Assembly: GCA_902635515.1 (NCBI GenBank)
Contig: CACPOD010000001.1
Coordinates: 101,307 to 165,306, forward strand
Length of the DNA: 64,000 nucleotides
Origin: an uncultured Pelagibacteraceae bacterium
GTDB taxonomy: Bacteria; Pseudomonadota; Alphaproteobacteria; Pelagibacterales; Pelagibacteraceae
Direction: 5' to 3'
Shown here one piece after another: positions 1 to 64,000 of this stretch; within the stretch, counting starts at the first letter, position 1; each line of letters opens with the position of its first letter. The notes beneath the pieces are model-generated. The model was not told the DNA's origin, ran no database searches, and was given only the letters and a program-made list of their open reading frames with translations. A program made the position numbers and the translations under genes.

Positions 1-249
1 AAACAATACGACATCTCTGCTTGAAATTACTTTTGTTTCTTTAGTTTTTGGGTTTCTACCAATCCTAGATTTTTTTTGTCTAATAGAAAAAGTTCCAAAT
101 TTAGATAATTTTAATTTTTTCTCATTTTTGATGTTAGTAACTATAGTTGATAAAAAATCCTCAATTAAATTTTCTGATATTTGTTTTGAAAATCCAAGCT
201 GCATATAAACCAAATTAACTAAGTCTTTTTTAGTTAAATTAATTCTCAT
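1..249 (-). CDS. ihfA: Integration host factor alpha subunit, 3' part cut by window edge
   Basis: My translation of the complement from ATG at 249: MRINLTKKDLVNLVYMQLGFSKQISENLIEDFLSTIVTNIKNEKKLKLSKFGTFSIRQKKSRIGRNPKTKE...; HU/IHF family core 'GTF..R.K..R.GRNPKT'. Confidence 0.85.
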   Translation of the reverse strand, partial: MRINLTKKDLVNLVYMQLGFSKQISENLIEDFLSTIVTNIKNEKKLKLSKFGTFSIRQKKSRIGRNPKTKETKVISSRDVVLF

Positions 250-250
250 A

Positions 251-1252
251 TTAAATATTTTGCTTAATCTTTTCTATCAAATTGCCTTTTACAATTCTAT
301 GACAAACATCTAGGGAGTTTGAAAAGCCAATATAGTCAGTTCCTCCATGACTTTTAACAACTGGAGAGTCTAAACCAATAAAAATTGCTCCATTATATAA
401 TCTTGGATCTAGTCTTTTCTTAAATTTCGTTAAGTTTGATATGTTTAATATAGATGAAATTTTACCTATTAATGTACCTGTCATCGCATTTTTTAATTCA
501 CTGGTTATAAAATTCGCAGTACCCTCTGCCGTTTTTAATGCAACATTTCCTGTAAAACCGTCTGAAACTATTACATTAACCTCTCCATCCATAAGATGAT
601 TTCCCTCAATGTAACCAGCAAAGTTATAATTATCTGAATTTTTTTCATTTAATAATTGATAAGTTTCTTTGATAATCTCATTTCCTTTTAATTCTTCTGA
701 ACCAATATTTAATAATGCTACGTTTGGTTTATCATTCGGATAAAGTGAAGTATATAAAGAAGCTCCCATAATTGAAAAGTCTGATAAATTTTTAGAACTA
801 CATTCAATGTTAGCACCTAAATCCAATACAACACTCATACCCTTTTTATTTGGCCATAAAGCAGATAAAGCTGGTTTATCTATATTTTCTATCATTTTTA
901 AATTCAATTTCGATACAACTAACAATGCACCTGTGTTGCCTGCTGATATAACTATATCTGCTTCTTTATCTTTAACACTTTGAATGGCAAGCCACATACT
1001 AGTGTCTTTCCCTCTTTTTGCACCCTCTAGAGGACTATCAGTGCTTTCAATTTTTTTTTCTGTATGAATTAATTCAAAAAATTCTGCAGGCATTTTTCCT
1101 CTAATTAATGGATCTATTTTATTTTTGTCACCAAAAATTTTAAAAAAATTATTTTTATTAGTAGAATGATTTAAAATAATACCATCTATTATTTTCTTTG
1201 GTGATCCATCACCACCCATTGCATCTACTGCAATTTTAATCAAATCTGACAT
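251..1252 (-). CDS. plsX: Phosphate acyltransferase PlsX
   Basis: 'IAVDAMGGDGSP', 'SAGNTGALL', 'VSDGFTGNVALKTAEG'; next to rpmF. Confidence 0.95.
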   Translation of the reverse strand: MSDLIKIAVDAMGGDGSPKKIIDGIILNHSTNKNNFFKIFGDKNKIDPLIRGKMPAEFFELIHTEKKIESTDSPLEGAKRGKDTSMWLAIQSVKDKEADIVISAGNTGALLVVSKLNLKMIENIDKPALSALWPNKKGMSVVLDLGANIECSSKNLSDFSIMGASLYTSLYPNDKPNVALLNIGSEELKGNEIIKETYQLLNEKNSDNYNFAGYIEGNHLMDGEVNVIVSDGFTGNVALKTAEGTANFITSELKNAMTGTLIGKISSILNISNLTKFKKRLDPRLYNGAIFIGLDSPVVKSHGGTDYIGFSNSLDVCHRIVKGNLIEKIKQNI

Positions 1253-1271
1253 TTTAATAGATTATAATATA

Positions 1272-1454
1272 CTATTCTTTTGGGTCTAAAACTTGTCTTC
1301 CCTTATACATGCCAGTTTTAAGGTCTAAATGATGAGATAGCCTGTATTCACCAGATTTTTTATCTTCAACTATATTTTTAGTTGAAAATTTCATTGTTTG
1401 AGCTCTTCTCATCCCTGTTCTGGAAGGGGTTTGTTTTCGTTTTGGTACAGCCAT
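1272..1454 (-). CDS. rpmF: 50S ribosomal protein L32
   Basis: [20 protein letters not shown]-terminus; 60 aa. Confidence 0.97.
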
Positions 1455-1456
1455 AA

Positions 1457-1924
1457 TTATGGGTTACTTACACTTTTTAAATAAGAATTCAAAGTTTTTT
1501 TTGATAAATTTGAGTTAAAAAGATCAAAATATTCTAGTAATTCCTCATTATTTTGAAAATCACTCAAAAAAGTAGAAATTTTTTTTAATTTATCTGACTT
1601 TGATAAATCATCCCAGAAATGAATTTCAGAAACCATAGAGTGGAATAAATTAATATATTCCTTCATTTTCTTATTTATTGATTGATCGCCATATCCTATT
1701 TCTCTAATACTTAATTCTAGTTGTCTAAAATTGAAATCATATATCTCTTGTAAAATTTGCCTATTTTCTTCGTTTTTGAAATTTTTTAAAAAAAAAGAAA
1801 AATGAAGTAAAAAAAAAGTTAATCTATCTGCAAAATTATCTGCTCTATTTAAGTTTTTGTACAATTCTTTATTTCTAGTGAAATTAATTAAATTGTTATA
1901 AATATGTATATAATTTTTATCCAT
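1457..1924 (-). CDS. Ubiquinol-cytochrome c chaperone family protein (CBP3-like)
   Basis: '[15 protein letters not shown] ... [22 protein letters not shown]' resembles the CBP3/UPF0174 family; alphaproteobacterial neighbourhood with bamE/rpmF/plsX. Confidence 0.75.
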
Positions 1925-1925
1925 A

Positions 1926-2408
1926 ATGAAAATATTTTACATAATATTATCCTTTTTTATAATTTCAAGTTGCTCGTTTAATCAAGTTGTTAAACATCAT
2001 GGCGTTCATTTTTTGGAGGAAAAACAAAAATCGTTAAAAGTAAATGAATCGAATAAAAATGATATTACCAAACTATTAGGGATTCCTTCAACAACTAGTA
2101 AATTTGACAATGATTTATGGATTTATATAGAAAGAAAACAAACTCAATCAAAACTAAGAAATTTAGGAAAAATGAAAATTTTTAAAAACGATGTATTGGT
2201 TATTGAATTGGATAATTATGGGATATTAAAGAAAAAAGAATTTTATAATATTGAGGATATGGAAAACATCAAAATTGCTGAGGGAACAACCGGAAGTGCT
2301 TTTAAAAAAAACTCATTTATTTACGATTTTATGTCTAGTATGAGACAAAAAGTTAATGACCCTCTAGGTGTGAGGGCCAAAAAACGTAAAGAAATTAGCC
2401 AGCGATAA
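1926..2408 (+). CDS. bamE: Outer membrane assembly lipoprotein BamE (SmpA/OmlA)
   Basis: Lipobox 'FFIISSC'; '[30 protein letters not shown]' SmpA/OmlA motif. Confidence 0.85.
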
Positions 2409-4500
2409 CAGCTAATAATAATAAAGCTACAATATTAGTAATTTTAATCATAGGATTTACTGCAGGACCCGCTGTGTCTTTGTAAGGATCACCAACTGTA
2501 TCTCCAGTTACTGCTGCTTTGTGTGCTTCAGAACCTTTACCACCATGATTACCATCTTCAATGTATTTTTTTGCGTTATCCCAAGCACCACCTCCGGCAG
2601 TCATTGATACTGCAACAAATAATCCTGTAATAATTACTCCTAACAACATTGCGCCTACTGCTGCAAGGGCTGCTACTTGTCCACCAATAGATAAAATTAT
2701 AAAATAAAGAACAACTGGTGAAAGAACAGGAAGGAGTGAAGGTATAATCATCTCTTTAATTGCTGCTACAGTTAAAAGATCAACTAACTTAGCATAATCA
2801 GGTTTTTGTTTTCTTTTCATTATACCTGGAAATTTTTTAAATTGTCTTCTTACTTCAACAACTACAGCGCCACCTGCTCTACCGACAGCTTGCATACCCA
2901 TTGAACCAAAAAGATAAGGTAACATCCCACCAATTAATAAACCTACAACCACGTAAGGATTAGATAGATCAAAAGTAACTACGATACCCTCTAATGCTGA
3001 TCCTGCCTCTTTTGAAAAATGCTTGATGTCCTCAGTGTAAGCAGCGAATAAAACTAAAGCGCCCAAACCAGCAGAACCAATTGCATAACCTTTTGTAACT
3101 GCTTTTGTTGTATTACCCACAGCATCTAAAGCGTCTGTTGTTTTTCTAACTTTCTTATCAAGATTAGACATTTCAGCAATCCCTCCAGCATTGTCTGTAA
3201 CTGGTCCGTATGCATCTAAAGCAACAACCATACCAGCTAAAGCAAGCATGGTAGTTACAGCAATTGCAATACCAAAAAGTCCTGCAATAGAATTTGTAAT
3301 AAGAATACCTGCAACGATTATCAATGCAGGAATAGCAGTTGCCTCCATAGAAACAGCTAAACCTTGAATAACATTAGTCCCATGACCAGTCGTTGATGAT
3401 AACGCAACAGATTTAACTGGTCTATAACTCGTTCCTGTATAGTATTCAGTAATCCAGATTAATAATCCAGTAATAACTAATCCTATAACTCCACAATAAT
3501 ATAGATCCATTCCATTAAATGTCTTATCATTTATTGTGTACTCATTTGTAAAACCAATTACATGATCTGTAACAGGCCATAATATTACTAAAGATGCTAC
3601 AGCAGAGACAACAAATCCTTTATACAAAGCATTCATAACATTATTACTTCTTCCAAGTTTAACGAAAAATGTTCCAACAATAGATGTTAACAAGCATGCA
3701 GCACCAATTGATAAAGGGTAAATCATCATATTTAGATCACCAACAAAGAAAATTGAAGATAAAACCATTGTTGCAACAATTGTAACTGCATATGTTTCAA
3801 ATAAATCAGCAGCCATACCAGCACAATCTCCTACGTTATCACCAACGTTATCTGCTATCACCGCAGGATTTCTAGGGTCATCTTCAGGAATTCCAGCTTC
3901 AACTTTTCCAACTAAGTCAGCACCTACGTCTGCACCTTTTGTAAAAATTCCACCACCTAATCTTGCAAAAATAGAAATTAGAGAAGCACCAAAACCTAAT
4001 GCAACTAATGCATTAACTATTTCTCTTTCATCAACATTAGATTTCAATAATATATAATAATAAACAGCTATAGCTAATAAAGCTAAACCAGCAACCAACA
4101 TTCCAGTTACAGCACCAGATTTAAAGGCAACTGAAAGACCTTGGGCTAAACCTTTTCTAGATGCTTCTGCTGTTCTTACGTTTGCTTCTACGGAAACTAA
4201 CATTCCAACGTACCCTGCAATACCTGATAATGCAGCACCTATTAAATAACCAAGACCTACTAATGGACTAAATGCAATACTTACAATTACTAAAACAACA
4301 GCACCAACAATGGCAATAGTTTTATATTGTCTTGCTAAATATGCCTTTGCACCAATTTGAATTGCAGATGCAATATCTTGCATTTTTGTATTTCCTGCAC
4401 TTGAATTAAGAATATTTTTTCCAGTTAAAAATCCATAAACGATAGATAATAAACCAGCTCCAATTGTATATAATAGTATTGTTTCGACTGTTCCGCTCAT
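2395..4500 (-). CDS. hppA: Membrane-bound proton-translocating pyrophosphatase
   Basis: 701 aa, multi-TM; '[48 protein letters not shown]' and 'GNTTKA' motifs. Confidence 0.98.
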
Positions 4501-4540
4501 ATTAACCTTAAGTTGTTGGTTGTTAAATTTTTAAGCCCGC

Positions 4541-4568
4541 ACAATACAAAAAAAGATAGAAAAGACAA
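4541..4568 (-). promoter_or_regulatory. Candidate sigma70-type promoter of hppA
   Basis: On the minus strand TTGTCT (4568-4563), 16 bp spacer, TATTGT (4546-4541), about 40 bp upstream of the hppA ATG. Confidence 0.45.
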
Positions 4569-4578
4569 CGATTAACTT

Positions 4579-5538
4579 CTAAAACTGATGAATATAACCT
4601 TTGGATTTAGCTCGTATTTGCTTGTCTTTTTCATTGAATATTAAAGATCTATCTTTACCAGGTACAATTTTACCAATTTTAGTTATTTTAATTCCAGTTG
4701 ATTTAGATGCGTTTTGAATGATTCTTGCCTTCTTAATATCTGCTGTAAATAATACCTGATAATCATCTCCATTAGAAATTAGATTAATTTTATTTAATCT
4801 TTGTTTTTTAATAAAAATCCTCAACTGATTGGAAATGGGTATTTTATTTTCAAATAAGTGAAATGATAAACTTTGTCTATTAATCATTTTTGCTAAATCA
4901 TCAATTAATCCATCTGAAACATCAATAGAGCTATTAGCAAATTTTAATAAATATTTTGTTAAATTTAAAGGTAAGTCTGGTTTGTAATATTTATCTACAA
5001 AGAATAATTTGTCTTTTTTTTTGAATTTAGTTTTATTACTTAATACTTTAAGACCTAAATAACTATCACCCAGATTTCCAGTAACATAAATGTCATCATT
5101 TAATTTAGCTTTATTACGATAAATTATTTTATTCGAATATCCTAATGAAGTGATTGTGAAACTTAGTTTATTTGAAAAAGTCGTGTCGCCACCACATAAA
5201 TCTATATTAAATTTATTTTGTTCTGATTTGAGTGACTTTGAAATTTTATATAAATTTTTTTTTGTAAACGTTTTTTTATTACCTGAACCAGAAATAAAAT
5301 AAAATTTTGGTTTAACACCTTTGCAAATTAAATCAGAAATTGATGACCTTAATATTTTTTTGATTACTAAATCTGGGGATTTAAAATCATAAAAATGCGT
5401 ACCAATATTGTATGTATCAACAGATATAACAACACCTCTTTTTTTATCAAAAAAAACATCATCATTTAGGTTAAGAGCAAATTTATTTTTTTTAGCTATT
5501 TTAAAAAAATAATTATTTATAAGATCAAATTCATGCAT
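4579..5538 (-). CDS. thiL: Thiamine-monophosphate kinase
   Basis: MHEFDLINNYF, 'SVDTYNIGTHF', 'DLCGGDTTFS', 'SIDVSDGLIDDL', next to nusB. Confidence 0.93.
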   Translation of the reverse strand: MHEFDLINNYFFKIAKKNKFALNLNDDVFFDKKRGVVISVDTYNIGTHFYDFKSPDLVIKKILRSSISDLICKGVKPKFYFISGSGNKKTFTKKNLYKISKSLKSEQNKFNIDLCGGDTTFSNKLSFTITSLGYSNKIIYRNKAKLNDDIYVTGNLGDSYLGLKVLSNKTKFKKKDKLFFVDKYYKPDLPLNLTKYLLKFANSSIDVSDGLIDDLAKMINRQSLSFHLFENKIPISNQLRIFIKKQRLNKINLISNGDDYQVLFTADIKKARIIQNASKSTGIKITKIGKIVPGKDRSLIFNEKDKQIRAKSKGYIHQF

Positions 5539-5935
5539 TGTTAGATCTTAATTTTTTTCCAACGTTGTCTAATAAAGCATTAAGATACTTCGTTTGTGAA
5601 TCTTCAAGAAAAAAATTGGATGAATTTAAATATTCTTTAATAATTATATTAATAGATAAATTTGGCTTATACATAAATTCATAAGTTGCTGCTTTTAAAA
5701 TTGTTTGAAAAACTTTGTCTAATTTTTCAAATACAAAATCATCACCTAATTTATTATTTATTTCATCTAAAATAAGATCATTTCTTTCTATTGTTCCTAA
5801 AACAATATCTTTAATAAATTTTTTAAATCTGTGTTTTGGAAAATCTAAATCATTATCTTCATTGTAAAATTTACCATATAACTTCTGAATAATTATAACT
5901 CTGGGGTTATTTTTTGGATTATAATGAGTTCTCAT
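5531..5935 (-). CDS. nusB: Transcription antitermination factor NusB
   Basis: 'ATYEFMYKPNLSINIIIKEYLNSSNFF'; between ribH and thiL. Confidence 0.85.
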   Translation of the reverse strand: MRTHYNPKNNPRVIIIQKLYGKFYNEDNDLDFPKHRFKKFIKDIVLGTIERNDLILDEINNKLGDDFVFEKLDKVFQTILKAATYEFMYKPNLSINIIIKEYLNSSNFFLEDSQTKYLNALLDNVGKKLRSNNA

Positions 5936-6324
5936 TTTTGAGATAAAACTGAAATCACAGCTTCTGCAGCCTCAGCACCCTTTTTTCTTCTTGCTCTTGC
6001 TTGAGCCATATTAAGACAGGTAATTATTCCATTTCCAATTGGTTTTTTACTATCTATAGATAATTTCATTATGGCATCTGTTGAGGCTTGAGAAATAAAA
6101 TCAAAGTGCGGCGTTTGACCTTTAATTACACATCCTAAAGCTAAAAAACCATCATATTTTTTTAAATTTTTTGAGATTGTAACTGGGATTTCAAAAACAC
6201 CAGGTACTTTAATAATTTTAATTATATTTTTTTTTGGAATTTTTTTTAAAGCACTGCTTATTAAGCCATCAGCAATATCTTTATAATAATCTGCTACAAC
6301 AATTAAATATTTTTTTTTCATCAA
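5932..6324 (-). CDS. ribH: 6,7-dimethyl-8-ribityllumazine synthase
   Basis: 'KVPGVFEIPVTISK', 'DGFLALGCVIKGQTPHFDFIS'. Confidence 0.96.
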   Translation of the reverse strand: MMKKKYLIVVADYYKDIADGLISSALKKIPKKNIIKIIKVPGVFEIPVTISKNLKKYDGFLALGCVIKGQTPHFDFISQASTDAIMKLSIDSKKPIGNGIITCLNMAQARARRKKGAEAAEAVISVLSQK

Positions 6325-7421
6325 ATTAATTCCTGTTTTGTAATTTTTATACCATAACCATCAAGACCAATAACTTTTTTTGGTGATTTGGTGATTAATA
6401 TCATATTTTTTATTTTTAAGTCTTTAATAATTTGAGCTCCAATACCATAATTTCTTATTAACTTATCATTTCCCTTTTTATAAAAGTCTTTGTTTTTATA
6501 ATCTTTTAAAGTCTGTGTTACTGATTTTAAATTTGAATCTTTGATAAAAACTAAAACACAATTTTGATATTTTTTAAAATAATTCAAAGTCTTGTTAAAT
6601 GAATTTGGTAGTGATTGATTTATTAGATAGTTTTGCACGACATTAGATGAAATTACTCTTACTCTTGGAGTAATACCTTTTTTTATTTTACCTTTTATTA
6701 ATGCGAAGTGCTCTGAACCATCTAAAAGATTCTCATAAATTCTAATAATGTATTTTTGATTTTTTACATCAATCTTACTTTGCTTTTTAAGTTTAATAAG
6801 CTTTTCTTTTTTTAGTCTATATGCAATCAGATCTTCTATCTTTCCAATTTTTAATTTATGTTTTTTTGCAAAATTGAATAAATCCTGACCTTTAGCCATT
6901 GTTCCATCCTCATTCATAATTTCACAAATTACAGCAGAGTTATTTTTTTTTGCTAATTTAGATATATCAACTGAAGCTTCGGTGTGCCCTGCTCTAACAA
7001 GCACCCCGCCATCTTTAGCTATAATTGGAAACACGTGACCAGGTGAGACAATCTCATTTTTATTAACATTTTTTTTTGAAGCAATTTTGATTGTTTTCGC
7101 TCTATCTTTAGCGGATATACCTGTTGTTATTCCTTTTTTTGCTTCAATAGAAACTGTAAATGCCGTCTTATTTCTTGATTGATTAACTGGAGACATTAAA
7201 GATAAATTTAATCTTTTTGCTTGAAGTGAATCAAGGGCTAAACAAATCAAGCCTCGTCCGTATTTTGCCATGAAGTTAATATTCTTTGAATTTGTGTCTG
7301 ATGTTGAAATAACTAAATCTCCTTCATTTTCTCTTTTTTCATCATCTACTAAAATAAACATACCACCTTTTTTGGCTACGCTTATAATTGACTCTATTGA
7401 CGCAAAATTATTTTTTTCCAT
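6321..7421 (-). CDS. ribB: 3,4-dihydroxy-2-butanone 4-phosphate synthase with degenerate C-terminal GTP cyclohydrolase II domain
   Basis: N-term 'VDDEKRENEGDLV', 'RAGHTEASVDI'; C-term 'RNYGIGAQIIKDLKIKNMILIT' is GCHII-like but lacks the Cys zinc ligands. Confidence 0.93.
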   Translation of the reverse strand: MEKNNFASIESIISVAKKGGMFILVDDEKRENEGDLVISTSDTNSKNINFMAKYGRGLICLALDSLQAKRLNLSLMSPVNQSRNKTAFTVSIEAKKGITTGISAKDRAKTIKIASKKNVNKNEIVSPGHVFPIIAKDGGVLVRAGHTEASVDISKLAKKNNSAVICEIMNEDGTMAKGQDLFNFAKKHKLKIGKIEDLIAYRLKKEKLIKLKKQSKIDVKNQKYIIRIYENLLDGSEHFALIKGKIKKGITPRVRVISSNVVQNYLINQSLPNSFNKTLNYFKKYQNCVLVFIKDSNLKSVTQTLKDYKNKDFYKKGNDKLIRNYGIGAQIIKDLKIKNMILITKSPKKVIGLDGYGIKITKQELI

Positions 7422-8001
7422 TAAAATAATTCCTAACGTATTTAGACAAGATATCTATCTCTATGTTGACTAAACTAGATTTTTTTAAAGTTGATAAATT
7501 AGTTTCTTTGTAGGTGTGAGGAATAATCCAAATTTGGAAACCTTTTTTAGTCACTTTCGAAATTGTAAGTGAAATACCATTAACACAGATTGATGCTTTT
7601 TCTATTAAATGTTTTCTTTCCTTTTTAGGTAAATCAAAGTCAAAAAGAAATGATTTATCTATTTTTTTAATACTTAATACTTTACCAACAGTATCAACAT
7701 GTCCTTGACAAATATGTCCTGAAATTTTTGTCCCATATTTTAAAGGTAATTCTAAATTTATTTTATCTTTTATTTTTAAAAATTTGAATTTTGATCGAAT
7801 TATCGTTTCTTTCGAAAGATAAAATTCCATAATTTTGGATTTATATGAAATTAAAGTTAGACAAACACCATCACAGGCAACAGACAAACCCATGTCTTTA
7901 TTGGATACTTTAATATTACTTTTAACAAAAATGTTAAGACCTTTAGGTCTTTTAATAATTTTAGTAATAGTACCTTGGTTATAAATTATTCCATTAAACA
8001 T
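7408..8001 (-). CDS. ribE: Riboflavin synthase alpha subunit
   Basis: MFNGII, 'SVACDGVCLTL', 'SGHICQGHVDTVG', 'ICVNGISLTI' lumazine-binding repeats. Confidence 0.96.
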   Translation of the reverse strand: MFNGIIYNQGTITKIIKRPKGLNIFVKSNIKVSNKDMGLSVACDGVCLTLISYKSKIMEFYLSKETIIRSKFKFLKIKDKINLELPLKYGTKISGHICQGHVDTVGKVLSIKKIDKSFLFDFDLPKKERKHLIEKASICVNGISLTISKVTKKGFQIWIIPHTYKETNLSTLKKSSLVNIEIDILSKYVRNYFNGKK

Positions 8002-8006
8002 TTTTT

Positions 8007-9110
8007 CTAACTATATAGTGTTATTCTGTCTTTTCGTAAATTGAGATTTAGATTAATTTTTGTTTTATATTTTTGATTTAATATATTTTGACTACTAAAT
8101 TTCAAATATTCGAAGTTTTTAGAGAGATTTTTTGGACTTTTATACAAATAAAATTTATTAAAAATTTTATTCTTAATCAGTGAATTTGTTAATTTATCTC
8201 CTCCTTCAATTAGCAAATTTCTGCATCCATAATTATGTAATTTTTTCAAAATTAATTTAATATCAAATCTGTTATTTCGATCAATTCGAGATTTAATTAG
8301 ATGAATTCCTTTTCTTTTAAATTTTGAAATTTTTAATTTGTTTGCTTTATTATAAAAAATTATAGTATTTTTGTTGTTAGAGGATTTTATTATATAACTG
8401 TTTATTTTAGAATTTAACTTGTTATCTAAAATAATTCTTTTTGGAGAAAATTTTTCAAAACCCTTCAAACGACAATTTAATTTTGGATTATCTTTATTTA
8501 GTGTTTTGTGAGTAATCATCAAGCTATCATTTTGATATCTCAACATGTGTGTAAACTGATCTGAATAAGAATTTGTAATCTTTTTTTGAGTTTTGCTGTA
8601 AATAATATTGTTTTTTGAAATAGCTATTTTGCCGGTAACAAAGGGTAATTTTTTCTTTCTATTAAAAAAATAAGGTAAATAAAAACTTTCAATTTTGCTT
8701 CTTAATAAACCTTTTTTTACAATTATTTTTTTTGACTTTAAAATTTTAAAACTTTTATTTCTTACTCTTTTATCTATGTCAGTAACTGCATATATAACTT
8801 CTGAAATTCTAGATTTTATTATCGCATCAGTGCATGGTGGTGTTAATCCATGATGACAGCATGGTTCTAAGGTAACATACATTTTTGAACCTTCTAATTC
8901 TTCAAAACTATTTTTAATCGCATTAAATTCAGCGTGTGGTCTTCCATTAAATGAGGTTTGTCCTATGGAAATAATTTTATCATTTTTGACAATAACACAG
9001 CCTACAGAAGGATTTGATCCAGTCTGTCCATGACGAGATTTAGCCAAGTCTAAGGCTAACTCCATGTAAAATTTATCTTTTAATGTAAATTTATCTTTTT
9101 TTGTAGACAT
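8007..9110 (-). CDS. ribD: Bifunctional riboflavin deaminase/reductase RibD
   Basis: 'PHAEFNAIK', 'MYVTLEPCCHHGLTPPCTDAII'; ORF track starts at 9173 but the likely start is MSTKKDKF at 9110. Confidence 0.93.
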   Translation of the reverse strand: MSTKKDKFTLKDKFYMELALDLAKSRHGQTGSNPSVGCVIVKNDKIISIGQTSFNGRPHAEFNAIKNSFEELEGSKMYVTLEPCCHHGLTPPCTDAIIKSRISEVIYAVTDIDKRVRNKSFKILKSKKIIVKKGLLRSKIESFYLPYFFNRKKKLPFVTGKIAISKNNIIYSKTQKKITNSYSDQFTHMLRYQNDSLMITHKTLNKDNPKLNCRLKGFEKFSPKRIILDNKLNSKINSYIIKSSNNKNTIIFYNKANKLKISKFKRKGIHLIKSRIDRNNRFDIKLILKKLHNYGCRNLLIEGGDKLTNSLIKNKIFNKFYLYKSPKNLSKNFEYLKFSSQNILNQKYKTKINLNLNLRKDRITLYS

Positions 9111-9549
9111 CAAGCTTGTCCACGAATTGTACGAAATCTTTTTCTTCCCTAAAGTTTCTATATACTGATGCAAATCTTACATATCCAACTGGGTCTAAAT
9201 CTTTTAATCCATCCATAACCATTGTCCCAATTGTGTTTGTTGATATCTCTCCTTGTCCAAGTTCTTCAAGAGATCTTGAAATGTTACTAATGAATTTTTC
9301 TATTGTAGCCGTATCTATTGGTCTTTTTTTAAGAGCTATGTAGATAGATTTAGATAATTTATCACGATCAAATGATGATTTTCTTCCATTTTTTTTAACA
9401 ACCATCAATTCTCTAAATTGAATTCTCTCAAATGTAGTAAATCTTTCACCACATATACACAATCTTCTTCTTCTTATTGCGGTACCATCTTCAGTTGGAC
9501 GTGAGTCTACAACAGATGTATCACCTTTTTTTTCGCACGGACAAATCAT
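9091..9549 (-). CDS. nrdR: Transcriptional repressor NrdR
   Basis: 'MICPCEKKGDTSVVDSRPTEDGTAIRRRRLCICGERFTTFERIQ' Zn ribbon plus ATP-cone. Confidence 0.97.
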   Translation of the reverse strand: MICPCEKKGDTSVVDSRPTEDGTAIRRRRLCICGERFTTFERIQFRELMVVKKNGRKSSFDRDKLSKSIYIALKKRPIDTATIEKFISNISRSLEELGQGEISTNTIGTMVMDGLKDLDPVGYVRFASVYRNFREEKDFVQFVDKLDVYKKR

Positions 9550-9552
9550 TTA

Positions 9553-10860
9553 CTAAAGGTTCTTATATATCGGAAATGAAGAAGTTAAAGAAATAACTTC
9601 ATTTTTTACTTCGTTTTCTATTTTGCTATTATCTGTTGGGTTTTCAGATAAACCTTTCAGAGTTTTTGTAATTAATTCACCTACCGTTTTAAACTCATTT
9701 AAACCAAATCCACGAGTTGTAGCCGCTTGAGTTCCTAATCTTATTCCAGATGTAATCATTGGTTTTTCTGTATCAAATGGAATACCATTTTTATTACATG
9801 TAATGTTTGCTCTAGACAAACTCTCTGCCGCAAGATTTCCTTTTACATTGTAGGGTCTCAAATCAACCAACATCAAATGTGTATCTGTTCCATCTGAATA
9901 AATTTTAAATCCATTATTTTTTAAGGTTTCTGCTAACATTTTTGCGTTTGCTAAAACAGATTTAATGTAATCTTGAAATTCTGGTTGTAGCGCTTCAAGA
10001 AAGCCAGCTGCTTTTGCCGCAATAATATGCATTAAAGGTCCTCCCTGATAACCAGGAAAAACAGCTGTGTTAAATTTTTTAGCAAGATCTTCATGATTAG
10101 TTAAAATTATTCCTCCTCTTGCGCTTCTAAATACTTTGTGAGTTGTTGAAGTAACTACATGAGCATAGTCACATGGATTAGGGTATCCTTTACCAGCAAC
10201 TAATCCTGAAAAGTGAGCCATATCAACCATTAGATATGCTCCAACTTTATCTGCTATTTCTCTAAATCTTTTAAAGTCAATTACTCTAGAATAAGCACTT
10301 CCGCCTGCAATGATTAGTTTAGGTTTATGTTCTAATGCAAGTTTTTCAACATTATCATAATCTATCAACTCAGATTCTTTGTCTACATCATAACCTATAG
10401 CGTTAAACCATTTACCAGACATTGAAATTTTTAATCCATGTGTAATGTGACCACCTGAATTTAAACTCATACCCATGAACGTATCACCTGGGCTTAACAG
10501 GGCTAAAAACACTGCTCCATTAGCTTGTGCACCTGAATGTGGTTGAGCATTTGCAAATTTACAATTAAATAATTTTTTTAATCTTTCAATAGCAAGGTTT
10601 TCTGCTACATCAACATGCTCGCAACCATTATAATATCTTTTACCAGGATAACCTTCGGCATATTTGTTAGTCAAAACTGATCCTTGTGCTTCTAATACTG
10701 CTTGAGATACTATATTTTCAGACGCAATTAGCTCTATATGTTGTTGCTGTCTAATTAATTCATCTTTAATAGCTTTATAAAGCTCTGGATCTTTTACAGA
10801 TAAACTATCCTCAAAAAAACTTTTATAACTATCGTTTAAATAACTTTTTTCGCTCGACAT
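9553..10860 (-). CDS. glyA: Serine hydroxymethyltransferase
   Basis: '[11 protein letters not shown]', '[20 protein letters not shown]', '[15 protein letters not shown]'. Confidence 0.98.
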
Positions 10861-10862
10861 AA

Positions 10863-11288
10863 TTATATTTTCTTAACCCTTCTCAAGTGTCTTCCACCGT
10901 CAAATTTTGTATTTAAAAAAACACTTACAAATTTCAAAGCATTTTTTTTGGTTATTAACCTTGACCCTAATGTAATGATGTTTGCATCGTTATGCAATCT
11001 GGATAATTTCGTTGATTTTAGATTAAAACATTGTGCAGCGCGAATATTTTTATGCTTATTTGCCGCAATATTCATTCCAGTCCCGGATCCACACACTAAA
11101 ATACCAACATTACTCTTTCTTGATTTGACTTTTCTAGCAACTTTATGAGCATAGTCAGGATAATCAACGCTGCTGTCATCTTTAGGACCAAGATCTTCAA
11201 ATTTTATTTTTTTATTTGTTAAGTAATCTTTGATTAGTTCTTTTAATTTAAATCCAGCATGATCTGATGAAATAAATACTTTTTTCAA
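10863..11288 (-). CDS. rpiB: Ribose 5-phosphate isomerase B
   Basis: '[12 protein letters not shown]', '[17 protein letters not shown]'. Confidence 0.96.
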
Positions 11289-11289
11289 A

Positions 11290-11928
11290 TTAACTAAATT
11301 TATAATCTAAAACACAAGCAACTAAATGTATTCTATTCTCTTCTCCACCATTAAATGCATTGTGATATTTAGTGTTGTTTGTAACCCAAACCGAACCATC
11401 AGCAGGCATATGTTTCGCAACATTATCAATTACCATTAAACAACCAGGGTTTGTAATAATAGGTATATGCAATCTTGGTTCAGGATCTCTATGCCAACTT
11501 AAAGTTGATCTTGGCTCTTTTAAAAGAATCCTAACTCTTCCAAGTTTATATTTTTTTGAAAGGACATCATAAACCTCTTTAAAATATGTGTTCTCATAGT
11601 CTTTAATAAATTCTGAGTAAGATGATTCATCAATCATTTCGTCTCTAGAAACTTCTTTTCCTGATTTGTCAGGTTTAGTCCAGTATACTCCACGAGCTTT
11701 ATTACCTTTTATTGAATCTGGATCACCAGGTATTTGAGTTAGAGATATAGCACCAAAGTGAGTAACACCTGCATCTTCAAATTTTTTGATCTTAACTATT
11801 TGGTGATATGCTTCTTGCAATTTCTCTATATCAAACTTAATTTCTTGTTTCTGGAAATCACTAAAGTCTAAAATCCTATCTTCTTTTTTGATATTTAAGT
11901 CTACAACTTTTGAGTTTTCTGTCGCCAT
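11290..11928 (-). CDS. Putative Fe(II)/2-oxoglutarate-dependent oxygenase, aspartyl/asparaginyl beta-hydroxylase-like
   Basis: 'STLSWHRDPEPRLHIPIITNPGCLMVID' followed by 'NTKYHNAFNGGEENRIHLVACV'; HxD...H and R spacing typical of the fold. Confidence 0.75.
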   Translation of the reverse strand: MATENSKVVDLNIKKEDRILDFSDFQKQEIKFDIEKLQEAYHQIVKIKKFEDAGVTHFGAISLTQIPGDPDSIKGNKARGVYWTKPDKSGKEVSRDEMIDESSYSEFIKDYENTYFKEVYDVLSKKYKLGRVRILLKEPRSTLSWHRDPEPRLHIPIITNPGCLMVIDNVAKHMPADGSVWVTNNTKYHNAFNGGEENRIHLVACVLDYKFS

Positions 11929-11953
11929 CGTGATTGCTTTCTACTCTTTTTTT

Positions 11954-11982
11954 TGTATATGTGTATATTACATTTGTCGCAA
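11954..11982 (-). promoter_or_regulatory. Candidate sigma70-type promoter upstream of the 2OG-oxygenase-like gene
   Basis: On the minus strand TTGCGA (11982-11977), 17 bp spacer, TATACA (11959-11954); ATG at 11928. Confidence 0.45.
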
Positions 11983-12001
11983 TTTAAAAGTAAATTAAAA
12001 C

Positions 12002-12991
12002 ATGATTATTGGTAAATATCCTAGTCTGAGACTCAGAAGAAGCAGAAAAGATCCTTGGTCAAGAAGATTGATTCAAGAAAATACCTTAAGTCCAAATGAC
12101 TTTATACTCCCTATTTTTTTAATTGAAGGATCAAATAAACGACAAGAGATTTCATCAATGCCTGGCGTTTACAGGTATACAATTAATCGATTGAGCCAAA
12201 TTGTGGATAAAGCAATAAAATTAGGAATACCAATGATAGCTCTTTTCCCAAAGACACAAAACTCAAAAAAAGATGAATTGGGAACAGAATCACTGAATGA
12301 AAATAATTTAGTCTGTAAAGCGATACAAGAAGTCAAAAAAAGATACAAAAACCAAATCGGTATAATGTGTGATGTTGCTTTAGATCCTTATACATCACAT
12401 GGTCATGATGGTTTGATAAAATCTAACACCATATTAAATGATGAAACAATTGAGGTTTTGATCAATCAGTCATTACTACAAGCTGAGATGGGTTGTGATG
12501 TACTGGCTCCTTCAGACATGATGGATGGCAGAATAGGAAAAATAAGAAAAGCTTTAGATAAAAATAAATTCCAAAATGTTCAAATATTATCGTACGCTGC
12601 AAAATATGCTTCAAGCTTTTATGGACCTTTTAGAGATGCAGTCGGATCTAAAGGTTCTTTAAAAGGAGACAAAAAAACTTATCAGATGGATTATAGAAAT
12701 TCTGATGAAGCTTTAAGAGAGGTCGCATTAGATATTAAAGAAGGTGCTGATATGGTAATGGTTAAACCAGGTATGCCCTACTTAGACATAATAAAATCAA
12801 TTAAGGAAAAATTTAAATTACCTGTATTTGCCTATCAAGTATCAGGAGAATACAGTTTAATTGAAACAGCTATAACAAAAAAATTAATTAATAAAAATGC
12901 TATATATGAAAGCTTAGTTGCTTTTAAGAGAGCTGGTGCCAATGCTATAGTAAGTTATTACGCTGATAGAATTGATAAAATAATAAAATAA
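12002..12991 (+). CDS. hemB: Delta-aminolevulinic acid dehydratase (porphobilinogen synthase)
   Basis: 'MCDVALDPYTSHGHDGL', 'APSDMMDGRI', 'GADMVMVKPGMPYLDII'. Confidence 0.98.
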   Translation: MIIGKYPSLRLRRSRKDPWSRRLIQENTLSPNDFILPIFLIEGSNKRQEISSMPGVYRYTINRLSQIVDKAIKLGIPMIALFPKTQNSKKDELGTESLNENNLVCKAIQEVKKRYKNQIGIMCDVALDPYTSHGHDGLIKSNTILNDETIEVLINQSLLQAEMGCDVLAPSDMMDGRIGKIRKALDKNKFQNVQILSYAAKYASSFYGPFRDAVGSKGSLKGDKKTYQMDYRNSDEALREVALDIKEGADMVMVKPGMPYLDIIKSIKEKFKLPVFAYQVSGEYSLIETAITKKLINKNAIYESLVAFKRAGANAIVSYYADRIDKIIK

Positions 12992-13672
12992 TTATTTTAA
13001 CGTATTTAAGAATAATAACCTGCTATTTGGATAATTTAAATTATTTGGTCTTAATATAGTTTTATCCAAATAATCGCCTACTAATTTCAAACCGTTCAAT
13101 AAAGTGCCAATATCATTAACTTCAATATCTTTTTCAATCAAAAAGTTAGGTACATATTTTTTTTCATTTAAAGAACTTGCATAATATACAGTTTTGTTAC
13201 CTTCTAAATTTTTTTCAACTAAATTTTCAAGCGCCAAGTCATATCCTAATATTTTAAGTAACTCCAATTCCCAAAATATATATTTTTTCAACCAATCTTT
13301 TTCTTTTAAAATTAAAAATAAGTTTTGAATTATAAAATAAACTTTATTATTTGATTGAGATTCTGCTGTTAATATTTTAATCAAATTCATAGCAGATGTA
13401 ATACAAGATAACTTTTGTTTGTGATCAAAATATAATGGAGTATAGGCATTTAAAATTTCAATTTTAAAATAACCTATACTGTTTTCATTTTTAGAATTGT
13501 AATTAACATGGAGTTTATTACCAACTTGAAGATAATTTTTAATTTTTTTTGAAGTACCACCAAATATAATTCCAGATATCTTTCCTTTATCTTTTGTAAA
13601 TAATTCAGCAATTAATGAATTTTCATTATATCTATTTTTACTTATTAAAAATCCTTCGTCTGACCAATTCAT
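12992..13672 (-). CDS. recO: DNA repair protein RecO
   Basis: 'MNWSDEGFLISKNRYNENSLIAELFTKDKGKISGIIFGG' OB-fold N-terminus. Confidence 0.9.
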   Translation of the reverse strand: MNWSDEGFLISKNRYNENSLIAELFTKDKGKISGIIFGGTSKKIKNYLQVGNKLHVNYNSKNENSIGYFKIEILNAYTPLYFDHKQKLSCITSAMNLIKILTAESQSNNKVYFIIQNLFLILKEKDWLKKYIFWELELLKILGYDLALENLVEKNLEGNKTVYYASSLNEKKYVPNFLIEKDIEVNDIGTLLNGLKLVGDYLDKTILRPNNLNYPNSRLLFLNTLK

Positions 13673-14337
13673 TTTTTATTTGTATTTTTTAAACATTCTA
13701 TAGCAGCGTTTTGTTCAGCTTCTTTCTTTGATTTTCCAGTAGCTATAAAATATTTTGTATTGGGCAATTTTACTCCAACTTTAAATATGGGTTTGTGTCT
13801 TGGACCTGTATTTGAAATTAATTTATAAGTAGGTAATTTTTTAAAATTTTTTAAAGTTAGCTCCTGTAATTTTGTTTTCGCATCTATTTCGGTAACTACA
13901 CTTTTTTCAATATGATCATGCCACAAATTTAAAATTGTTTTTTCAACAATCGTAAAACCTTTATCGAGATATATGGCACCAATTAATGCTTCACAGCTAT
14001 CAGATATAATTTTGTCCTCAATTTTTATTTTTTTATTGTTGGGATTAAATGTTTTAACGTAACTAGCTAAATTGATTTTTTTTGCAATATCCAAACAAGT
14101 TTTTTTATTTACTAGCGATGCAAATTTTTTATCAAGAATACCCTCTTTTTCCTCAGGATAAATTTCTAAAAGCTTTTTTGCTATCACTAAGCCAAGAACT
14201 CTATCACCTAGAAACTCTATCTTTTCATTATTTTCATTTGGATTAAAGCTTTTATGTGTGAGGGATTGAATAAGCAGATTTTTATTTTTAAATTTTAAAT
14301 CAATTTTTTTTTCTAAACTCTGATAGTTAATTTTCAT
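13669..14337 (-). CDS. rnc: Ribonuclease III
   Basis: 'NEKIEFLGDRVLGLVIA', 'SDSCEALIGAIYLDKG', C-terminal dsRBD. Confidence 0.97.
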   Translation of the reverse strand: MKINYQSLEKKIDLKFKNKNLLIQSLTHKSFNPNENNEKIEFLGDRVLGLVIAKKLLEIYPEEKEGILDKKFASLVNKKTCLDIAKKINLASYVKTFNPNNKKIKIEDKIISDSCEALIGAIYLDKGFTIVEKTILNLWHDHIEKSVVTEIDAKTKLQELTLKNFKKLPTYKLISNTGPRHKPIFKVGVKLPNTKYFIATGKSKKEAEQNAAIECLKNTNKK

Positions 14338-15074
14338 TAATTAATTTTATTAAATGTTCTATTAAATCTTATTGACTTATGCCATTTCCAAAATTCTATA
14401 AAACTTCCTATTTTTTTATCAGAAGAAAAAAATATAAATTGAGCTTTTCCTACTAAATTATCTTTATGTACATATCCAACACTTGTTAAGTACCTGCTAT
14501 CTTTAGAACAGTCTCTGTTATCTCCTAAAAAGAAATAATGATCTTTTGGTACAGTAAACACATCAGAATTTTGATAGGTGTAATCTTTTAAATAAACAGT
14601 ATGAAATTTTTTACCATTTGAAAGTTTTTCTTCAAATCTATAAACATCAATACTTTTTTTGCCACAGAAAATTGTAGTTTTGTTATTAATTTTAGATTTA
14701 AGAATTTCAGAATTATTTAAATACAAATTAGAGTCTATAAATTGAATTTTATCACCAGGTAAACCAATTAATCTTTTAATGTAATCTGTTCGATTATCTG
14801 CTGGGGTTTTAAATACAATTACATCGCCTCTTTCAGGACTACTAAACATAATTCTTTTGTTTAATATTGGAGGACTAAAAGGAAATGAATGTTTGCTATA
14901 TCCATAGGTATATTTTGTTACAAACAACCTATCACCTACTAATAAAGTAGGTTCCATGGATGATGATGGAATATAAAATGGTTGTACTAAAAGCGATCTA
15001 ATTATAACTGCAATTATTAATGCATAAATTAAAGTTTTTATATTTTCTGAAAAAAAATTTTTATCTAATTTCAT
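14337..15074 (-). CDS. lepB: Signal peptidase I
   Basis: 'PFYIPSSSMEPTLLVGDRLFVTK', 'RGDVIVFKTP', 'YFFLGDNRDCSKDSR'. Confidence 0.97.
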   Translation of the reverse strand: MKLDKNFFSENIKTLIYALIIAVIIRSLLVQPFYIPSSSMEPTLLVGDRLFVTKYTYGYSKHSFPFSPPILNKRIMFSSPERGDVIVFKTPADNRTDYIKRLIGLPGDKIQFIDSNLYLNNSEILKSKINNKTTIFCGKKSIDVYRFEEKLSNGKKFHTVYLKDYTYQNSDVFTVPKDHYFFLGDNRDCSKDSRYLTSVGYVHKDNLVGKAQFIFFSSDKKIGSFIEFWKWHKSIRFNRTFNKIN

Positions 15075-15457
15075 GATGTTTGAATAATTGCAAATGCAGT
15101 TGAATAATTTTTTTCATCCGAAATTGATAAAAAACATTTAAAATTTTTGATTTTAAAGTTCTTTTGTACAATTTTTGTAATTTTTTTATTTTTAACGTAA
15201 TAAGGCTTTCCCTTTTTATCATTAACAACTTCTATATCTTTAAAATTTAAATTCATACGAAAACCTGTGCCAAGAGCTTTAGAAAATGCTTCTTTTGCAG
15301 CAAATCTCTTCGAAAAATAAGCTGCTTTATTGTTTGCTGCATTAGATTGTTTCAATTCTTTAGATGAGTAAATTCTTTTTTTAAATAAAGGATTTTTAAT
15401 CGATTTTTGAATTCTTTTATTTTCAACAATATCAACTCCAATACCTAGAATTTTCAT
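15071..15457 (-). CDS. acpS: Holo-[acyl-carrier-protein] synthase
   Basis: 'GIGVDIVENKRI', 'FAAKEAFSKALGTG'. Confidence 0.96.
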   Translation of the reverse strand: MKILGIGVDIVENKRIQKSIKNPLFKKRIYSSKELKQSNAANNKAAYFSKRFAAKEAFSKALGTGFRMNLNFKDIEVVNDKKGKPYYVKNKKITKIVQKNFKIKNFKCFLSISDEKNYSTAFAIIQTS

Positions 15458-16177
15458 TTATTTTTTTATAATTTTTTTAAAGTTTTTAATTACTTTTGAA
15501 AGTCCATCAAATATTGACTCTCCGATTATAAAATGTCCAATATTATACTCCTCAATATCTATTATTTTTGTTAACATTTTGGTGGTTTTATAGTCTAAAC
15601 CATGACCAGCATGAACTTCTAAATTTAAACTTGATGCCAATTTTGCACTTTTTTTAATTCTGTTTAATTCACTAGAATAATTTTTTTTTGATTTAATTAG
15701 GTTTGCTAGTTTTCCGGTATGTATTTCAATACAATTAGCATTTAATTTTTTAGCAAGTCTAATATCATTTGGGGAAGGATTAATGAATAAACTTGTTCTT
15801 ATCTTTGCTTTTTTAAATTTTTTAATTATTTTCTCTAACTTATTAAGATTGTTTTTTATATTTAAACCTCCCTCGGTAGTAATTTCTTTTCTATTTTCTG
15901 GAACTAAACAGATAAAATTTGGTTTTATCTTAAGTGCTTTATTAACAATTTCTTCGTTCATAGAAATTTCAAGGTTTACAGGCACATTTCTTAAACCACA
16001 GATTTTTTTTGCATCAATATCATTTATATGTCTTCTATCTTCTCTTAAATGAATTGTTACAGAATCCGCTCCATAACTAATAACTTTTTTAGCTGCGTAT
16101 AGTGGGTCTGGATGTTTCTCTCCACGAGCGTTTCGTAAAGTTGCGATATGATCTATATTTACACCTAACCTTTTCAC
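15458..16177 (-). CDS. pdxJ: Pyridoxine 5'-phosphate synthase
   Basis: 'LGVNIDHIATLRNARGEKHPDPLYAA', 'VTIHLREDRRHI', 'VHAGHGLDY'. Confidence 0.97.
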   Translation of the reverse strand: MKRLGVNIDHIATLRNARGEKHPDPLYAAKKVISYGADSVTIHLREDRRHINDIDAKKICGLRNVPVNLEISMNEEIVNKALKIKPNFICLVPENRKEITTEGGLNIKNNLNKLEKIIKKFKKAKIRTSLFINPSPNDIRLAKKLNANCIEIHTGKLANLIKSKKNYSSELNRIKKSAKLASSLNLEVHAGHGLDYKTTKMLTKIIDIEEYNIGHFIIGESIFDGLSKVIKNFKKIIKK

Positions 16178-16761
16178 TTAATAAATCTGCTTCCTGGGGT
16201 TGTTATTGGTATAGATTTAAGTTCTGGTGGTAATTTATTTGTTTTAAAAGTTGGAACATCAATTTTTAAATGAGATGTTATTCCAGTTTTTATTTTTAAA
16301 GATTGTTTGGTTGATCGATCAATAATAGATGCAAATCCAATTAATTTTGCTTTTGATTTTTTAATCAATTTAACACACTCTAAACTTGATTTTCCTGTAG
16401 TGATTACATCTTCTATAATTAATACTCTTGCTCCTTTTTTAATATTGAATCCTCTTCTGAGAGTAAATTTACCATTTACTCTTTCACAAAAAATTGTTTC
16501 TTTTTTGAGCAATTTTCCAATTTCATATCCAATAATTACTCCTCCCATTGCAGGAGCTAGTATTAAATCTATTTTTTTAAATTTTTTTTTAATTTTATTT
16601 GCTAAAGATTTACAAATTTTATCAGCTAAATTAGGGAAACTTAAGAGTTTTGCACACTGAATATATTTTGAAGAATGTAGACCTGAGGATAGAACGAAGT
16701 GACCTTCTAATAATGCATTAGTTTTTTTTAAAATATTTAAGGATTTTTTGTGTGAAAGCAT
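16174..16761 (-). CDS. pyrE: Orotate phosphoribosyltransferase
   Basis: 'LLEGHFVLSSGLHSSKYIQCAKLL', PRPP loop 'VLIIEDVITTGKS'. Confidence 0.95.
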   Translation of the reverse strand: MLSHKKSLNILKKTNALLEGHFVLSSGLHSSKYIQCAKLLSFPNLADKICKSLANKIKKKFKKIDLILAPAMGGVIIGYEIGKLLKKETIFCERVNGKFTLRRGFNIKKGARVLIIEDVITTGKSSLECVKLIKKSKAKLIGFASIIDRSTKQSLKIKTGITSHLKIDVPTFKTNKLPPELKSIPITTPGSRFIK

Positions 16762-18463
16762 TTCTTTTTTCTTCGTGTCTAATTATCTTAAATTTTATAC
16801 TCTTTTGTTTTAGCTCTGCAATAAAATTAGTAAAATTCTTAAGGTTTCTAATAATTAATTTAAATTTAAAATTAATATAATTGGGATTTTTACCAACCAT
16901 TTCTAAGCTAGATATATTTAATTTGTGACTTCCAATGAGTGAGCTTATATCTCCTAATTGACCTGGCTTATCAGGTAATGACATCCATAGAGTGGTATTA
17001 TATTTTTTTGTTTTTTCCTCTTTTTGCTCTCCTTTATCATGCCAATATCTTCTTATTGCTGCTCTAGCTTTGCCTGTTTTAGTAGTTGGTATCCAGTGAA
17101 GTGATGGTGAATTATTTTTAGATGTTATTATATTTACTCGATCACCATTTCTTAAAATAGTTTGTAATTCGCTTTTGTTTCCATTAATTTCACAACCAAC
17201 TGCTGAATTACCAATTTTAGTATGAACAGCATATGCAAAATCTATAGCAGTTGCATCTTTAGGTAATTTTATAACTGAACCTTTTGGTGTAAAACAAAAT
17301 ACGTTTTCTTGAAACATTTGAAGTTTTGTATACTCATATGAATCTTCAGGGTTTTCATTTTTTTCTATAATCTCAACAAGATCTTTTAACCAATCATACT
17401 CCTTCCAACTTAAAGAATTAAATTTTTCAGAAGATTTATACTGCCAATGAGATGCGACACCTCTTTCTGCAAATTCGTGCATTTCATGTGTTCTAATTTG
17501 AATTTCTATTGGTTTTTTATTTGAACCAATTACAGAAGTATGAATAGATTTATAACCATTGATTTTTGGAGATGAAATATAATCTTTAAATTTCCCTGGT
17601 ATACAATTCCATTTTTTATGAAAAATCCCAAGAGTTTTGTAACAATCATCTACGTTTTTTAAAATTATCCTAAATCCAATAATGTCTGTTATTTGTTCAA
17701 GGGAGACTCTTTTTTTTTGGACCTTTCTCCAAATTGAAAAAGGTGTCTTTTCTCTACCATGTATTTCAGCATTAATTTCATTATCATTTAAAATTTCACT
17801 TAACTCAAAAGATTGTTCTTCGAACAAATCTTTTCTGTCCAATTTTATTTCATCAAGCCTTTTTTTTATTAATTTTCTTGCATCATTATTTAAAATTTCA
17901 AAAGATAAATCCTCAAGCTCGTCTCTTATTCTGTGCATTCCCATTCTATCAGCTAATGGTGCATAAATTTCCATAGTTTCTTGAGCTATTCTTTTTCTTT
18001 TATCCACTTTAGTAATCGCTTTAATGGTTCTCATGTTATGTAGTCGATCAGCAATTTTTACTAACAGAACTCTAATGTCTTTTGATGTTGCTAAAATTAA
18101 TTTTCTGAAATTCTCAACTTTAGAATTAGCTCCTGCTGAATTTTCAAACGCTGAAATTTTCGTTACACCGTCTACTAAATCAGCAACCTCATCACCAAAT
18201 TCTTGTTTGATAGTTTCATAAGTTGCAAAAGTATCTTCTATAGTGTCATGCAATAGACCAGTTGTAATTGTAGCGCTATCTAATTTTAATTCAGTTAAAA
18301 TATTTGCAACCTCAATTGGGTGAACAGAATAAGGATCACCCGAAGCTCTTTTTTGACTCTTATGTGCTTTAACAGCAAAATTATATGCTTTATCTAATTT
18401 TTCAGGATTAAGAAATTTATTATAATCCTTAACTTTATTTATAAGTTCATTTGAATTAAGCAT
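16718..18463 (-). CDS. RelA/SpoT family (p)ppGpp synthetase/hydrolase, short form
   Basis: HD hydrolase 'LLHDTIEDT', synthetase 'DIIGFRIIL', 'KINGYKSIHTSVIG', TGS 'VFCFTPKGSVIKLPKDATAIDFAYAVHTKIG', C-terminal ACT-like. Confidence 0.95.
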   Translation of the reverse strand: MLNSNELINKVKDYNKFLNPEKLDKAYNFAVKAHKSQKRASGDPYSVHPIEVANILTELKLDSATITTGLLHDTIEDTFATYETIKQEFGDEVADLVDGVTKISAFENSAGANSKVENFRKLILATSKDIRVLLVKIADRLHNMRTIKAITKVDKRKRIAQETMEIYAPLADRMGMHRIRDELEDLSFEILNNDARKLIKKRLDEIKLDRKDLFEEQSFELSEILNDNEINAEIHGREKTPFSIWRKVQKKRVSLEQITDIIGFRIILKNVDDCYKTLGIFHKKWNCIPGKFKDYISSPKINGYKSIHTSVIGSNKKPIEIQIRTHEMHEFAERGVASHWQYKSSEKFNSLSWKEYDWLKDLVEIIEKNENPEDSYEYTKLQMFQENVFCFTPKGSVIKLPKDATAIDFAYAVHTKIGNSAVGCEINGNKSELQTILRNGDRVNIITSKNNSPSLHWIPTTKTGKARAAIRRYWHDKGEQKEEKTKKYNTTLWMSLPDKPGQLGDISSLIGSHKLNISSLEMVGKNPNYINFKFKLIIRNLKNFTNFIAELKQKSIKFKIIRHEEKRNAFTQKILKYFKKN

Positions 18464-18484
18464 AATTGATATTATACCATTAAA

Positions 18485-19003
18485 TCAAATTTGTTTAATA
18501 GATCTAATGTCTCTATCAGGAAGCAGAGAAATCAAGGTTTTAACATCAATTTGTTTGTCAGGATGAGTCCAATTCTTTTGAATCTCAAATAAGGGAAATA
18601 ATACAAAGTTTCTTTTGTGCATCATTTTATGAGGTAAATTAATCTTAGAATTTTTTCTTGATACCAAATTATTAAAATCGATTATATCTAAGTCACATGT
18701 ACGAGGTGCATTTTTTTTTGCTTTCTTTCTACCTAATTGATTTTCTATAGATTTACATATTTTTAATAGTTCTTGAGGGTTGTAATAACATTTTAATTTT
18801 ATAATTATATTTAAGAACTTAGGATTTCGTGGGTCCGGCCAGGAAGGGGTTTCATAATAACTAGATACCGAGAGAACATCTAAGTTATGTTCTGCTAATA
18901 AAAATTTTGCTTTTTCTATATTTCTTTTTCTTATACCTAAATTTGAACCTATTCCTAAAAAAACAATTTTAGCTTGATTTTCTAATATATCTTGCCTTTT
19001 CAC
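18485..19003 (-). CDS. folK: 2-amino-4-hydroxy-6-hydroxymethyldihydropteridine pyrophosphokinase
   Basis: '[19 protein letters not shown]', '[18 protein letters not shown]'; ORF track extends to 19063, GTG at 19003 is a plausible in-frame start. Confidence 0.88.
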
Positions 19004-19439
19004 GATTCCAATCTCTACTTTTTTTTGTTGCTCTTTTATCATATTGCTTTTTTCCTTTTGCAACAGCTAGTTCTATTTTAGCCTTTCCTTTTTTGAAATA
19101 CATTTTTGTTGGAACTAATGTGAAACCATCTCTTTGCATTTTACCTATCAATTTATTTATTTCTTTTTTATTAAGAAGCAATTTTCTATCATCGGTTGGA
19201 TTATGATTAGAGTAACTGGCTTGCTTATATGGAGATATATGTGAATTAATTAAAACAATTTCACCTCCCTTTTCAACAGCATAAGACTCAGCGATATTCA
19301 CCTTGCCCTCTCTTACTGATTTAATCTCTGATCCTTTTAAAACAATTCCAGCTTCAAAAAGATCTTCAAAAAAATAATTAAAACTAGCTTTTCTATTTAA
19401 ACAAATGATTTTCAAACCAGGATTGGTTTTTTTGTTCAT
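18969..19439 (-). CDS. smpB: SsrA-binding protein
   Basis: '[36 protein letters not shown]', '[15 protein letters not shown]'. Confidence 0.97.
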
Positions 19440-20320
19440 TAAATTAACTTAGCAGACTGAAGAGCTTTTTTTACAATTTCTTTTGTTGTATCTGTTACTT
19501 TTACAAGTGGCAGTCTTACATTGTCATCACAAAGTCCTAAAAGTTTTGCAGCATATTTTACAGGACTAGGATTGCTCTCAACAAACATTGAGTGATGAAC
19601 TGGTTGTAATATTTTATCTAATCTTTCTGCTTCTTTCATTTCATTATCGGTGTCTGATTTGGAGAATTTTTGAAAATCTGAACAAAGTTTAGGTGCAATA
19701 TTAGCTGTTACACTAATAGTACCTACCCCACCACGTTTATTAAATTCAAAAGCATTATCATCATTACCTGTTAATTGAATAAAATCTTTACCCATTTTTT
19801 CAAGTGTCTGATTTACTCTATCTAAATCACCCGTTGCATCTTTAACTCCAACTATATTTTTTAATTCATACAGTCTGGCCATGGTATCCACTGACATATC
19901 AATCACAGATCTACCAGGAATATTATAAATTATAATTGGAATGCCACACTTATCATTAATTGCTTTATAATGTTGATACAAGCCTTCTTGGGTTGGTTTG
20001 TTGTAATAAGGTGTAACTATCAAAGCACCGTTAGCTCCTGCTTTTTCTGCATGAGTGGTTAAAGAAATCGCTTCTTCGGTTGAGTTGGAACCAGTACCAG
20101 CAATAACTGGAATTTTTCCATTACTTTCTTTTATACATAAATCTATTACTCTTTGATGCTCATCATGACTTAACGTAGGAGATTCACCTGTTGTACCAGC
20201 TGGAACAAGACCATTAGTACCATTATCAACATGGAAATGGATTAATTTTATATATGCTTCCTCATCTAGACCATTATTTTTAAATGGTGTAATTAAAGCA
20301 ACATTTGATCCTTTGAACAT
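19439..20320 (-). CDS. dapA: 4-hydroxy-tetrahydrodipicolinate synthase
   Basis: '[16 protein letters not shown]', '[14 protein letters not shown]', '[10 protein letters not shown]', 'VGVKDATGD'. Confidence 0.97.
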
Positions 20321-20363
20321 AAATACTTATAACATAGTTTAAAGATTCATATACTAAAAGATT

Positions 20364-22589
20364 ATGCTCAAAAAAATATTATTTTTAGGTTTCACTATAT
20401 CAATATTAATATTTTCAAATAATCTCTTTGCTGAAATCAATTCGATTGTACCCTTAAAAAAACCTGTTTTAAGTAAAGAAGAAATTCAAAAGAAAATATC
20501 TATAAATATCCTTAAGCCATTAAAGAAGCCTACAAAAACCAAAGAAATTAAAATCGAAGATGTGATTGTTAAAAAAGAGTTGGTTTTAAAAGAAAAAAAA
20601 TTAAGTTTTAAAATACCAAAGAAAAAACCAACTATAGCTGGCACTAGCACAACTAAGAATATTAAGATTTCAAGATATTATAGTAAAAAAGACTTTGGGT
20701 TAGCTAAAAAAGCCATTTTAGAAATGGAGAAAAGCAAATGGTCATCAGCGCTTAAAATAGCAAAAAAAGCAAAAGATAGCTCTATTTATAATTTTGTACA
20801 ATGGAGACATCTTTTAATGTCTGGTAACCAGGCTTCCTTTTACGATTACCAAGTTTTTTTAAATAAAAATTCAGATTATCCTAGAATAAGCAGAGTTAAA
20901 TATCTTGCTGAGCATAAACTATCCACGGAAAGTGTTTCACCTAAAAAAATAATAAAATGGTTTGGAGAAAATGATCCATTAAGTGGTTATGGAAAGATGA
21001 TACTTGGAGAAAGTCATATTTTAATTGGAGACAAAAATAAAGGTACAAAATTAATTAAAGAAGGTTGGGTCACGGCAGATTTATCCAAAAATGAATTAAA
21101 ATATTTTAGAAAAAAATATAAAAAATATTTAAACGCAGATGACTATATTAAACGAGCTGATTATTTAGCTTGGAACGGTGATCGTTGGGATTTACGAAGA
21201 TTAATAAGGTATCTGCCAAAAGATTACGAACTTTTATATAATGCAAGACATCTTTTAATGAGTAAAGGTTATGGGGTTGATCAAGCCATAGCAAATGTTC
21301 CTCAAAAATTTAAGAATGATGCTGGGTTAAACTATGATCGATTGAAGTGGAGAAGAAAAAAAGGACGTGTAGATTCTTCAACAGAAATCTTATTGAAAAT
21401 AAGAAATGATAAAGAGTATTTAGTTAGGCCTGATAAATGGTGGAAAGAAAGAGAAATTATCTCAAGAGCATTGCTTTACAAAAAAAAATATGAAATTTCA
21501 TATAAAATTTCAAGCAATCATGGAATGACTGAAGGGTCTGAATATGCAGCTGCAGAATGGATGAGCGGCTGGATAGCATTAAGTTTTTTAAATGATCCAA
21601 TGACTGCTAAAGATCATTTTAAAAATTTTTATGAAAATGTTAGTTATCCAATAAGTTTATCTAGAGGTGCTTATTGGCTTGGAAGAGCATATGAAAAAAT
21701 AGGCGAAAAAGAACAATCAAATAATTGGTACAGAGAAGCCACAAAATATCTAACCACATACTATGGTCAATTAGCTTTTTTAAAATTAAATCCAAATGGG
21801 AAATTTGAGTTAGAAAAGAATATGGAAATTGATCCAAAATATAGAATTCAATTTTTTAATAAAGAGCTTGTAAAAATTTCTTATCTTCTAGATGAATTAA
21901 AGAAAGATAAATATACAAAACATATTTTAAGACATTTAGCGAACGACAATATAGCTAAAGGCAGTGAAGTTTTAGCTGCAGAATTAGCTACAAGAATAAA
22001 CAGATATGATTTTGCAATTCAGGTTTCAAAAATTGCCTCTTATCAAAAAAGATTTCATAATAAATACAATTACCCAATAATTAGTACTCCTAATTATATT
22101 AATAAAAGAAAAATTCCAGAAAGTGCTTTGATCTTGTCAATAATTAGACAAGAAAGTGAGTTTGATTTAAAAGCTAATAGTCATGCTGGTGCAAAAGGGT
22201 TAATGCAATTAATGCCCTACACAGCAAAATTAGTTTCAAAACAAGCTAAACTTCCATATTCAAAATCAAGATTAACTACAGATCCAGAATATAACATTAA
22301 TTTAGGGTCACATTATATAGCTGGTTTAATTCTACAATACGATGGTGCTTATCCTTTTGCAGTTGCTGCTTATAATGCTGGACCTAATAGAGTTAAATAT
22401 TGGAAAAAAATAAACAAAGATCCGCAAAAAAAACAAGTTGATTATGTGGATTGGATTGAACTAATTAAATTTAGAGAAACTCGAAATTATGTTCAGCGGG
22501 TTATGGAAAATTATAATGTCTACAGGTATATATTAGAGCAAAAACCAGTAACTATGAAAAATTTTTTTAAAGACCAACCCCTTTTTTAA
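20364..22589 (+). CDS. slt: Soluble lytic murein transglycosylase (signal peptide, helical superhelix, C-terminal SLT domain)
   Basis: 'ILSIIRQESEFDLKANSHAGAKGLMQLMPYTA', 'NINLGSHYIAGLI', 'AVAAYNAGPNRVKYW'. Confidence 0.93.
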   Translation: MLKKILFLGFTISILIFSNNLFAEINSIVPLKKPVLSKEEIQKKISINILKPLKKPTKTKEIKIEDVIVKKELVLKEKKLSFKIPKKKPTIAGTSTTKNIKISRYYSKKDFGLAKKAILEMEKSKWSSALKIAKKAKDSSIYNFVQWRHLLMSGNQASFYDYQVFLNKNSDYPRISRVKYLAEHKLSTESVSPKKIIKWFGENDPLSGYGKMILGESHILIGDKNKGTKLIKEGWVTADLSKNELKYFRKKYKKYLNADDYIKRADYLAWNGDRWDLRRLIRYLPKDYELLYNARHLLMSKGYGVDQAIANVPQKFKNDAGLNYDRLKWRRKKGRVDSSTEILLKIRNDKEYLVRPDKWWKEREIISRALLYKKKYEISYKISSNHGMTEGSEYAAAEWMSGWIALSFLNDPMTAKDHFKNFYENVSYPISLSRGAYWLGRAYEKIGEKEQSNNWYREATKYLTTYYGQLAFLKLNPNGKFELEKNMEIDPKYRIQFFNKELVKISYLLDELKKDKYTKHILRHLANDNIAKGSEVLAAELATRINRYDFAIQVSKIASYQKRFHNKYNYPIISTPNYINKRKIPESALILSIIRQESEFDLKANSHAGAKGLMQLMPYTAKLVSKQAKLPYSKSRLTTDPEYNINLGSHYIAGLILQYDGAYPFAVAAYNAGPNRVKYWKKINKDPQKKQVDYVDWIELIKFRETRNYVQRVMENYNVYRYILEQKPVTMKNFFKDQPLF

Positions 22590-22592
22590 TTT

Positions 22593-24080
22593 ATGATCAA
22601 CGAAAACGTAGAACTTCAAAAAAAAATCAAAGAAGGTATTAGTCTAATTGAAAATAATAATTTTTTAGAAGCTGAAAAAATTTTTGATAAATTTTTAAAA
22701 AATAACGATACAGAAACAACGGGCTTATTTTTTTTAGGTATTATTAGTATAAAAAAAAAAGAAAATTTTAAAGCAAAAGAATTTTTTTTTAAAATTTTAA
22801 ATATTAACGAATTTCATCTAGAAGCTAATTTTAATTTGGCACTAGTCTATTTTGGTGAAGATAATTATGATGAAGCTTCAACATATTTTGATATTTCAAT
22901 CAAAATTAATAATAAACACCTCCCTTCTTACTATCACAAAGGATTAATATACATGTTTAGAAATAATTACGATGAGGCTATAAAATATTTTGACATTTGT
23001 AATAATATTGATGAAAAATTTATACCTACATCTTTAAATTTAGGAAATATATATTTAAGGAGAAACGAATTTAAAAAATCTATTCATTATTATCAAAAAA
23101 TTTTAAATCTAACCTCAGATAAAACATATTTAAACCTTGCAAAATTTAATATTGCCTGGAATCAACTAGCAGAATGTAATTTACACGAAGGTTTCAAAAA
23201 TTACGAAGCCAGAAAAGAAAAGCCGCTTGTTTCAAAACAACTTAACGAATTAATTGAAAAATATTCTTGTAAAGAATGGCAAGGTGAAAATTTGGATAAT
23301 AAAACAATTATTATTTTATCAGAACAAGGCCTTGGTGATAATATTCAGTTTTTTCGTTATTTATTTTGGATAAAAGATAAATTTAATGCAAATATAATAT
23401 TTCATATTAATAAAAAACAATCACATTTGTTCAAGGATACTCCTTTTAACATTGTTTCAAACTTAGATAAAATAAATCATATTGATTATTTTATACTTAT
23501 AATGAGTTTGCCAGGTATATATTTTAATCAAAATCAAAGTTTTCCAAAATTTATTCAATATATTAAACCAAATAAAGAAATTAATTTAATATGGAAAGAT
23601 AGACTACAAAAATTTAAAAAACCTGTAATTGCCTTGAATTGGCAAGGTGACAGAAGCTTCATGTTTGATAGAACTAGATCTATTGCTCTCTCAAATTTTA
23701 AAAATATCTTAAATCTTAAAAAATATACTTTTATAAGTGTACAAAAAGGATTTGGATCAGAACAAATTAAATCCAATAAATTTGAAAATCATATCGTCGA
23801 TTTATCTAATGAAATTGATAACGGTGATAAAACATTTGAAGATACGATATCTATTTTAAACAATGTTGAATGTTTAATAACATCTGATACTGCAATCGCC
23901 CATCTTGCAGGTACGCTTAATGTTAAAACCTTTTTATTACTAAGTTTTAATCCTGAATGGAGATGGTTTATTGAGAAAAAATACAAAGTTTTTTATCCAA
24001 ATATAAATATTATTCAGCAAAACAAGCCTGACGATTGGGGAACTGTATTTGAAAAAGTGGAAAATATTATAAACCAATGA
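22593..24080 (+). CDS. TPR-repeat protein with glycosyltransferase-like C-terminal domain
   Basis: Consecutive TPR units (e.g. 'EANFNLALVYFGEDNYDEASTYFDISIKIN') then 'LSEQGLGDNIQFFRYL' and 'ITSDTAIAHLAGTL' as in GT9/TPR-fused enzymes. Confidence 0.75.
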   Translation: MINENVELQKKIKEGISLIENNNFLEAEKIFDKFLKNNDTETTGLFFLGIISIKKKENFKAKEFFFKILNINEFHLEANFNLALVYFGEDNYDEASTYFDISIKINNKHLPSYYHKGLIYMFRNNYDEAIKYFDICNNIDEKFIPTSLNLGNIYLRRNEFKKSIHYYQKILNLTSDKTYLNLAKFNIAWNQLAECNLHEGFKNYEARKEKPLVSKQLNELIEKYSCKEWQGENLDNKTIIILSEQGLGDNIQFFRYLFWIKDKFNANIIFHINKKQSHLFKDTPFNIVSNLDKINHIDYFILIMSLPGIYFNQNQSFPKFIQYIKPNKEINLIWKDRLQKFKKPVIALNWQGDRSFMFDRTRSIALSNFKNILNLKKYTFISVQKGFGSEQIKSNKFENHIVDLSNEIDNGDKTFEDTISILNNVECLITSDTAIAHLAGTLNVKTFLLLSFNPEWRWFIEKKYKVFYPNINIIQQNKPDDWGTVFEKVENIINQ

Positions 24081-24172
24081 TGGCGGAAGAGGAGGGATTC
24101 GAACCCTCGGTACAAGTTTCCTCGCACGGTCATTTAGCAAACGACTGGTTTCAGCCTCTCACCCACTCTTCC
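24081..24172 (-). tRNA. tRNA-Ser(GCU), CCA encoded
   Basis: Minus strand GGAAGAGTGGGTGAGAGGCTGAAACCAGTCGTTTGCTAAATGACCGTGCGAGGAAACTTGTACCGAGGGTTCGAATCCCTCCTCTTCCGCCA; GGAAGAG/CTCTTCC acceptor, TTTGCTAAA anticodon loop, long variable arm, GGTTCGAATCC T arm. Confidence 0.95.
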
Positions 24173-24184
24173 GTATGACATTGT

Positions 24185-24212
24185 GTATTAAGCGATTGTA
24201 TTGAAAATTCAA
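24185..24212 (-). promoter_or_regulatory. Candidate promoter of tRNA-Ser
   Basis: On the minus strand TTGAAT (24212-24207), 16 bp spacer, TAATAC (24190-24185), about 12 bp before the tRNA 5' end. Confidence 0.5.
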
Positions 24213-24239
24213 TATATATAAAGTAATTATTCAATTATT

Positions 24240-25493
24240 ATGAGAAATAGGTATTCAGTATTTTCGTTAATCAAAAATGCTCTTTCATATCATGAAAATT
24301 GGCAAAGAGCGTGGAAAGATCCTGCTCCTAAAAAAGAGTACGATGCAGTTATTGTTGGTGGTGGTGGTCACGGATTAGCAACAGCCTACTATTTAGCAAA
24401 AAAACATAACATGAATAATATTGCTGTAGTCGAGAAAGGTTGGATTGGTGGAGGAAATACTGGACGGAATACTACAATTATTAGATCAAATTATTTATGG
24501 GACGCCAGTGCAGGATTATATGATCATGCATTAAAAATTTGGGAAGGTTTATCTCAAGAACTAAACTATAATGTAATGTTTAGTCAAAGAGGTGTAATGA
24601 ACCTTGCACATAATTTACAAGATGTTAGAGATTTAAAAAGACGAACACATGCTAATAGACTAAATGGAATTGACGCAGTCTACTTGAGCACAGAAGAAGT
24701 TAAAAAATTTTGTCCAATTATAAATACATCACCAGATATTAGATACCCTGTTTTAGGAGGAACTTTACAACGTAGAGCTGGCACAGCAAGACATGATGCA
24801 GTTGCTTGGGGATATGCAAGAGGAGCTGATGCAATGGGTGTCGATATTATTCAAAATTGTGAAGTTAAAGGAATAAAAAGAAATGGAGATAGTGTTGAAG
24901 GTATAGAAACAACAAAAGGATTTATAAAAACAAAGAAAGTTGGTGTGGTTGCAGCTGGTCATTCTAGTGTAATAGCTAATATGGCGGGTCTAAGACTTCC
25001 ACTTGAAAGTAAACCTTTACAGGCTTTAGTTTCTGAACCTGTAAAACCAATTATTGATACAGTTGTAATGTCTAACGCAGTGCATGCTTATGTCAGTCAA
25101 TCTGACAAAGGAGAATTGGTCATTGGTGCTGGAACAGATGATTATGTTTCTTATACTCAAAAAGGTAGTCATCAAATAGTTGAAGGAACATTAAATGCAA
25201 TTTTAGAATTATATCCAATTTTCAGTAGAATGAGAATGTTAAGACAATGGGGAGGAATAGTAGATATTTGTCCTGACGCTAGTCCAATTTTAAGTAAAAC
25301 TTCAATTAAAGGATTATACTTTAATTGTGGTTGGGGTACTGGAGGATTTAAAGCAACTCCTGGATCTGGAGATTTGTTTGCACATACTATCGCAAATGAT
25401 GAACCACACAAACTTAATGCTGCATTTAATTTAAATAGATTTGTAAGCGGAGACCTTGTTGATGAACATGGCGCAGCAGCGGTTGCACATTAA
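24240..25493 (+). CDS. soxB: Sarcosine oxidase beta subunit
   Basis: FAD motif '[22 protein letters not shown]', '[22 protein letters not shown]', '[14 protein letters not shown]'. Confidence 0.95.
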
Positions 25494-25768
25494 TGTTTTT
25501 AATAAACTGTCCATACTGTGGAGAAAGAGATCAGCAAGAATTTAAGGCTGGTGGTGAAGCTCATATAGAAAGACCTAAGCAACCAACAGAATTAAGTGAT
25601 GATGAATGGGCAGAATATTTATTTATGAGAAAAAATATTAAAGGTGTTCAATTCGAAAGATGGAACCATGCACATGGATGCCGTAAGTGGTTTAATATGG
25701 TTAGAGATACATCAAACGATGAAATAAAAGCAATTTACAAAATGGGTGAAAAACCACCCACTCAATAA
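25493..25768 (+). CDS. soxD: Sarcosine oxidase delta subunit
   Basis: 'INCPYCGERDQQEFKAGGEAHI', 'WNHAHGCRKWFNMVRDT'. Confidence 0.95.
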   Translation: MFLINCPYCGERDQQEFKAGGEAHIERPKQPTELSDDEWAEYLFMRKNIKGVQFERWNHAHGCRKWFNMVRDTSNDEIKAIYKMGEKPPTQ

Positions 25769-25769
25769 A

Positions 25770-28700
25770 ATGACTAAAAACCTAAGAGTAAAATCCAGTG
25801 AGTACATTGATGAAACTAATAGAATTTCTTTTAAATTTAATGGCAAAACTTACCATGGATTTAAAGGCGATACTTTAGCATCAGCATTACTTGCAAACGA
25901 TGTTCATTTAGTTGGAAGAAGTTTTAAATATCATAGACCAAGAGGAATTATGACCTCAGGTTCAGAAGAACCAAATGCCATAGTTCAAATTAACCCTGGT
26001 ACCAACAGAACTGAACCCAATGTTAGAGCAACTGAAGTGGAGATATATGATGGTTTAGAGGCATCCAGCCAAAATTGTTGGCCAAGTGTAGAATTTGATA
26101 TTGGTGGAATAAATAATATTCTCTCCCCTTTTTTTCCAGCTGGTTTTTATTACAAAACTTTTATGTGGCCTGCTAGTTTCTGGAAAAAATATGAATTTTT
26201 CATACGACACTCAGCCGGTTTAGGAAAATCACCAACATCAAGTGACCCTGACATTTATGACCATCGAAATGTTCACTGTGATGTATTGGTTGTTGGCGCA
26301 GGTATATCGGGAATAATGGCAGCAAAAAATGCAGCTAAAAATAATTTTAAAACGTTGTTAGTTGAAGAAAAAAATGAACTTGGTGGATCAACTATTTATG
26401 AAAATAATGAATTTAACAAAATTGATAACAAGGCCCCATCAGAGTGGTTAAAAAAAGAGATAGAGGAACTAAAAAATATTAAAAATCTTGAAATAAAAAC
26501 TAGAACAAGTGTAGCTGCTTATCATCAATATAATTATCTTTTGGCTAGAGAAAATCTAACTGATCATTTAGAGGCTAAAGATAAAACAAATAAAATCAGA
26601 CAAAGACTACTTAAAATTAGAGCTAAGAAAGTTATTTTGGCAACAGGTGCATTGGAAAGACCTTTGATATTTAATAATAATGATAGACCAGGAATAATGC
26701 TTTCATCTGCTGTAAAAAAATACAGTGAATTTTATGGTGTTGCTTGTGGTAGTAAAAATGTATTTTTTACTAATAATGATAGTGCCTATGAAAGTGCTTT
26801 ATCACTATATAACAAAGGTATAAATGTTGAGGCTCTTATTGATATTAGAGAACAATCTGAAAGTAAAATTGTTAAAAAAGTAAAAGAAGCAGGTATTAAA
26901 GTTTACTGGTCACATACTATTGTTGATACAGTTGGATACAAGAGACTAAATAGTATTTCTATAATGAAACTATCTAATGATGGTACTTCAGTTACTGGAA
27001 GTAAAATTTCTATTTCATGTGATTGCTTAGGAGTTGCTGGTGGTTGGACACCTGCTGTACATTTGTATACACAATCAGGAAGTAAACTTAAATTTGATGA
27101 AGAAAAAAAAGTTTTCGTACCAAATCAAAATACATCTGAGCAAATAAGTGTAGGATCTTGTGATGGAGATTTTAAAATTGATGAAATCATTAAAAATTTA
27201 AATCATAAGCTTAAAGATGCTCTTAATATTAAAGAAACGAATTTAGATAATATTAAAGTTGAGATTGATCAGGAAAATTCGAAAAGAAATATTTGGTTGC
27301 TACCCTCTGATAAACCTATAGGCAAAACTAAACCATTTGTAGATTATCAAAACGATGCAACAGCTAAAGATATCAAATTAGCATTAAGAGAAGGTTTTAG
27401 ATCTATTGAGCATGTTAAAAGATACACGACTACCGGTATGGGAACTGATCAAGGTAAACTAGGAAATATGCATGCGTTAGGCATAATTGCAGATACAGCA
27501 GGCGTTAAAATGGGAGAATTAGGAACCACTACGTTTAGACCTCCCTACACACCATTAACATTTGGAACTATTGTGGGTCGAAATGTAGGAAAGTTTTTTG
27601 ATATTTTCAGAAGAACACCAATGAATGATTGGCATGTTGAAAATAAAGCCGAATTTGAAAATGTTGGTCAATGGAAGAGAGCGTGGTACTACCCTATTAA
27701 CGGAGAAACTATGCATGAAGCAGTACAAAGAGAAAGTAAAGCTGCTAGAGAAAGTGCTGGTATATTAGATGCCTCTACTCTTGGTAAAATTGATATTCAA
27801 GGAAGTGATGCCTCTGAATTCTTAAATAGAGTTTATACAAATGCTTGGTCAAAATTAGCTATAGGGAAATGTAGATATGGGTTAATGCTAAATGAAGATG
27901 GTATGGTTTATGATGATGGAGTTACAACAAGATTAGGTGAAAATCATTACATCATGACCACAACAACTGGTGGAGCAGCAAATGTTTTAGGTAAACTTGA
28001 AGACTATCTTCAAACAGAATGGCCTGAGCTTGATGTTTATTTAACCTCTGTAACAGATCATTATGCTACAGCGAGTTTATGCGGACCTAATAGTAAAAAA
28101 ATTCTTAAAAAAATAATTCCTGATTTAGATTTATCAGATGAAAACTTTCCGCACATGTCATTCAAAGAATCGAAAATTGGCAATGTTCAATGTAGAATAA
28201 TGAGAATTAGTTTTACTGGAGAACACAGTTACGAAATCAATGTTCAAGCAAGTTATGGAAAAGATTTATGGGAAAAGTGTATAGAGGCAGGTAAAGAGTT
28301 TAACATTACTCCTTATGGGACTGAGACAATGCACTTATTAAGAGCAGAAAAAGGTTTTATTATTATTGGACAAGATACAGATGGAACAATGACTCCTATC
28401 GATCTTCAAATGGATTGGATAGTAAGCAAGAAGAAATACGATTTCATAGGAAAAAGATCTCTTTATAGATCTGATACAATGAGAGAAGATAGAAAGCAAT
28501 TAGTAGGTTTATTAACTGATGATCCAAATATTGTTTTAGAAGAAGGAGCACAAATAGTTTCTGAATTAAATCAAAGTCCAGTAGAAATGCTTGGACATGT
28601 AACTTCAAGTTATTTCAGTCCAAACCTAAAGAAATCAATAGCACTGGCAGTGGTTAGAGGTGGAAAAGATATGATGGGAAAAAAACTTTTTGTGCCTATG

Positions 28701-28775
28701 GAAAATAAAAATATTAATGTCACTGTTGCGAACCCAGTATTTTATGATGAGAAAAATGAGAGGTTAAATGCTTAA
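25770..28775 (+). CDS. soxA: Sarcosine oxidase alpha subunit
   Basis: 'FKGDTLASALLANDVHLVGRSFKYHRPRGIMTSGSEEPNA', 'DVLVVGAGISGIMAAK', GcvT-like C-terminus; ATG at 25770 preferred over the track's 25746 (GTG). Confidence 0.95.
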   Translation: MTKNLRVKSSEYIDETNRISFKFNGKTYHGFKGDTLASALLANDVHLVGRSFKYHRPRGIMTSGSEEPNAIVQINPGTNRTEPNVRATEVEIYDGLEASSQNCWPSVEFDIGGINNILSPFFPAGFYYKTFMWPASFWKKYEFFIRHSAGLGKSPTSSDPDIYDHRNVHCDVLVVGAGISGIMAAKNAAKNNFKTLLVEEKNELGGSTIYENNEFNKIDNKAPSEWLKKEIEELKNIKNLEIKTRTSVAAYHQYNYLLARENLTDHLEAKDKTNKIRQRLLKIRAKKVILATGALERPLIFNNNDRPGIMLSSAVKKYSEFYGVACGSKNVFFTNNDSAYESALSLYNKGINVEALIDIREQSESKIVKKVKEAGIKVYWSHTIVDTVGYKRLNSISIMKLSNDGTSVTGSKISISCDCLGVAGGWTPAVHLYTQSGSKLKFDEEKKVFVPNQNTSEQISVGSCDGDFKIDEIIKNLNHKLKDALNIKETNLDNIKVEIDQENSKRNIWLLPSDKPIGKTKPFVDYQNDATAKDIKLALREGFRSIEHVKRYTTTGMGTDQGKLGNMHALGIIADTAGVKMGELGTTTFRPPYTPLTFGTIVGRNVGKFFDIFRRTPMNDWHVENKAEFENVGQWKRAWYYPINGETMHEAVQRESKAARESAGILDASTLGKIDIQGSDASEFLNRVYTNAWSKLAIGKCRYGLMLNEDGMVYDDGVTTRLGENHYIMTTTTGGAANVLGKLEDYLQTEWPELDVYLTSVTDHYATASLCGPNSKKILKKIIPDLDLSDENFPHMSFKESKIGNVQCRIMRISFTGEHSYEINVQASYGKDLWEKCIEAGKEFNITPYGTETMHLLRAEKGFIIIGQDTDGTMTPIDLQMDWIVSKKKYDFIGKRSLYRSDTMREDRKQLVGLLTDDPNIVLEEGAQIVSELNQSPVEMLGHVTSSYFSPNLKKSIALAVVRGGKDMMGKKLFVPMENKNINVTVANPVFYDEKNERLNA

Positions 28776-29331
28776 CTATAATTCAGTTATTAAAAATGAA
28801 ATGAAGCAAGAAAGTATTTCTGTAAAGGAAATCTCTCCAGTAATAAAAATTAATTTGAGAGGAAAAAAAAGAGAATTTTTAACAAATGTTGGTAAAAATC
28901 TTAATATGATCTTGCCAACTGAGGCAAACACTTCAACAACGAGTGATAAATTAACAGCAATATGGCTTAGTCCAGACGAATGGATGATAATCTCAAATGA
29001 GCTGGCAAGTAAAGACACTAATAAATCCGATCTATATGAAATGTTATTTAATAGTATTTCAAAAACAAATTTAGGTGCTGTTATAGATGTAACAGATCAA
29101 TTTGTTCAATTAGAACTTAAAGGTGAAAATGTCTATGAAATCTTTTCAGCAGGATCTCCCTTTAATTTTAATGAATTTAAAGAAAAAAAAGGATCAACAG
29201 CTCAGACTGTTTTAAATCATATAGATGTAATTCTGCACCATAAAGATGAAAATATTTTAAATCTGTTTGTTAGAAGATCTTTTGCTGAACATCTTTGTTC
29301 TTGGATTGAAGACTGTGCATCAAGATTATAA
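28768..29331 (+). CDS. soxG: Sarcosine oxidase gamma subunit
   Basis: 'AIWLSPDEWMII', 'VIDVTDQFVQLELKG', 'RRSFAEHLCSWIEDC'; fourth gene of the operon. Confidence 0.9.
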   Translation: MLNYNSVIKNEMKQESISVKEISPVIKINLRGKKREFLTNVGKNLNMILPTEANTSTTSDKLTAIWLSPDEWMIISNELASKDTNKSDLYEMLFNSISKTNLGAVIDVTDQFVQLELKGENVYEIFSAGSPFNFNEFKEKKGSTAQTVLNHIDVILHHKDENILNLFVRRSFAEHLCSWIEDCASRL

Positions 29332-29333
29332 AC

Positions 29334-29861
29334 TTATTTTTTTCTTCTAAAGTCCCATGGCATTTCAAATTTACCTTGCCAAAGGCCTTTTTTTTCATTT
29401 TTAGCATTAATTTCGTTTGATATATATTTTTTTGAGTATTTTCTATAAGCTACTGCATAACCGTTTGAAACTAGCCAAGAATTCAAGTTTAAATTTCTTT
29501 TATAACATTCTCCAATAAATCTTTTGTATCTATCAACATCCAAAATTTTACAAGTTATTACTTTGTTATTTATTTTTTTTTGTAATTTTTGAGTTGAAAT
29601 TTTTCCACATGGATAATCTTTAGTAAAAGTAAAAAAAATTATTGTTAGATATGGTTTTTTACACATTTGCTTGAATTCAGGTGCATCAATTCCATGCAAT
29701 CTTATCTTTTTTGAATTTATTTTAATTGTATCACCATCAATAATTTGAGCATTTCCAGAAATTTCTTTAATCTCTTCGGACCTAACATCGTTATATGTGA
29801 GAATAAAAAAAATCGAACAAATTATAATTAAAATTATCGCTTTTCTTTTTGTAAAAAACAT
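29334..29861 (-). CDS. Secreted/anchored thermonuclease (SNase-like) family protein
   Basis: N-terminal hydrophobic segment; 'AQIIDGDTIKINSKKIRLHGIDAPEFKQ', 'DVDRYKRFIGECY', 'LVSNGYAVAYR'. Confidence 0.9.
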   Translation of the reverse strand: MFFTKRKAIILIIICSIFFILTYNDVRSEEIKEISGNAQIIDGDTIKINSKKIRLHGIDAPEFKQMCKKPYLTIIFFTFTKDYPCGKISTQKLQKKINNKVITCKILDVDRYKRFIGECYKRNLNLNSWLVSNGYAVAYRKYSKKYISNEINAKNEKKGLWQGKFEMPWDFRRKK

Positions 29862-29873
29862 ACTTAAAAAATT

Positions 29874-31211
29874 TTAAATATTAGCTAATTTACGTTTAAT
29901 ATAATATTTGACATAAAAAAGTAACATCAATGATATCAACCATTGAAAGATAGCCCAAATATAAAAAAAAGTTTTAAAATCTGCATTTAAATACTTTGCA
30001 ATGTAAAAGGATAAAACTGGTACTATAACATTTCTGGCAATATTATTAACCATGGCTTTTTCAGATTTTTTTAAAGCCATAAAAAATCCATTTGATAAGA
30101 AAAATATTGGATAAGCAGGTAAAATAAATGCTGAAATCTTAAGGTACATCGAGCCATACATAATTACCTCTGGGTTTGAAGAAAAGAATTTAGGAACAAT
30201 GTCAGCACTTATAAAAATAACTACACCAGCTATTAACATTATAAATAGACCGTATTTTATTGAGGTAAAATAGGATTGCTCCACTCTATCGTAATATTTT
30301 GCACCAATATTTTGCGCTATTATAGAAATTATTGCTGTATTGATTCCTAATATTGGTAACAGAACTACTTGCTCAATTCTTGTGGCAGATCCATAACCTG
30401 CTACAGCATACTCACCAAATAACCCAACATATGTAAAAACGATTGTTGCAGCAATAGAATACCCTAATATTGCAATTGTAATTGGCATTGATTGAAAAAA
30501 AATATTTTTTAAGAAAAAAAATTTAGCTTTGAAATGGTCTAAAGTTATTTGTTTAATTCTTTGATTATTCAATATTTTTATCAAAATAACCAACAAAGAT
30601 ACAAATTGAGCAATTAAAGTTGCTATCCCAATACCAGTTATTCCTAATGGTGGTATAAATAAAAAACCAAATATAAAAATTGGATTTAAAATAATGTTTA
30701 AGAAAAAAGAAAATATTAGAACATTTCTGTAAGTTTTAGTATCTCCTTCTGCGTGTAAGAATGAATTTAATGCTACTACTAAAATAAATAATATCGTACC
30801 TAAAAAAATTACATTTATATATTCAAGTCCAAGAATTGTTACTTCTTGAGAGGAATTCATTAATAAGAATATCTTTTCACCAAAAGCAAATCCTAAAATA
30901 GATACAACTATTGAGATTATAATCGAATAAATGATTACATTTCCAAAATAACTTAAAACATTTTTTTCGTTTTTTTCTCCTATACTACTGCCAATCAATG
31001 ATGTTCCTGCTACGGTAACTCCAATGGATGTAGCAATAATCAAAAAATATATCGGAAAAGACTTGCTCAAAGCTGATAAGGCTTCTGGCGAAATTTTTCC
31101 TGCATAAAAAGTATCTACGATTGTATAAAGTGTTTGGAATAAGGTTCCTACACTTGCTGGTACAGCAAGTTTTCTTACTAACAACGAAACTTCATCTTTT
31201 AATAAATTCAT
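29874..31211 (-). CDS. MATE family efflux transporter
   Basis: 'TLFQTLYTIVDTFYAGKISPEALSALS', 12-TM pattern. Confidence 0.9.
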   Translation of the reverse strand: MNLLKDEVSLLVRKLAVPASVGTLFQTLYTIVDTFYAGKISPEALSALSKSFPIYFLIIATSIGVTVAGTSLIGSSIGEKNEKNVLSYFGNVIIYSIIISIVVSILGFAFGEKIFLLMNSSQEVTILGLEYINVIFLGTILFILVVALNSFLHAEGDTKTYRNVLIFSFFLNIILNPIFIFGFLFIPPLGITGIGIATLIAQFVSLLVILIKILNNQRIKQITLDHFKAKFFFLKNIFFQSMPITIAILGYSIAATIVFTYVGLFGEYAVAGYGSATRIEQVVLLPILGINTAIISIIAQNIGAKYYDRVEQSYFTSIKYGLFIMLIAGVVIFISADIVPKFFSSNPEVIMYGSMYLKISAFILPAYPIFFLSNGFFMALKKSEKAMVNNIARNVIVPVLSFYIAKYLNADFKTFFYIWAIFQWLISLMLLFYVKYYIKRKLANI

Positions 31212-31225
31212 TAATTTAAGATTTG

Positions 31226-32131
31226 TTAATACTCTTTTTGGAAGATATGTCTTTTTCCTGCTTCTTTAGCAAGATTAATTTGTTTTTGTCTCATCCTAAA
31301 TCTTGATTTTTGATGATCTGTTAGATTGTCGTGACAATTTGGACATGAAACACCCTCTTCATATTTTTTTGATTTTTTGTCCTTACGAGATACAGGCTTC
31401 CTACAACCGCTACACATTGAGTAAGAACCAACTTTTAGACCATGTTTTAAACTAATCCTGTTATCAAAAACAAAGCATTCACCTTTCCATAAACTTTTTT
31501 TCTTATTTGTTTTTTTAAGATAATTTAAAATTCCACCATTTAACTGATAAATGTTATTAAACCCTTTATTCTCCAAATAAACAGATGCCTTTTCACAACG
31601 AATTCCACCAGTACAAAACATGGCAATAGGTTGATTTTTTTTTAATTTTTTTAGATATTTTGGAAAATCTCTAAAGTTATCAACATCAGGATTGATTGCT
31701 CCCTTAAATGTTCCAACATCGTACTCAAATGGTTTTCTCGCATCTATAAGAACAGTATCCTTTTCTTTAATCAGCTTATTCCATTTGATTGGATCTACAT
31801 GGCTATCTTTTTTCTTTATTCTTTTATTTAAAGTTAAATTCATAGGAACAACTTCATTTTTAATTTTAACTTTAGGTTTGTGAAACGGTTGAAATAAACT
31901 TTTGGAGACATTACTGCTATTAAATTCTTTAAATTTAAGAGTTCTTTTTAAATTGTTAATTGTGAATTTAATGTCTGCAGCTTTACCAGAGATAGTTCCA
32001 TTTACTCCTTCTTTAGAGATAATTATCGTACCTCTAATGTTTTTCTTTTTTAAAGTTTCTAATAAAACTTTTTGATTTTTCTTTAGATAAGAAATTTTGA
32101 CAAATTTATAAAAACCAACTACTTCAAACAT
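31226..32131 (-). CDS. trhO: Rhodanese-related protein, tRNA uridine hydroxylase TrhO (UPF0176) family
   Basis: 'GTIIISKEGVNGTISG', 'VLIDARKPFEYDVGTFKGAINPDVDNFRDFP', 'MFCTGGIRCEKAS'. Confidence 0.9.
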   Translation of the reverse strand: MFEVVGFYKFVKISYLKKNQKVLLETLKKKNIRGTIIISKEGVNGTISGKAADIKFTINNLKRTLKFKEFNSSNVSKSLFQPFHKPKVKIKNEVVPMNLTLNKRIKKKDSHVDPIKWNKLIKEKDTVLIDARKPFEYDVGTFKGAINPDVDNFRDFPKYLKKLKKNQPIAMFCTGGIRCEKASVYLENKGFNNIYQLNGGILNYLKKTNKKKSLWKGECFVFDNRISLKHGLKVGSYSMCSGCRKPVSRKDKKSKKYEEGVSCPNCHDNLTDHQKSRFRMRQKQINLAKEAGKRHIFQKEY

Positions 32132-32781
32132 TATAATTTTCTACAAACAGTCATACCATCACCAAGAGGAATTATTAACTTTTCAACCCTTGTATCCTTT
32201 GAGATATGACTATTAAACTCTTTAATATTTATAGTAAATTTATCAGTGTTGTTTTCATTCACAACTTCTCCATACCATAAAACATTATCAATGATTATTA
32301 GACCATTTTTGTTCAATAATTGTAAAGAACGTTCATAGTATTCAATGTAATTCATTTTATCAGCATCAATAAAGACTAAATCAAACTTTTCATTTTTAAT
32401 CTCATCTAAACTTTCTAAAGCAGGTTTAATTAATGTTTTTATTTTATGCTCTTGATTAGCTTTTTTAAAAAAATCTATTGCAACTTTATTAGTTTCTTCA
32501 TTTTTATCTAAAGCAATTATTTTGCCATCATCTGATAACGCCAAAGCCATAGATAACGTACTTAATCCTGTAAATGTACCTATCTCTAAAATTTTTTTGA
32601 TATTTGAAATTTTTATAATTAAATACAGAAATTGACTTTGTGAAATTGAGATTTGCATTCTTTTGATATCACCAAGAGAAGTGTTGTAATCAATTATTTC
32701 TTTTTGAACTGGATGTAAATTAAATCCATGACTTAAAATATAGTCTTGGAGTTCTTTAGTTATATTTAGGTCTGAACCCAT
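32131..32781 (-). CDS. O-methyltransferase (class I SAM-dependent)
   Basis: 'ILEIGTFTGLSTLSMAL', 'FDLVFIDADKMNYIEYYE', 'LIIIDNVLWYGEV'. Confidence 0.9.
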   Translation of the reverse strand: MGSDLNITKELQDYILSHGFNLHPVQKEIIDYNTSLGDIKRMQISISQSQFLYLIIKISNIKKILEIGTFTGLSTLSMALALSDDGKIIALDKNEETNKVAIDFFKKANQEHKIKTLIKPALESLDEIKNEKFDLVFIDADKMNYIEYYERSLQLLNKNGLIIIDNVLWYGEVVNENNTDKFTINIKEFNSHISKDTRVEKLIIPLGDGMTVCRKL

Positions 32782-32786
32782 AAATT

Positions 32787-34250
32787 CTAAAGTTTTTTCT
32801 TTAAAATCTCATTAACTAATTGAGGATTTGCTTTTCCACCAGAAACTTTCATTACTTGACCTACAAAGAAACCAAATAATTTAACTTTACCTGATTTATA
32901 TTCGGTAGCTTTGTCTCTGTTATCATCAATAACCTTATCTATTAGTGCCTCAAGTGCTTTTGGATCACTCTCTTGTTTTAAACCTTTTTCTTCAACAATT
33001 TTCTTAGGATCTTTATCTCCTTCCATCATTTGTTCAAAAACTGTTTTTGCAATTTTTCCAGAAATTGTTCCATCTTTAATTAAATTAATTAATTTTGATA
33101 AGTTGCCCGCGCTTATAGGGCTTTCTGTTATTTCTAAATTTTTTTCATTTAAGGCTGCAAATAATTCACCAATTATCCAATTTGTTGCAAGTTTTACATC
33201 CGATTTCTTAATTACATTTTCAAAGTAATTTGATGTTTCAATATCAGAAACTAAAATGTTTGCTTCGTAAGGTGATAATTTGAATTTTTCTATAAATCTT
33301 TTTTTCTTTTCGTCAGGTAGCTCTGGAATTTCTGATTTTAAATTTTCAATAAAATCATCTGAGACTTCTAATGGCAATAAGTCTGGATCTGGAAAATATC
33401 TATAATCATGAGCATCCTCTTTTGATCTCATTGATCTAGTTTCATTTTTTTTTGTATCAAAAAGTCTTGTTTCTTGATCAATCATTTGACCGTCCTCAAT
33501 TAAATCAACTTGTCTATTAGCTTCATATTCTATTGCCATCTGCATAAATTTTATTGAATTAACATTTTTTATCTCACATCTGGTTCCAAATTCTTTTGAA
33601 CCTTTTTTTCTGACAGATACATTTACGTCGGCTCTTAAAGATCCTTCCTGCATGTTTCCATCACAGGTTCCTAAATATCTCATTATAGATCTTAATTTTT
33701 TAATGTATGCATTTACTTCATCTGGAGATCTTAGGTCAGGTTTACTTACAATTTCCATTAATGCCACACCTGATCTATTTAAATCTACAAAAGTATTTTT
33801 AGGATCTAGATCATGAATACTTTTACCTGCATCTTGCTCCAAATGTAATCTTTCTATACCTACCTCTTTTTGACCATCTGGCATATCAAGTATTACTTTA
33901 CCCTCACCTACAATTGGATCTTTGAATTGTGAGATTTGATACCCTTGAGGTAAGTCAGCATAAAAATAATTTTTTCTATCAAAGACAGATCTCTTATTGA
34001 TTTTAGCTTTTAAACCAATTCCTGTTTTGATAGCTTGTTTTACGCAATACTCGTTTATTACCGGCAACATTCCTGGTAATGCTGCATCAACTAAACTTAC
34101 TTGAGTATTTGGCTCAGCTCCAAATTTGGTTGCCGATGTTGAAAATAATTTTGACTGCGATGTAACTTGTGCATGGACTTCTAAGCCAATCACAACTTCA
34201 TATTGATTATCATGTCTATTAATTAGATATTCAGATTTGTTCTTACTCAC
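32787..34250 (-). CDS. gatB: Asp/Glu-tRNA amidotransferase subunit B
   Basis: '[21 protein letters not shown]', '[14 protein letters not shown]', '[10 protein letters not shown]'. Confidence 0.98.
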
Positions 34251-35704
34251 TTAATCCACCAATCATTAATATTGTTTTTAAAATTAATTTTTTCTTCCAT
34301 AGCATATGCAATGTTTAAAATATTTTGTTCATCAAAAGCTTTACCGATTATCTGTAATCCTAATGGATATCCTTTACCATCATGGCCTGCGGGTATAGAA
34401 ATTCCAGGTAAACCTGCTAAATTTACAGGAACAGTAAAAATATCATTTAAATACATTGAAACCGGATCATTTGTTTTTTCACCAATTTTAAACGCAGAAC
34501 TTGGAGTAGATGGAGTTAGAATTGCATCAACTTTTTTATAAGCATCATCAAAATCATTTTTAATAAGTTTTCTTACCTTTTGTGCTTTAAGATAATAAGC
34601 ATCATAATATCCTGAAGATAAAACATAAGTTCCAATCATTATTCTTCGTTGAACTTCGGCACCAAATCCTTCAGATCTAGTTTTTTCATACATATCAATA
34701 AGATTTTCTCCCTCAGCTCTAAAACCATATTTAACACCATCATATCTAGCCAAATTAGAAGAAGCCTCTGCTGGTGCTACTATGTAATAAGTTGGTAGTG
34801 CATAATTAGTATGAGGTAGAGATATATCTATAATCTCAGCACCACAATCTTTTGCATATTCAATACCTTTTTTCCATAGATCTTCTATTTCCTTAGGCAT
34901 TCCATCTACTCTATATTCTTTGGGTATTCCTATTTTTTTACCTTTAATATCTTTTGTTAATTCTTTGCTGTACTCGTTCCTTTTAAAATCTATTGATGTA
35001 GAATCTTTTTCATCATAAGTACTAATAACTTCCTGCAACAATGCACAATCTTTAACATTTTGCGCCATTGGCCCAGCTTGATCTAGGGATGATGCAAATG
35101 CTACAATTCCATATCGAGAGCAACTACCATAAGTGGGTTTTAATCCAACAGTTCCTGTAAATGAAGCAGGCTGTCTTATAGATCCACCTGTATCTGTTCC
35201 AATAGTTATTGGTGTTAATTGAGCTGCTACTGCAGAAGACGATCCACCAGATGAACCTCCTGGAACCAAATTCTTATCAATTGGGTTTTGTACATTACCA
35301 AAAAAACTAGTTTCATTAGAAGAGCCCATTGCAAATTCATCACAATTTAATTTTCCCATTAGGATAGCTCCTTCATTCCAAATGTTTTGTGTAACTGTTG
35401 ACTCGTAAGTTGGAACGAAATTATTTAAAATCTTACTACCCGCCGTAGTTCTTAAATCTCTTGTACAAAATAAATCTTTTACAGCCATTGGAATGCCAGG
35501 CAATTTCAGATCAAGATTAGGTTTTTCATCAAACTTTTTTGCTTTATTTAAAGCATTTGTATAATCTTCAGTTATATATGCATTTAATTCTTTTGATTTT
35601 TCTGATCTTTCAACAAATGCTTTAGTAACTTCACTTGAGGAAAGTTTTTTACTTTTTATATTTTCTACTAACTCAGATAATGATTGTTTAGTTATATCTG
35701 ACAT
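34247..35704 (-). CDS. gatA: Asp/Glu-tRNA amidotransferase subunit A
   Basis: Amidase signature '[35 protein letters not shown]'. Confidence 0.98.
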
Positions 35705-35991
35705 TATTCAATTACCTTTGGTACTACAAAATAATCTTCATTTTCATTAGGAGAATTTTTTATTACTTGATCTCTTAAGTTTTTACTTTTTACTTCATCT
35801 GATCTTAGTTTTAGTGTTGTTTCAGCAACAGAAGTTAATGGTTCAACATTGTCAGTTTTTAATTCGTTAAGTTTTTCAATAAAATCGAAAATTGAATTTA
35901 AATCTCCTGCAAGTTTCTCTGCTTTTTTCTCATCTACAGAAATTCTTGATAGTTTGGATATATGCTTTATTGTTTTAAGATCGATGCTCAT
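35704..35991 (-). CDS. gatC: Asp/Glu-tRNA amidotransferase subunit C
   Basis: [44 protein letters not shown] track starts at 36021, ATG at 35991 fits the family. Confidence 0.93.
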
Positions 35992-36041
35992 ATGGTATTT
36001 AAATATGTCGCAAACTATCACTTAAGTTTAAAATATACAAT

Positions 36042-36497
36042 ATGATCACTATTGAAGAATTCAAAAAAAAACAGTCTGAAACCTCTAGATTGATTGGTTT
36101 AGATCTTGGTTCAAAAAGAATCGGTGTATCAATTTGTGATGAAAAACAGTCAATAGCCACACCCTTTAAAACGATCAATAAAACCAATAATGATGATCTA
36201 ATCAATGAATTAAAAAAAATAATAGAGGAAAACAATATTAAAGGAATTATCATCGGATATCCAATTAACATGGATGGTACCTTAGGTCCTTCTGCTCAAT
36301 CAGTAAGTGATGTGTCTAAAAATATAGACAAAAATATTGATGTAGATGTCTGTCTTTGGGATGAAAGACTTTCAACCGTTGGTGCATTTAACCTATCCAG
36401 CCAGCTTGATATTAATGTTTCTAAGCGTGAAAAAAACATAGATCAAAACGCAGCTGCATTTATTCTTCAAGGAGCTATAGATTATTTGAATAATTAA
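36042..36497 (+). CDS. ruvX: YqgF/RuvX Holliday-junction resolvase-like protein
   Basis: 'LIGLDLGSKRIGVSICDE', 'IIIGYPINMDGTLGPSAQSV', 'WDERLSTVGA'. Confidence 0.95.
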   Translation: MITIEEFKKKQSETSRLIGLDLGSKRIGVSICDEKQSIATPFKTINKTNNDDLINELKKIIEENNIKGIIIGYPINMDGTLGPSAQSVSDVSKNIDKNIDVDVCLWDERLSTVGAFNLSSQLDINVSKREKNIDQNAAAFILQGAIDYLNN

Positions 36498-36539
36498 TCC
36501 TTGCCATTTAGGGGCTTTATAGCTATAGAGTTAATTTTA

Positions 36540-37481
36540 ATGGCAAGTAAAACCAATAAAGCTATTAAAATCTCACAAAAACATCTGTTAGGTATCCAAG
36601 ATTTATCAGTTAATGATATTAATTATATCCTTGATGAGTCAGAAGCTTTTATAAAATTAAATCAGAGTAAAAATAAAAAAAATGATGTGTTAAGAGGTAA
36701 AACACAAATAAACTTATTCTTTGAGCCATCAACTAGAACTCAAAGCTCATTTGAACTTGCTGGAAAAAGACTTGGTGCGGATGTTATGTCAATGAATATG
36801 GGTAACTCTGCAATTAAGAAAGGTGAAACTTTGATTGATACCGCAATGACTTTAAATGCAATGCATCCTGATATAATTGTGATCAGACATCAAGACTCTG
36901 GTGCCTGTAATCTATTATCTCAAAAAGTTAACTGTGTCGTATTAAATGCTGGTGATGGTAGACGTGAGCACCCTACCCAAGCATTATTAGATGCATTAAC
37001 AATTAGAAATCGAAAAAAAAAAATTCAGGGATTAAAAATAGCAATATGTGGAGATATACTTCATTCAAGAGTAGCTAGATCAAATATTTATCTTCTTACA
37101 ATGTTAGGAGCTGAGGTTAACATAGTAGCTCCATCTAATCTGATGCCAAAAGAAATTGAAAAATTTGGTGTAAACACTTTTACTGATATGAAAAAAGGTC
37201 TCAAAGATTGTGATATTGTGATGATGCTTAGATTGCAAAATGAAAGAATGACCAGTTCATATCTTTCATCGAATAGAGAGTACTACGAATATTACGGATT
37301 AACTCCTGACAAACTTGATCATGCAAAGTCAGATGCTCTAATTATGCATCCTGGTCCAATGAATAGAGGAATTGAAATTGATACAAGATTAGCTGACGAT
37401 ATAAACAAGAGTGTAATTAAAGAACAAGTTGAATTAGGTGTTGCTGTAAGAATGGCATGTTTAAAAATATTTTGTGAATAA
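36540..37481 (+). CDS. pyrB: Aspartate carbamoyltransferase catalytic subunit
   Basis: '[22 protein letters not shown]', '[18 protein letters not shown]'; ATG at 36540 preferred over the track's TTG at 36501. Confidence 0.96.
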
Positions 37482-38768
37482 ATGAAAAAACAATACTTTA
37501 TAAATGCAAACATTATAGATCCTCATAACTCTATAAACGAAAATGGTGGATTAATAATTGGAGAAGACGGAAAGATAGAAGCAATAGGAAAAAAAGTAAA
37601 TACAAACAATTTACCAACTAGAGAAAAGCCTACTGACTTAAAGGGCAAATATATATTTCCTGGTATAGTGGATATGAGAGTTTTTGTAGGTGAGCCAGGA
37701 TATGAATATAAAGAAAATTTTAGAACTTTGAGTAATGCTGCATTATCTGGTGGAGTTACCTCAGTTGTAACGATGCCTAATACAGATCCAATTATAGATA
37801 ATGTATCAATTGTAGATTTTTTAAAAAGAAGAGGACGTGATAAGTCTAGAATAAATATCTTTCCTTGCGCTTCATTAACTCAAAACACTGAAGGCACCAA
37901 TATGACTGAATTCGGGTTGCTAGCTAAAAAAGGAATTATTGCATTTACCGACGGAGTAAAAACAATTCAAAATACTAGACTTATGTCTAGAATTATGAAT
38001 TCAGCTAAAGATTTGGGATGTCTTATAATGCAACATGCTGAAGATTACGATTTAGCTAAAAATGGCATGATTAATTCTGGTATTATTGCAACAAAACTAG
38101 GCTTATCAAGCATACCAGATATTGCTGAAAGAATTATAATTGAAAGAGATCTTACTCTCTTAGAAAAAACTAAATGTCGATATCATATATCTCAACTATC
38201 AGCAGGAAAATCTGTAGATATAATTAAGGAACGTAAACAAAATGTTAAATTTACTTGCGGTGTATCAATAAATAATCTTTCATTAAATGAAAATGATATT
38301 GGAGATTTTAGAACATTTTTAAAATTATCACCTCCACTGAGAAGAGAAGAAGATCGAGAAGCTTTAGTTCAAGGATTAAAAGAAAAAACTATAGATGTAA
38401 TTGTTTCTGACCATAAACCTGAAGATGAAGAATCTAAAAGATTAACTTTTGCTCAAGCTGCAACAGGTGCATCTGGTATTGAAACATTGTTATCTTTAAG
38501 TTTAGAATTATTTCATAATGGATCTGTAAAACTTGAAACTATAATTCAAGCTTTAACCTCTAATCCAGCAAAAATATTAAATATAAATAAAGGAAACCTA
38601 TCTATTGGTAATGATGCTGATTTTTGTATTGTGGATATCAATAAACCATGGATTGTAAAAAAAGAAAATTTAATCTCTAAATCTAAAAATACTTCAATTG
38701 AAGATAAGAAACTCCAAGGAAAAGTAACCAATACATTTGTAAAAGGTAAAGAATTATTTAAAATATAA
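37482..38768 (+). CDS. Dihydroorotase homologue, probably non-catalytic (PyrC' type)
   Basis: Amidohydrolase fold 'GKYIFPGIVDMRVFVGEPGYEYKENF', 'VTMPNTDPIID'; directly after pyrB. Confidence 0.9.
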   Translation: MKKQYFINANIIDPHNSINENGGLIIGEDGKIEAIGKKVNTNNLPTREKPTDLKGKYIFPGIVDMRVFVGEPGYEYKENFRTLSNAALSGGVTSVVTMPNTDPIIDNVSIVDFLKRRGRDKSRINIFPCASLTQNTEGTNMTEFGLLAKKGIIAFTDGVKTIQNTRLMSRIMNSAKDLGCLIMQHAEDYDLAKNGMINSGIIATKLGLSSIPDIAERIIIERDLTLLEKTKCRYHISQLSAGKSVDIIKERKQNVKFTCGVSINNLSLNENDIGDFRTFLKLSPPLRREEDREALVQGLKEKTIDVIVSDHKPEDEESKRLTFAQAATGASGIETLLSLSLELFHNGSVKLETIIQALTSNPAKILNINKGNLSIGNDADFCIVDINKPWIVKKENLISKSKNTSIEDKKLQGKVTNTFVKGKELFKI

Positions 38769-38770
38769 AA

Positions 38771-39349
38771 ATGGAACTTTTTATAATAGGTATAATCTCA
38801 TACCTAATGGGATCAATTCCTTTTGGATTAATTTTAACTAAAATATTTTTAAAAAAAGATATTAGAGAAATCGGTTCTGGTAATATTGGAGCAACAAATG
38901 CTTTAAGAACCGGTAATAAATTAATTGGTTACTCAACACTAATACTTGATGTGTTAAAAGCAGTAATACCTGTTTTATATATAAAAATTAATTTCCCTGA
39001 CGCAGTATATATATCAGCTTTATGTGCTTTTATAGGTCATGTGTTTCCAGTTTGGTTAAAATTTAAAGGTGGCAAAGGTGTAGCCACATATGTTGGGATA
39101 CTTTTTTCTTTAAATATTATTTTTGGTTTAGTATTTGGTATTTGTTGGTTAATAATTTTTTTTATTTCCAAATATTCATCTTTAGCTTCCTTGATAGGAT
39201 CACTTTCTATACCTGTTTATATTTTAATTTTTGAGGGTTCAGAAAATGTATTTTTTTACGTAATAATGTTTATTTTAATATTTTTTACCCATAGAGAAAA
39301 TATTAAACGCTTGAAAAATAAAGAAGAAACTAAGACAAAAATTTATTAA
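38771..39349 (+). CDS. plsY: Acyl-phosphate glycerol-3-phosphate acyltransferase
   Basis: 'YLMGSIPFGLIL', 'REIGSGNIGATNALRTGNK', 'GHVFPVWLKFKGGKGVAT'. Confidence 0.97.
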   Translation: MELFIIGIISYLMGSIPFGLILTKIFLKKDIREIGSGNIGATNALRTGNKLIGYSTLILDVLKAVIPVLYIKINFPDAVYISALCAFIGHVFPVWLKFKGGKGVATYVGILFSLNIIFGLVFGICWLIIFFISKYSSLASLIGSLSIPVYILIFEGSENVFFYVIMFILIFFTHRENIKRLKNKEETKTKIY

Positions 39350-39386
39350 TTTGACTATCAAACTCTTTTGAGTAGTTTGTTATTTT

Positions 39387-41969
39387 ATGAATCTAGTCAT
39401 AGTTGAAAGCCCCGCTAAAGCGAAAACAATTAATAAATATTTAGGTGATAACTATAAGGTTTTAGCTAGCTATGGTCATATCAGAGATCTTCCTTCAAAG
39501 AATGGATCAGTTGATCCTGATCAAAATTTTAAAATGGAATGGGAAGTTGATAGCTTTTCAAAAAAATATTTAAAAGAAATTACTGATGCTGCGAAAGATT
39601 CTTCAAAAATAATTCTTGCTACCGACCCAGATCGTGAGGGCGAAGCAATAGCATGGCATGTAAAAGAATATTTAGATGAAAAAAAACTTTTAAAGGATAA
39701 AGAAATTCAACGTGTGGTATTTAATGAAATAACAAAAAAAGCCGTAACACATGGTATTGAAAATCCAAGACAGATAGAGCCCTTATTAGTTGATGCATAT
39801 ATGGCTAGAAGAGCATTAGATTATTTGGTGGGATTTAATATATCGCCAATACTTTGGACTAAATTACCTGGTTCAAAATCAGCAGGCAGAGTTCAATCTG
39901 TTGCACTAAAATTGATTACTGAAAGAGAACATGAAATTGAATTATTCAAACCTGAAGAGTTTTGGACTTTAAGTATTAATTTTCAGGATAAAAATAAAAG
40001 CAAAATTACAGCAAGTATTTCTCAACTTGATGGAGAAAAAATTGAAAAATTCTCATTTAAAAATAAAGAGGAAATTGAAAAAGCAATTTCAAATATTAAG
40101 ACCAAAAAATTTAACATAACTGATATTTCCTCAAAAGTTGTTAGCAGAAATCCTTCAGGACCCTTTACTACTTCAACACTTCAGCAAGTTGCTTCTAGTA
40201 GACTGGGTTTTGGTGCATCAAGAACAATGCAAATAGCACAAAAACTTTATCAAGGAATAGAAATTGAGGGAGATACAGTTGGATTAATTACTTATATGAG
40301 AACGGATGGAACTAATTTATCAGCTGATGCTGTTTCTGATTTTAGAAATTTTATTAAAAAAGAATATGGAAATGAATACTTGCCAGAAAATCCAAATAAT
40401 TACTCTGGAAAAAAAGCAAAAAATGCTCAGGAAGCGCATGAAGCAATAAGACCAACTGATATTAATAGAAATCCAGATTCTGTTAAAAAGTATTTAAGTT
40501 CTGATCAGCAAAAATTATATTCTTTAATTTGGTCTAGAGCTCTGTCGTCTCAAATGGAAACAGCTAAATTTGATAGAAATACTATAACTATTGAGTCTGA
40601 AGATGGTAAAACTATATGTAAATCAAGCGGATCAGTTTTGAAATTTGATGGATTTTTAAAAGTTTATTCAAATCAAAGCAAAGATGATGATGAGCAAATT
40701 TTACCTGAGATGTCAAAAGGACCAATTAATATAGAAGCTCTTATAGATGAACAACATTTTACCCAACCTCCCCCACGTTACTCTGAGGCGAGTTTAGTTA
40801 AAAAATTAGAAGAGTTAGGAATTGGAAGACCTTCAACTTATGCAAGTATAATTTCAACAATAGCAAATAGAGGTTACGCAGAAATAGTTAATAAAAGATT
40901 TTTCCCAACGGACAGAGGTAAATTAATTTCTGCATTTTTGGAAAAACTATTTTCAAAGTATGTTGATTATAATTTTACAGCTGGATTAGAGGATCAGCTA
41001 GATGAAATAACTTCTGGAAAAGAAAGTTGGTTAAAAGTCTTAGAAATGTTTTGGAAAGATTTTAATAGTAATGTTTCAGAGGTAAAAGAAAAAAGAACTA
41101 GAGAGGTTTTAGATCTTTTAAATGAAAGTTTGGGAGCATTGATATTTGACACTGATAAAGAAGGAAAGATAGTTAGAAAATGTCAGTTATGTGAAACCGG
41201 TTCATTAAGTTTAAAAAATAGTTTTAGAGGAGGTGCTTTTATAGGATGTTCTAATTATCCAGAATGTAAATTTACAAGACCATTATCAAAAGCTAAAGCA
41301 GCTGCTCAGTCACAACTTGCAGAACCCAAATTTTTAGGAAAACATGAAAACGGAAATGATATTTTTCTCAAAAATGGAAGATTTGGTCCCTATCTGCAAT
41401 ATGAAAAGATTCTTGAAGAAAATATTGAAGAGGAAAAACCAAAAAAAAGAAAAAAAACAAAAAAAAAGAAAACTGAAGTAAATGAACTATTAAAAAATGT
41501 ATCAATTCCAAAAGGAATTGAATTAGAAAGTATAGATTTAGCAAAAGCTAAATTTTTATGTTCTCTTCCTAAACCACTGGGAATAAATCCTGATAATCAA
41601 AAAGAAATTATATTAAATACTGGTAGATTTGGTCCTTATTTAAAATGTGAGAATAAATCAGCCAGGATAGAAAATGTTGATGAAATTTTTTCTATTGGAT
41701 TAAATAGAGCTATTACTCTTATAGCTGAAGCAAAACCAGGAAGAATGTCATCATCAATTATTAAAGACTTAGGTGAACACCCTGAAGATAAAAAGCCTGT
41801 CCGAATCATGAAAGGTCAATATGGACCATACATTAAATATAAATCTCTGAATGCAACTATACCCGAGGAAAAAGATCCAGTGGATCTAACAATGGAAGAG
41901 GCTCTTATACTAATTGAGAAAAGAAGAGAATACGATAAAAATAAAAAATCAAAAAAAAAGAAAAAATGA
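39387..41969 (+). CDS. topA: DNA topoisomerase I
   Basis: 'VIVESPAKAKTINKYLG', 'ATDPDREGEAIAWH', 'GLITYMRTDGTNLSADA', zinc ribbon 'CQLCETG..CSNYPEC', Lys-rich tail. Confidence 0.98.
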   Translation: MNLVIVESPAKAKTINKYLGDNYKVLASYGHIRDLPSKNGSVDPDQNFKMEWEVDSFSKKYLKEITDAAKDSSKIILATDPDREGEAIAWHVKEYLDEKKLLKDKEIQRVVFNEITKKAVTHGIENPRQIEPLLVDAYMARRALDYLVGFNISPILWTKLPGSKSAGRVQSVALKLITEREHEIELFKPEEFWTLSINFQDKNKSKITASISQLDGEKIEKFSFKNKEEIEKAISNIKTKKFNITDISSKVVSRNPSGPFTTSTLQQVASSRLGFGASRTMQIAQKLYQGIEIEGDTVGLITYMRTDGTNLSADAVSDFRNFIKKEYGNEYLPENPNNYSGKKAKNAQEAHEAIRPTDINRNPDSVKKYLSSDQQKLYSLIWSRALSSQMETAKFDRNTITIESEDGKTICKSSGSVLKFDGFLKVYSNQSKDDDEQILPEMSKGPINIEALIDEQHFTQPPPRYSEASLVKKLEELGIGRPSTYASIISTIANRGYAEIVNKRFFPTDRGKLISAFLEKLFSKYVDYNFTAGLEDQLDEITSGKESWLKVLEMFWKDFNSNVSEVKEKRTREVLDLLNESLGALIFDTDKEGKIVRKCQLCETGSLSLKNSFRGGAFIGCSNYPECKFTRPLSKAKAAAQSQLAEPKFLGKHENGNDIFLKNGRFGPYLQYEKILEENIEEEKPKKRKKTKKKKTEVNELLKNVSIPKGIELESIDLAKAKFLCSLPKPLGINPDNQKEIILNTGRFGPYLKCENKSARIENVDEIFSIGLNRAITLIAEAKPGRMSSSIIKDLGEHPEDKKPVRIMKGQYGPYIKYKSLNATIPEEKDPVDLTMEEALILIEKRREYDKNKKSKKKKK

Positions 41970-42265
41970 AAATAATTAAAATCATAATTTCAGTTTTATT
42001 CATTTCTTTATTTAATTTAACATTTTCATCAGCTGAGGATTGTTCAAAATATGACAAATTAAGTAAAGCGTATGCAAAATGTACATCTGATAAACTAAAG
42101 AAGGAAACTTCACAAAAAGCAGAGGAAATAAAATCTAAAACTGCAAAAAAGATAGAAGAAGGTAAAAAAAAATTTAATACTTCAAAATTAAAAGATACAT
42201 TAATAAAGTTTAAAAATAGTAAAAATCATAAAGAATTTATGGAAAAAATGAAAAATGACAATTGA
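41966..42265 (+). CDS. Small secreted lysine-rich protein of unknown function
   Basis: Signal-peptide-like 'MKIIKIIISVLFISLFNLTFSSAE', then Lys-rich helical sequence with two Cys; overlaps both neighbours. Confidence 0.7.
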   Translation: MKIIKIIISVLFISLFNLTFSSAEDCSKYDKLSKAYAKCTSDKLKKETSQKAEEIKSKTAKKIEEGKKKFNTSKLKDTLIKFKNSKNHKEFMEKMKNDN

Positions 42266-42716
42266 GGATAAAATTAAAAAATTGAATATAAATTTACCTG
42301 ATGCAAAACCCCCTGTTGGATCTTATGTTGCAACAAAAATTGTTGGCAATTTACTCTATATTTCGGGACAGATTTCTATTTCAGAAAATGGTGAATTATT
42401 AAAAGGAAAAATTGGTAAAGATCTATCTGTAGAAGATGGATACAAAGCTGCTGAAAGATGTGGTTTAAGTATTATATCTCAAGCAAAAGTAGCTTGTAAT
42501 GGAGATCTTTCTAAAATTAAATCTTGTATAAAATTAACAGGGTTTGTTAATTCAACAGATGATTTTACTGATCAACCAAAAGTAATTAATGGTGCATCAG
42601 ATTTGATTGCTACTGTGTTTGGTGATGCTGGGATGCACACTAGAGCAGCTGTAAGTACTAATAGTTTGCCTCTTGGAGTGTCTGTAGAAGTTGATGCAAT
42701 ATTCGAATTAAACTAA
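42255..42716 (+). CDS. RidA/YjgF family protein
   Basis: 'GNLLYISGQISI', 'SIISQAKVACNGDLSKIKSCIKLTGFVNS', 'GMHTRAAVSTNSLPLGVSVEVDAIFEL'. Confidence 0.9.
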   Translation: MTIEDKIKKLNINLPDAKPPVGSYVATKIVGNLLYISGQISISENGELLKGKIGKDLSVEDGYKAAERCGLSIISQAKVACNGDLSKIKSCIKLTGFVNSTDDFTDQPKVINGASDLIATVFGDAGMHTRAAVSTNSLPLGVSVEVDAIFELN

Positions 42717-44015
42717 TTATCTACCAATCCCAAAATATTTTATATTCTGTTTCTTCATTTTTGATGGAGAATAAAGATTTCTCATATCAAAGACTTTAAA
42801 GTTATTTTTTTTAACTAATTTTTTAAAATTTAATAATTTAAATTCATTCCATTCTGTATGAAGAATAATCAAATCTGAATTTAAGCATGCTGTGCTTGAA
42901 TTGCTTGAGTATTTTACATTTTTTAAATGTTTAAATTCATTCTTCTCACCTGAAGGATCATAGTAAGTAATTTTACAATTTTTTTTACTAAAATAATTAA
43001 TCATTGGTATACTTGAAGCTTCACGCATATCATCAGTGTTGGGTTTAAAGGTTACACCCAAAAAAGTAATTTTTTTATTTGTTAATTTATGATTTAAAAT
43101 TAATTTTACTTTTTCAATTAATGAGAGTTTTCGTGAATTATTTGAGTCAACTACACATTTTACAATTGACATATTTGTTTTAAATTTTTTACCAATATCG
43201 ATTAATGCACGAGTATCTTTAGGGAAACATGATCCACCGTAAGCAGGTCCTGCTCTTAAAAATCTATCTCCAATACGTTGATCTAAGCCCATGCCTAAAG
43301 AAACATCTTTAACATCTACACCTGTTTGCTCACATAAATTTGCAATTTCGTTTATAAATGAAATCTTAGTAGCTAGAAATGAGTTTGATGCGTATTTAAT
43401 CAATTCTGCACCTCTACGAGATGTATTTAAATAACGGCTTGATTTTTTAATTATAGGTAAATAAAGCGACTTAAGGATTTTATTTGCTTTTTTGCTATCT
43501 GTTCCAATAATTACACGATCAGGATAAATAAAATCCCTTATAGCCTCACCTTCTCTAAGAAATTCTGGATTAGATACAACATCTACTAGTTTTTTATTTT
43601 TTAAATTTTTTAAAATTATTTCAATTTTATCTCCTGTAGAAACTGGGACTGTTGATTTTGTAACTATAATTTTATATTTAAAAATTAATTTTTTGAGGGC
43701 TTTTACAGCATTAAATACATATTTTAAATCAGCGGAATTACTATTTTTTTTGGTTGGTGTACCTACGCAAATAAAAATAACATCTGAATTCAAAACTGCT
43801 TTTTTAAGATCAGTTGTAAAAAATAATCTTTTCTGTTTGTAATTTTTTTTTAAAATTTCTTCCAAACCAGGTTCGTATATTGGAACTACTCCTTTATTTA
43901 AAGAATTAATTTTTTTTATATCTTTATCAACACAATAAACAGTATTACCTAAATCAGAAAAACATACACCACTTACCAAACCCACATAACCTGTTCCAAT
44001 CATGCAAAGTTTCAT
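42717..44015 (-). CDS. ugd: UDP-glucose 6-dehydrogenase
   Basis: 'MIGTGYVGLVSGVCFSDLGN', 'NPEFLREGEAIRDF', 'GGSCFPKDTRALI'. Confidence 0.96.
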   Translation of the reverse strand: MKLCMIGTGYVGLVSGVCFSDLGNTVYCVDKDIKKINSLNKGVVPIYEPGLEEILKKNYKQKRLFFTTDLKKAVLNSDVIFICVGTPTKKNSNSADLKYVFNAVKALKKLIFKYKIIVTKSTVPVSTGDKIEIILKNLKNKKLVDVVSNPEFLREGEAIRDFIYPDRVIIGTDSKKANKILKSLYLPIIKKSSRYLNTSRRGAELIKYASNSFLATKISFINEIANLCEQTGVDVKDVSLGMGLDQRIGDRFLRAGPAYGGSCFPKDTRALIDIGKKFKTNMSIVKCVVDSNNSRKLSLIEKVKLILNHKLTNKKITFLGVTFKPNTDDMREASSIPMINYFSKKNCKITYYDPSGEKNEFKHLKNVKYSSNSSTACLNSDLIILHTEWNEFKLLNFKKLVKKNNFKVFDMRNLYSPSKMKKQNIKYFGIGR

Positions 44016-44827
44016 AATTTACCTATTTCTATAGATGAATTTATATAACCATTCATGGTGCCGCAGTCGAGGTATTTACCTTCAAAATTATGGGCTATAA
44101 ATTTTTCTTTATCATTTATTAATAGTTGAATAGCATCTGTAATGTGTACTTCTTTACCTCTTTTAGGTTTTAAAGATTTAATTTTATTAAAAATTGATCG
44201 AGGTAGAATATATCTTCCAATAACAGCATTGTTAGATGGTGCTTTTTTGGTTGATGGTTTTTCAACAACACCATCTATAATATAATTTTTTTTATTTAAT
44301 TTTTTATTAACTTTATATATTCCCCATCTTGAAACATTATTTTTTTTAACTTTCATAGAGGCCATAACTGAAGCATTATATTTTCGATGAACTTTAATCA
44401 TTGCTTTAGAGCAATTTTTTTTAATTATTAAATCATCTGGAAGCAGCATTAAAAAATATTTACTTTTAATATATTTTTCAGTTTTAAGAACAGCATCTCC
44501 TGTTCCTTTAGGAATATTTTGAAATACAAATTTTATTTTTTTTTTATATTTAAGTATTTTCTTATACTCGTTAATTATTCTAAGGTCTTTTTTTTTTTTA
44601 ATAATTCTTTCATAAAATTGATCGTTATAAAAATATTTTTTTATCATTAATTTTTTAGAAGAGATTATAAAAACAATTTCTTTAATGCCTGCTTCGATAC
44701 ATTCATCAAGAATATATTCAATCCCAGGTTTACCATTAATAGGTAAAAGTTCTTTAGCAAAAACACTTGTTAAAGGTAGTAATCTTGTTCCAATGCCTGC
44801 TAGAGGAATAATTGCTTGTTTAATCAT
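44012..44827 (-). CDS. galU: UTP-glucose-1-phosphate uridylyltransferase
   Basis: 'AIIPLAGIGTRLLPLTSVFAKELLPINGKPGIEYILDE', 'LPDDLI'. Confidence 0.95.
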   Translation of the reverse strand: MIKQAIIPLAGIGTRLLPLTSVFAKELLPINGKPGIEYILDECIEAGIKEIVFIISSKKLMIKKYFYNDQFYERIIKKKKDLRIINEYKKILKYKKKIKFVFQNIPKGTGDAVLKTEKYIKSKYFLMLLPDDLIIKKNCSKAMIKVHRKYNASVMASMKVKKNNVSRWGIYKVNKKLNKKNYIIDGVVEKPSTKKAPSNNAVIGRYILPRSIFNKIKSLKPKRGKEVHITDAIQLLINDKEKFIAHNFEGKYLDCGTMNGYINSSIEIGKL

Positions 44828-44861
44828 TTAAATGTTTTACTTATCTTATATTTTAATACAA

Positions 44862-45677
44862 ATGAAAATTTTATTAAACAATTCTTCATTATTTGAATCA
44901 TTGAGGCCATTTGATGACATTGGCTTTGTTCCTACTATGGGTGGAATTCATGAGGGTCATTTATCTCTTATAAGTAAATCAAAGAGTCTTTGCAAAAAAA
45001 CTATAGTAAGTATTTTTATTAATCCAAAACAATTTAATAACCAACAAGATTTAAAATCCTATCCAAGAAATATCAAGAAAGATTTAAAAATTCTTAAAAA
45101 AAGCAAAAAAGTTGATTTTGTTTATCTTCCTAAATTTAAAGACATATACAAAGATAAAAAAAAATCAAAAATTACATTACAAAAAAAAGATAATATTTTG
45201 TGTGCTAAATTTAGAAAAGGTCATTTTGAAGGTGTTTTAGATGTAATGAATAAATTAACTAAAATTGTGAAACCTAAAAAAATATTTATGGGAGAAAAAG
45301 ATTTTCAACAGCTATATTTGGTAAGAAAAGAATTGGGAAAAAAATATAAAACTAAGGTTATTCCCTGCAAAACAGTTCGGGATAGGAATAATGTAGCACT
45401 TTCATCAAGAAACCTTCTTTTAAATAAATCTAATTTAATTATAGCAGCAAAAATTTATGAAAAACTAGTAAGTATTAAAAAATATATTAAAAATAGTAAA
45501 AATATTAAAACCTTTTTAAATCTTCAAAAAAAAGAATTAAAAAATAATTATAAAATTAAAATCGATTATTTAGAGTTAAGAAATATAAATAATTTAAAAA
45601 TTTCAAGTTCAAATAAAAATTCAAGATTATTTATTGCTTATTATTTAAATAATGTCAGATTGATTGATAACTTGTAA
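44862..45677 (+). CDS. panC: Pantothenate synthetase
   Basis: 'GFVPTMGGIHEGHLSLI', 'SIFINPKQFN', 'MGEKDFQQLYLVRK', 'ALSSRN'; ATG at 44862 preferred over the track's 44832. Confidence 0.95.
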   Translation: MKILLNNSSLFESLRPFDDIGFVPTMGGIHEGHLSLISKSKSLCKKTIVSIFINPKQFNNQQDLKSYPRNIKKDLKILKKSKKVDFVYLPKFKDIYKDKKKSKITLQKKDNILCAKFRKGHFEGVLDVMNKLTKIVKPKKIFMGEKDFQQLYLVRKELGKKYKTKVIPCKTVRDRNNVALSSRNLLLNKSNLIIAAKIYEKLVSIKKYIKNSKNIKTFLNLQKKELKNNYKIKIDYLELRNINNLKISSSNKNSRLFIAYYLNNVRLIDNL

Positions 45678-45679
45678 TT

Positions 45680-47053
45680 TTATAAAAAATATGCTCCAAC
45701 CCCTAAAAAAGAAACGAAACCAATTACATCTGTAATCGTGGTCACAAAAACACTTGAAGCAATCGCTGGATCGATATTCATTTTTTTTAGGGTAAAAGGA
45801 ACTAATATACCAAATAATCCAGCTATGATCATTGTTAGTACCATAGATATTGCTATGATCAGAGAAAGAATGCTATCTTGAAACCATATCTGAACAATTA
45901 AAGCACTTATTGCTGCAAATATAATTCCATTTAAAATACCAATAGAAAATTCTTTAAATACATTAGATGAGAAATTATTTTGAGTTAAATCATTTGTAGC
46001 AATAGTTCTCACTGTAACTGCAAGTGTTTGCATTCCAGCATTTCCTCCCATGGAGGCTACAATAGGCATTAAGAAAGCTAGTACTACCATTTGCTCAATG
46101 GTTGCTCCAAATAAACTAATGCACCATGTAGCTAGAAAGGCAGTAAATAAATTAAGTAAAAGCCAATTAAATCTTCTTTTTGTTTTTTTTACAACACCAT
46201 CGGTAATTTCTTCATCTCCTACCCCCGCTAATCTTAAAGCATCTTCCTCAGCTTCCTCTTTCAAGACTGTTAAAACGTCATCGTTCATAATCATACCAAC
46301 TAATTTATTGTTTTTGTCTACAACAGCAGCTGAATTCAAATTGTAATTTTCAAATAAGTTAGCAACTTCCTCTTTATCCATTTCAACAGGAATTAATAAT
46401 TGAGATTCTGACATAATTGTTGCCATCTTAGTATCACGTGGTGTTGTTAAAACTCTAGATGAAGGAACAGTACCAATTGGTTTAAAATCTTCATTTACAA
46501 TAAAAATTTCTAAAAACTCTTCTGGTAAATCTTTGTTTTCTCGTAAATAGTCAATTGTTTGACCTACAGACCAATTACTTGGTATAGCTGTAAATTCACG
46601 CTGCATAAGTCTAGCAGCAGTGTCCTCTGGATAACTTAAGCTTTCTAATAAAGCAAATCTATCCTTAGGGGGTAAAGAACTAAGAATTGCATTTTTATCC
46701 TCTTCCGGAACATTTTCTAATATAGAGATAGCATCGTCTGACTCTAAACCTTTTAGAATACTTACTATAGATTCTGAAGATAAATAGGTAATAATTTCTG
46801 ATTGAATAGACTCATTTAATTCAACAAAAACTTCCGGATCAATATTAAAATTATTTAATTTAATTAAACTTTCTCTATCCCCTTCGCTAAGGTGTTCGAT
46901 AATATCTGCAGCATCAGCGGGGTGCATTTCATTAAATGAATTAGTAATAAATTGGGCGTCATTGTTAGCTATTTTGTTAGTAACAACTCTAATATATTCT
47001 TTGTTAAACTCAAAATTTACTTTTTTATCTTTAGTTTTTTTAGTTAAAGACAT
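45680..47053 (-). CDS. mgtE: Magnesium transporter MgtE
   Basis: N-domain 'LHPADAADIIEHLS'-like repeats, CBS pair, TM domain 'MPIVASMGGNAGMQTLAVTVR'. Confidence 0.96.
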   Translation of the reverse strand: MSLTKKTKDKKVNFEFNKEYIRVVTNKIANNDAQFITNSFNEMHPADAADIIEHLSEGDRESLIKLNNFNIDPEVFVELNESIQSEIITYLSSESIVSILKGLESDDAISILENVPEEDKNAILSSLPPKDRFALLESLSYPEDTAARLMQREFTAIPSNWSVGQTIDYLRENKDLPEEFLEIFIVNEDFKPIGTVPSSRVLTTPRDTKMATIMSESQLLIPVEMDKEEVANLFENYNLNSAAVVDKNNKLVGMIMNDDVLTVLKEEAEEDALRLAGVGDEEITDGVVKKTKRRFNWLLLNLFTAFLATWCISLFGATIEQMVVLAFLMPIVASMGGNAGMQTLAVTVRTIATNDLTQNNFSSNVFKEFSIGILNGIIFAAISALIVQIWFQDSILSLIIAISMVLTMIIAGLFGILVPFTLKKMNIDPAIASSVFVTTITDVIGFVSFLGVGAYFL

Positions 47054-47114
47054 AAATCTACCTATAATTTAGATTTGCACTATTAATACATAATAAAGAT
47101 AATACAAATTATAA

Positions 47115-47732
47115 ATGAACATAGAGATCAAAAAGTCAATAAAACCAGTAAATTATTTTGATGCTATTAATATACTAGAGTCAAGATTAAAGGATTTATA
47201 TGAAAATAATGAGCAAGAATTAATTTGGACTTTGGAGCATAATGAAGTTTTTACAGCAGGAACTTCTTACAAAGAGAATGAGATTATTGATAAATCCATT
47301 AAAATATTAGAAACAAATAGAGGTGGTAAAATTACATACCATGGACCAGGTCAATTAATTTGTTATTTTGTTTTAGATTTAAGAAAAAAAAAAGATATCC
47401 GAAAATTTATAACAACTATTGAAAAAACAATAATTCAAACTTTAAAATTTTATAAAATAGAAACTTTTCCAGATAAAGATAATATCGGTATATGGTATAA
47501 ATATAATAATGAAGTTAAAAAAATCGCTGCAATAGGTATAAGAGTTAGCAAATGGATTGCCTATCATGGTTTTGCAATAAATATAAATAATGATCTAGAA
47601 AATTATAAAAAAATTATACCATGTGGTATTTCAGATAAAGGAGTAACTAATTTAAAAAATATTTTAGATCAGGATTACTCAAATCTAAGTGATGTGTTAA
47701 TTAAAAATTTTATTTCAAATTTGAAAATCTAA
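47115..47732 (+). CDS. lipB: Octanoyltransferase
   Basis: '[23 protein letters not shown]', '[26 protein letters not shown]'. Confidence 0.96.
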
Positions 47733-48627
47733 GTCTTTTAGATTTTAAAAGTTTTTTAAAGTAATCAGGTAACAATGCTGAATAAGTATGTTTAATTTCA
47801 TTAATTTTAAATTTAATTTGATATGAATGTAACATTAAATTTTTATTAATTCCTTTATTAGAATTTGATAATTTATATTTTGTATCCCCAAATATAGGAT
47901 TTCCAATTGCATATAATTGTTTTCTTAACTGATGCTTTCGCCCAGTAATAGGTTTTAATTCTAATAAACTTGCTTCAGAATTTTTATCAATAACTGTGAA
48001 AATTGTTTTTGCTTTTTCAATTATTTTTTTATCACCGTCATACCTTATTAAATCATCATCCCATACACCAGATTTTTTATTAATTTCGCCTTGACATATA
48101 GCTAAATAGGTTTTGTGTACTTTTCTTAGTCTAAATAAAGAAGTAAGCAATTGAGCGCTTTCTCTGTTTTTGGCCATAATAAAAACTCCTGAAGTATCTT
48201 TATCCAATCTATGAACAGAATATGGTTTTGTTCCCTCAAAAATTTCGCTTTTAGCAAAAATATCAACTAGATTTTTTTTTGATTTAGTTCCACCTTGCAC
48301 TGATATGCCTGATGCTTTGTTTAAAACAACAAAATTATCGTTGTTGTCAATAATTTGATCTTCATTTGATTTTACAATTTCTTTTGATGGTAAAAACTTA
48401 ATTTTTTTTTGCTGAATTGTTTCTTTAAATTCGATGTTAAATATATTTATTTCATCTTTCGTTTTTACTTTAAAAGAACTTTTAACTTTCTTTCTATTAA
48501 GCTTTATTTTTCCTGTTCTTAAATATTTTTCAACAAGTCCTTGTGGAATTTTACCAATTTTTAATCTTAACCATCTGTCCAAACGCATATCATTACACGT
48601 TGAATCAACGATGTAAGATTTCTTCAT
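47710..48627 (-). CDS. rluC: RluA/RluC family 23S rRNA pseudouridine synthase
   Basis: S4-like N-terminus, '[17 protein letters not shown]', '[26 protein letters not shown]'. Confidence 0.92.
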
Positions 48628-48637
48628 GATTTAAGAT

Positions 48638-49081
48638 TTAAGCTGTAGCTTGTTTTTTCTCTTCCGTTTTAGGAGATTCTTTAGTTATGTCTTTTTTTGG
48701 TTTATCAACTCTCTTGGCTTCGACGTCTCTATCAACAAATTCAATTATTGCCATTGGAGCATTATCTCCATATCTAAATCCAGCTTTAATTATTCTTGTG
48801 TAACCACCTTTTCTATTCAGATATCTTTTAGAAAGTGTTTTTTTTACTTTATTGGCTGATTTAATATCTTGTAGTTTAGAAACTAACATTTTAGTTGTCT
48901 GTAGAGTTTCTTTTTTACCTAATGTTATTATTTTATCCGCTTGAGGTTTTAAAAATTTAGCTTTTGGCAAAGTAGTTTTAATCTGCTCATACTTAATTAA
49001 AGAATTAAGCATATTCTTAAGTAGAGCCTTTCTGTGCTCCGATGTTCTGTTTAACTTCTTATTTGCCAAACCATGTCTCAT
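48638..49081 (-). CDS. rplQ: 50S ribosomal protein L17
   Basis: '[29 protein letters not shown]'. Confidence 0.98.
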
Positions 49082-50109
49082 TAAATTGCTTCCTCCAATT
49101 TCTTAGACATTTCTGCAATGTTGTCTGGTGGCCAGTTAGGTATTTCCATTCCTAAATATAAAGACATACCAGTTAAAACTTCCTTAATTTCATTTAGTGA
49201 TTTTCTTCCAAAATTAGGGGTTCTTAACATTTCACCCTCTGATTTTTGAACTAGGTCACCGATATAAATAATATTATCATTTTTTAAGCAGTTCATTGAT
49301 CTAACTGATAATTCTAACTCATCTACTTTTCTTAGTAAGTTTTTGTTAAATTCAGGTTCAGTAGAAACTTCTTTTACAGGAGCTTCAACTGGCTCATCAA
49401 AGTTTACAAACATTTTAAGCTGATCTTGGAAAATTCTAGCTGAATAAGCTACAGCATCTTCAGCAGAAATTGATCCATCAGTTTCAACTTCCATTATTAA
49501 TTTATCATAATCTAGTGCTTTACCTTCTCTAGCAGTACTTACTGAATATGAGACTTTTTTTACTGGACTATAAAGTGAGTCTATAGCAATAAGGCCTAAT
49601 GGTGGCTCTTCAGGTTTATTTAACTCTGCAGGAACATATCCTTTACCTGTATTAACATTCATCTCCATATGAAAAGTAGTATTTTCATCTAGATTACAAA
49701 TAACTAAATCAGGATTTAAAATCTCAACATCTGCAACTGGAGCTATATCTGAAGCTTTAATTTCTCCAGGTCCTTTTGCGTCTAAAATTAATTTTTTTGT
49801 GCCCTCTGAATTACTTTTTAATGCTAAAGATTTTACGTTTAAGACGATATCAGTCACATCTTCTCTAACACCTTTTATTGAAGTGAATTCATGTAAAACT
49901 CCATCAATTTGAATTGATGTTACAGCAGCTCCTCTTATAGATGATAACAAAATTCTTCTTAATGAATTTCCTAAAGTTAGTCCATAACCTTTTTCTAATG
50001 GCTCAGCTACAATTTTTGCATGGGTTAAGTCATCACTTATTTGAACATCTAATTTAGATGGCTTAATCAATGACTTCCAGTTTTTTACATTAACATTTTC
50101 GACTTCCAT
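49081..50109 (-). CDS. rpoA: RNA polymerase alpha subunit
   Basis: '[31 protein letters not shown]', alpha-CTD '[18 protein letters not shown]'. Confidence 0.99.
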
Positions 50110-50558
50110 TAAACTCTCCTTTTCTTTGGTGGTCTAGTTCCATTATGAGGCATAGGCGTAGTGTCTTTGATTGACAAAATCTTAAACCCTCTAGCTTGCA
50201 ACGCTCTTAAAGCTGTTTCTCTTCCTGATCCAGGTCCCTTGACTTCAACGGATAAAGTTTTCATTCCGTACTCAAGAGCTTTCGAAGCTGCTGAGTCTGC
50301 TGCGATCTGTGCTGCGTAAGGAGTAGATTTTCTTGATCCCTTAAAACCTTTTTGTCCAGCAGATGCCCAAGAAATTACATTTCCATTTGTATCAGCAATA
50401 GAGATGATAGTATTATTAAATGTTGATTGCACATATGCAATTCCATTTAAAATATTTTTTTTAACTTTCTTTTTTTTTGAATAAGAACTTTTTACACTTT
50501 TCTTGGTAGATTTTTCTACTTTCTGATCTTTATTCTCAACCTTATCAGTTTTAGCCAT
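50109..50558 (-). CDS. rpsK: 30S ribosomal protein S11 with Lys-rich N-terminal extension
   Basis: '[30 protein letters not shown]', '[15 protein letters not shown]'. Confidence 0.98.
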
Positions 50559-50560
50559 AA

Positions 50561-50944
50561 CTATTTTTTAGTTGGTGTTAATTTTTTTCCAGCAATAGCA
50601 ATTGCTTTTCCTTTTCTTGTCCTAGCATTACATCTAGTTCTTTGTCCTCTAACTGGTAATTTTTTTCTATGTCTTGTTCCTCTGTAACAAGCTAGATCGA
50701 TTAATCTTTTAATACTTAATGAATAATCTCTCCTTAAATCACCTTCTACTTTAAAGTTTTGATCGATGTACTCTCTAATTTTTAAAATCTCTTCATCTGT
50801 TAATTCATTTACTCTTTTAGCTCTTGGAATTTCTAAAGATGAGCAAATTTGATGAGAGAATTTATCACCAATTCCATAAATATAAGTTAATCCTATATGA
50901 ACAAGTTTATTCTGTGGAATGTTTATACCTGCGATACGAGCCAT
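50561..50944 (-). CDS. rpsM: 30S ribosomal protein S13
   Basis: '[26 protein letters not shown]', '[17 protein letters not shown]'. Confidence 0.99.
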
Positions 50945-50967
50945 AATTTTTGTGATAAATTGTGCCT

Positions 50968-50995
50968 TTTATATAAGAAGATTAATCAAAGTCAA
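50968..50995 (-). promoter_or_regulatory. Candidate sigma70-type promoter for rpsM-rpsK-rpoA-rplQ
   Basis: On the minus strand TTGACT (50995-50990), 16 bp spacer, TATAAA (50973-50968), within the 55 bp adk-rpsM gap. Confidence 0.6.
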
Positions 50996-50999
50996 CGTC

Positions 51000-51563
51000 T
51001 TATACATTGATAAAAACGTCTATTTTCCTTGTTATTTCTTCAATTTCTAAGTTTCCATCAATCTCTTTAAAATTTGGATTCTCAGAGTAGAAATTTAGAA
51101 CTGGTTGGGTTGTTTCCATGTATTTCTCATACCTTGAAACTATCGTATGAGTATCATCATCTGACCTATTTTCTATAATTTTTCTCTTCTCAAGTCTTTT
51201 GAGAATTGTTTCTTTATCTACGTTTAGGAATAAAATTAAATCTATACTCTGATTTGAATTTTTTAGTAATACTTCTAAATTTTTAGCCTGACTTAATGAT
51301 CGAGGATATCCATCAAAGATTAATTTGTTTTTTTTTTGAGGATCAGATATTAAATTTTCTATAAGTTTATTAACAATATCATCACTTATAAATTTCCCAT
51401 TCCTCATGTCATTGGTTATTGCTTTACCAATGTCTGAATTTTTTTTGATTTCTTCTCTTAAAATATCACCTGTTGAAATTTGAAAAGCATTTAATTTATT
51501 TACAAGATATTTAGACTGAGTACCTTTTCCAGCACCAGGAGGTCCAAATAAAATTATATTCAC
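51000..51563 (-). CDS. adk: Adenylate kinase, short-lid form
   Basis: 'ILFGPPGAGKGTQSKYL', 'FDGYPRSLSQA', short LID segment. Confidence 0.98.
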   Translation of the reverse strand: MNIILFGPPGAGKGTQSKYLVNKLNAFQISTGDILREEIKKNSDIGKAITNDMRNGKFISDDIVNKLIENLISDPQKKNKLIFDGYPRSLSQAKNLEVLLKNSNQSIDLILFLNVDKETILKRLEKRKIIENRSDDDTHTIVSRYEKYMETTQPVLNFYSENPNFKEIDGNLEIEEITRKIDVFINV

Positions 51564-52844
51564 TTACTTACCAAATTTTGTTTTTTTAATTAGTTGTTCG
51601 TATTGTGAACTCATTAATCTTGTTTGTATTTGTGTTACAGTATCGATAGCTACTACAACTACAATTAATATAGATGCACCACCTAAATAAAAAGGTATTG
51701 GATAGTTTGCAATTAAAAATTCCGGCATCAAACAAACTAAAGTTAAATATAGAGCACCAATCGTAGTTAATTTTGTTAAAATATTTTCAATATATAGCGC
51801 AGTACTTTCACCTGGTCTAATTCCAGGTACAAATCCTCCATGCTTTCTAAGATTTTCAGCAGTTTCTGTTGGATTGAATGTTATAGAAGTATAAAAAAAA
51901 GTGAAAAATATTATTCCTGATGCGTAAAGCAACATATAAAGAGGTTGTCCTTGAGTAAAATAAGAGCTCAAATTTAAAAAAGTTTCATTGTTAGAAAATG
52001 AGAAATTTGAGAATGTTACTGGTAGTAATAGAAGTGCAGAAGCAAAAATTGCAGGAATTACTCCAGCCTGATTTATTTTTAAAGGTAAATGTGATGACTC
52101 CCCACCATACATTTTGTTTCCCATTTGTCTTTTTGGATAATTAATAAGAATTTTTCTTAATGCTCTTTCCATAAAAACTACAAAAAGAATTGTAACTATT
52201 AATAGAACAAATATAGCTAAGATCATAAATGTTGAAACCGCGCCCGTTCTACCTAATTCAAAAGTTGTAACCAAAGCTCTTGGAATTTCTGCTACAATAC
52301 CAGCAAAAATTATTAAGGATATACCGTTACCAATACCTCTTTGAGTAATTTGTTCTCCTAGCCACATTAAAAATATTGTTCCCGCAACAATTGTTGTAAC
52401 AGTAGTTATTTTAAAAAAAGCTCCTGGGTTAATAACTAAGTCAGCCGACGACTCTAGGCCAACAGATAATCCATATCCTTGAACTGTTGCAAGTAATACT
52501 GTTCCATATCTAGTGATTTGTGTAATTTTGGCTCTTCCTGTCTCACCTTGAGCTTTTAGATTTTTAAAATAATCAGAAACCCCTGTTAAAAGCTGTACTA
52601 TAATTGCAGAAGAAATGTAAGGCATTATACCTAGTGCAAATATCGCCATTCTACTAACTGCGCCTCCTGCAAAAACATTAAACATGCCTAATAATCCTTT
52701 TTGATTACCTTCCATCATGATTTTTAATTGTTCAGGATCTATACCTGGTAAAGGTACAAAAGTTCCAAATCTATAAACGGCTAATATTAAAATAGTAAAT
52801 ATAATTCTATTTCTTAGATCATTTGTTGATGATGATGCGCTCAT
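51564..52844 (-). CDS. secY: Preprotein translocase subunit SecY
   Basis: 'FVPLPGIDPEQL', 'GIMPYISSAIIVQLLTG', 'RGIGNGISLIIFAGI'. Confidence 0.99.
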   Translation of the reverse strand: MSASSSTNDLRNRIIFTILILAVYRFGTFVPLPGIDPEQLKIMMEGNQKGLLGMFNVFAGGAVSRMAIFALGIMPYISSAIIVQLLTGVSDYFKNLKAQGETGRAKITQITRYGTVLLATVQGYGLSVGLESSADLVINPGAFFKITTVTTIVAGTIFLMWLGEQITQRGIGNGISLIIFAGIVAEIPRALVTTFELGRTGAVSTFMILAIFVLLIVTILFVVFMERALRKILINYPKRQMGNKMYGGESSHLPLKINQAGVIPAIFASALLLLPVTFSNFSFSNNETFLNLSSYFTQGQPLYMLLYASGIIFFTFFYTSITFNPTETAENLRKHGGFVPGIRPGESTALYIENILTKLTTIGALYLTLVCLMPEFLIANYPIPFYLGGASILIVVVVAIDTVTQIQTRLMSSQYEQLIKKTKFGK

Positions 52845-52853
52845 ATAAACAAA

Positions 52854-53306
52854 CTATTTTTTTAATTGAATAGATCCACCAATTTTTTCTAGTTTTTCTA
52901 TTGCTGATTTAGAGGCCAGGTCAGCTTCAATATTAATTTTATCTTTTACTTCCCCAGATCCTAAAATTTTTAATTTTTTTGAGTTTTTATTTATTAGTTT
53001 AAGTTTTTTTAATAATTCAGAGTTTAATACTTCATTTGGATTGATATTTTTCTTGTCTATATAAGATTGAATTTTATCTAGATTTAAAATTGCAACATTC
53101 TCTTTTGATATTGGATTAAAACCTCTTTTTGGAAGTCTTCTGTATAATGGCATTTGGCCACCTTCAAAACTTTTTATAGCTACACCAGATCTTGATTTTT
53201 GACCTTTAACACCTCTACCTGATGTTTTGCCTTTTCCAGAACCAATTCCTCTTCCTACTCTTATTTTAGATCTATTGATTTTTTCTCTATTATTTAAAGT
53301 TATCAT
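52854..53306 (-). CDS. rplO: 50S ribosomal protein L15
   Basis: 'RVGRGIGSGKGKTSGRGVKGQKSRSG', 'FEGGQMPLYRRLPKRGF'. Confidence 0.98.
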   Translation of the reverse strand: MITLNNREKINRSKIRVGRGIGSGKGKTSGRGVKGQKSRSGVAIKSFEGGQMPLYRRLPKRGFNPISKENVAILNLDKIQSYIDKKNINPNEVLNSELLKKLKLINKNSKKLKILGSGEVKDKINIEADLASKSAIEKLEKIGGSIQLKK

Positions 53307-53821
53307 TATCCTCTTTTTTCAATTATTTCAGAAATTTTTTTATTTCTAATTGCTGATATTTGTTTTGGTGAACTTTGTTTCATTAATGCTTTCATTGTAG
53401 CTCTAATAACATTGTGTGCATTAGAAGTTCCCATAGATTTTGCAACAATATCTTTTACTCCTAAAACTTCACATACTGCCCTAACAGGACCACCTGCAAT
53501 AATACCTGTTCCCTTGGAAGCTGCTCTTAGTACTATTCTACCCGAGCCATCTTTCGCCTTAACGTCATGATGTATTGTTCTGCCTTCTCTTAATGGTATA
53601 TGAGTAAGTTTTCTTCTAGCCATCTCATTTGCTTTTTTTATAGCATCAGGTACTTGTTTTGCTTTTGCGTGAGCTATACCGATTTTACCTGCTTGATTTC
53701 CAACAACTACAAGTGCTGAAAATCCAAATCTTCTTCCACCCTTAACAACTTTAGTAATCCGATTTATGTGAACTAATTTCTCTAATATATCGTCAGTTTT
53801 TTTATCTTTTATATTTTCCAT
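53306..53821 (-). CDS. rpsE: 30S ribosomal protein S5
   Basis: 'LVHINRITKVVKGGRRFGFSALVVVGN', 'GIIAGGPVRAVCEVLGVKDIVAKSMG'. Confidence 0.99.
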   Translation of the reverse strand: MENIKDKKTDDILEKLVHINRITKVVKGGRRFGFSALVVVGNQAGKIGIAHAKAKQVPDAIKKANEMARRKLTHIPLREGRTIHHDVKAKDGSGRIVLRAASKGTGIIAGGPVRAVCEVLGVKDIVAKSMGTSNAHNVIRATMKALMKQSSPKQISAIRNKKISEIIEKRG

Positions 53822-53823
53822 AA

Positions 53824-54180
53824 TTAAAATTCCATCCCGTTTTCTCTTAGAGTTTCTGCAAAAACTTTTATTCTACCATGATATTTATAAGAACCTCTAT
53901 CAAAGAAAATTTTAGTAATTTTTTTCTCTTGAGCTTTTTTTGCTAATTTTTGAGCAACCAATTTAGATAGTTCAGTTTTATTAACTTTGTCTGCTGATCT
54001 AAGATCCTTTTCTACAGATGAAGCTGATAACAAGGTTACATTTTTTGTATCATCAATTATTTGAGCTGAAATATTTTTTGATGATCTAGAAATACTTAAT
54101 CTAAATCTATCTTTTGAAGCAACTTTTTTAACTTTATTGCTAACTCTAAATCTTTTTCTGATACTACTGTTTAATTTCAT
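53824..54180 (-). CDS. rplR: 50S ribosomal protein L18
   Basis: '[20 protein letters not shown]', '[26 protein letters not shown]'. Confidence 0.98.
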
Positions 54181-54719
54181 TATTTTTTCTTACCCTCTTT
54201 TTTAAGAACATACTGTCCTTTTTCTCTTACACCTTTGCCTTTATAAGGTTCGATTTTTCTTAACGTTTTAATTTTAGACGCTACTTCACCTACTAGCTGC
54301 TTATCAGATCCTGTGATTTTTAATGTTGTTTGTTTTTCAACTGCAATTTTAATGCCCTCTGGTACATCAAAATTAATATCATGGCTATAACCCAACTGTA
54401 AATTTAACTGATTTCCTTTTAACGCTGCTCTATAACCAACACCAACTAATTCTAAAGTTTTTTCATATCCTGTGCTAGATCCAATAACAGCATTATTGAT
54501 TAAACTTCTATTCATGCCCCAAAGTCTTTTTGAGTTTTGATCTACTTTTTTTGGTTTAATAGAAATTTCTTTTCCCTCAATAATGTCTAAATTAAACATA
54601 TCTAAATCAACATTGATTGATTTTTTTCCAAGAGGTCCTTCAATATTTATAATATTTCCAGCTAAAGCAACTTTTACTTTTTCTGGGATTGATATGTTTA
54701 TTTTACCTATTTTAGACAT
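54180..54719 (-). CDS. rplF: 50S ribosomal protein L6
   Basis: '[25 protein letters not shown]', '[14 protein letters not shown]'-like C-terminus. Confidence 0.98.
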
Positions 54720-55114
54720 TAAAATACCTTACAAATTATTTCGCCACCAACTTTTTGTTTTCTAGCATCTATATCAGTCATTACTCCTTTTGGAGTTGAA
54801 ACAATAGCAATTCCTAAACCATTATTTATTTTAGGTAAGCTATCAGCAGATGAAAAAATTCTTCTTCCTGGTTTTGATACTCTTTCAAAAGCACTAATTA
54901 CTGGATTACCTGAATGGTACTTAAGTTCTAATGATAACATTGGTTTCTTTTCTTCAGAACTTACTTTAAAATCTTTAATAAAACCTTCATTTTTAAGTAT
55001 ATCTGCAATTTTTGTTTTAAAATTAGATGAAGGTAACTCTACTTTTTTATGATTTCTAGCTTGAGCGTTCTTCACTCTTGCAATCATATCACCTATTGGG
55101 TCGCTTAAACTCAT
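54719..55114 (-). CDS. rpsH: 30S ribosomal protein S8
   Basis: 'MSLSDPIGDMIARVKNAQ', 'GLGIAIVSTPKGVMTDIDARKQKVGGEIICKVF'. Confidence 0.98.
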   Translation of the reverse strand: MSLSDPIGDMIARVKNAQARNHKKVELPSSNFKTKIADILKNEGFIKDFKVSSEEKKPMLSLELKYHSGNPVISAFERVSKPGRRIFSSADSLPKINNGLGIAIVSTPKGVMTDIDARKQKVGGEIICKVF

Positions 55115-55125
55115 AATTTTCCTTT

Positions 55126-55431
55126 CTACCAGCTAGATTTAACTAAGCCAGGTATCTTTCCTTGTAATCCTAATTGTCTTAATGCAATTCTTGAAATCTT
55201 TAATTTTCTGTAAACACCATGAGGTCTTCCAGTAATCTCACATCTATTCATAACTCTTGTTTTAGCCGAGTTTCTTGGAAGTTTAGATAATTTTTGTTGC
55301 GCTTTAAATCTTTCTTCTAATGGAATCTTTTTATCCATTACAATCTTCTTTAATGCTCGTCTTTTCTTATAAAGTCTATCTGAAAGCTTAATTCTTTTTT
55401 TATTTTTATTAACAGCGCTTAACTTTGCCAT
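55126..55431 (-). CDS. rpsN: 30S ribosomal protein S14
   Basis: 'RCEITGRPHGVYRKLKISRIALRQLGLQGKIPGLVKSSW'; long zinc-independent form. Confidence 0.98.
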   Translation of the reverse strand: MAKLSAVNKNKKRIKLSDRLYKKRRALKKIVMDKKIPLEERFKAQQKLSKLPRNSAKTRVMNRCEITGRPHGVYRKLKISRIALRQLGLQGKIPGLVKSSW

Positions 55432-55433
55432 GT

Positions 55434-55988
55434 TTAATTATCTCCTTTTTTAATAAATGGAAAATTCATTTTTTCTAGTAATGCAAAACTATGTTCTTTA
55501 TTTATTGCTTTAATTACTATTATTATATCTAAACCTCTAACTTTGTCTGCTCTGTCAAAACTTACTTCTGGAAAAATTATATGTTCTTTAATTCCAAATG
55601 TATAATTACCAAATTTGTCAAAGCCTTTTGGTGACAAACCTCTAAAATCTTTAATTCTTGGTAATGCAATATTCACTAATCTGTCTAGGAACTCATACAT
55701 TCTATTTTTTCTTAATGTTACTTTTAAACCAGCGTTTGATCCTTTTCTGGTTTTAAAATTTGCTACTGATTTTTTAAATTTAGTTGTAACAGGCTTTTGT
55801 CCAGTAATTTTAGCCATATCTTCCTCGCATGATTTTAAAATCTTAGAATCTGTAGCATCTAAACCAAGACCCATATTTAAAACAACTTTCTCAATTCTTG
55901 GAGCCATATAAATATTTTTAAAACCAAACTGATCTTTTAATGCAGGTTGAATTTCTTTATTGAATATTTCTTTTAATCTTGGTGTCAT
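55434..55988 (-). CDS. rplE: 50S ribosomal protein L5
   Basis: 'PRIEKVVLNMGLG', 'GLKVTLRKNRMYEFLDRLVNIALPRIKDFRGLSPKGFD'. Confidence 0.99.
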   Translation of the reverse strand: MTPRLKEIFNKEIQPALKDQFGFKNIYMAPRIEKVVLNMGLGLDATDSKILKSCEEDMAKITGQKPVTTKFKKSVANFKTRKGSNAGLKVTLRKNRMYEFLDRLVNIALPRIKDFRGLSPKGFDKFGNYTFGIKEHIIFPEVSFDRADKVRGLDIIIVIKAINKEHSFALLEKMNFPFIKKGDN

Positions 55989-56233
55989 TATTTTTTAGCC
56001 TCTTTTTTCTTAGCCACTTTTTCATCAATTAGTTTTAAGTTAGAAATATGAATAAAACTTTCCTTTGGAAAAATTCCACCTTTTTTCTCTTTTGTTGTTT
56101 TAACGTGTTTTTTAACCATGTTTATTTCTTTAACTTTTGCTCTGTTATTAACTCTATCAATTTCAATAACTTCACCCTCTTTTTTTTTATCTCTGCCAGC
56201 TAAAACTCTTACTTTCAAACCTTTTTTAATCAT
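55988..56233 (-). CDS. rplX: 50S ribosomal protein L24
   Basis: '[41 protein letters not shown]'. Confidence 0.97.
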
Positions 56234-56601
56234 TATAAAACCTCCGGTGCCAAAGAAATAATTTTCATTTGACCTCTGCTTCTTAATTCTCTTGTAACAG
56301 GTCCAAAAATTCTTGTTCCTACTGGCTCTCCTTTGTCATCAACTAACACAGCAGCATTATTATCAAATCTTACTTTAGAACCATCATTTCTATGTATTCC
56401 TTTTTTAACCCTTACAACAACAGCTTTATGGACAGATCCTTTTTTAACTTTTCCTTTAGGTATAGCCTCTTTAACTGCAATCACAATTGTATCACCAATA
56501 CTAGCATATCTTCTTTTCGATCCACCTAATACTTTTATGCACTCAATTCTTTTTGCACCAGTATTATCAGCAACTTGTAATTCTGTTTGAACACCAATCA
56601 T
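56233..56601 (-). CDS. rplN: 50S ribosomal protein L14
   Basis: '[37 protein letters not shown]'. Confidence 0.99.
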
Positions 56602-56837
56602 TACTTTGTATTCTCCATAACTTGAAATTTTTTATTTTTAGAAAAAGGTTTGCTCTCAATAATTGAAACTTTGTCACCAGTTTTGAATTTATTATTTTCA
56701 TCGTGAGCGTTATAGTTTTTTCTAACTCTAATTACTTTTTTTAGTACTGGGTGAGAATATTTACGTTCTACCATAACAGTAACTGTTTTATTGGGTTTAT
56801 CGCTTATAACTACACCTGTAAGTATTTTTTTAGGCAT
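56601..56837 (-). CDS. rpsQ: 30S ribosomal protein S17
   Basis: '[29 protein letters not shown]'. Confidence 0.98.
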
Positions 56838-57021
56838 TTGCTTTTCCTTTTAAAATTGTTTTTAATCTTGCTATTGTTTTTCTAGTTTCACCAATTTTAG
56901 CTGGGTTTGTTACTTGTGAATTCATTTTTTGAAATCTGAAATTAAAAAGATCTTTTTTAAGCTTATCTATATTCTTCATAATTTCGTCTTTTGATAATTT
57001 TTTAATTTCTTGTTTTTTCAT
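56830..57021 (-). CDS. rpmC: 50S ribosomal protein L29
   Basis: '[37 protein letters not shown]'. Confidence 0.97.
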
Positions 57022-57431
57022 TATGCAAATCTCTTTATTGTTTTAGTCTTTATAGGTAATTTTGCTGACGCTTTGTATAAAGCTTCTTTTGCAATTTGCT
57101 CAGAAACACCATCAACTTCAAATAATATTCTTCCTGGTTTTACTCTACATGCGAAGTACTCAGGTGAGCCCTTTCCTTTACCCATTCTGACTTCAATTGG
57201 TTTTTTTGAAACTGGTATATTTGGAAATATTCTTGTCCAAACTCTTCCTTGTCTTTTCATATGTCTTGTTAAAGCAACTCTTGCCGCTTCAATCTGTTTT
57301 CCAGTAACTCTTTCTGGCTGTAAAGCTTTTAATGCGTAAGCACCATAATTAATAGTACTTGCTCTTGTAGCATTACCATGAATTCTACCTTTATGAGCTT
57401 TTCTCCATTTTGTTCTTACTGGTTGAAGCAT
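57021..57431 (-). CDS. rplP: 50S ribosomal protein L16
   Basis: '[19 protein letters not shown]', '[26 protein letters not shown]'. Confidence 0.99.
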
Positions 57432-58111
57432 TATTGTTTACCTTCCTTTGGTGTTACCTTATTGGTCTCTTGACTAAATTCTCTAGCAAAAACTTCACCT
57501 TTATAAATCCAAACTTTAATTCCAATAATTCCGTAAGTGGTAAGAGCCTCTGCCTCTGCATAATCTATATCAGCTCTTAAAGTGTGTGATGGAATACTTC
57601 CATCTCTTAACCACTCTGTTCTAGCTATTTCATTTCCACCAAGTCTTCCACTCACAGAAACTTTAATTCCTTTTGCCCCAAGTCTAATACATGATTGCAT
57701 TGCTCTTTTCATGGCTCTTCTATAAGAAATTCTTTTAACAAGTTGCTGAGCTATGTTTTCAGCTACTAAATAAGCATTTGTCTCAGGTTTTTTTACCTCT
57801 TTTATGTTTAGATTTACTTCATTTGTAGTTAATTTTGAAAGATTATTTTTAATTTTGTCAATATCACTTCCTTTTTTACCAATCACAAATCCTGGTCTAG
57901 AAGTGTAAATTGTAACATAACACTTATTAGAGGTTCTTTCGATCATTACCTTGGATACGCCAGAGTTAATCACATTTTTCTTGATATATTCCCTAATTTT
58001 AAAATCTTCGATTAGGTAATTTCCAAAATCTTTTTTCTTAGCGTACCATACAGAGTCCCATCCTCTGTTAACACCTAATCTAAAACCTACGGGATTAACT
58101 TTTTGCCCCAT
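57431..58111 (-). CDS. rpsC: 30S ribosomal protein S3
   Basis: '[24 protein letters not shown]', KH domain '[16 protein letters not shown]'. Confidence 0.99.
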
Positions 58112-58493
58112 GCTTCTCCATTTGTTTTGCTTCTGATAAAATTATTGTAACAGTTGACCAAGGTTTTAGTATTGGTGCCGCTCTTCCTTTGGCTCTTGGT
58201 CTAAATCTTTTCATAACTATTTTTTTTCCACAATATGCCTCTTTAACTATTAATTTATCTATATCGTATTGAAAATTATTTTCAGCATTGGCTACTGCTG
58301 AACTAATAGTTTTTCTAACATCTCTAGTAACTCTCTTTTCTGAAAATTGTAAATCTCTAATTGCAACATCAACTTTTTTGCCAACAATACTTTTTAGTAT
58401 TGGATTCAACTTTCTAACACTTGATCTAATACCGTTGTTAACAGACTTTACTGTTTTTTCGTTAGTTTTATCAATTTTCTTTTTTTTACCCAT
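58095..58493 (-). CDS. rplV: 50S ribosomal protein L22
   Basis: '[29 protein letters not shown]', '[26 protein letters not shown]'. Confidence 0.98.
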
Positions 58494-58495
58494 AA

Positions 58496-58792
58496 TTATT
58501 TCTTCTCTGCTGTTGCTGGTTTAGCTTTCTTATCGGCTGGTGTATGTCCAAAAAATGTTCTTGTTGGTGCGAATTCACCCAATTTGTGTCCAACCATATC
58601 TTCTGAAACTGTTATTGGTATAAATTTTTTTCCATTATAAATTTGGAAGCTTACCCCTACAAAATCAGGTAAAATTGTAGATTTTCTTGACCAAGTTTTA
58701 ATAGGAATTTTCTTTGGATCGTCTTTATACTTGTCTACTTTCTTCATCAAGCTTTCCTCAACAAACGGTCCTTTCCAAACTGCTCTAGCCAT
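58496..58792 (-). CDS. rpsS: 30S ribosomal protein S19
   Basis: '[19 protein letters not shown]', '[28 protein letters not shown]'. Confidence 0.99.
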
Positions 58793-59631
58793 TACTTAGT
58801 ATCCTTCCTCTTATTTCTTCTCTTAACTATAAATTTATCTGTTCTTTTATTATCTCGAGTTTTCAAACCTTTAGCGGATTGTCCTGTAGGTGAAACTGGA
58901 TGTCTTCCTCCTGCAGATTTTCCTTCACCACCTCCATGTGGGTGATCAACTGGATTTTTAACAACACCCCTTGTATGAGGTCTTCTACCCAACCATCTTG
59001 ATCTACCTGCTTTTCCAATTTTAATATTTTTTTGATCTGGATTACTTAAAATTCCAATTGTAGCTAAAGCTCTTGAATCTATTTTTCTAACTTCACCTGA
59101 AGCTAATTTTATTAAACTATAGTTGCCATCCAGACCACTTATAGTAACAGATGAACCAGCTGCTCTAGCGATTTTTCCACCGCCACCTGGCTGTATCTCA
59201 ACATTATGTATATTTATGCCCACTGGTATATCTTGCAATGGCATACAATTACCTACTTTGATTTCTTTTTTAGAACCACTTTCAATCTTATCTCCAACTT
59301 TGATTTTTTGTGGTGCTAAGAAATATGAATAGGTACCATCCTCAAATTTTACTAACATAATGTAGCATGATCTATTAGGATCATATTCTATTCTTTCAAC
59401 TGTGGCTTCCATGTCGAATTTTTTTCTATAAAAATCAACATGTCTGTACATTTTTTTGTGTCCACCAGCTCTATTAATAGAGGTAATATGACCATTGTTA
59501 TTTCTGCCTTTCATGGCATTTTTTGGAGAGACTAATGACTTAAATGGTTTACCTTTCCATAAACCAGTCCTATCAACTAAAATAGTACCTCTTGTAGATT
59601 TTGTGTATGGTTTAAAAGTTTTTAATGCCAT
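58792..59631 (-). CDS. rplB: 50S ribosomal protein L2
   Basis: '[32 protein letters not shown]', '[18 protein letters not shown]'. Confidence 0.99.
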
Positions 59632-59634
59632 TTA

Positions 59635-59928
59635 TTAAATTCCTGTTGTTAGATCAATACTTTGACCTTTTTTTAAAGTTATTATTGCTTTTTTATAACC
59701 AGAAACTTTTACTTTTCTACCTCTGGTAACTTTTGTTCTGTTTTGTTTGTTTATAATATTTATCTTAGTCACGTTAACTTTGAATATTTTTTCTATATTT
59801 TTTTTTAAATTTTTCTTATTTGCCCCGTCCGGTACTCTAAATACAATTTTATTCAGTTCGGATAAATTAGTAGATTTCTCAGTAACCACTGGAGAAAGAA
59901 TTTTGTCATATAAGTGAATTTTTTCCAT
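59635..59928 (-). CDS. rplW: 50S ribosomal protein L23
   Basis: 'LYDKILSPVVTEKSTNLSELNKIVFRVPDGANKKNLKKNIEKIFKVNV'. Confidence 0.98.
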   Translation of the reverse strand: MEKIHLYDKILSPVVTEKSTNLSELNKIVFRVPDGANKKNLKKNIEKIFKVNVTKINIINKQNRTKVTRGRKVKVSGYKKAIITLKKGQSIDLTTGI

Positions 59929-59929
59929 T

Positions 59930-60553
59930 TTATGAATATCTCTTTTCTAGTTCTTTTACAGAACTTTCTGTGAAAACTACTTTTTTAAATTTAATAATGT
60001 CATAAGCACTGAAATGATTTACATCTGTAACTTTAACATTTGGAATATTTCTTACTGATTTTTCAATTTTTTCTTTAGAGTTTTTATCTAAAATTATTAG
60101 TGAATTTGTAATTTCAAGTTTATTAATAATCGAGTTCATCTCTTTTGTTTTTTTAATTTCAGAACTAAAATCATTTAAGATTAATAAATTTTTATTATTA
60201 TTTTTTTCAGTAATTAATGAAGCAACACTTTGTTTTTTCTCAGTTTTGTTTAGTTTTCTTTTTTTATAAGCCAATTCACCTTTTGGTCCATGAGCAATAC
60301 CACCACCAACAAATATAGGAGCTTTTCTACTAGCATGCCTTGCACCACCAGTTCCTTTTTGAGCATATATTTTCGAAGTTGGTCCTTTTACTTCATTTTG
60401 TTGTTTAGTTTTGGCGTGTCTTCCTTTGTAATTAGCATTTGTTTTGTAAAGAACTGCGCTAACTAATTTATGGTTAATTTTAGCAGAAAAAATCTTGTCC
60501 AAAACTTCAATACTATCTTTTTTACCGTCTATGCTTATTTTATCTAATTTCAT
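59930..60553 (-). CDS. rplD: 50S ribosomal protein L4
   Basis: 'GRHAKTKQQNEVKGPTSKIYAQKGTGGARHASRKAPIFVGGGIAHGP'. Confidence 0.98.
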   Translation of the reverse strand: MKLDKISIDGKKDSIEVLDKIFSAKINHKLVSAVLYKTNANYKGRHAKTKQQNEVKGPTSKIYAQKGTGGARHASRKAPIFVGGGIAHGPKGELAYKKRKLNKTEKKQSVASLITEKNNNKNLLILNDFSSEIKKTKEMNSIINKLEITNSLIILDKNSKEKIEKSVRNIPNVKVTDVNHFSAYDIIKFKKVVFTESSVKELEKRYS

Positions 60554-61263
60554 TATTTTTTCTTTTTCTCAGGTGTTTTTTTAGCCTCTTCAGCAGCTGC
60601 TTGTTTCTCACCAATTGTCATTTTGCTTATATTTTTTACTGATTTTTTAACCATTACTTCAGAATTTTTTGAACCAGGTATTGATCCTTTTAAGTAAAGG
60701 AGTTCGTTTTCTAAATCAGTTTTTATTATTTCAATATTTTGCATTGTTCTTAGCTTGTCACCCATATGACCAGCCATTTTTTTTCCTTTAAAAACTTTTC
60801 CTGGATCTTGACTATGTCCAGTTGAACCATGTGCTCTGTGTGATATTGAAACACCGTGACTGGCTCTTAAACCACCAAAATTATGTCTTTTCATAGCACC
60901 TGCAAAACCTTTACCAATTGTCTTTGATCTTGTGTCTACAAATTTTATATCTTTGAATATTTCTAAACCGAACTCGTTTCCTTCTTTGTAAACAGATGTG
61001 TCATGTACTCTAAATTCTTTTAATTTTTTCTTAGCTTCTGTATTCTTTTTAGAAAAAACACCTTTCATTGCTTTTGTTAATTTTGAATTTTTAATTTTTC
61101 CATAACCAAGCTGAACAGCTTTGTATCCTCTTTTTTCCTTTTCAATAACCTGAATAACTCTAGCCTTTTCAACCTTAAGCACAGTCACAGGAACTAGCTG
61201 GCCAGATTTATAGAATTCTCTAGTCATTCCTATTTTTTTTCCTAATAAAGCTATCTCACTCAT
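60553..61263 (-). CDS. rplC: 50S ribosomal protein L3
   Basis: 'LLGKKIGMTREF', 'GFAGAMKRHNFGGLRASHGVSISHRAHGSTG'. Confidence 0.98.
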   Translation of the reverse strand: MSEIALLGKKIGMTREFYKSGQLVPVTVLKVEKARVIQVIEKEKRGYKAVQLGYGKIKNSKLTKAMKGVFSKKNTEAKKKLKEFRVHDTSVYKEGNEFGLEIFKDIKFVDTRSKTIGKGFAGAMKRHNFGGLRASHGVSISHRAHGSTGHSQDPGKVFKGKKMAGHMGDKLRTMQNIEIIKTDLENELLYLKGSIPGSKNSEVMVKKSVKNISKMTIGEKQAAAEEAKKTPEKKKK

Positions 61264-61265
61264 AA

Positions 61266-61574
61266 TTAAATTTTTATCTCCACATCTACACCAGAAGCTA
61301 AATCAAGTTTCATCAATGCTTCTACAGTTTGTGGCGTTGGTTCAATTATATCTATTAATCTTTTATGTGTTCTTGATTCAAATTGCTCTCTACTTTTCTT
61401 ATCAATATGAGGTGATCTTAATACTGTGTATCTTTCAATTCTCGTAGGTAATGGAATAGGTCCTTTAATTGTAGCTCCAGTTCTTTTTACTGTATTTACA
61501 ATTTCTTCTGTAGAAGCGTCTAGAACCTTATTATCATACGCTCTTAGTTTAATTCTTATGTTTTGCTTTTCCAT
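61266..61574 (-). CDS. rpsJ: 30S ribosomal protein S10
   Basis: '[61 protein letters not shown]'. Confidence 0.99.
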
Positions 61575-63652
61575 TATCCCGCTACCTTTTTAGTTACTTC
61601 GTCTTGAACGTTTTGAGGAACTTTAGAATAATGATCAAAGAACATTGAATATTGCGCTCTTCCTTGTGACATTGATCTAAGATTATTGATATAACCAAAC
61701 ATATTGGCTAGAGGAACCATCGCTGTAATCACAGTTGCATTTCCTCTCTGTTCTTGAGTGCTAATTTGCCCTCTTCTACTGTTTAAATCACCTATAACAT
61801 CTCCCATATAGTCCTCAGGAGTAACGACTTCTACTCTCATAATTGGTTCTAGAAGTTTTAATCCACCTTGAGTACAGGCTTCTTTAAAACATGCTCTACT
61901 TGCAAGTTCAAAAGCTAAAACGCTTGAGTCAACGTCGTGATGTAAACCATCAACAATAGTTACTTTATAATCAATCATTGGGAAACCTGCCAAAATTCCA
62001 CTATCAGACACAGTTTCAATACCTTTTTCAACACCAGGAATGAATTCTTTTGGAATAGCTCCACCCTTAATGGCACTTTCAACTTCTCTTCCTTTTCCTG
62101 GTTCTTGAGGTTCAACAAATAATTTAACCTTAGCAAACTGGCCAGCACCACCACTTTGTTTTTTATGTATGTATTCATACTCAGCAGATTTTTCTATAGT
62201 TTCTCTGTAAGCAACTTGTGGAGCACCTACGTTTGCCTCAACTTTAAATTCCCTTTTCATTCGATCAACAATAATATCTAAGTGAAGTTCACCCATACCT
62301 TTAATGATTGTTTGACCCGACTCTTCATCTGAAGAAACTCTAAAGGATGGATCCTCTTTAGCTAATCTTGCTAATGCTTCACCCATTTTTTCTTGGTCGC
62401 CTTTTGTTTTTGGCTCTACAGCAATTTCAATTACTGGGTCTGGGAATTCCATTGGCTCTAATAAAACTGGATTTTCTTTGTCACACAAAGTGTGACCAGT
62501 CATAGTATTTTTTAATCCTGCTAGTGAAACAATATCACCTGCGTTAGCTTCTTTAATATCTTCTCTTGAATTAGCATGCATTAAAAGCATACGACCAACT
62601 CTTTCTTCCTTATCAGATGAAGAGTTGTATACGGCAGTTCCAGACTTAATTGTACCAGAATAAATTCTAACGAATGTTAAAGAACCTACAAAAGGATCGT
62701 TTGCAACTTTAAATGCTAAACCTGAAAAAGAAGAACCATCATCAAATTTCATTTCTATCTCATCTTCTGATCCAACTTTTGTTCCTTTAATTGAACCAAT
62801 GTCAACTGGACTTGGCAAGTAGTTCACAACTGCATCTAGTAAAGGCTGAACACCTTTATTTTTAAAGGCAGATCCAGTTAAAACAGGAACAAAACTAAAA
62901 TCCAAAGTTCCTTTTCTTATGCATTTAACCAAATCTTCTTCCTTAATTTCTTCTCCATTTAAGTAAGACTCCATTAACTTTTCATCTTGTTCTACAGCAG
63001 TTTCGATTAATTCCGTTCTGTACTTTTCAACTATTTCTTTAAGATCATCAGGAATATCTTTGTATTCCCATTCTGCACCTAAGGCCTCATTTTTCCAAAC
63101 TTGAGCTTTCATTTTAACTAAATCAACAACTCCAGTTAGAGAAGCTTCAATTCCAATAGGAACTTGTAATACTAATGGCTTAGCACCCAATCTATCTCTA
63201 ATCATGTCTACACATCTAAAGAAATCAGCACCAGTTCTATCAAGTTTATTTACAAAGCAAATTCTTGGAACTTTGTATTTATCTGCTTGTCTCCATACTG
63301 TTTCTGATTGTGGTTCTACACCTGCTACACCATCAAAAACAGCTACTGCACCATCTAAAACTTTTAAAGATCTCTCTACTTCAATAGTAAAGTCTACGTG
63401 TCCCGGAGTATCTATGATGTTAACTCTGTGATCATTCCAAAAACAAGTAGTTGCTGCAGAAGTAATTGTGATACCTCTCTCTTGTTCTTGTTCCATCCAA
63501 TCCATGGTTGCTGCACCATCGTGGACTTCACCAATTTTATGACTTTTACCTGTGTAATATAAAATTCTTTCTGTAGTAGTTGTTTTACCAGCATCTATAT
63601 GGGCCATGATACCAATATTTCTATATTTATCTAATGAATGAGTTCTAGCCAT
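61574..63652 (-). CDS. fusA: Elongation factor G
   Basis: '[58 protein letters not shown]'. Confidence 0.99.
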
Positions 63653-63658
63653 ATCTTA

Positions 63659-64000
63659 TTACCACCTAAAATGAGCAAATGCCTTGTTAGACTCTGCCAT
63701 TTTATGTACATCCTCTCTTTTTTTAACAGCAGCTCCTTTTTTTTCATAAGCATCATAAAGCTCATTAAAAATTTTATCTGCCATGTGTTTATCTTTTCTT
63801 TTTCTTGCTGACTCAACTAACCATCTGATAGCTAAAGCTTGTGCTCTTTTACTTTTTACTTCAACAGGAACTTGATAAGTTGCACCACCTACTCTTCTAG
63901 ATCTAACTTCTACTGTTGGTTTGATATTGTTAATTGCTTCATTGAAAATATTAATCGGTTCATCTTTCGTTTTTGTTTTAATTTTATCGATAGCGTCATA
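63659..64000 (-). CDS. rpsG: 30S ribosomal protein S7, N-terminal part cut by window edge
   Basis: My translation ends '...[77 protein letters not shown]' with TAA at 63661-63659. Confidence 0.97.

Follow-up and report, generated by a model that had tools for sequence, protein, structure and literature searches.

The only Rsh found in Pelagibacteraceae (SAR11) lacks most of the helical domain and the whole ZFD/RIS region of long RSH enzymes

Results

The rsh locus and its product

In the window, by which we mean the whole analysed stretch of 64,000 nucleotides, rsh is encoded between folK and pyrE (Table 1), with an open reading frame that runs from ATG to TAA over 581 codons and has no internal stops. 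An earlier interpretation of the same DNA (the sequence-only reading), whose coordinates came without the minus strand on which rsh lies, had described a 581-aa protein with HD hydrolase, synthetase, TGS and ACT segments. This was confirmed with Pfam: HD_4, RelA_SpoT, TGS and ACT_4 each exceeded their own cutoff, and the TGS and ACT strings quoted at the time are present. In NCBIfam the protein reached 595.7 bits with TIGR00691 (cutoff 499.2), where the main match connects residues 26-487 with model positions 1-460 of 687 and a second stretch is matched besides. Among proteins of solved structure, Rel enzymes are the closest relatives, and the alignment with them runs only to about residue 490. 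PF19296 (RelA_AH_RIS), which represents the helical domain together with ZFD/CC, had no match in the protein in a Pfam search up to E ≤ 10, and a PF19296 search detected no AH-RIS encoded elsewhere in the same genome. Likewise, no second synthetase of the RelA_SpoT type (PF04607) was found in this genome (1.12 Mb; assembly 83% complete). The rsh product is predicted to be a bifunctional ppGpp synthetase/hydrolase without AH-RIS. An Rfam scan of the window for regulatory RNA near rsh returned one tRNA elsewhere and nothing else.

Table 1 Features of the rsh locus with their positions in the window
Feature	Residues	Position	Strand	Remarks
folK		18485..19063	minus	upstream neighbour of rsh; then smpB, dapA
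rsh (spoT/relA homologue)		16718..18463	minus	581 aa; ORF and translation, Pfam/NCBIfam
HD_4 (ppGpp hydrolase), PF13328	26-176	17936..18388	minus	E 3.2e-47
SYN, RelA_SpoT (ppGpp synthetase), PF04607	236-346	17426..17758	minus	E 1.2e-41
TGS, PF02824	389-447	17123..17299	minus	E 1.6e-16; H414 codon 17222-17224
First helix of helical domain, TGKARAAIRRYW	463-474	17042..17077	minus	conserved in Pelagibacteraceae as well as long relatives
Deletion junction, 17-residue linker	475-491	16991..17041	minus	alignment, spacing counts, PF19296 absence
ACT_4 (RRM), PF13291	485-553	16805..17011	minus	E 2.8e-08; N516 codon 16916-16918
Basic C-terminal tail	557-581	16721..16795	minus	helix predicted at the end; last part overlaps the pyrE start
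pyrE		16174..16761	minus	start codon 44 nt inside rsh; then pdxJ, acpS, lepB, rnc

A protein of 100% identity occurs in named Pelagibacteraceae single-cell genomes, including that of 'Candidatus Pelagibacter ubique' SCGC AAA795-P11, and it is from such named records that the family of the query is taken to be Pelagibacteraceae (SAR11). Below, this family is compared with the second family of the same order, called the sister family. Six genera of Pelagibacteraceae were covered, the query's genus (g1) and five others (g5-g9), and conservation was counted over 131 distinct Rsh proteins of the family.

Extent of the missing segment

The segment that is missing starts just past TGKARAAIRRYW, the first helix of the helical domain. 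From the conserved W474 to the first ACT strand (L492) the 131 Pelagibacteraceae proteins have 16-18 residues, compared with 156-189 residues in 37 long Rsh of the sister family and other alphaproteobacteria. The earlier claim that the helical and CC/ZFD regions are missing agrees with the unmatched PF19296 and holds for all of CC/ZFD/RIS, which the sister family and other alphaproteobacteria keep; it has to be corrected for the helical domain, of which the first helix is retained. Its descent, its active sites and its curated score place the protein in the long RSH family, although the alignment shows that, of the six domains canonical for this family, one is missing completely and another for the most part.

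Distribution among Alphaproteobacteria

Within the query's genus, Rsh open reading frames of about 581-603 aa are full-length matches to the query, and a few are incomplete, probably because they run into the end of a contig; the Rsh of g5-g9 have 567-590 aa. The sister-family proteins (708-714 aa) can be aligned with the query as far as about residue 483, and then again in the ACT domain at 21-26% identity. PF19296 was found in none of 37 Pelagibacteraceae genomes versus 21 of 24 genomes of the sister family, and the controls Caulobacter, E. coli and B. subtilis contained it. The Alphaproteobacteria were sampled evenly with 289 genomes, each at least 90% complete except for the window's own genome; of these, 275 had PF04607 and 271 had PF19296. 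Outside the Pelagibacteraceae, 270 of the 271 genomes with PF04607 also have PF19296, while this is true for none of the four Pelagibacteraceae genomes. The sequence-only reading had named a shared layout in ordinary alphaproteobacterial Rsh proteins as the finding that would speak against it, and these counts show the reverse. Several further small genomes (0.7-1.4 Mb) retain AH-RIS, so that genome reduction alone does not yield the short layout, which is common to every intact Pelagibacteraceae Rsh examined.

Comparison of the two lists leaves, besides the four Pelagibacteraceae genomes, one alphaproteobacterium with PF04607 and without PF19296. This genome (G352) has a weak RelA_SpoT match (E 5.9e-10) and no AH-RIS, and perhaps encodes a small alarmone synthetase as its sole RSH. 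Two irregular records were also noted. At G346:C9:150700-151869 an open frame of 25104 aa is reported around an ordinary Rsh, which is probably due to masked or N-filled sequence or to a counting artefact. At locus L172 (G404) a 487-aa open reading frame keeps a C-terminal part with AH-RIS and ACT and has no HD half, representing a split gene, a frameshift or a real truncation.

Origin of the short layout

The gene order dapA-smpB-folK-rsh-pyrE-pdxJ is identical in Pelagibacteraceae and in the sister family with its long Rsh. In a tree of the shared Rsh part the Pelagibacteraceae proteins form one clade (SH-aLRT 99) that is sister to the second family. Tree and synteny are most simply explained by one in-frame deletion that would have taken place in situ in the ancestor of the Pelagibacteraceae. 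An artefact or frameshift was rejected, because the identical layout is present in many separate assemblies and PF19296 is found nowhere in the Pelagibacteraceae genomes. Horizontal replacement by a SpoT of the Pasteurellaceae type is not favoured in view of the synteny and of the sister position of the two families, in a tree that was calculated without gammaproteobacterial SpoT.

At its 3′ end rsh overlaps pyrE by 44 nt in different frames (window positions 16718-16761, minus strand), and the pyrE ATG lies exactly at −41 from the rsh stop in g1, g8 and g9, the genera tested. Synonymous sites have diverged by about 0.09 in the rsh tail, compared with more than 1.1 in the remaining gene. Because of this low synonymous divergence, the basic C-terminal helix of Rsh appears to be dual-coding with the N-terminus of PyrE. 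In g5-g7 the rsh tails are shorter and the overlaps with pyrE are different or absent.

Conservation of the catalytic domains

All residues inspected in the two active sites, H48, H72, D73, E76, D77, D139 and N143 of HD and R237, K239, S243, K247, D260, K293, D294, Y304, E320, Q322 and R324 of SYN, are invariant in 131 of 131 proteins. The RxKD motif reads KFKD in the query, its first Arg being replaced by Lys in 113 and kept in 18 of the 131 proteins. Between congeners dN/dS amounts to 0.032 for HD, 0.033 for SYN, 0.042 for TGS and 0.032 for ACT, values which are rough since dS exceeds 1. Invariant active sites and a dN/dS of about 0.03 indicate that rsh is not decaying and that the catalytic domains, TGS and ACT are under strong selection. 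A decaying gene, or an error of assembly or annotation, could be suspected where a domain is lost in a reduced genome; with the same layout in many separate assemblies from six genera, the low dN/dS and the invariant active sites, we regard this explanation as refuted for practical purposes.

The RxKD motif also varies in the long Rsh of the sister family (loci L152-L159), where its first Arg is replaced by Ser, Thr or Phe in 8 of 8 proteins; Arg is present in 27 of 29 other alphaproteobacterial proteins. Altered synthesis is a possible consequence of this change in the sister family.

The TGS and ACT modules

In TGS, H414 corresponds to H420 of B. subtilis and H432 of E. coli RelA and is invariant in 131 of 131 proteins. 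The same holds for N516 in ACT. Position 295 of chain x in PDB 6htq, the Asn of 'TNISS', is B. subtilis N685 and aligns to N516, the numbering offset of 390 having been checked by C602/C603. B. subtilis N685 is in turn the equivalent of N651 in Rhodobacter capsulatus Rel, which is tied to the binding of branched-chain amino acids (PMC7058999). The idea of a lost site for branched-chain amino acids, for which the Asn of the NEPG loop had been taken for R. capsulatus N651, was dropped, since the N685 mapping in 6htq places N651 at the conserved N516. The NEPG-loop Asn itself is invariant in the 37 other Rsh and is Asp (119) or His (12) in the Pelagibacteraceae proteins, D498 in the query. The NEPG-type loop of ACT domains also contacts the ligand, as in E. 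coli SerA. Because the changed residue lies in a ligand-contacting loop, the ligand specificity of the Pelagibacteraceae ACT domain may differ.

The full-length AlphaFold model, for which 29 near-identical sequences served as input, was of low quality (pLDDT 50, pTM 0.34) and was used solely for the order of secondary structure. From a fragment model of residues 377-581 only the ACT part, with pLDDT 78-89, was trusted. Its fold has its best PDB matches in the ACT domain of a Chlorobium tepidum GTP pyrophosphokinase (2ko1 and 3ibw; TM by target 0.66-0.74, with 0.74 for 3ibw). A sequence search with the ACT region alone against the PDB gave nothing meaningful.

From TGS to the end, the net charge of Rsh is +20.6 in g1 versus +4.1 in the sister family. 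An extra basic tail is present in three of the six Pelagibacteraceae genera; in g5-g7 the tail is short and the ACT core near-neutral. A marked basic shift is also seen in PdxJ, PyrE and AcpS of Pelagibacteraceae (loci L140-L151) when they are compared with their counterparts in the sister family or elsewhere among alphaproteobacteria. For PdxJ the charge per 100 aa is +9.1 in Pelagibacteraceae compared with −3.3, which suggests that the basic shift of proteins is partly lineage-wide.

Candidate partners of Rsh

In Caulobacter, phosphorylated EIIA-Ntr inhibits hydrolysis by SpoT (PMC4848567). The PTS EIIA domain (PF00359) was found in none of 17 Pelagibacteraceae genomes, with a positive Caulobacter control, and in the sister-family genomes none scored above the cutoff. 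Since the sister family is also without EIIA above cutoff, the loss of EIIA is probably older than the rsh deletion. RNA polymerase omega is present in 24 of 24 genomes of the family, so that a suspected loss of rpoZ beside rsh was rejected, and a DksA-type zinc-finger protein is present in 22 of 25. With both proteins present, ppGpp may still act on RNA polymerase at its known targets. The suggestion of the sequence-only reading that this Rsh keeps other inputs therefore finds support in the ACT Asn linked to branched-chain amino acids (N516) and fails for EIIA-Ntr.

Discussion

The domains lost and kept in the SAR11 Rsh have been studied in related enzymes. On the ribosome, the 23S A-site finger is the docking site of the ZFD, and the CCA end of tRNA is read by TGS (PMC7058999); off the ribosome, TGS and the helical domain stimulate hydrolysis by HD, and ZFD and RRM block SYN (PMC9848473). 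B. subtilis Rel without RRM and ZFD still hydrolyses (PMC7058999). Without ZFD/RIS, classical recruitment to starved ribosomes would be absent in SAR11, and with the helical domain and ZFD gone, two of the four C-terminal contacts of the compact hydrolysis-on/synthesis-off state would be missing, which would make for a looser lock. The main determinants of the balance between synthesis and hydrolysis would then be nucleotide allostery within the catalytic half and the short TGS-ACT module, in which ACT with its conserved N516 is the likely input for an amino acid or metabolite. The outcome would be a steady basal level of ppGpp tuned by metabolite pools, with no on/off stringent response to stalled ribosomes. 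We propose, with a probability of roughly 60%, that the SAR11 protein is such a bifunctional Rsh, largely uncoupled from the ribosome and controlled by nucleotide allostery and TGS/ACT after a single deletion in the ancestor of the Pelagibacteraceae. According to a review, growth-rate control of ribosome synthesis is absent from SAR11, and about 0.1% of its protein genes appear transcriptionally controlled (PMC11102524). Both statements fit our proposal and are no proof of it. In the papers searched, no biochemical data on a SAR11 Rsh were found.

Some observations argue against the uncoupling. If tRNA were no longer read, one would not expect the TGS His to be invariant, though TGS may bind other partners. 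The B. subtilis ZFD mutant C602A C603A keeps partial activity and grows without amino acids (PMC7058999), by analogy with which an intact ZFD would not be absolutely required. The loss of ribosome and uncharged-tRNA sensing, as suggested by the sequence-only reading, is plausible in so far as the lost ZFD/RIS argues for lost or weakened recruitment; loss of tRNA sensing cannot be declared with H414 invariant and the ZFD mutant partly active. Also the input by amino acids is not assured, as the NEPG Asn is changed in all 131 ACT domains and the N685A mutation left growth of B. subtilis on LB undisturbed (PMC7058999).

The main rival is an Rsh that still senses starved ribosomes or deacylated tRNA, where H414 would read the CCA end and a basic post-TGS helix, ACT/RRM and the tail would replace the rRNA grip of the ZFD. 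Such a substitution would agree with the invariance of H414 and of several residues of the post-TGS helix, with the high net charge from TGS to the end in g1 and with the partly functional point mutant of B. subtilis. We consider it unlikely, since the domain responsible for contact with the A-site finger is missing, and a basic grip in particular is weakened by the partly lineage-wide basic shift, as seen with PdxJ, and by the short tail and near-neutral ACT core of g5-g7. Somewhat less probable still is a housekeeping, SpoT-like set-point enzyme without specific sensing, in which the opposing activities balance each other and ACT and TGS are structural. The little transcriptional regulation reported for SAR11 (PMC11102524), the same deletion in two Pasteurellaceae SpoT (PMC3153485) and the absence of EIIA-Ntr from the family would suit this explanation; the purifying selection on ACT and TGS, about equal to that on the catalytic domains, does not, and the fully conserved SYN motifs speak against a pure hydrolase.

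Beyond the largely uncoupled Rsh proposed above, we speculate that the SAR11 stringent response was rebuilt as a ribosome-independent, metabolite-gated ppGpp thermostat, in which the sole Rsh reads amino-acid or other metabolite pools directly via TGS-ACT with a specificity altered by the exchange of the NEPG Asn for Asp or His. We hold this idea tentatively, at odds below even. If true, it would help to explain how SAR11 does without growth-rate control of ribosome synthesis.

Like long RSH/Rel enzymes (TIGR00691; Caulobacter SpoT, B. subtilis Rel), the SAR11 Rsh has the domain order HD, SYN, TGS, ACT and keeps the catalytic residues, the TGS His and the ACT Asn, and it is the sole RSH synthetase found. 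It differs from them in that ZFD/RIS is completely and the helical domain largely missing, in the change of the NEPG Asn to Asp or His, in the extra basic tail of three genera and in a genome without EIIA-Ntr, the regulator of Caulobacter SpoT. The SpoT of Acinetobacter baumannii (PDB 7qpr) is a sequence relative of the HD-SYN-TGS...ACT type that is regulated off the ribosome; at 701 aa, however, it still contains the middle region, and it acts as a hydrolase only (PMC13376610), whereas the SYN motifs of the SAR11 Rsh are intact. With the R. capsulatus Rel regulated by branched-chain amino acids, the SAR11 protein shares the equivalent of N651, and a similar ligand effect is conceivable.

The layout itself is not without precedent in the literature. 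An internal deletion that takes away the helical domain and CC and leaves ACT was described as a rare exception for SpoT of Haemophilus ducreyi and Actinobacillus pleuropneumoniae (Atkinson et al. 2011, PMC3153485). These are gammaproteobacterial proteins of two named species, whereas in SAR11 the deletion extends to the whole family and concerns the only RSH found. We infer that the two deletions are independent, because the Pelagibacteraceae proteins group with the long Rsh of the sister family, in a tree without gammaproteobacterial SpoT. The Pasteurellaceae lineage in question also has RelA. RshC and RshA, mentioned next, are extra RSHs of their hosts and not the sole one. RshC of Bacilli and RshA of Salinispora keep HD-SYN-TGS and are without CC, RshC also without most of the helical domain, as in the SAR11 Rsh; both also lack ACT, which the SAR11 protein keeps (PMC3153485). 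The word Pelagibacter does not occur in the main text of PMC3153485, and nothing on the architecture of any SAR11 Rsh was found in open-access papers, the subscription literature being outside our reach. The fixation of this layout throughout an ecologically dominant family, and in its sole RSH, thus appears to be undescribed in the papers that could be searched.

SAR11 bacteria are among the most abundant cell types of the ocean, and their ribosomes and most of their genes are reportedly expressed near-constitutively. That the sole ppGpp synthetase found in them is without the part that reads stalled ribosomes, a state shared by essentially no other sampled alphaproteobacterium, suggests that SAR11 probably senses nutrients for the ppGpp signal by a different route. 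The existence of a stringent response in a streamlined oligotroph becomes a directly testable question, and a natural deletion under strong selection offers a means to ask what the helical domain and ZFD do in the regulation of long RSH. One Pelagibacteraceae genome (G190, genus g7) carries a second HD protein that resembles a small alarmone hydrolase: this extra protein of 154 aa (locus L160) matches PF13328 with 25.2 bits, just below the cutoff.
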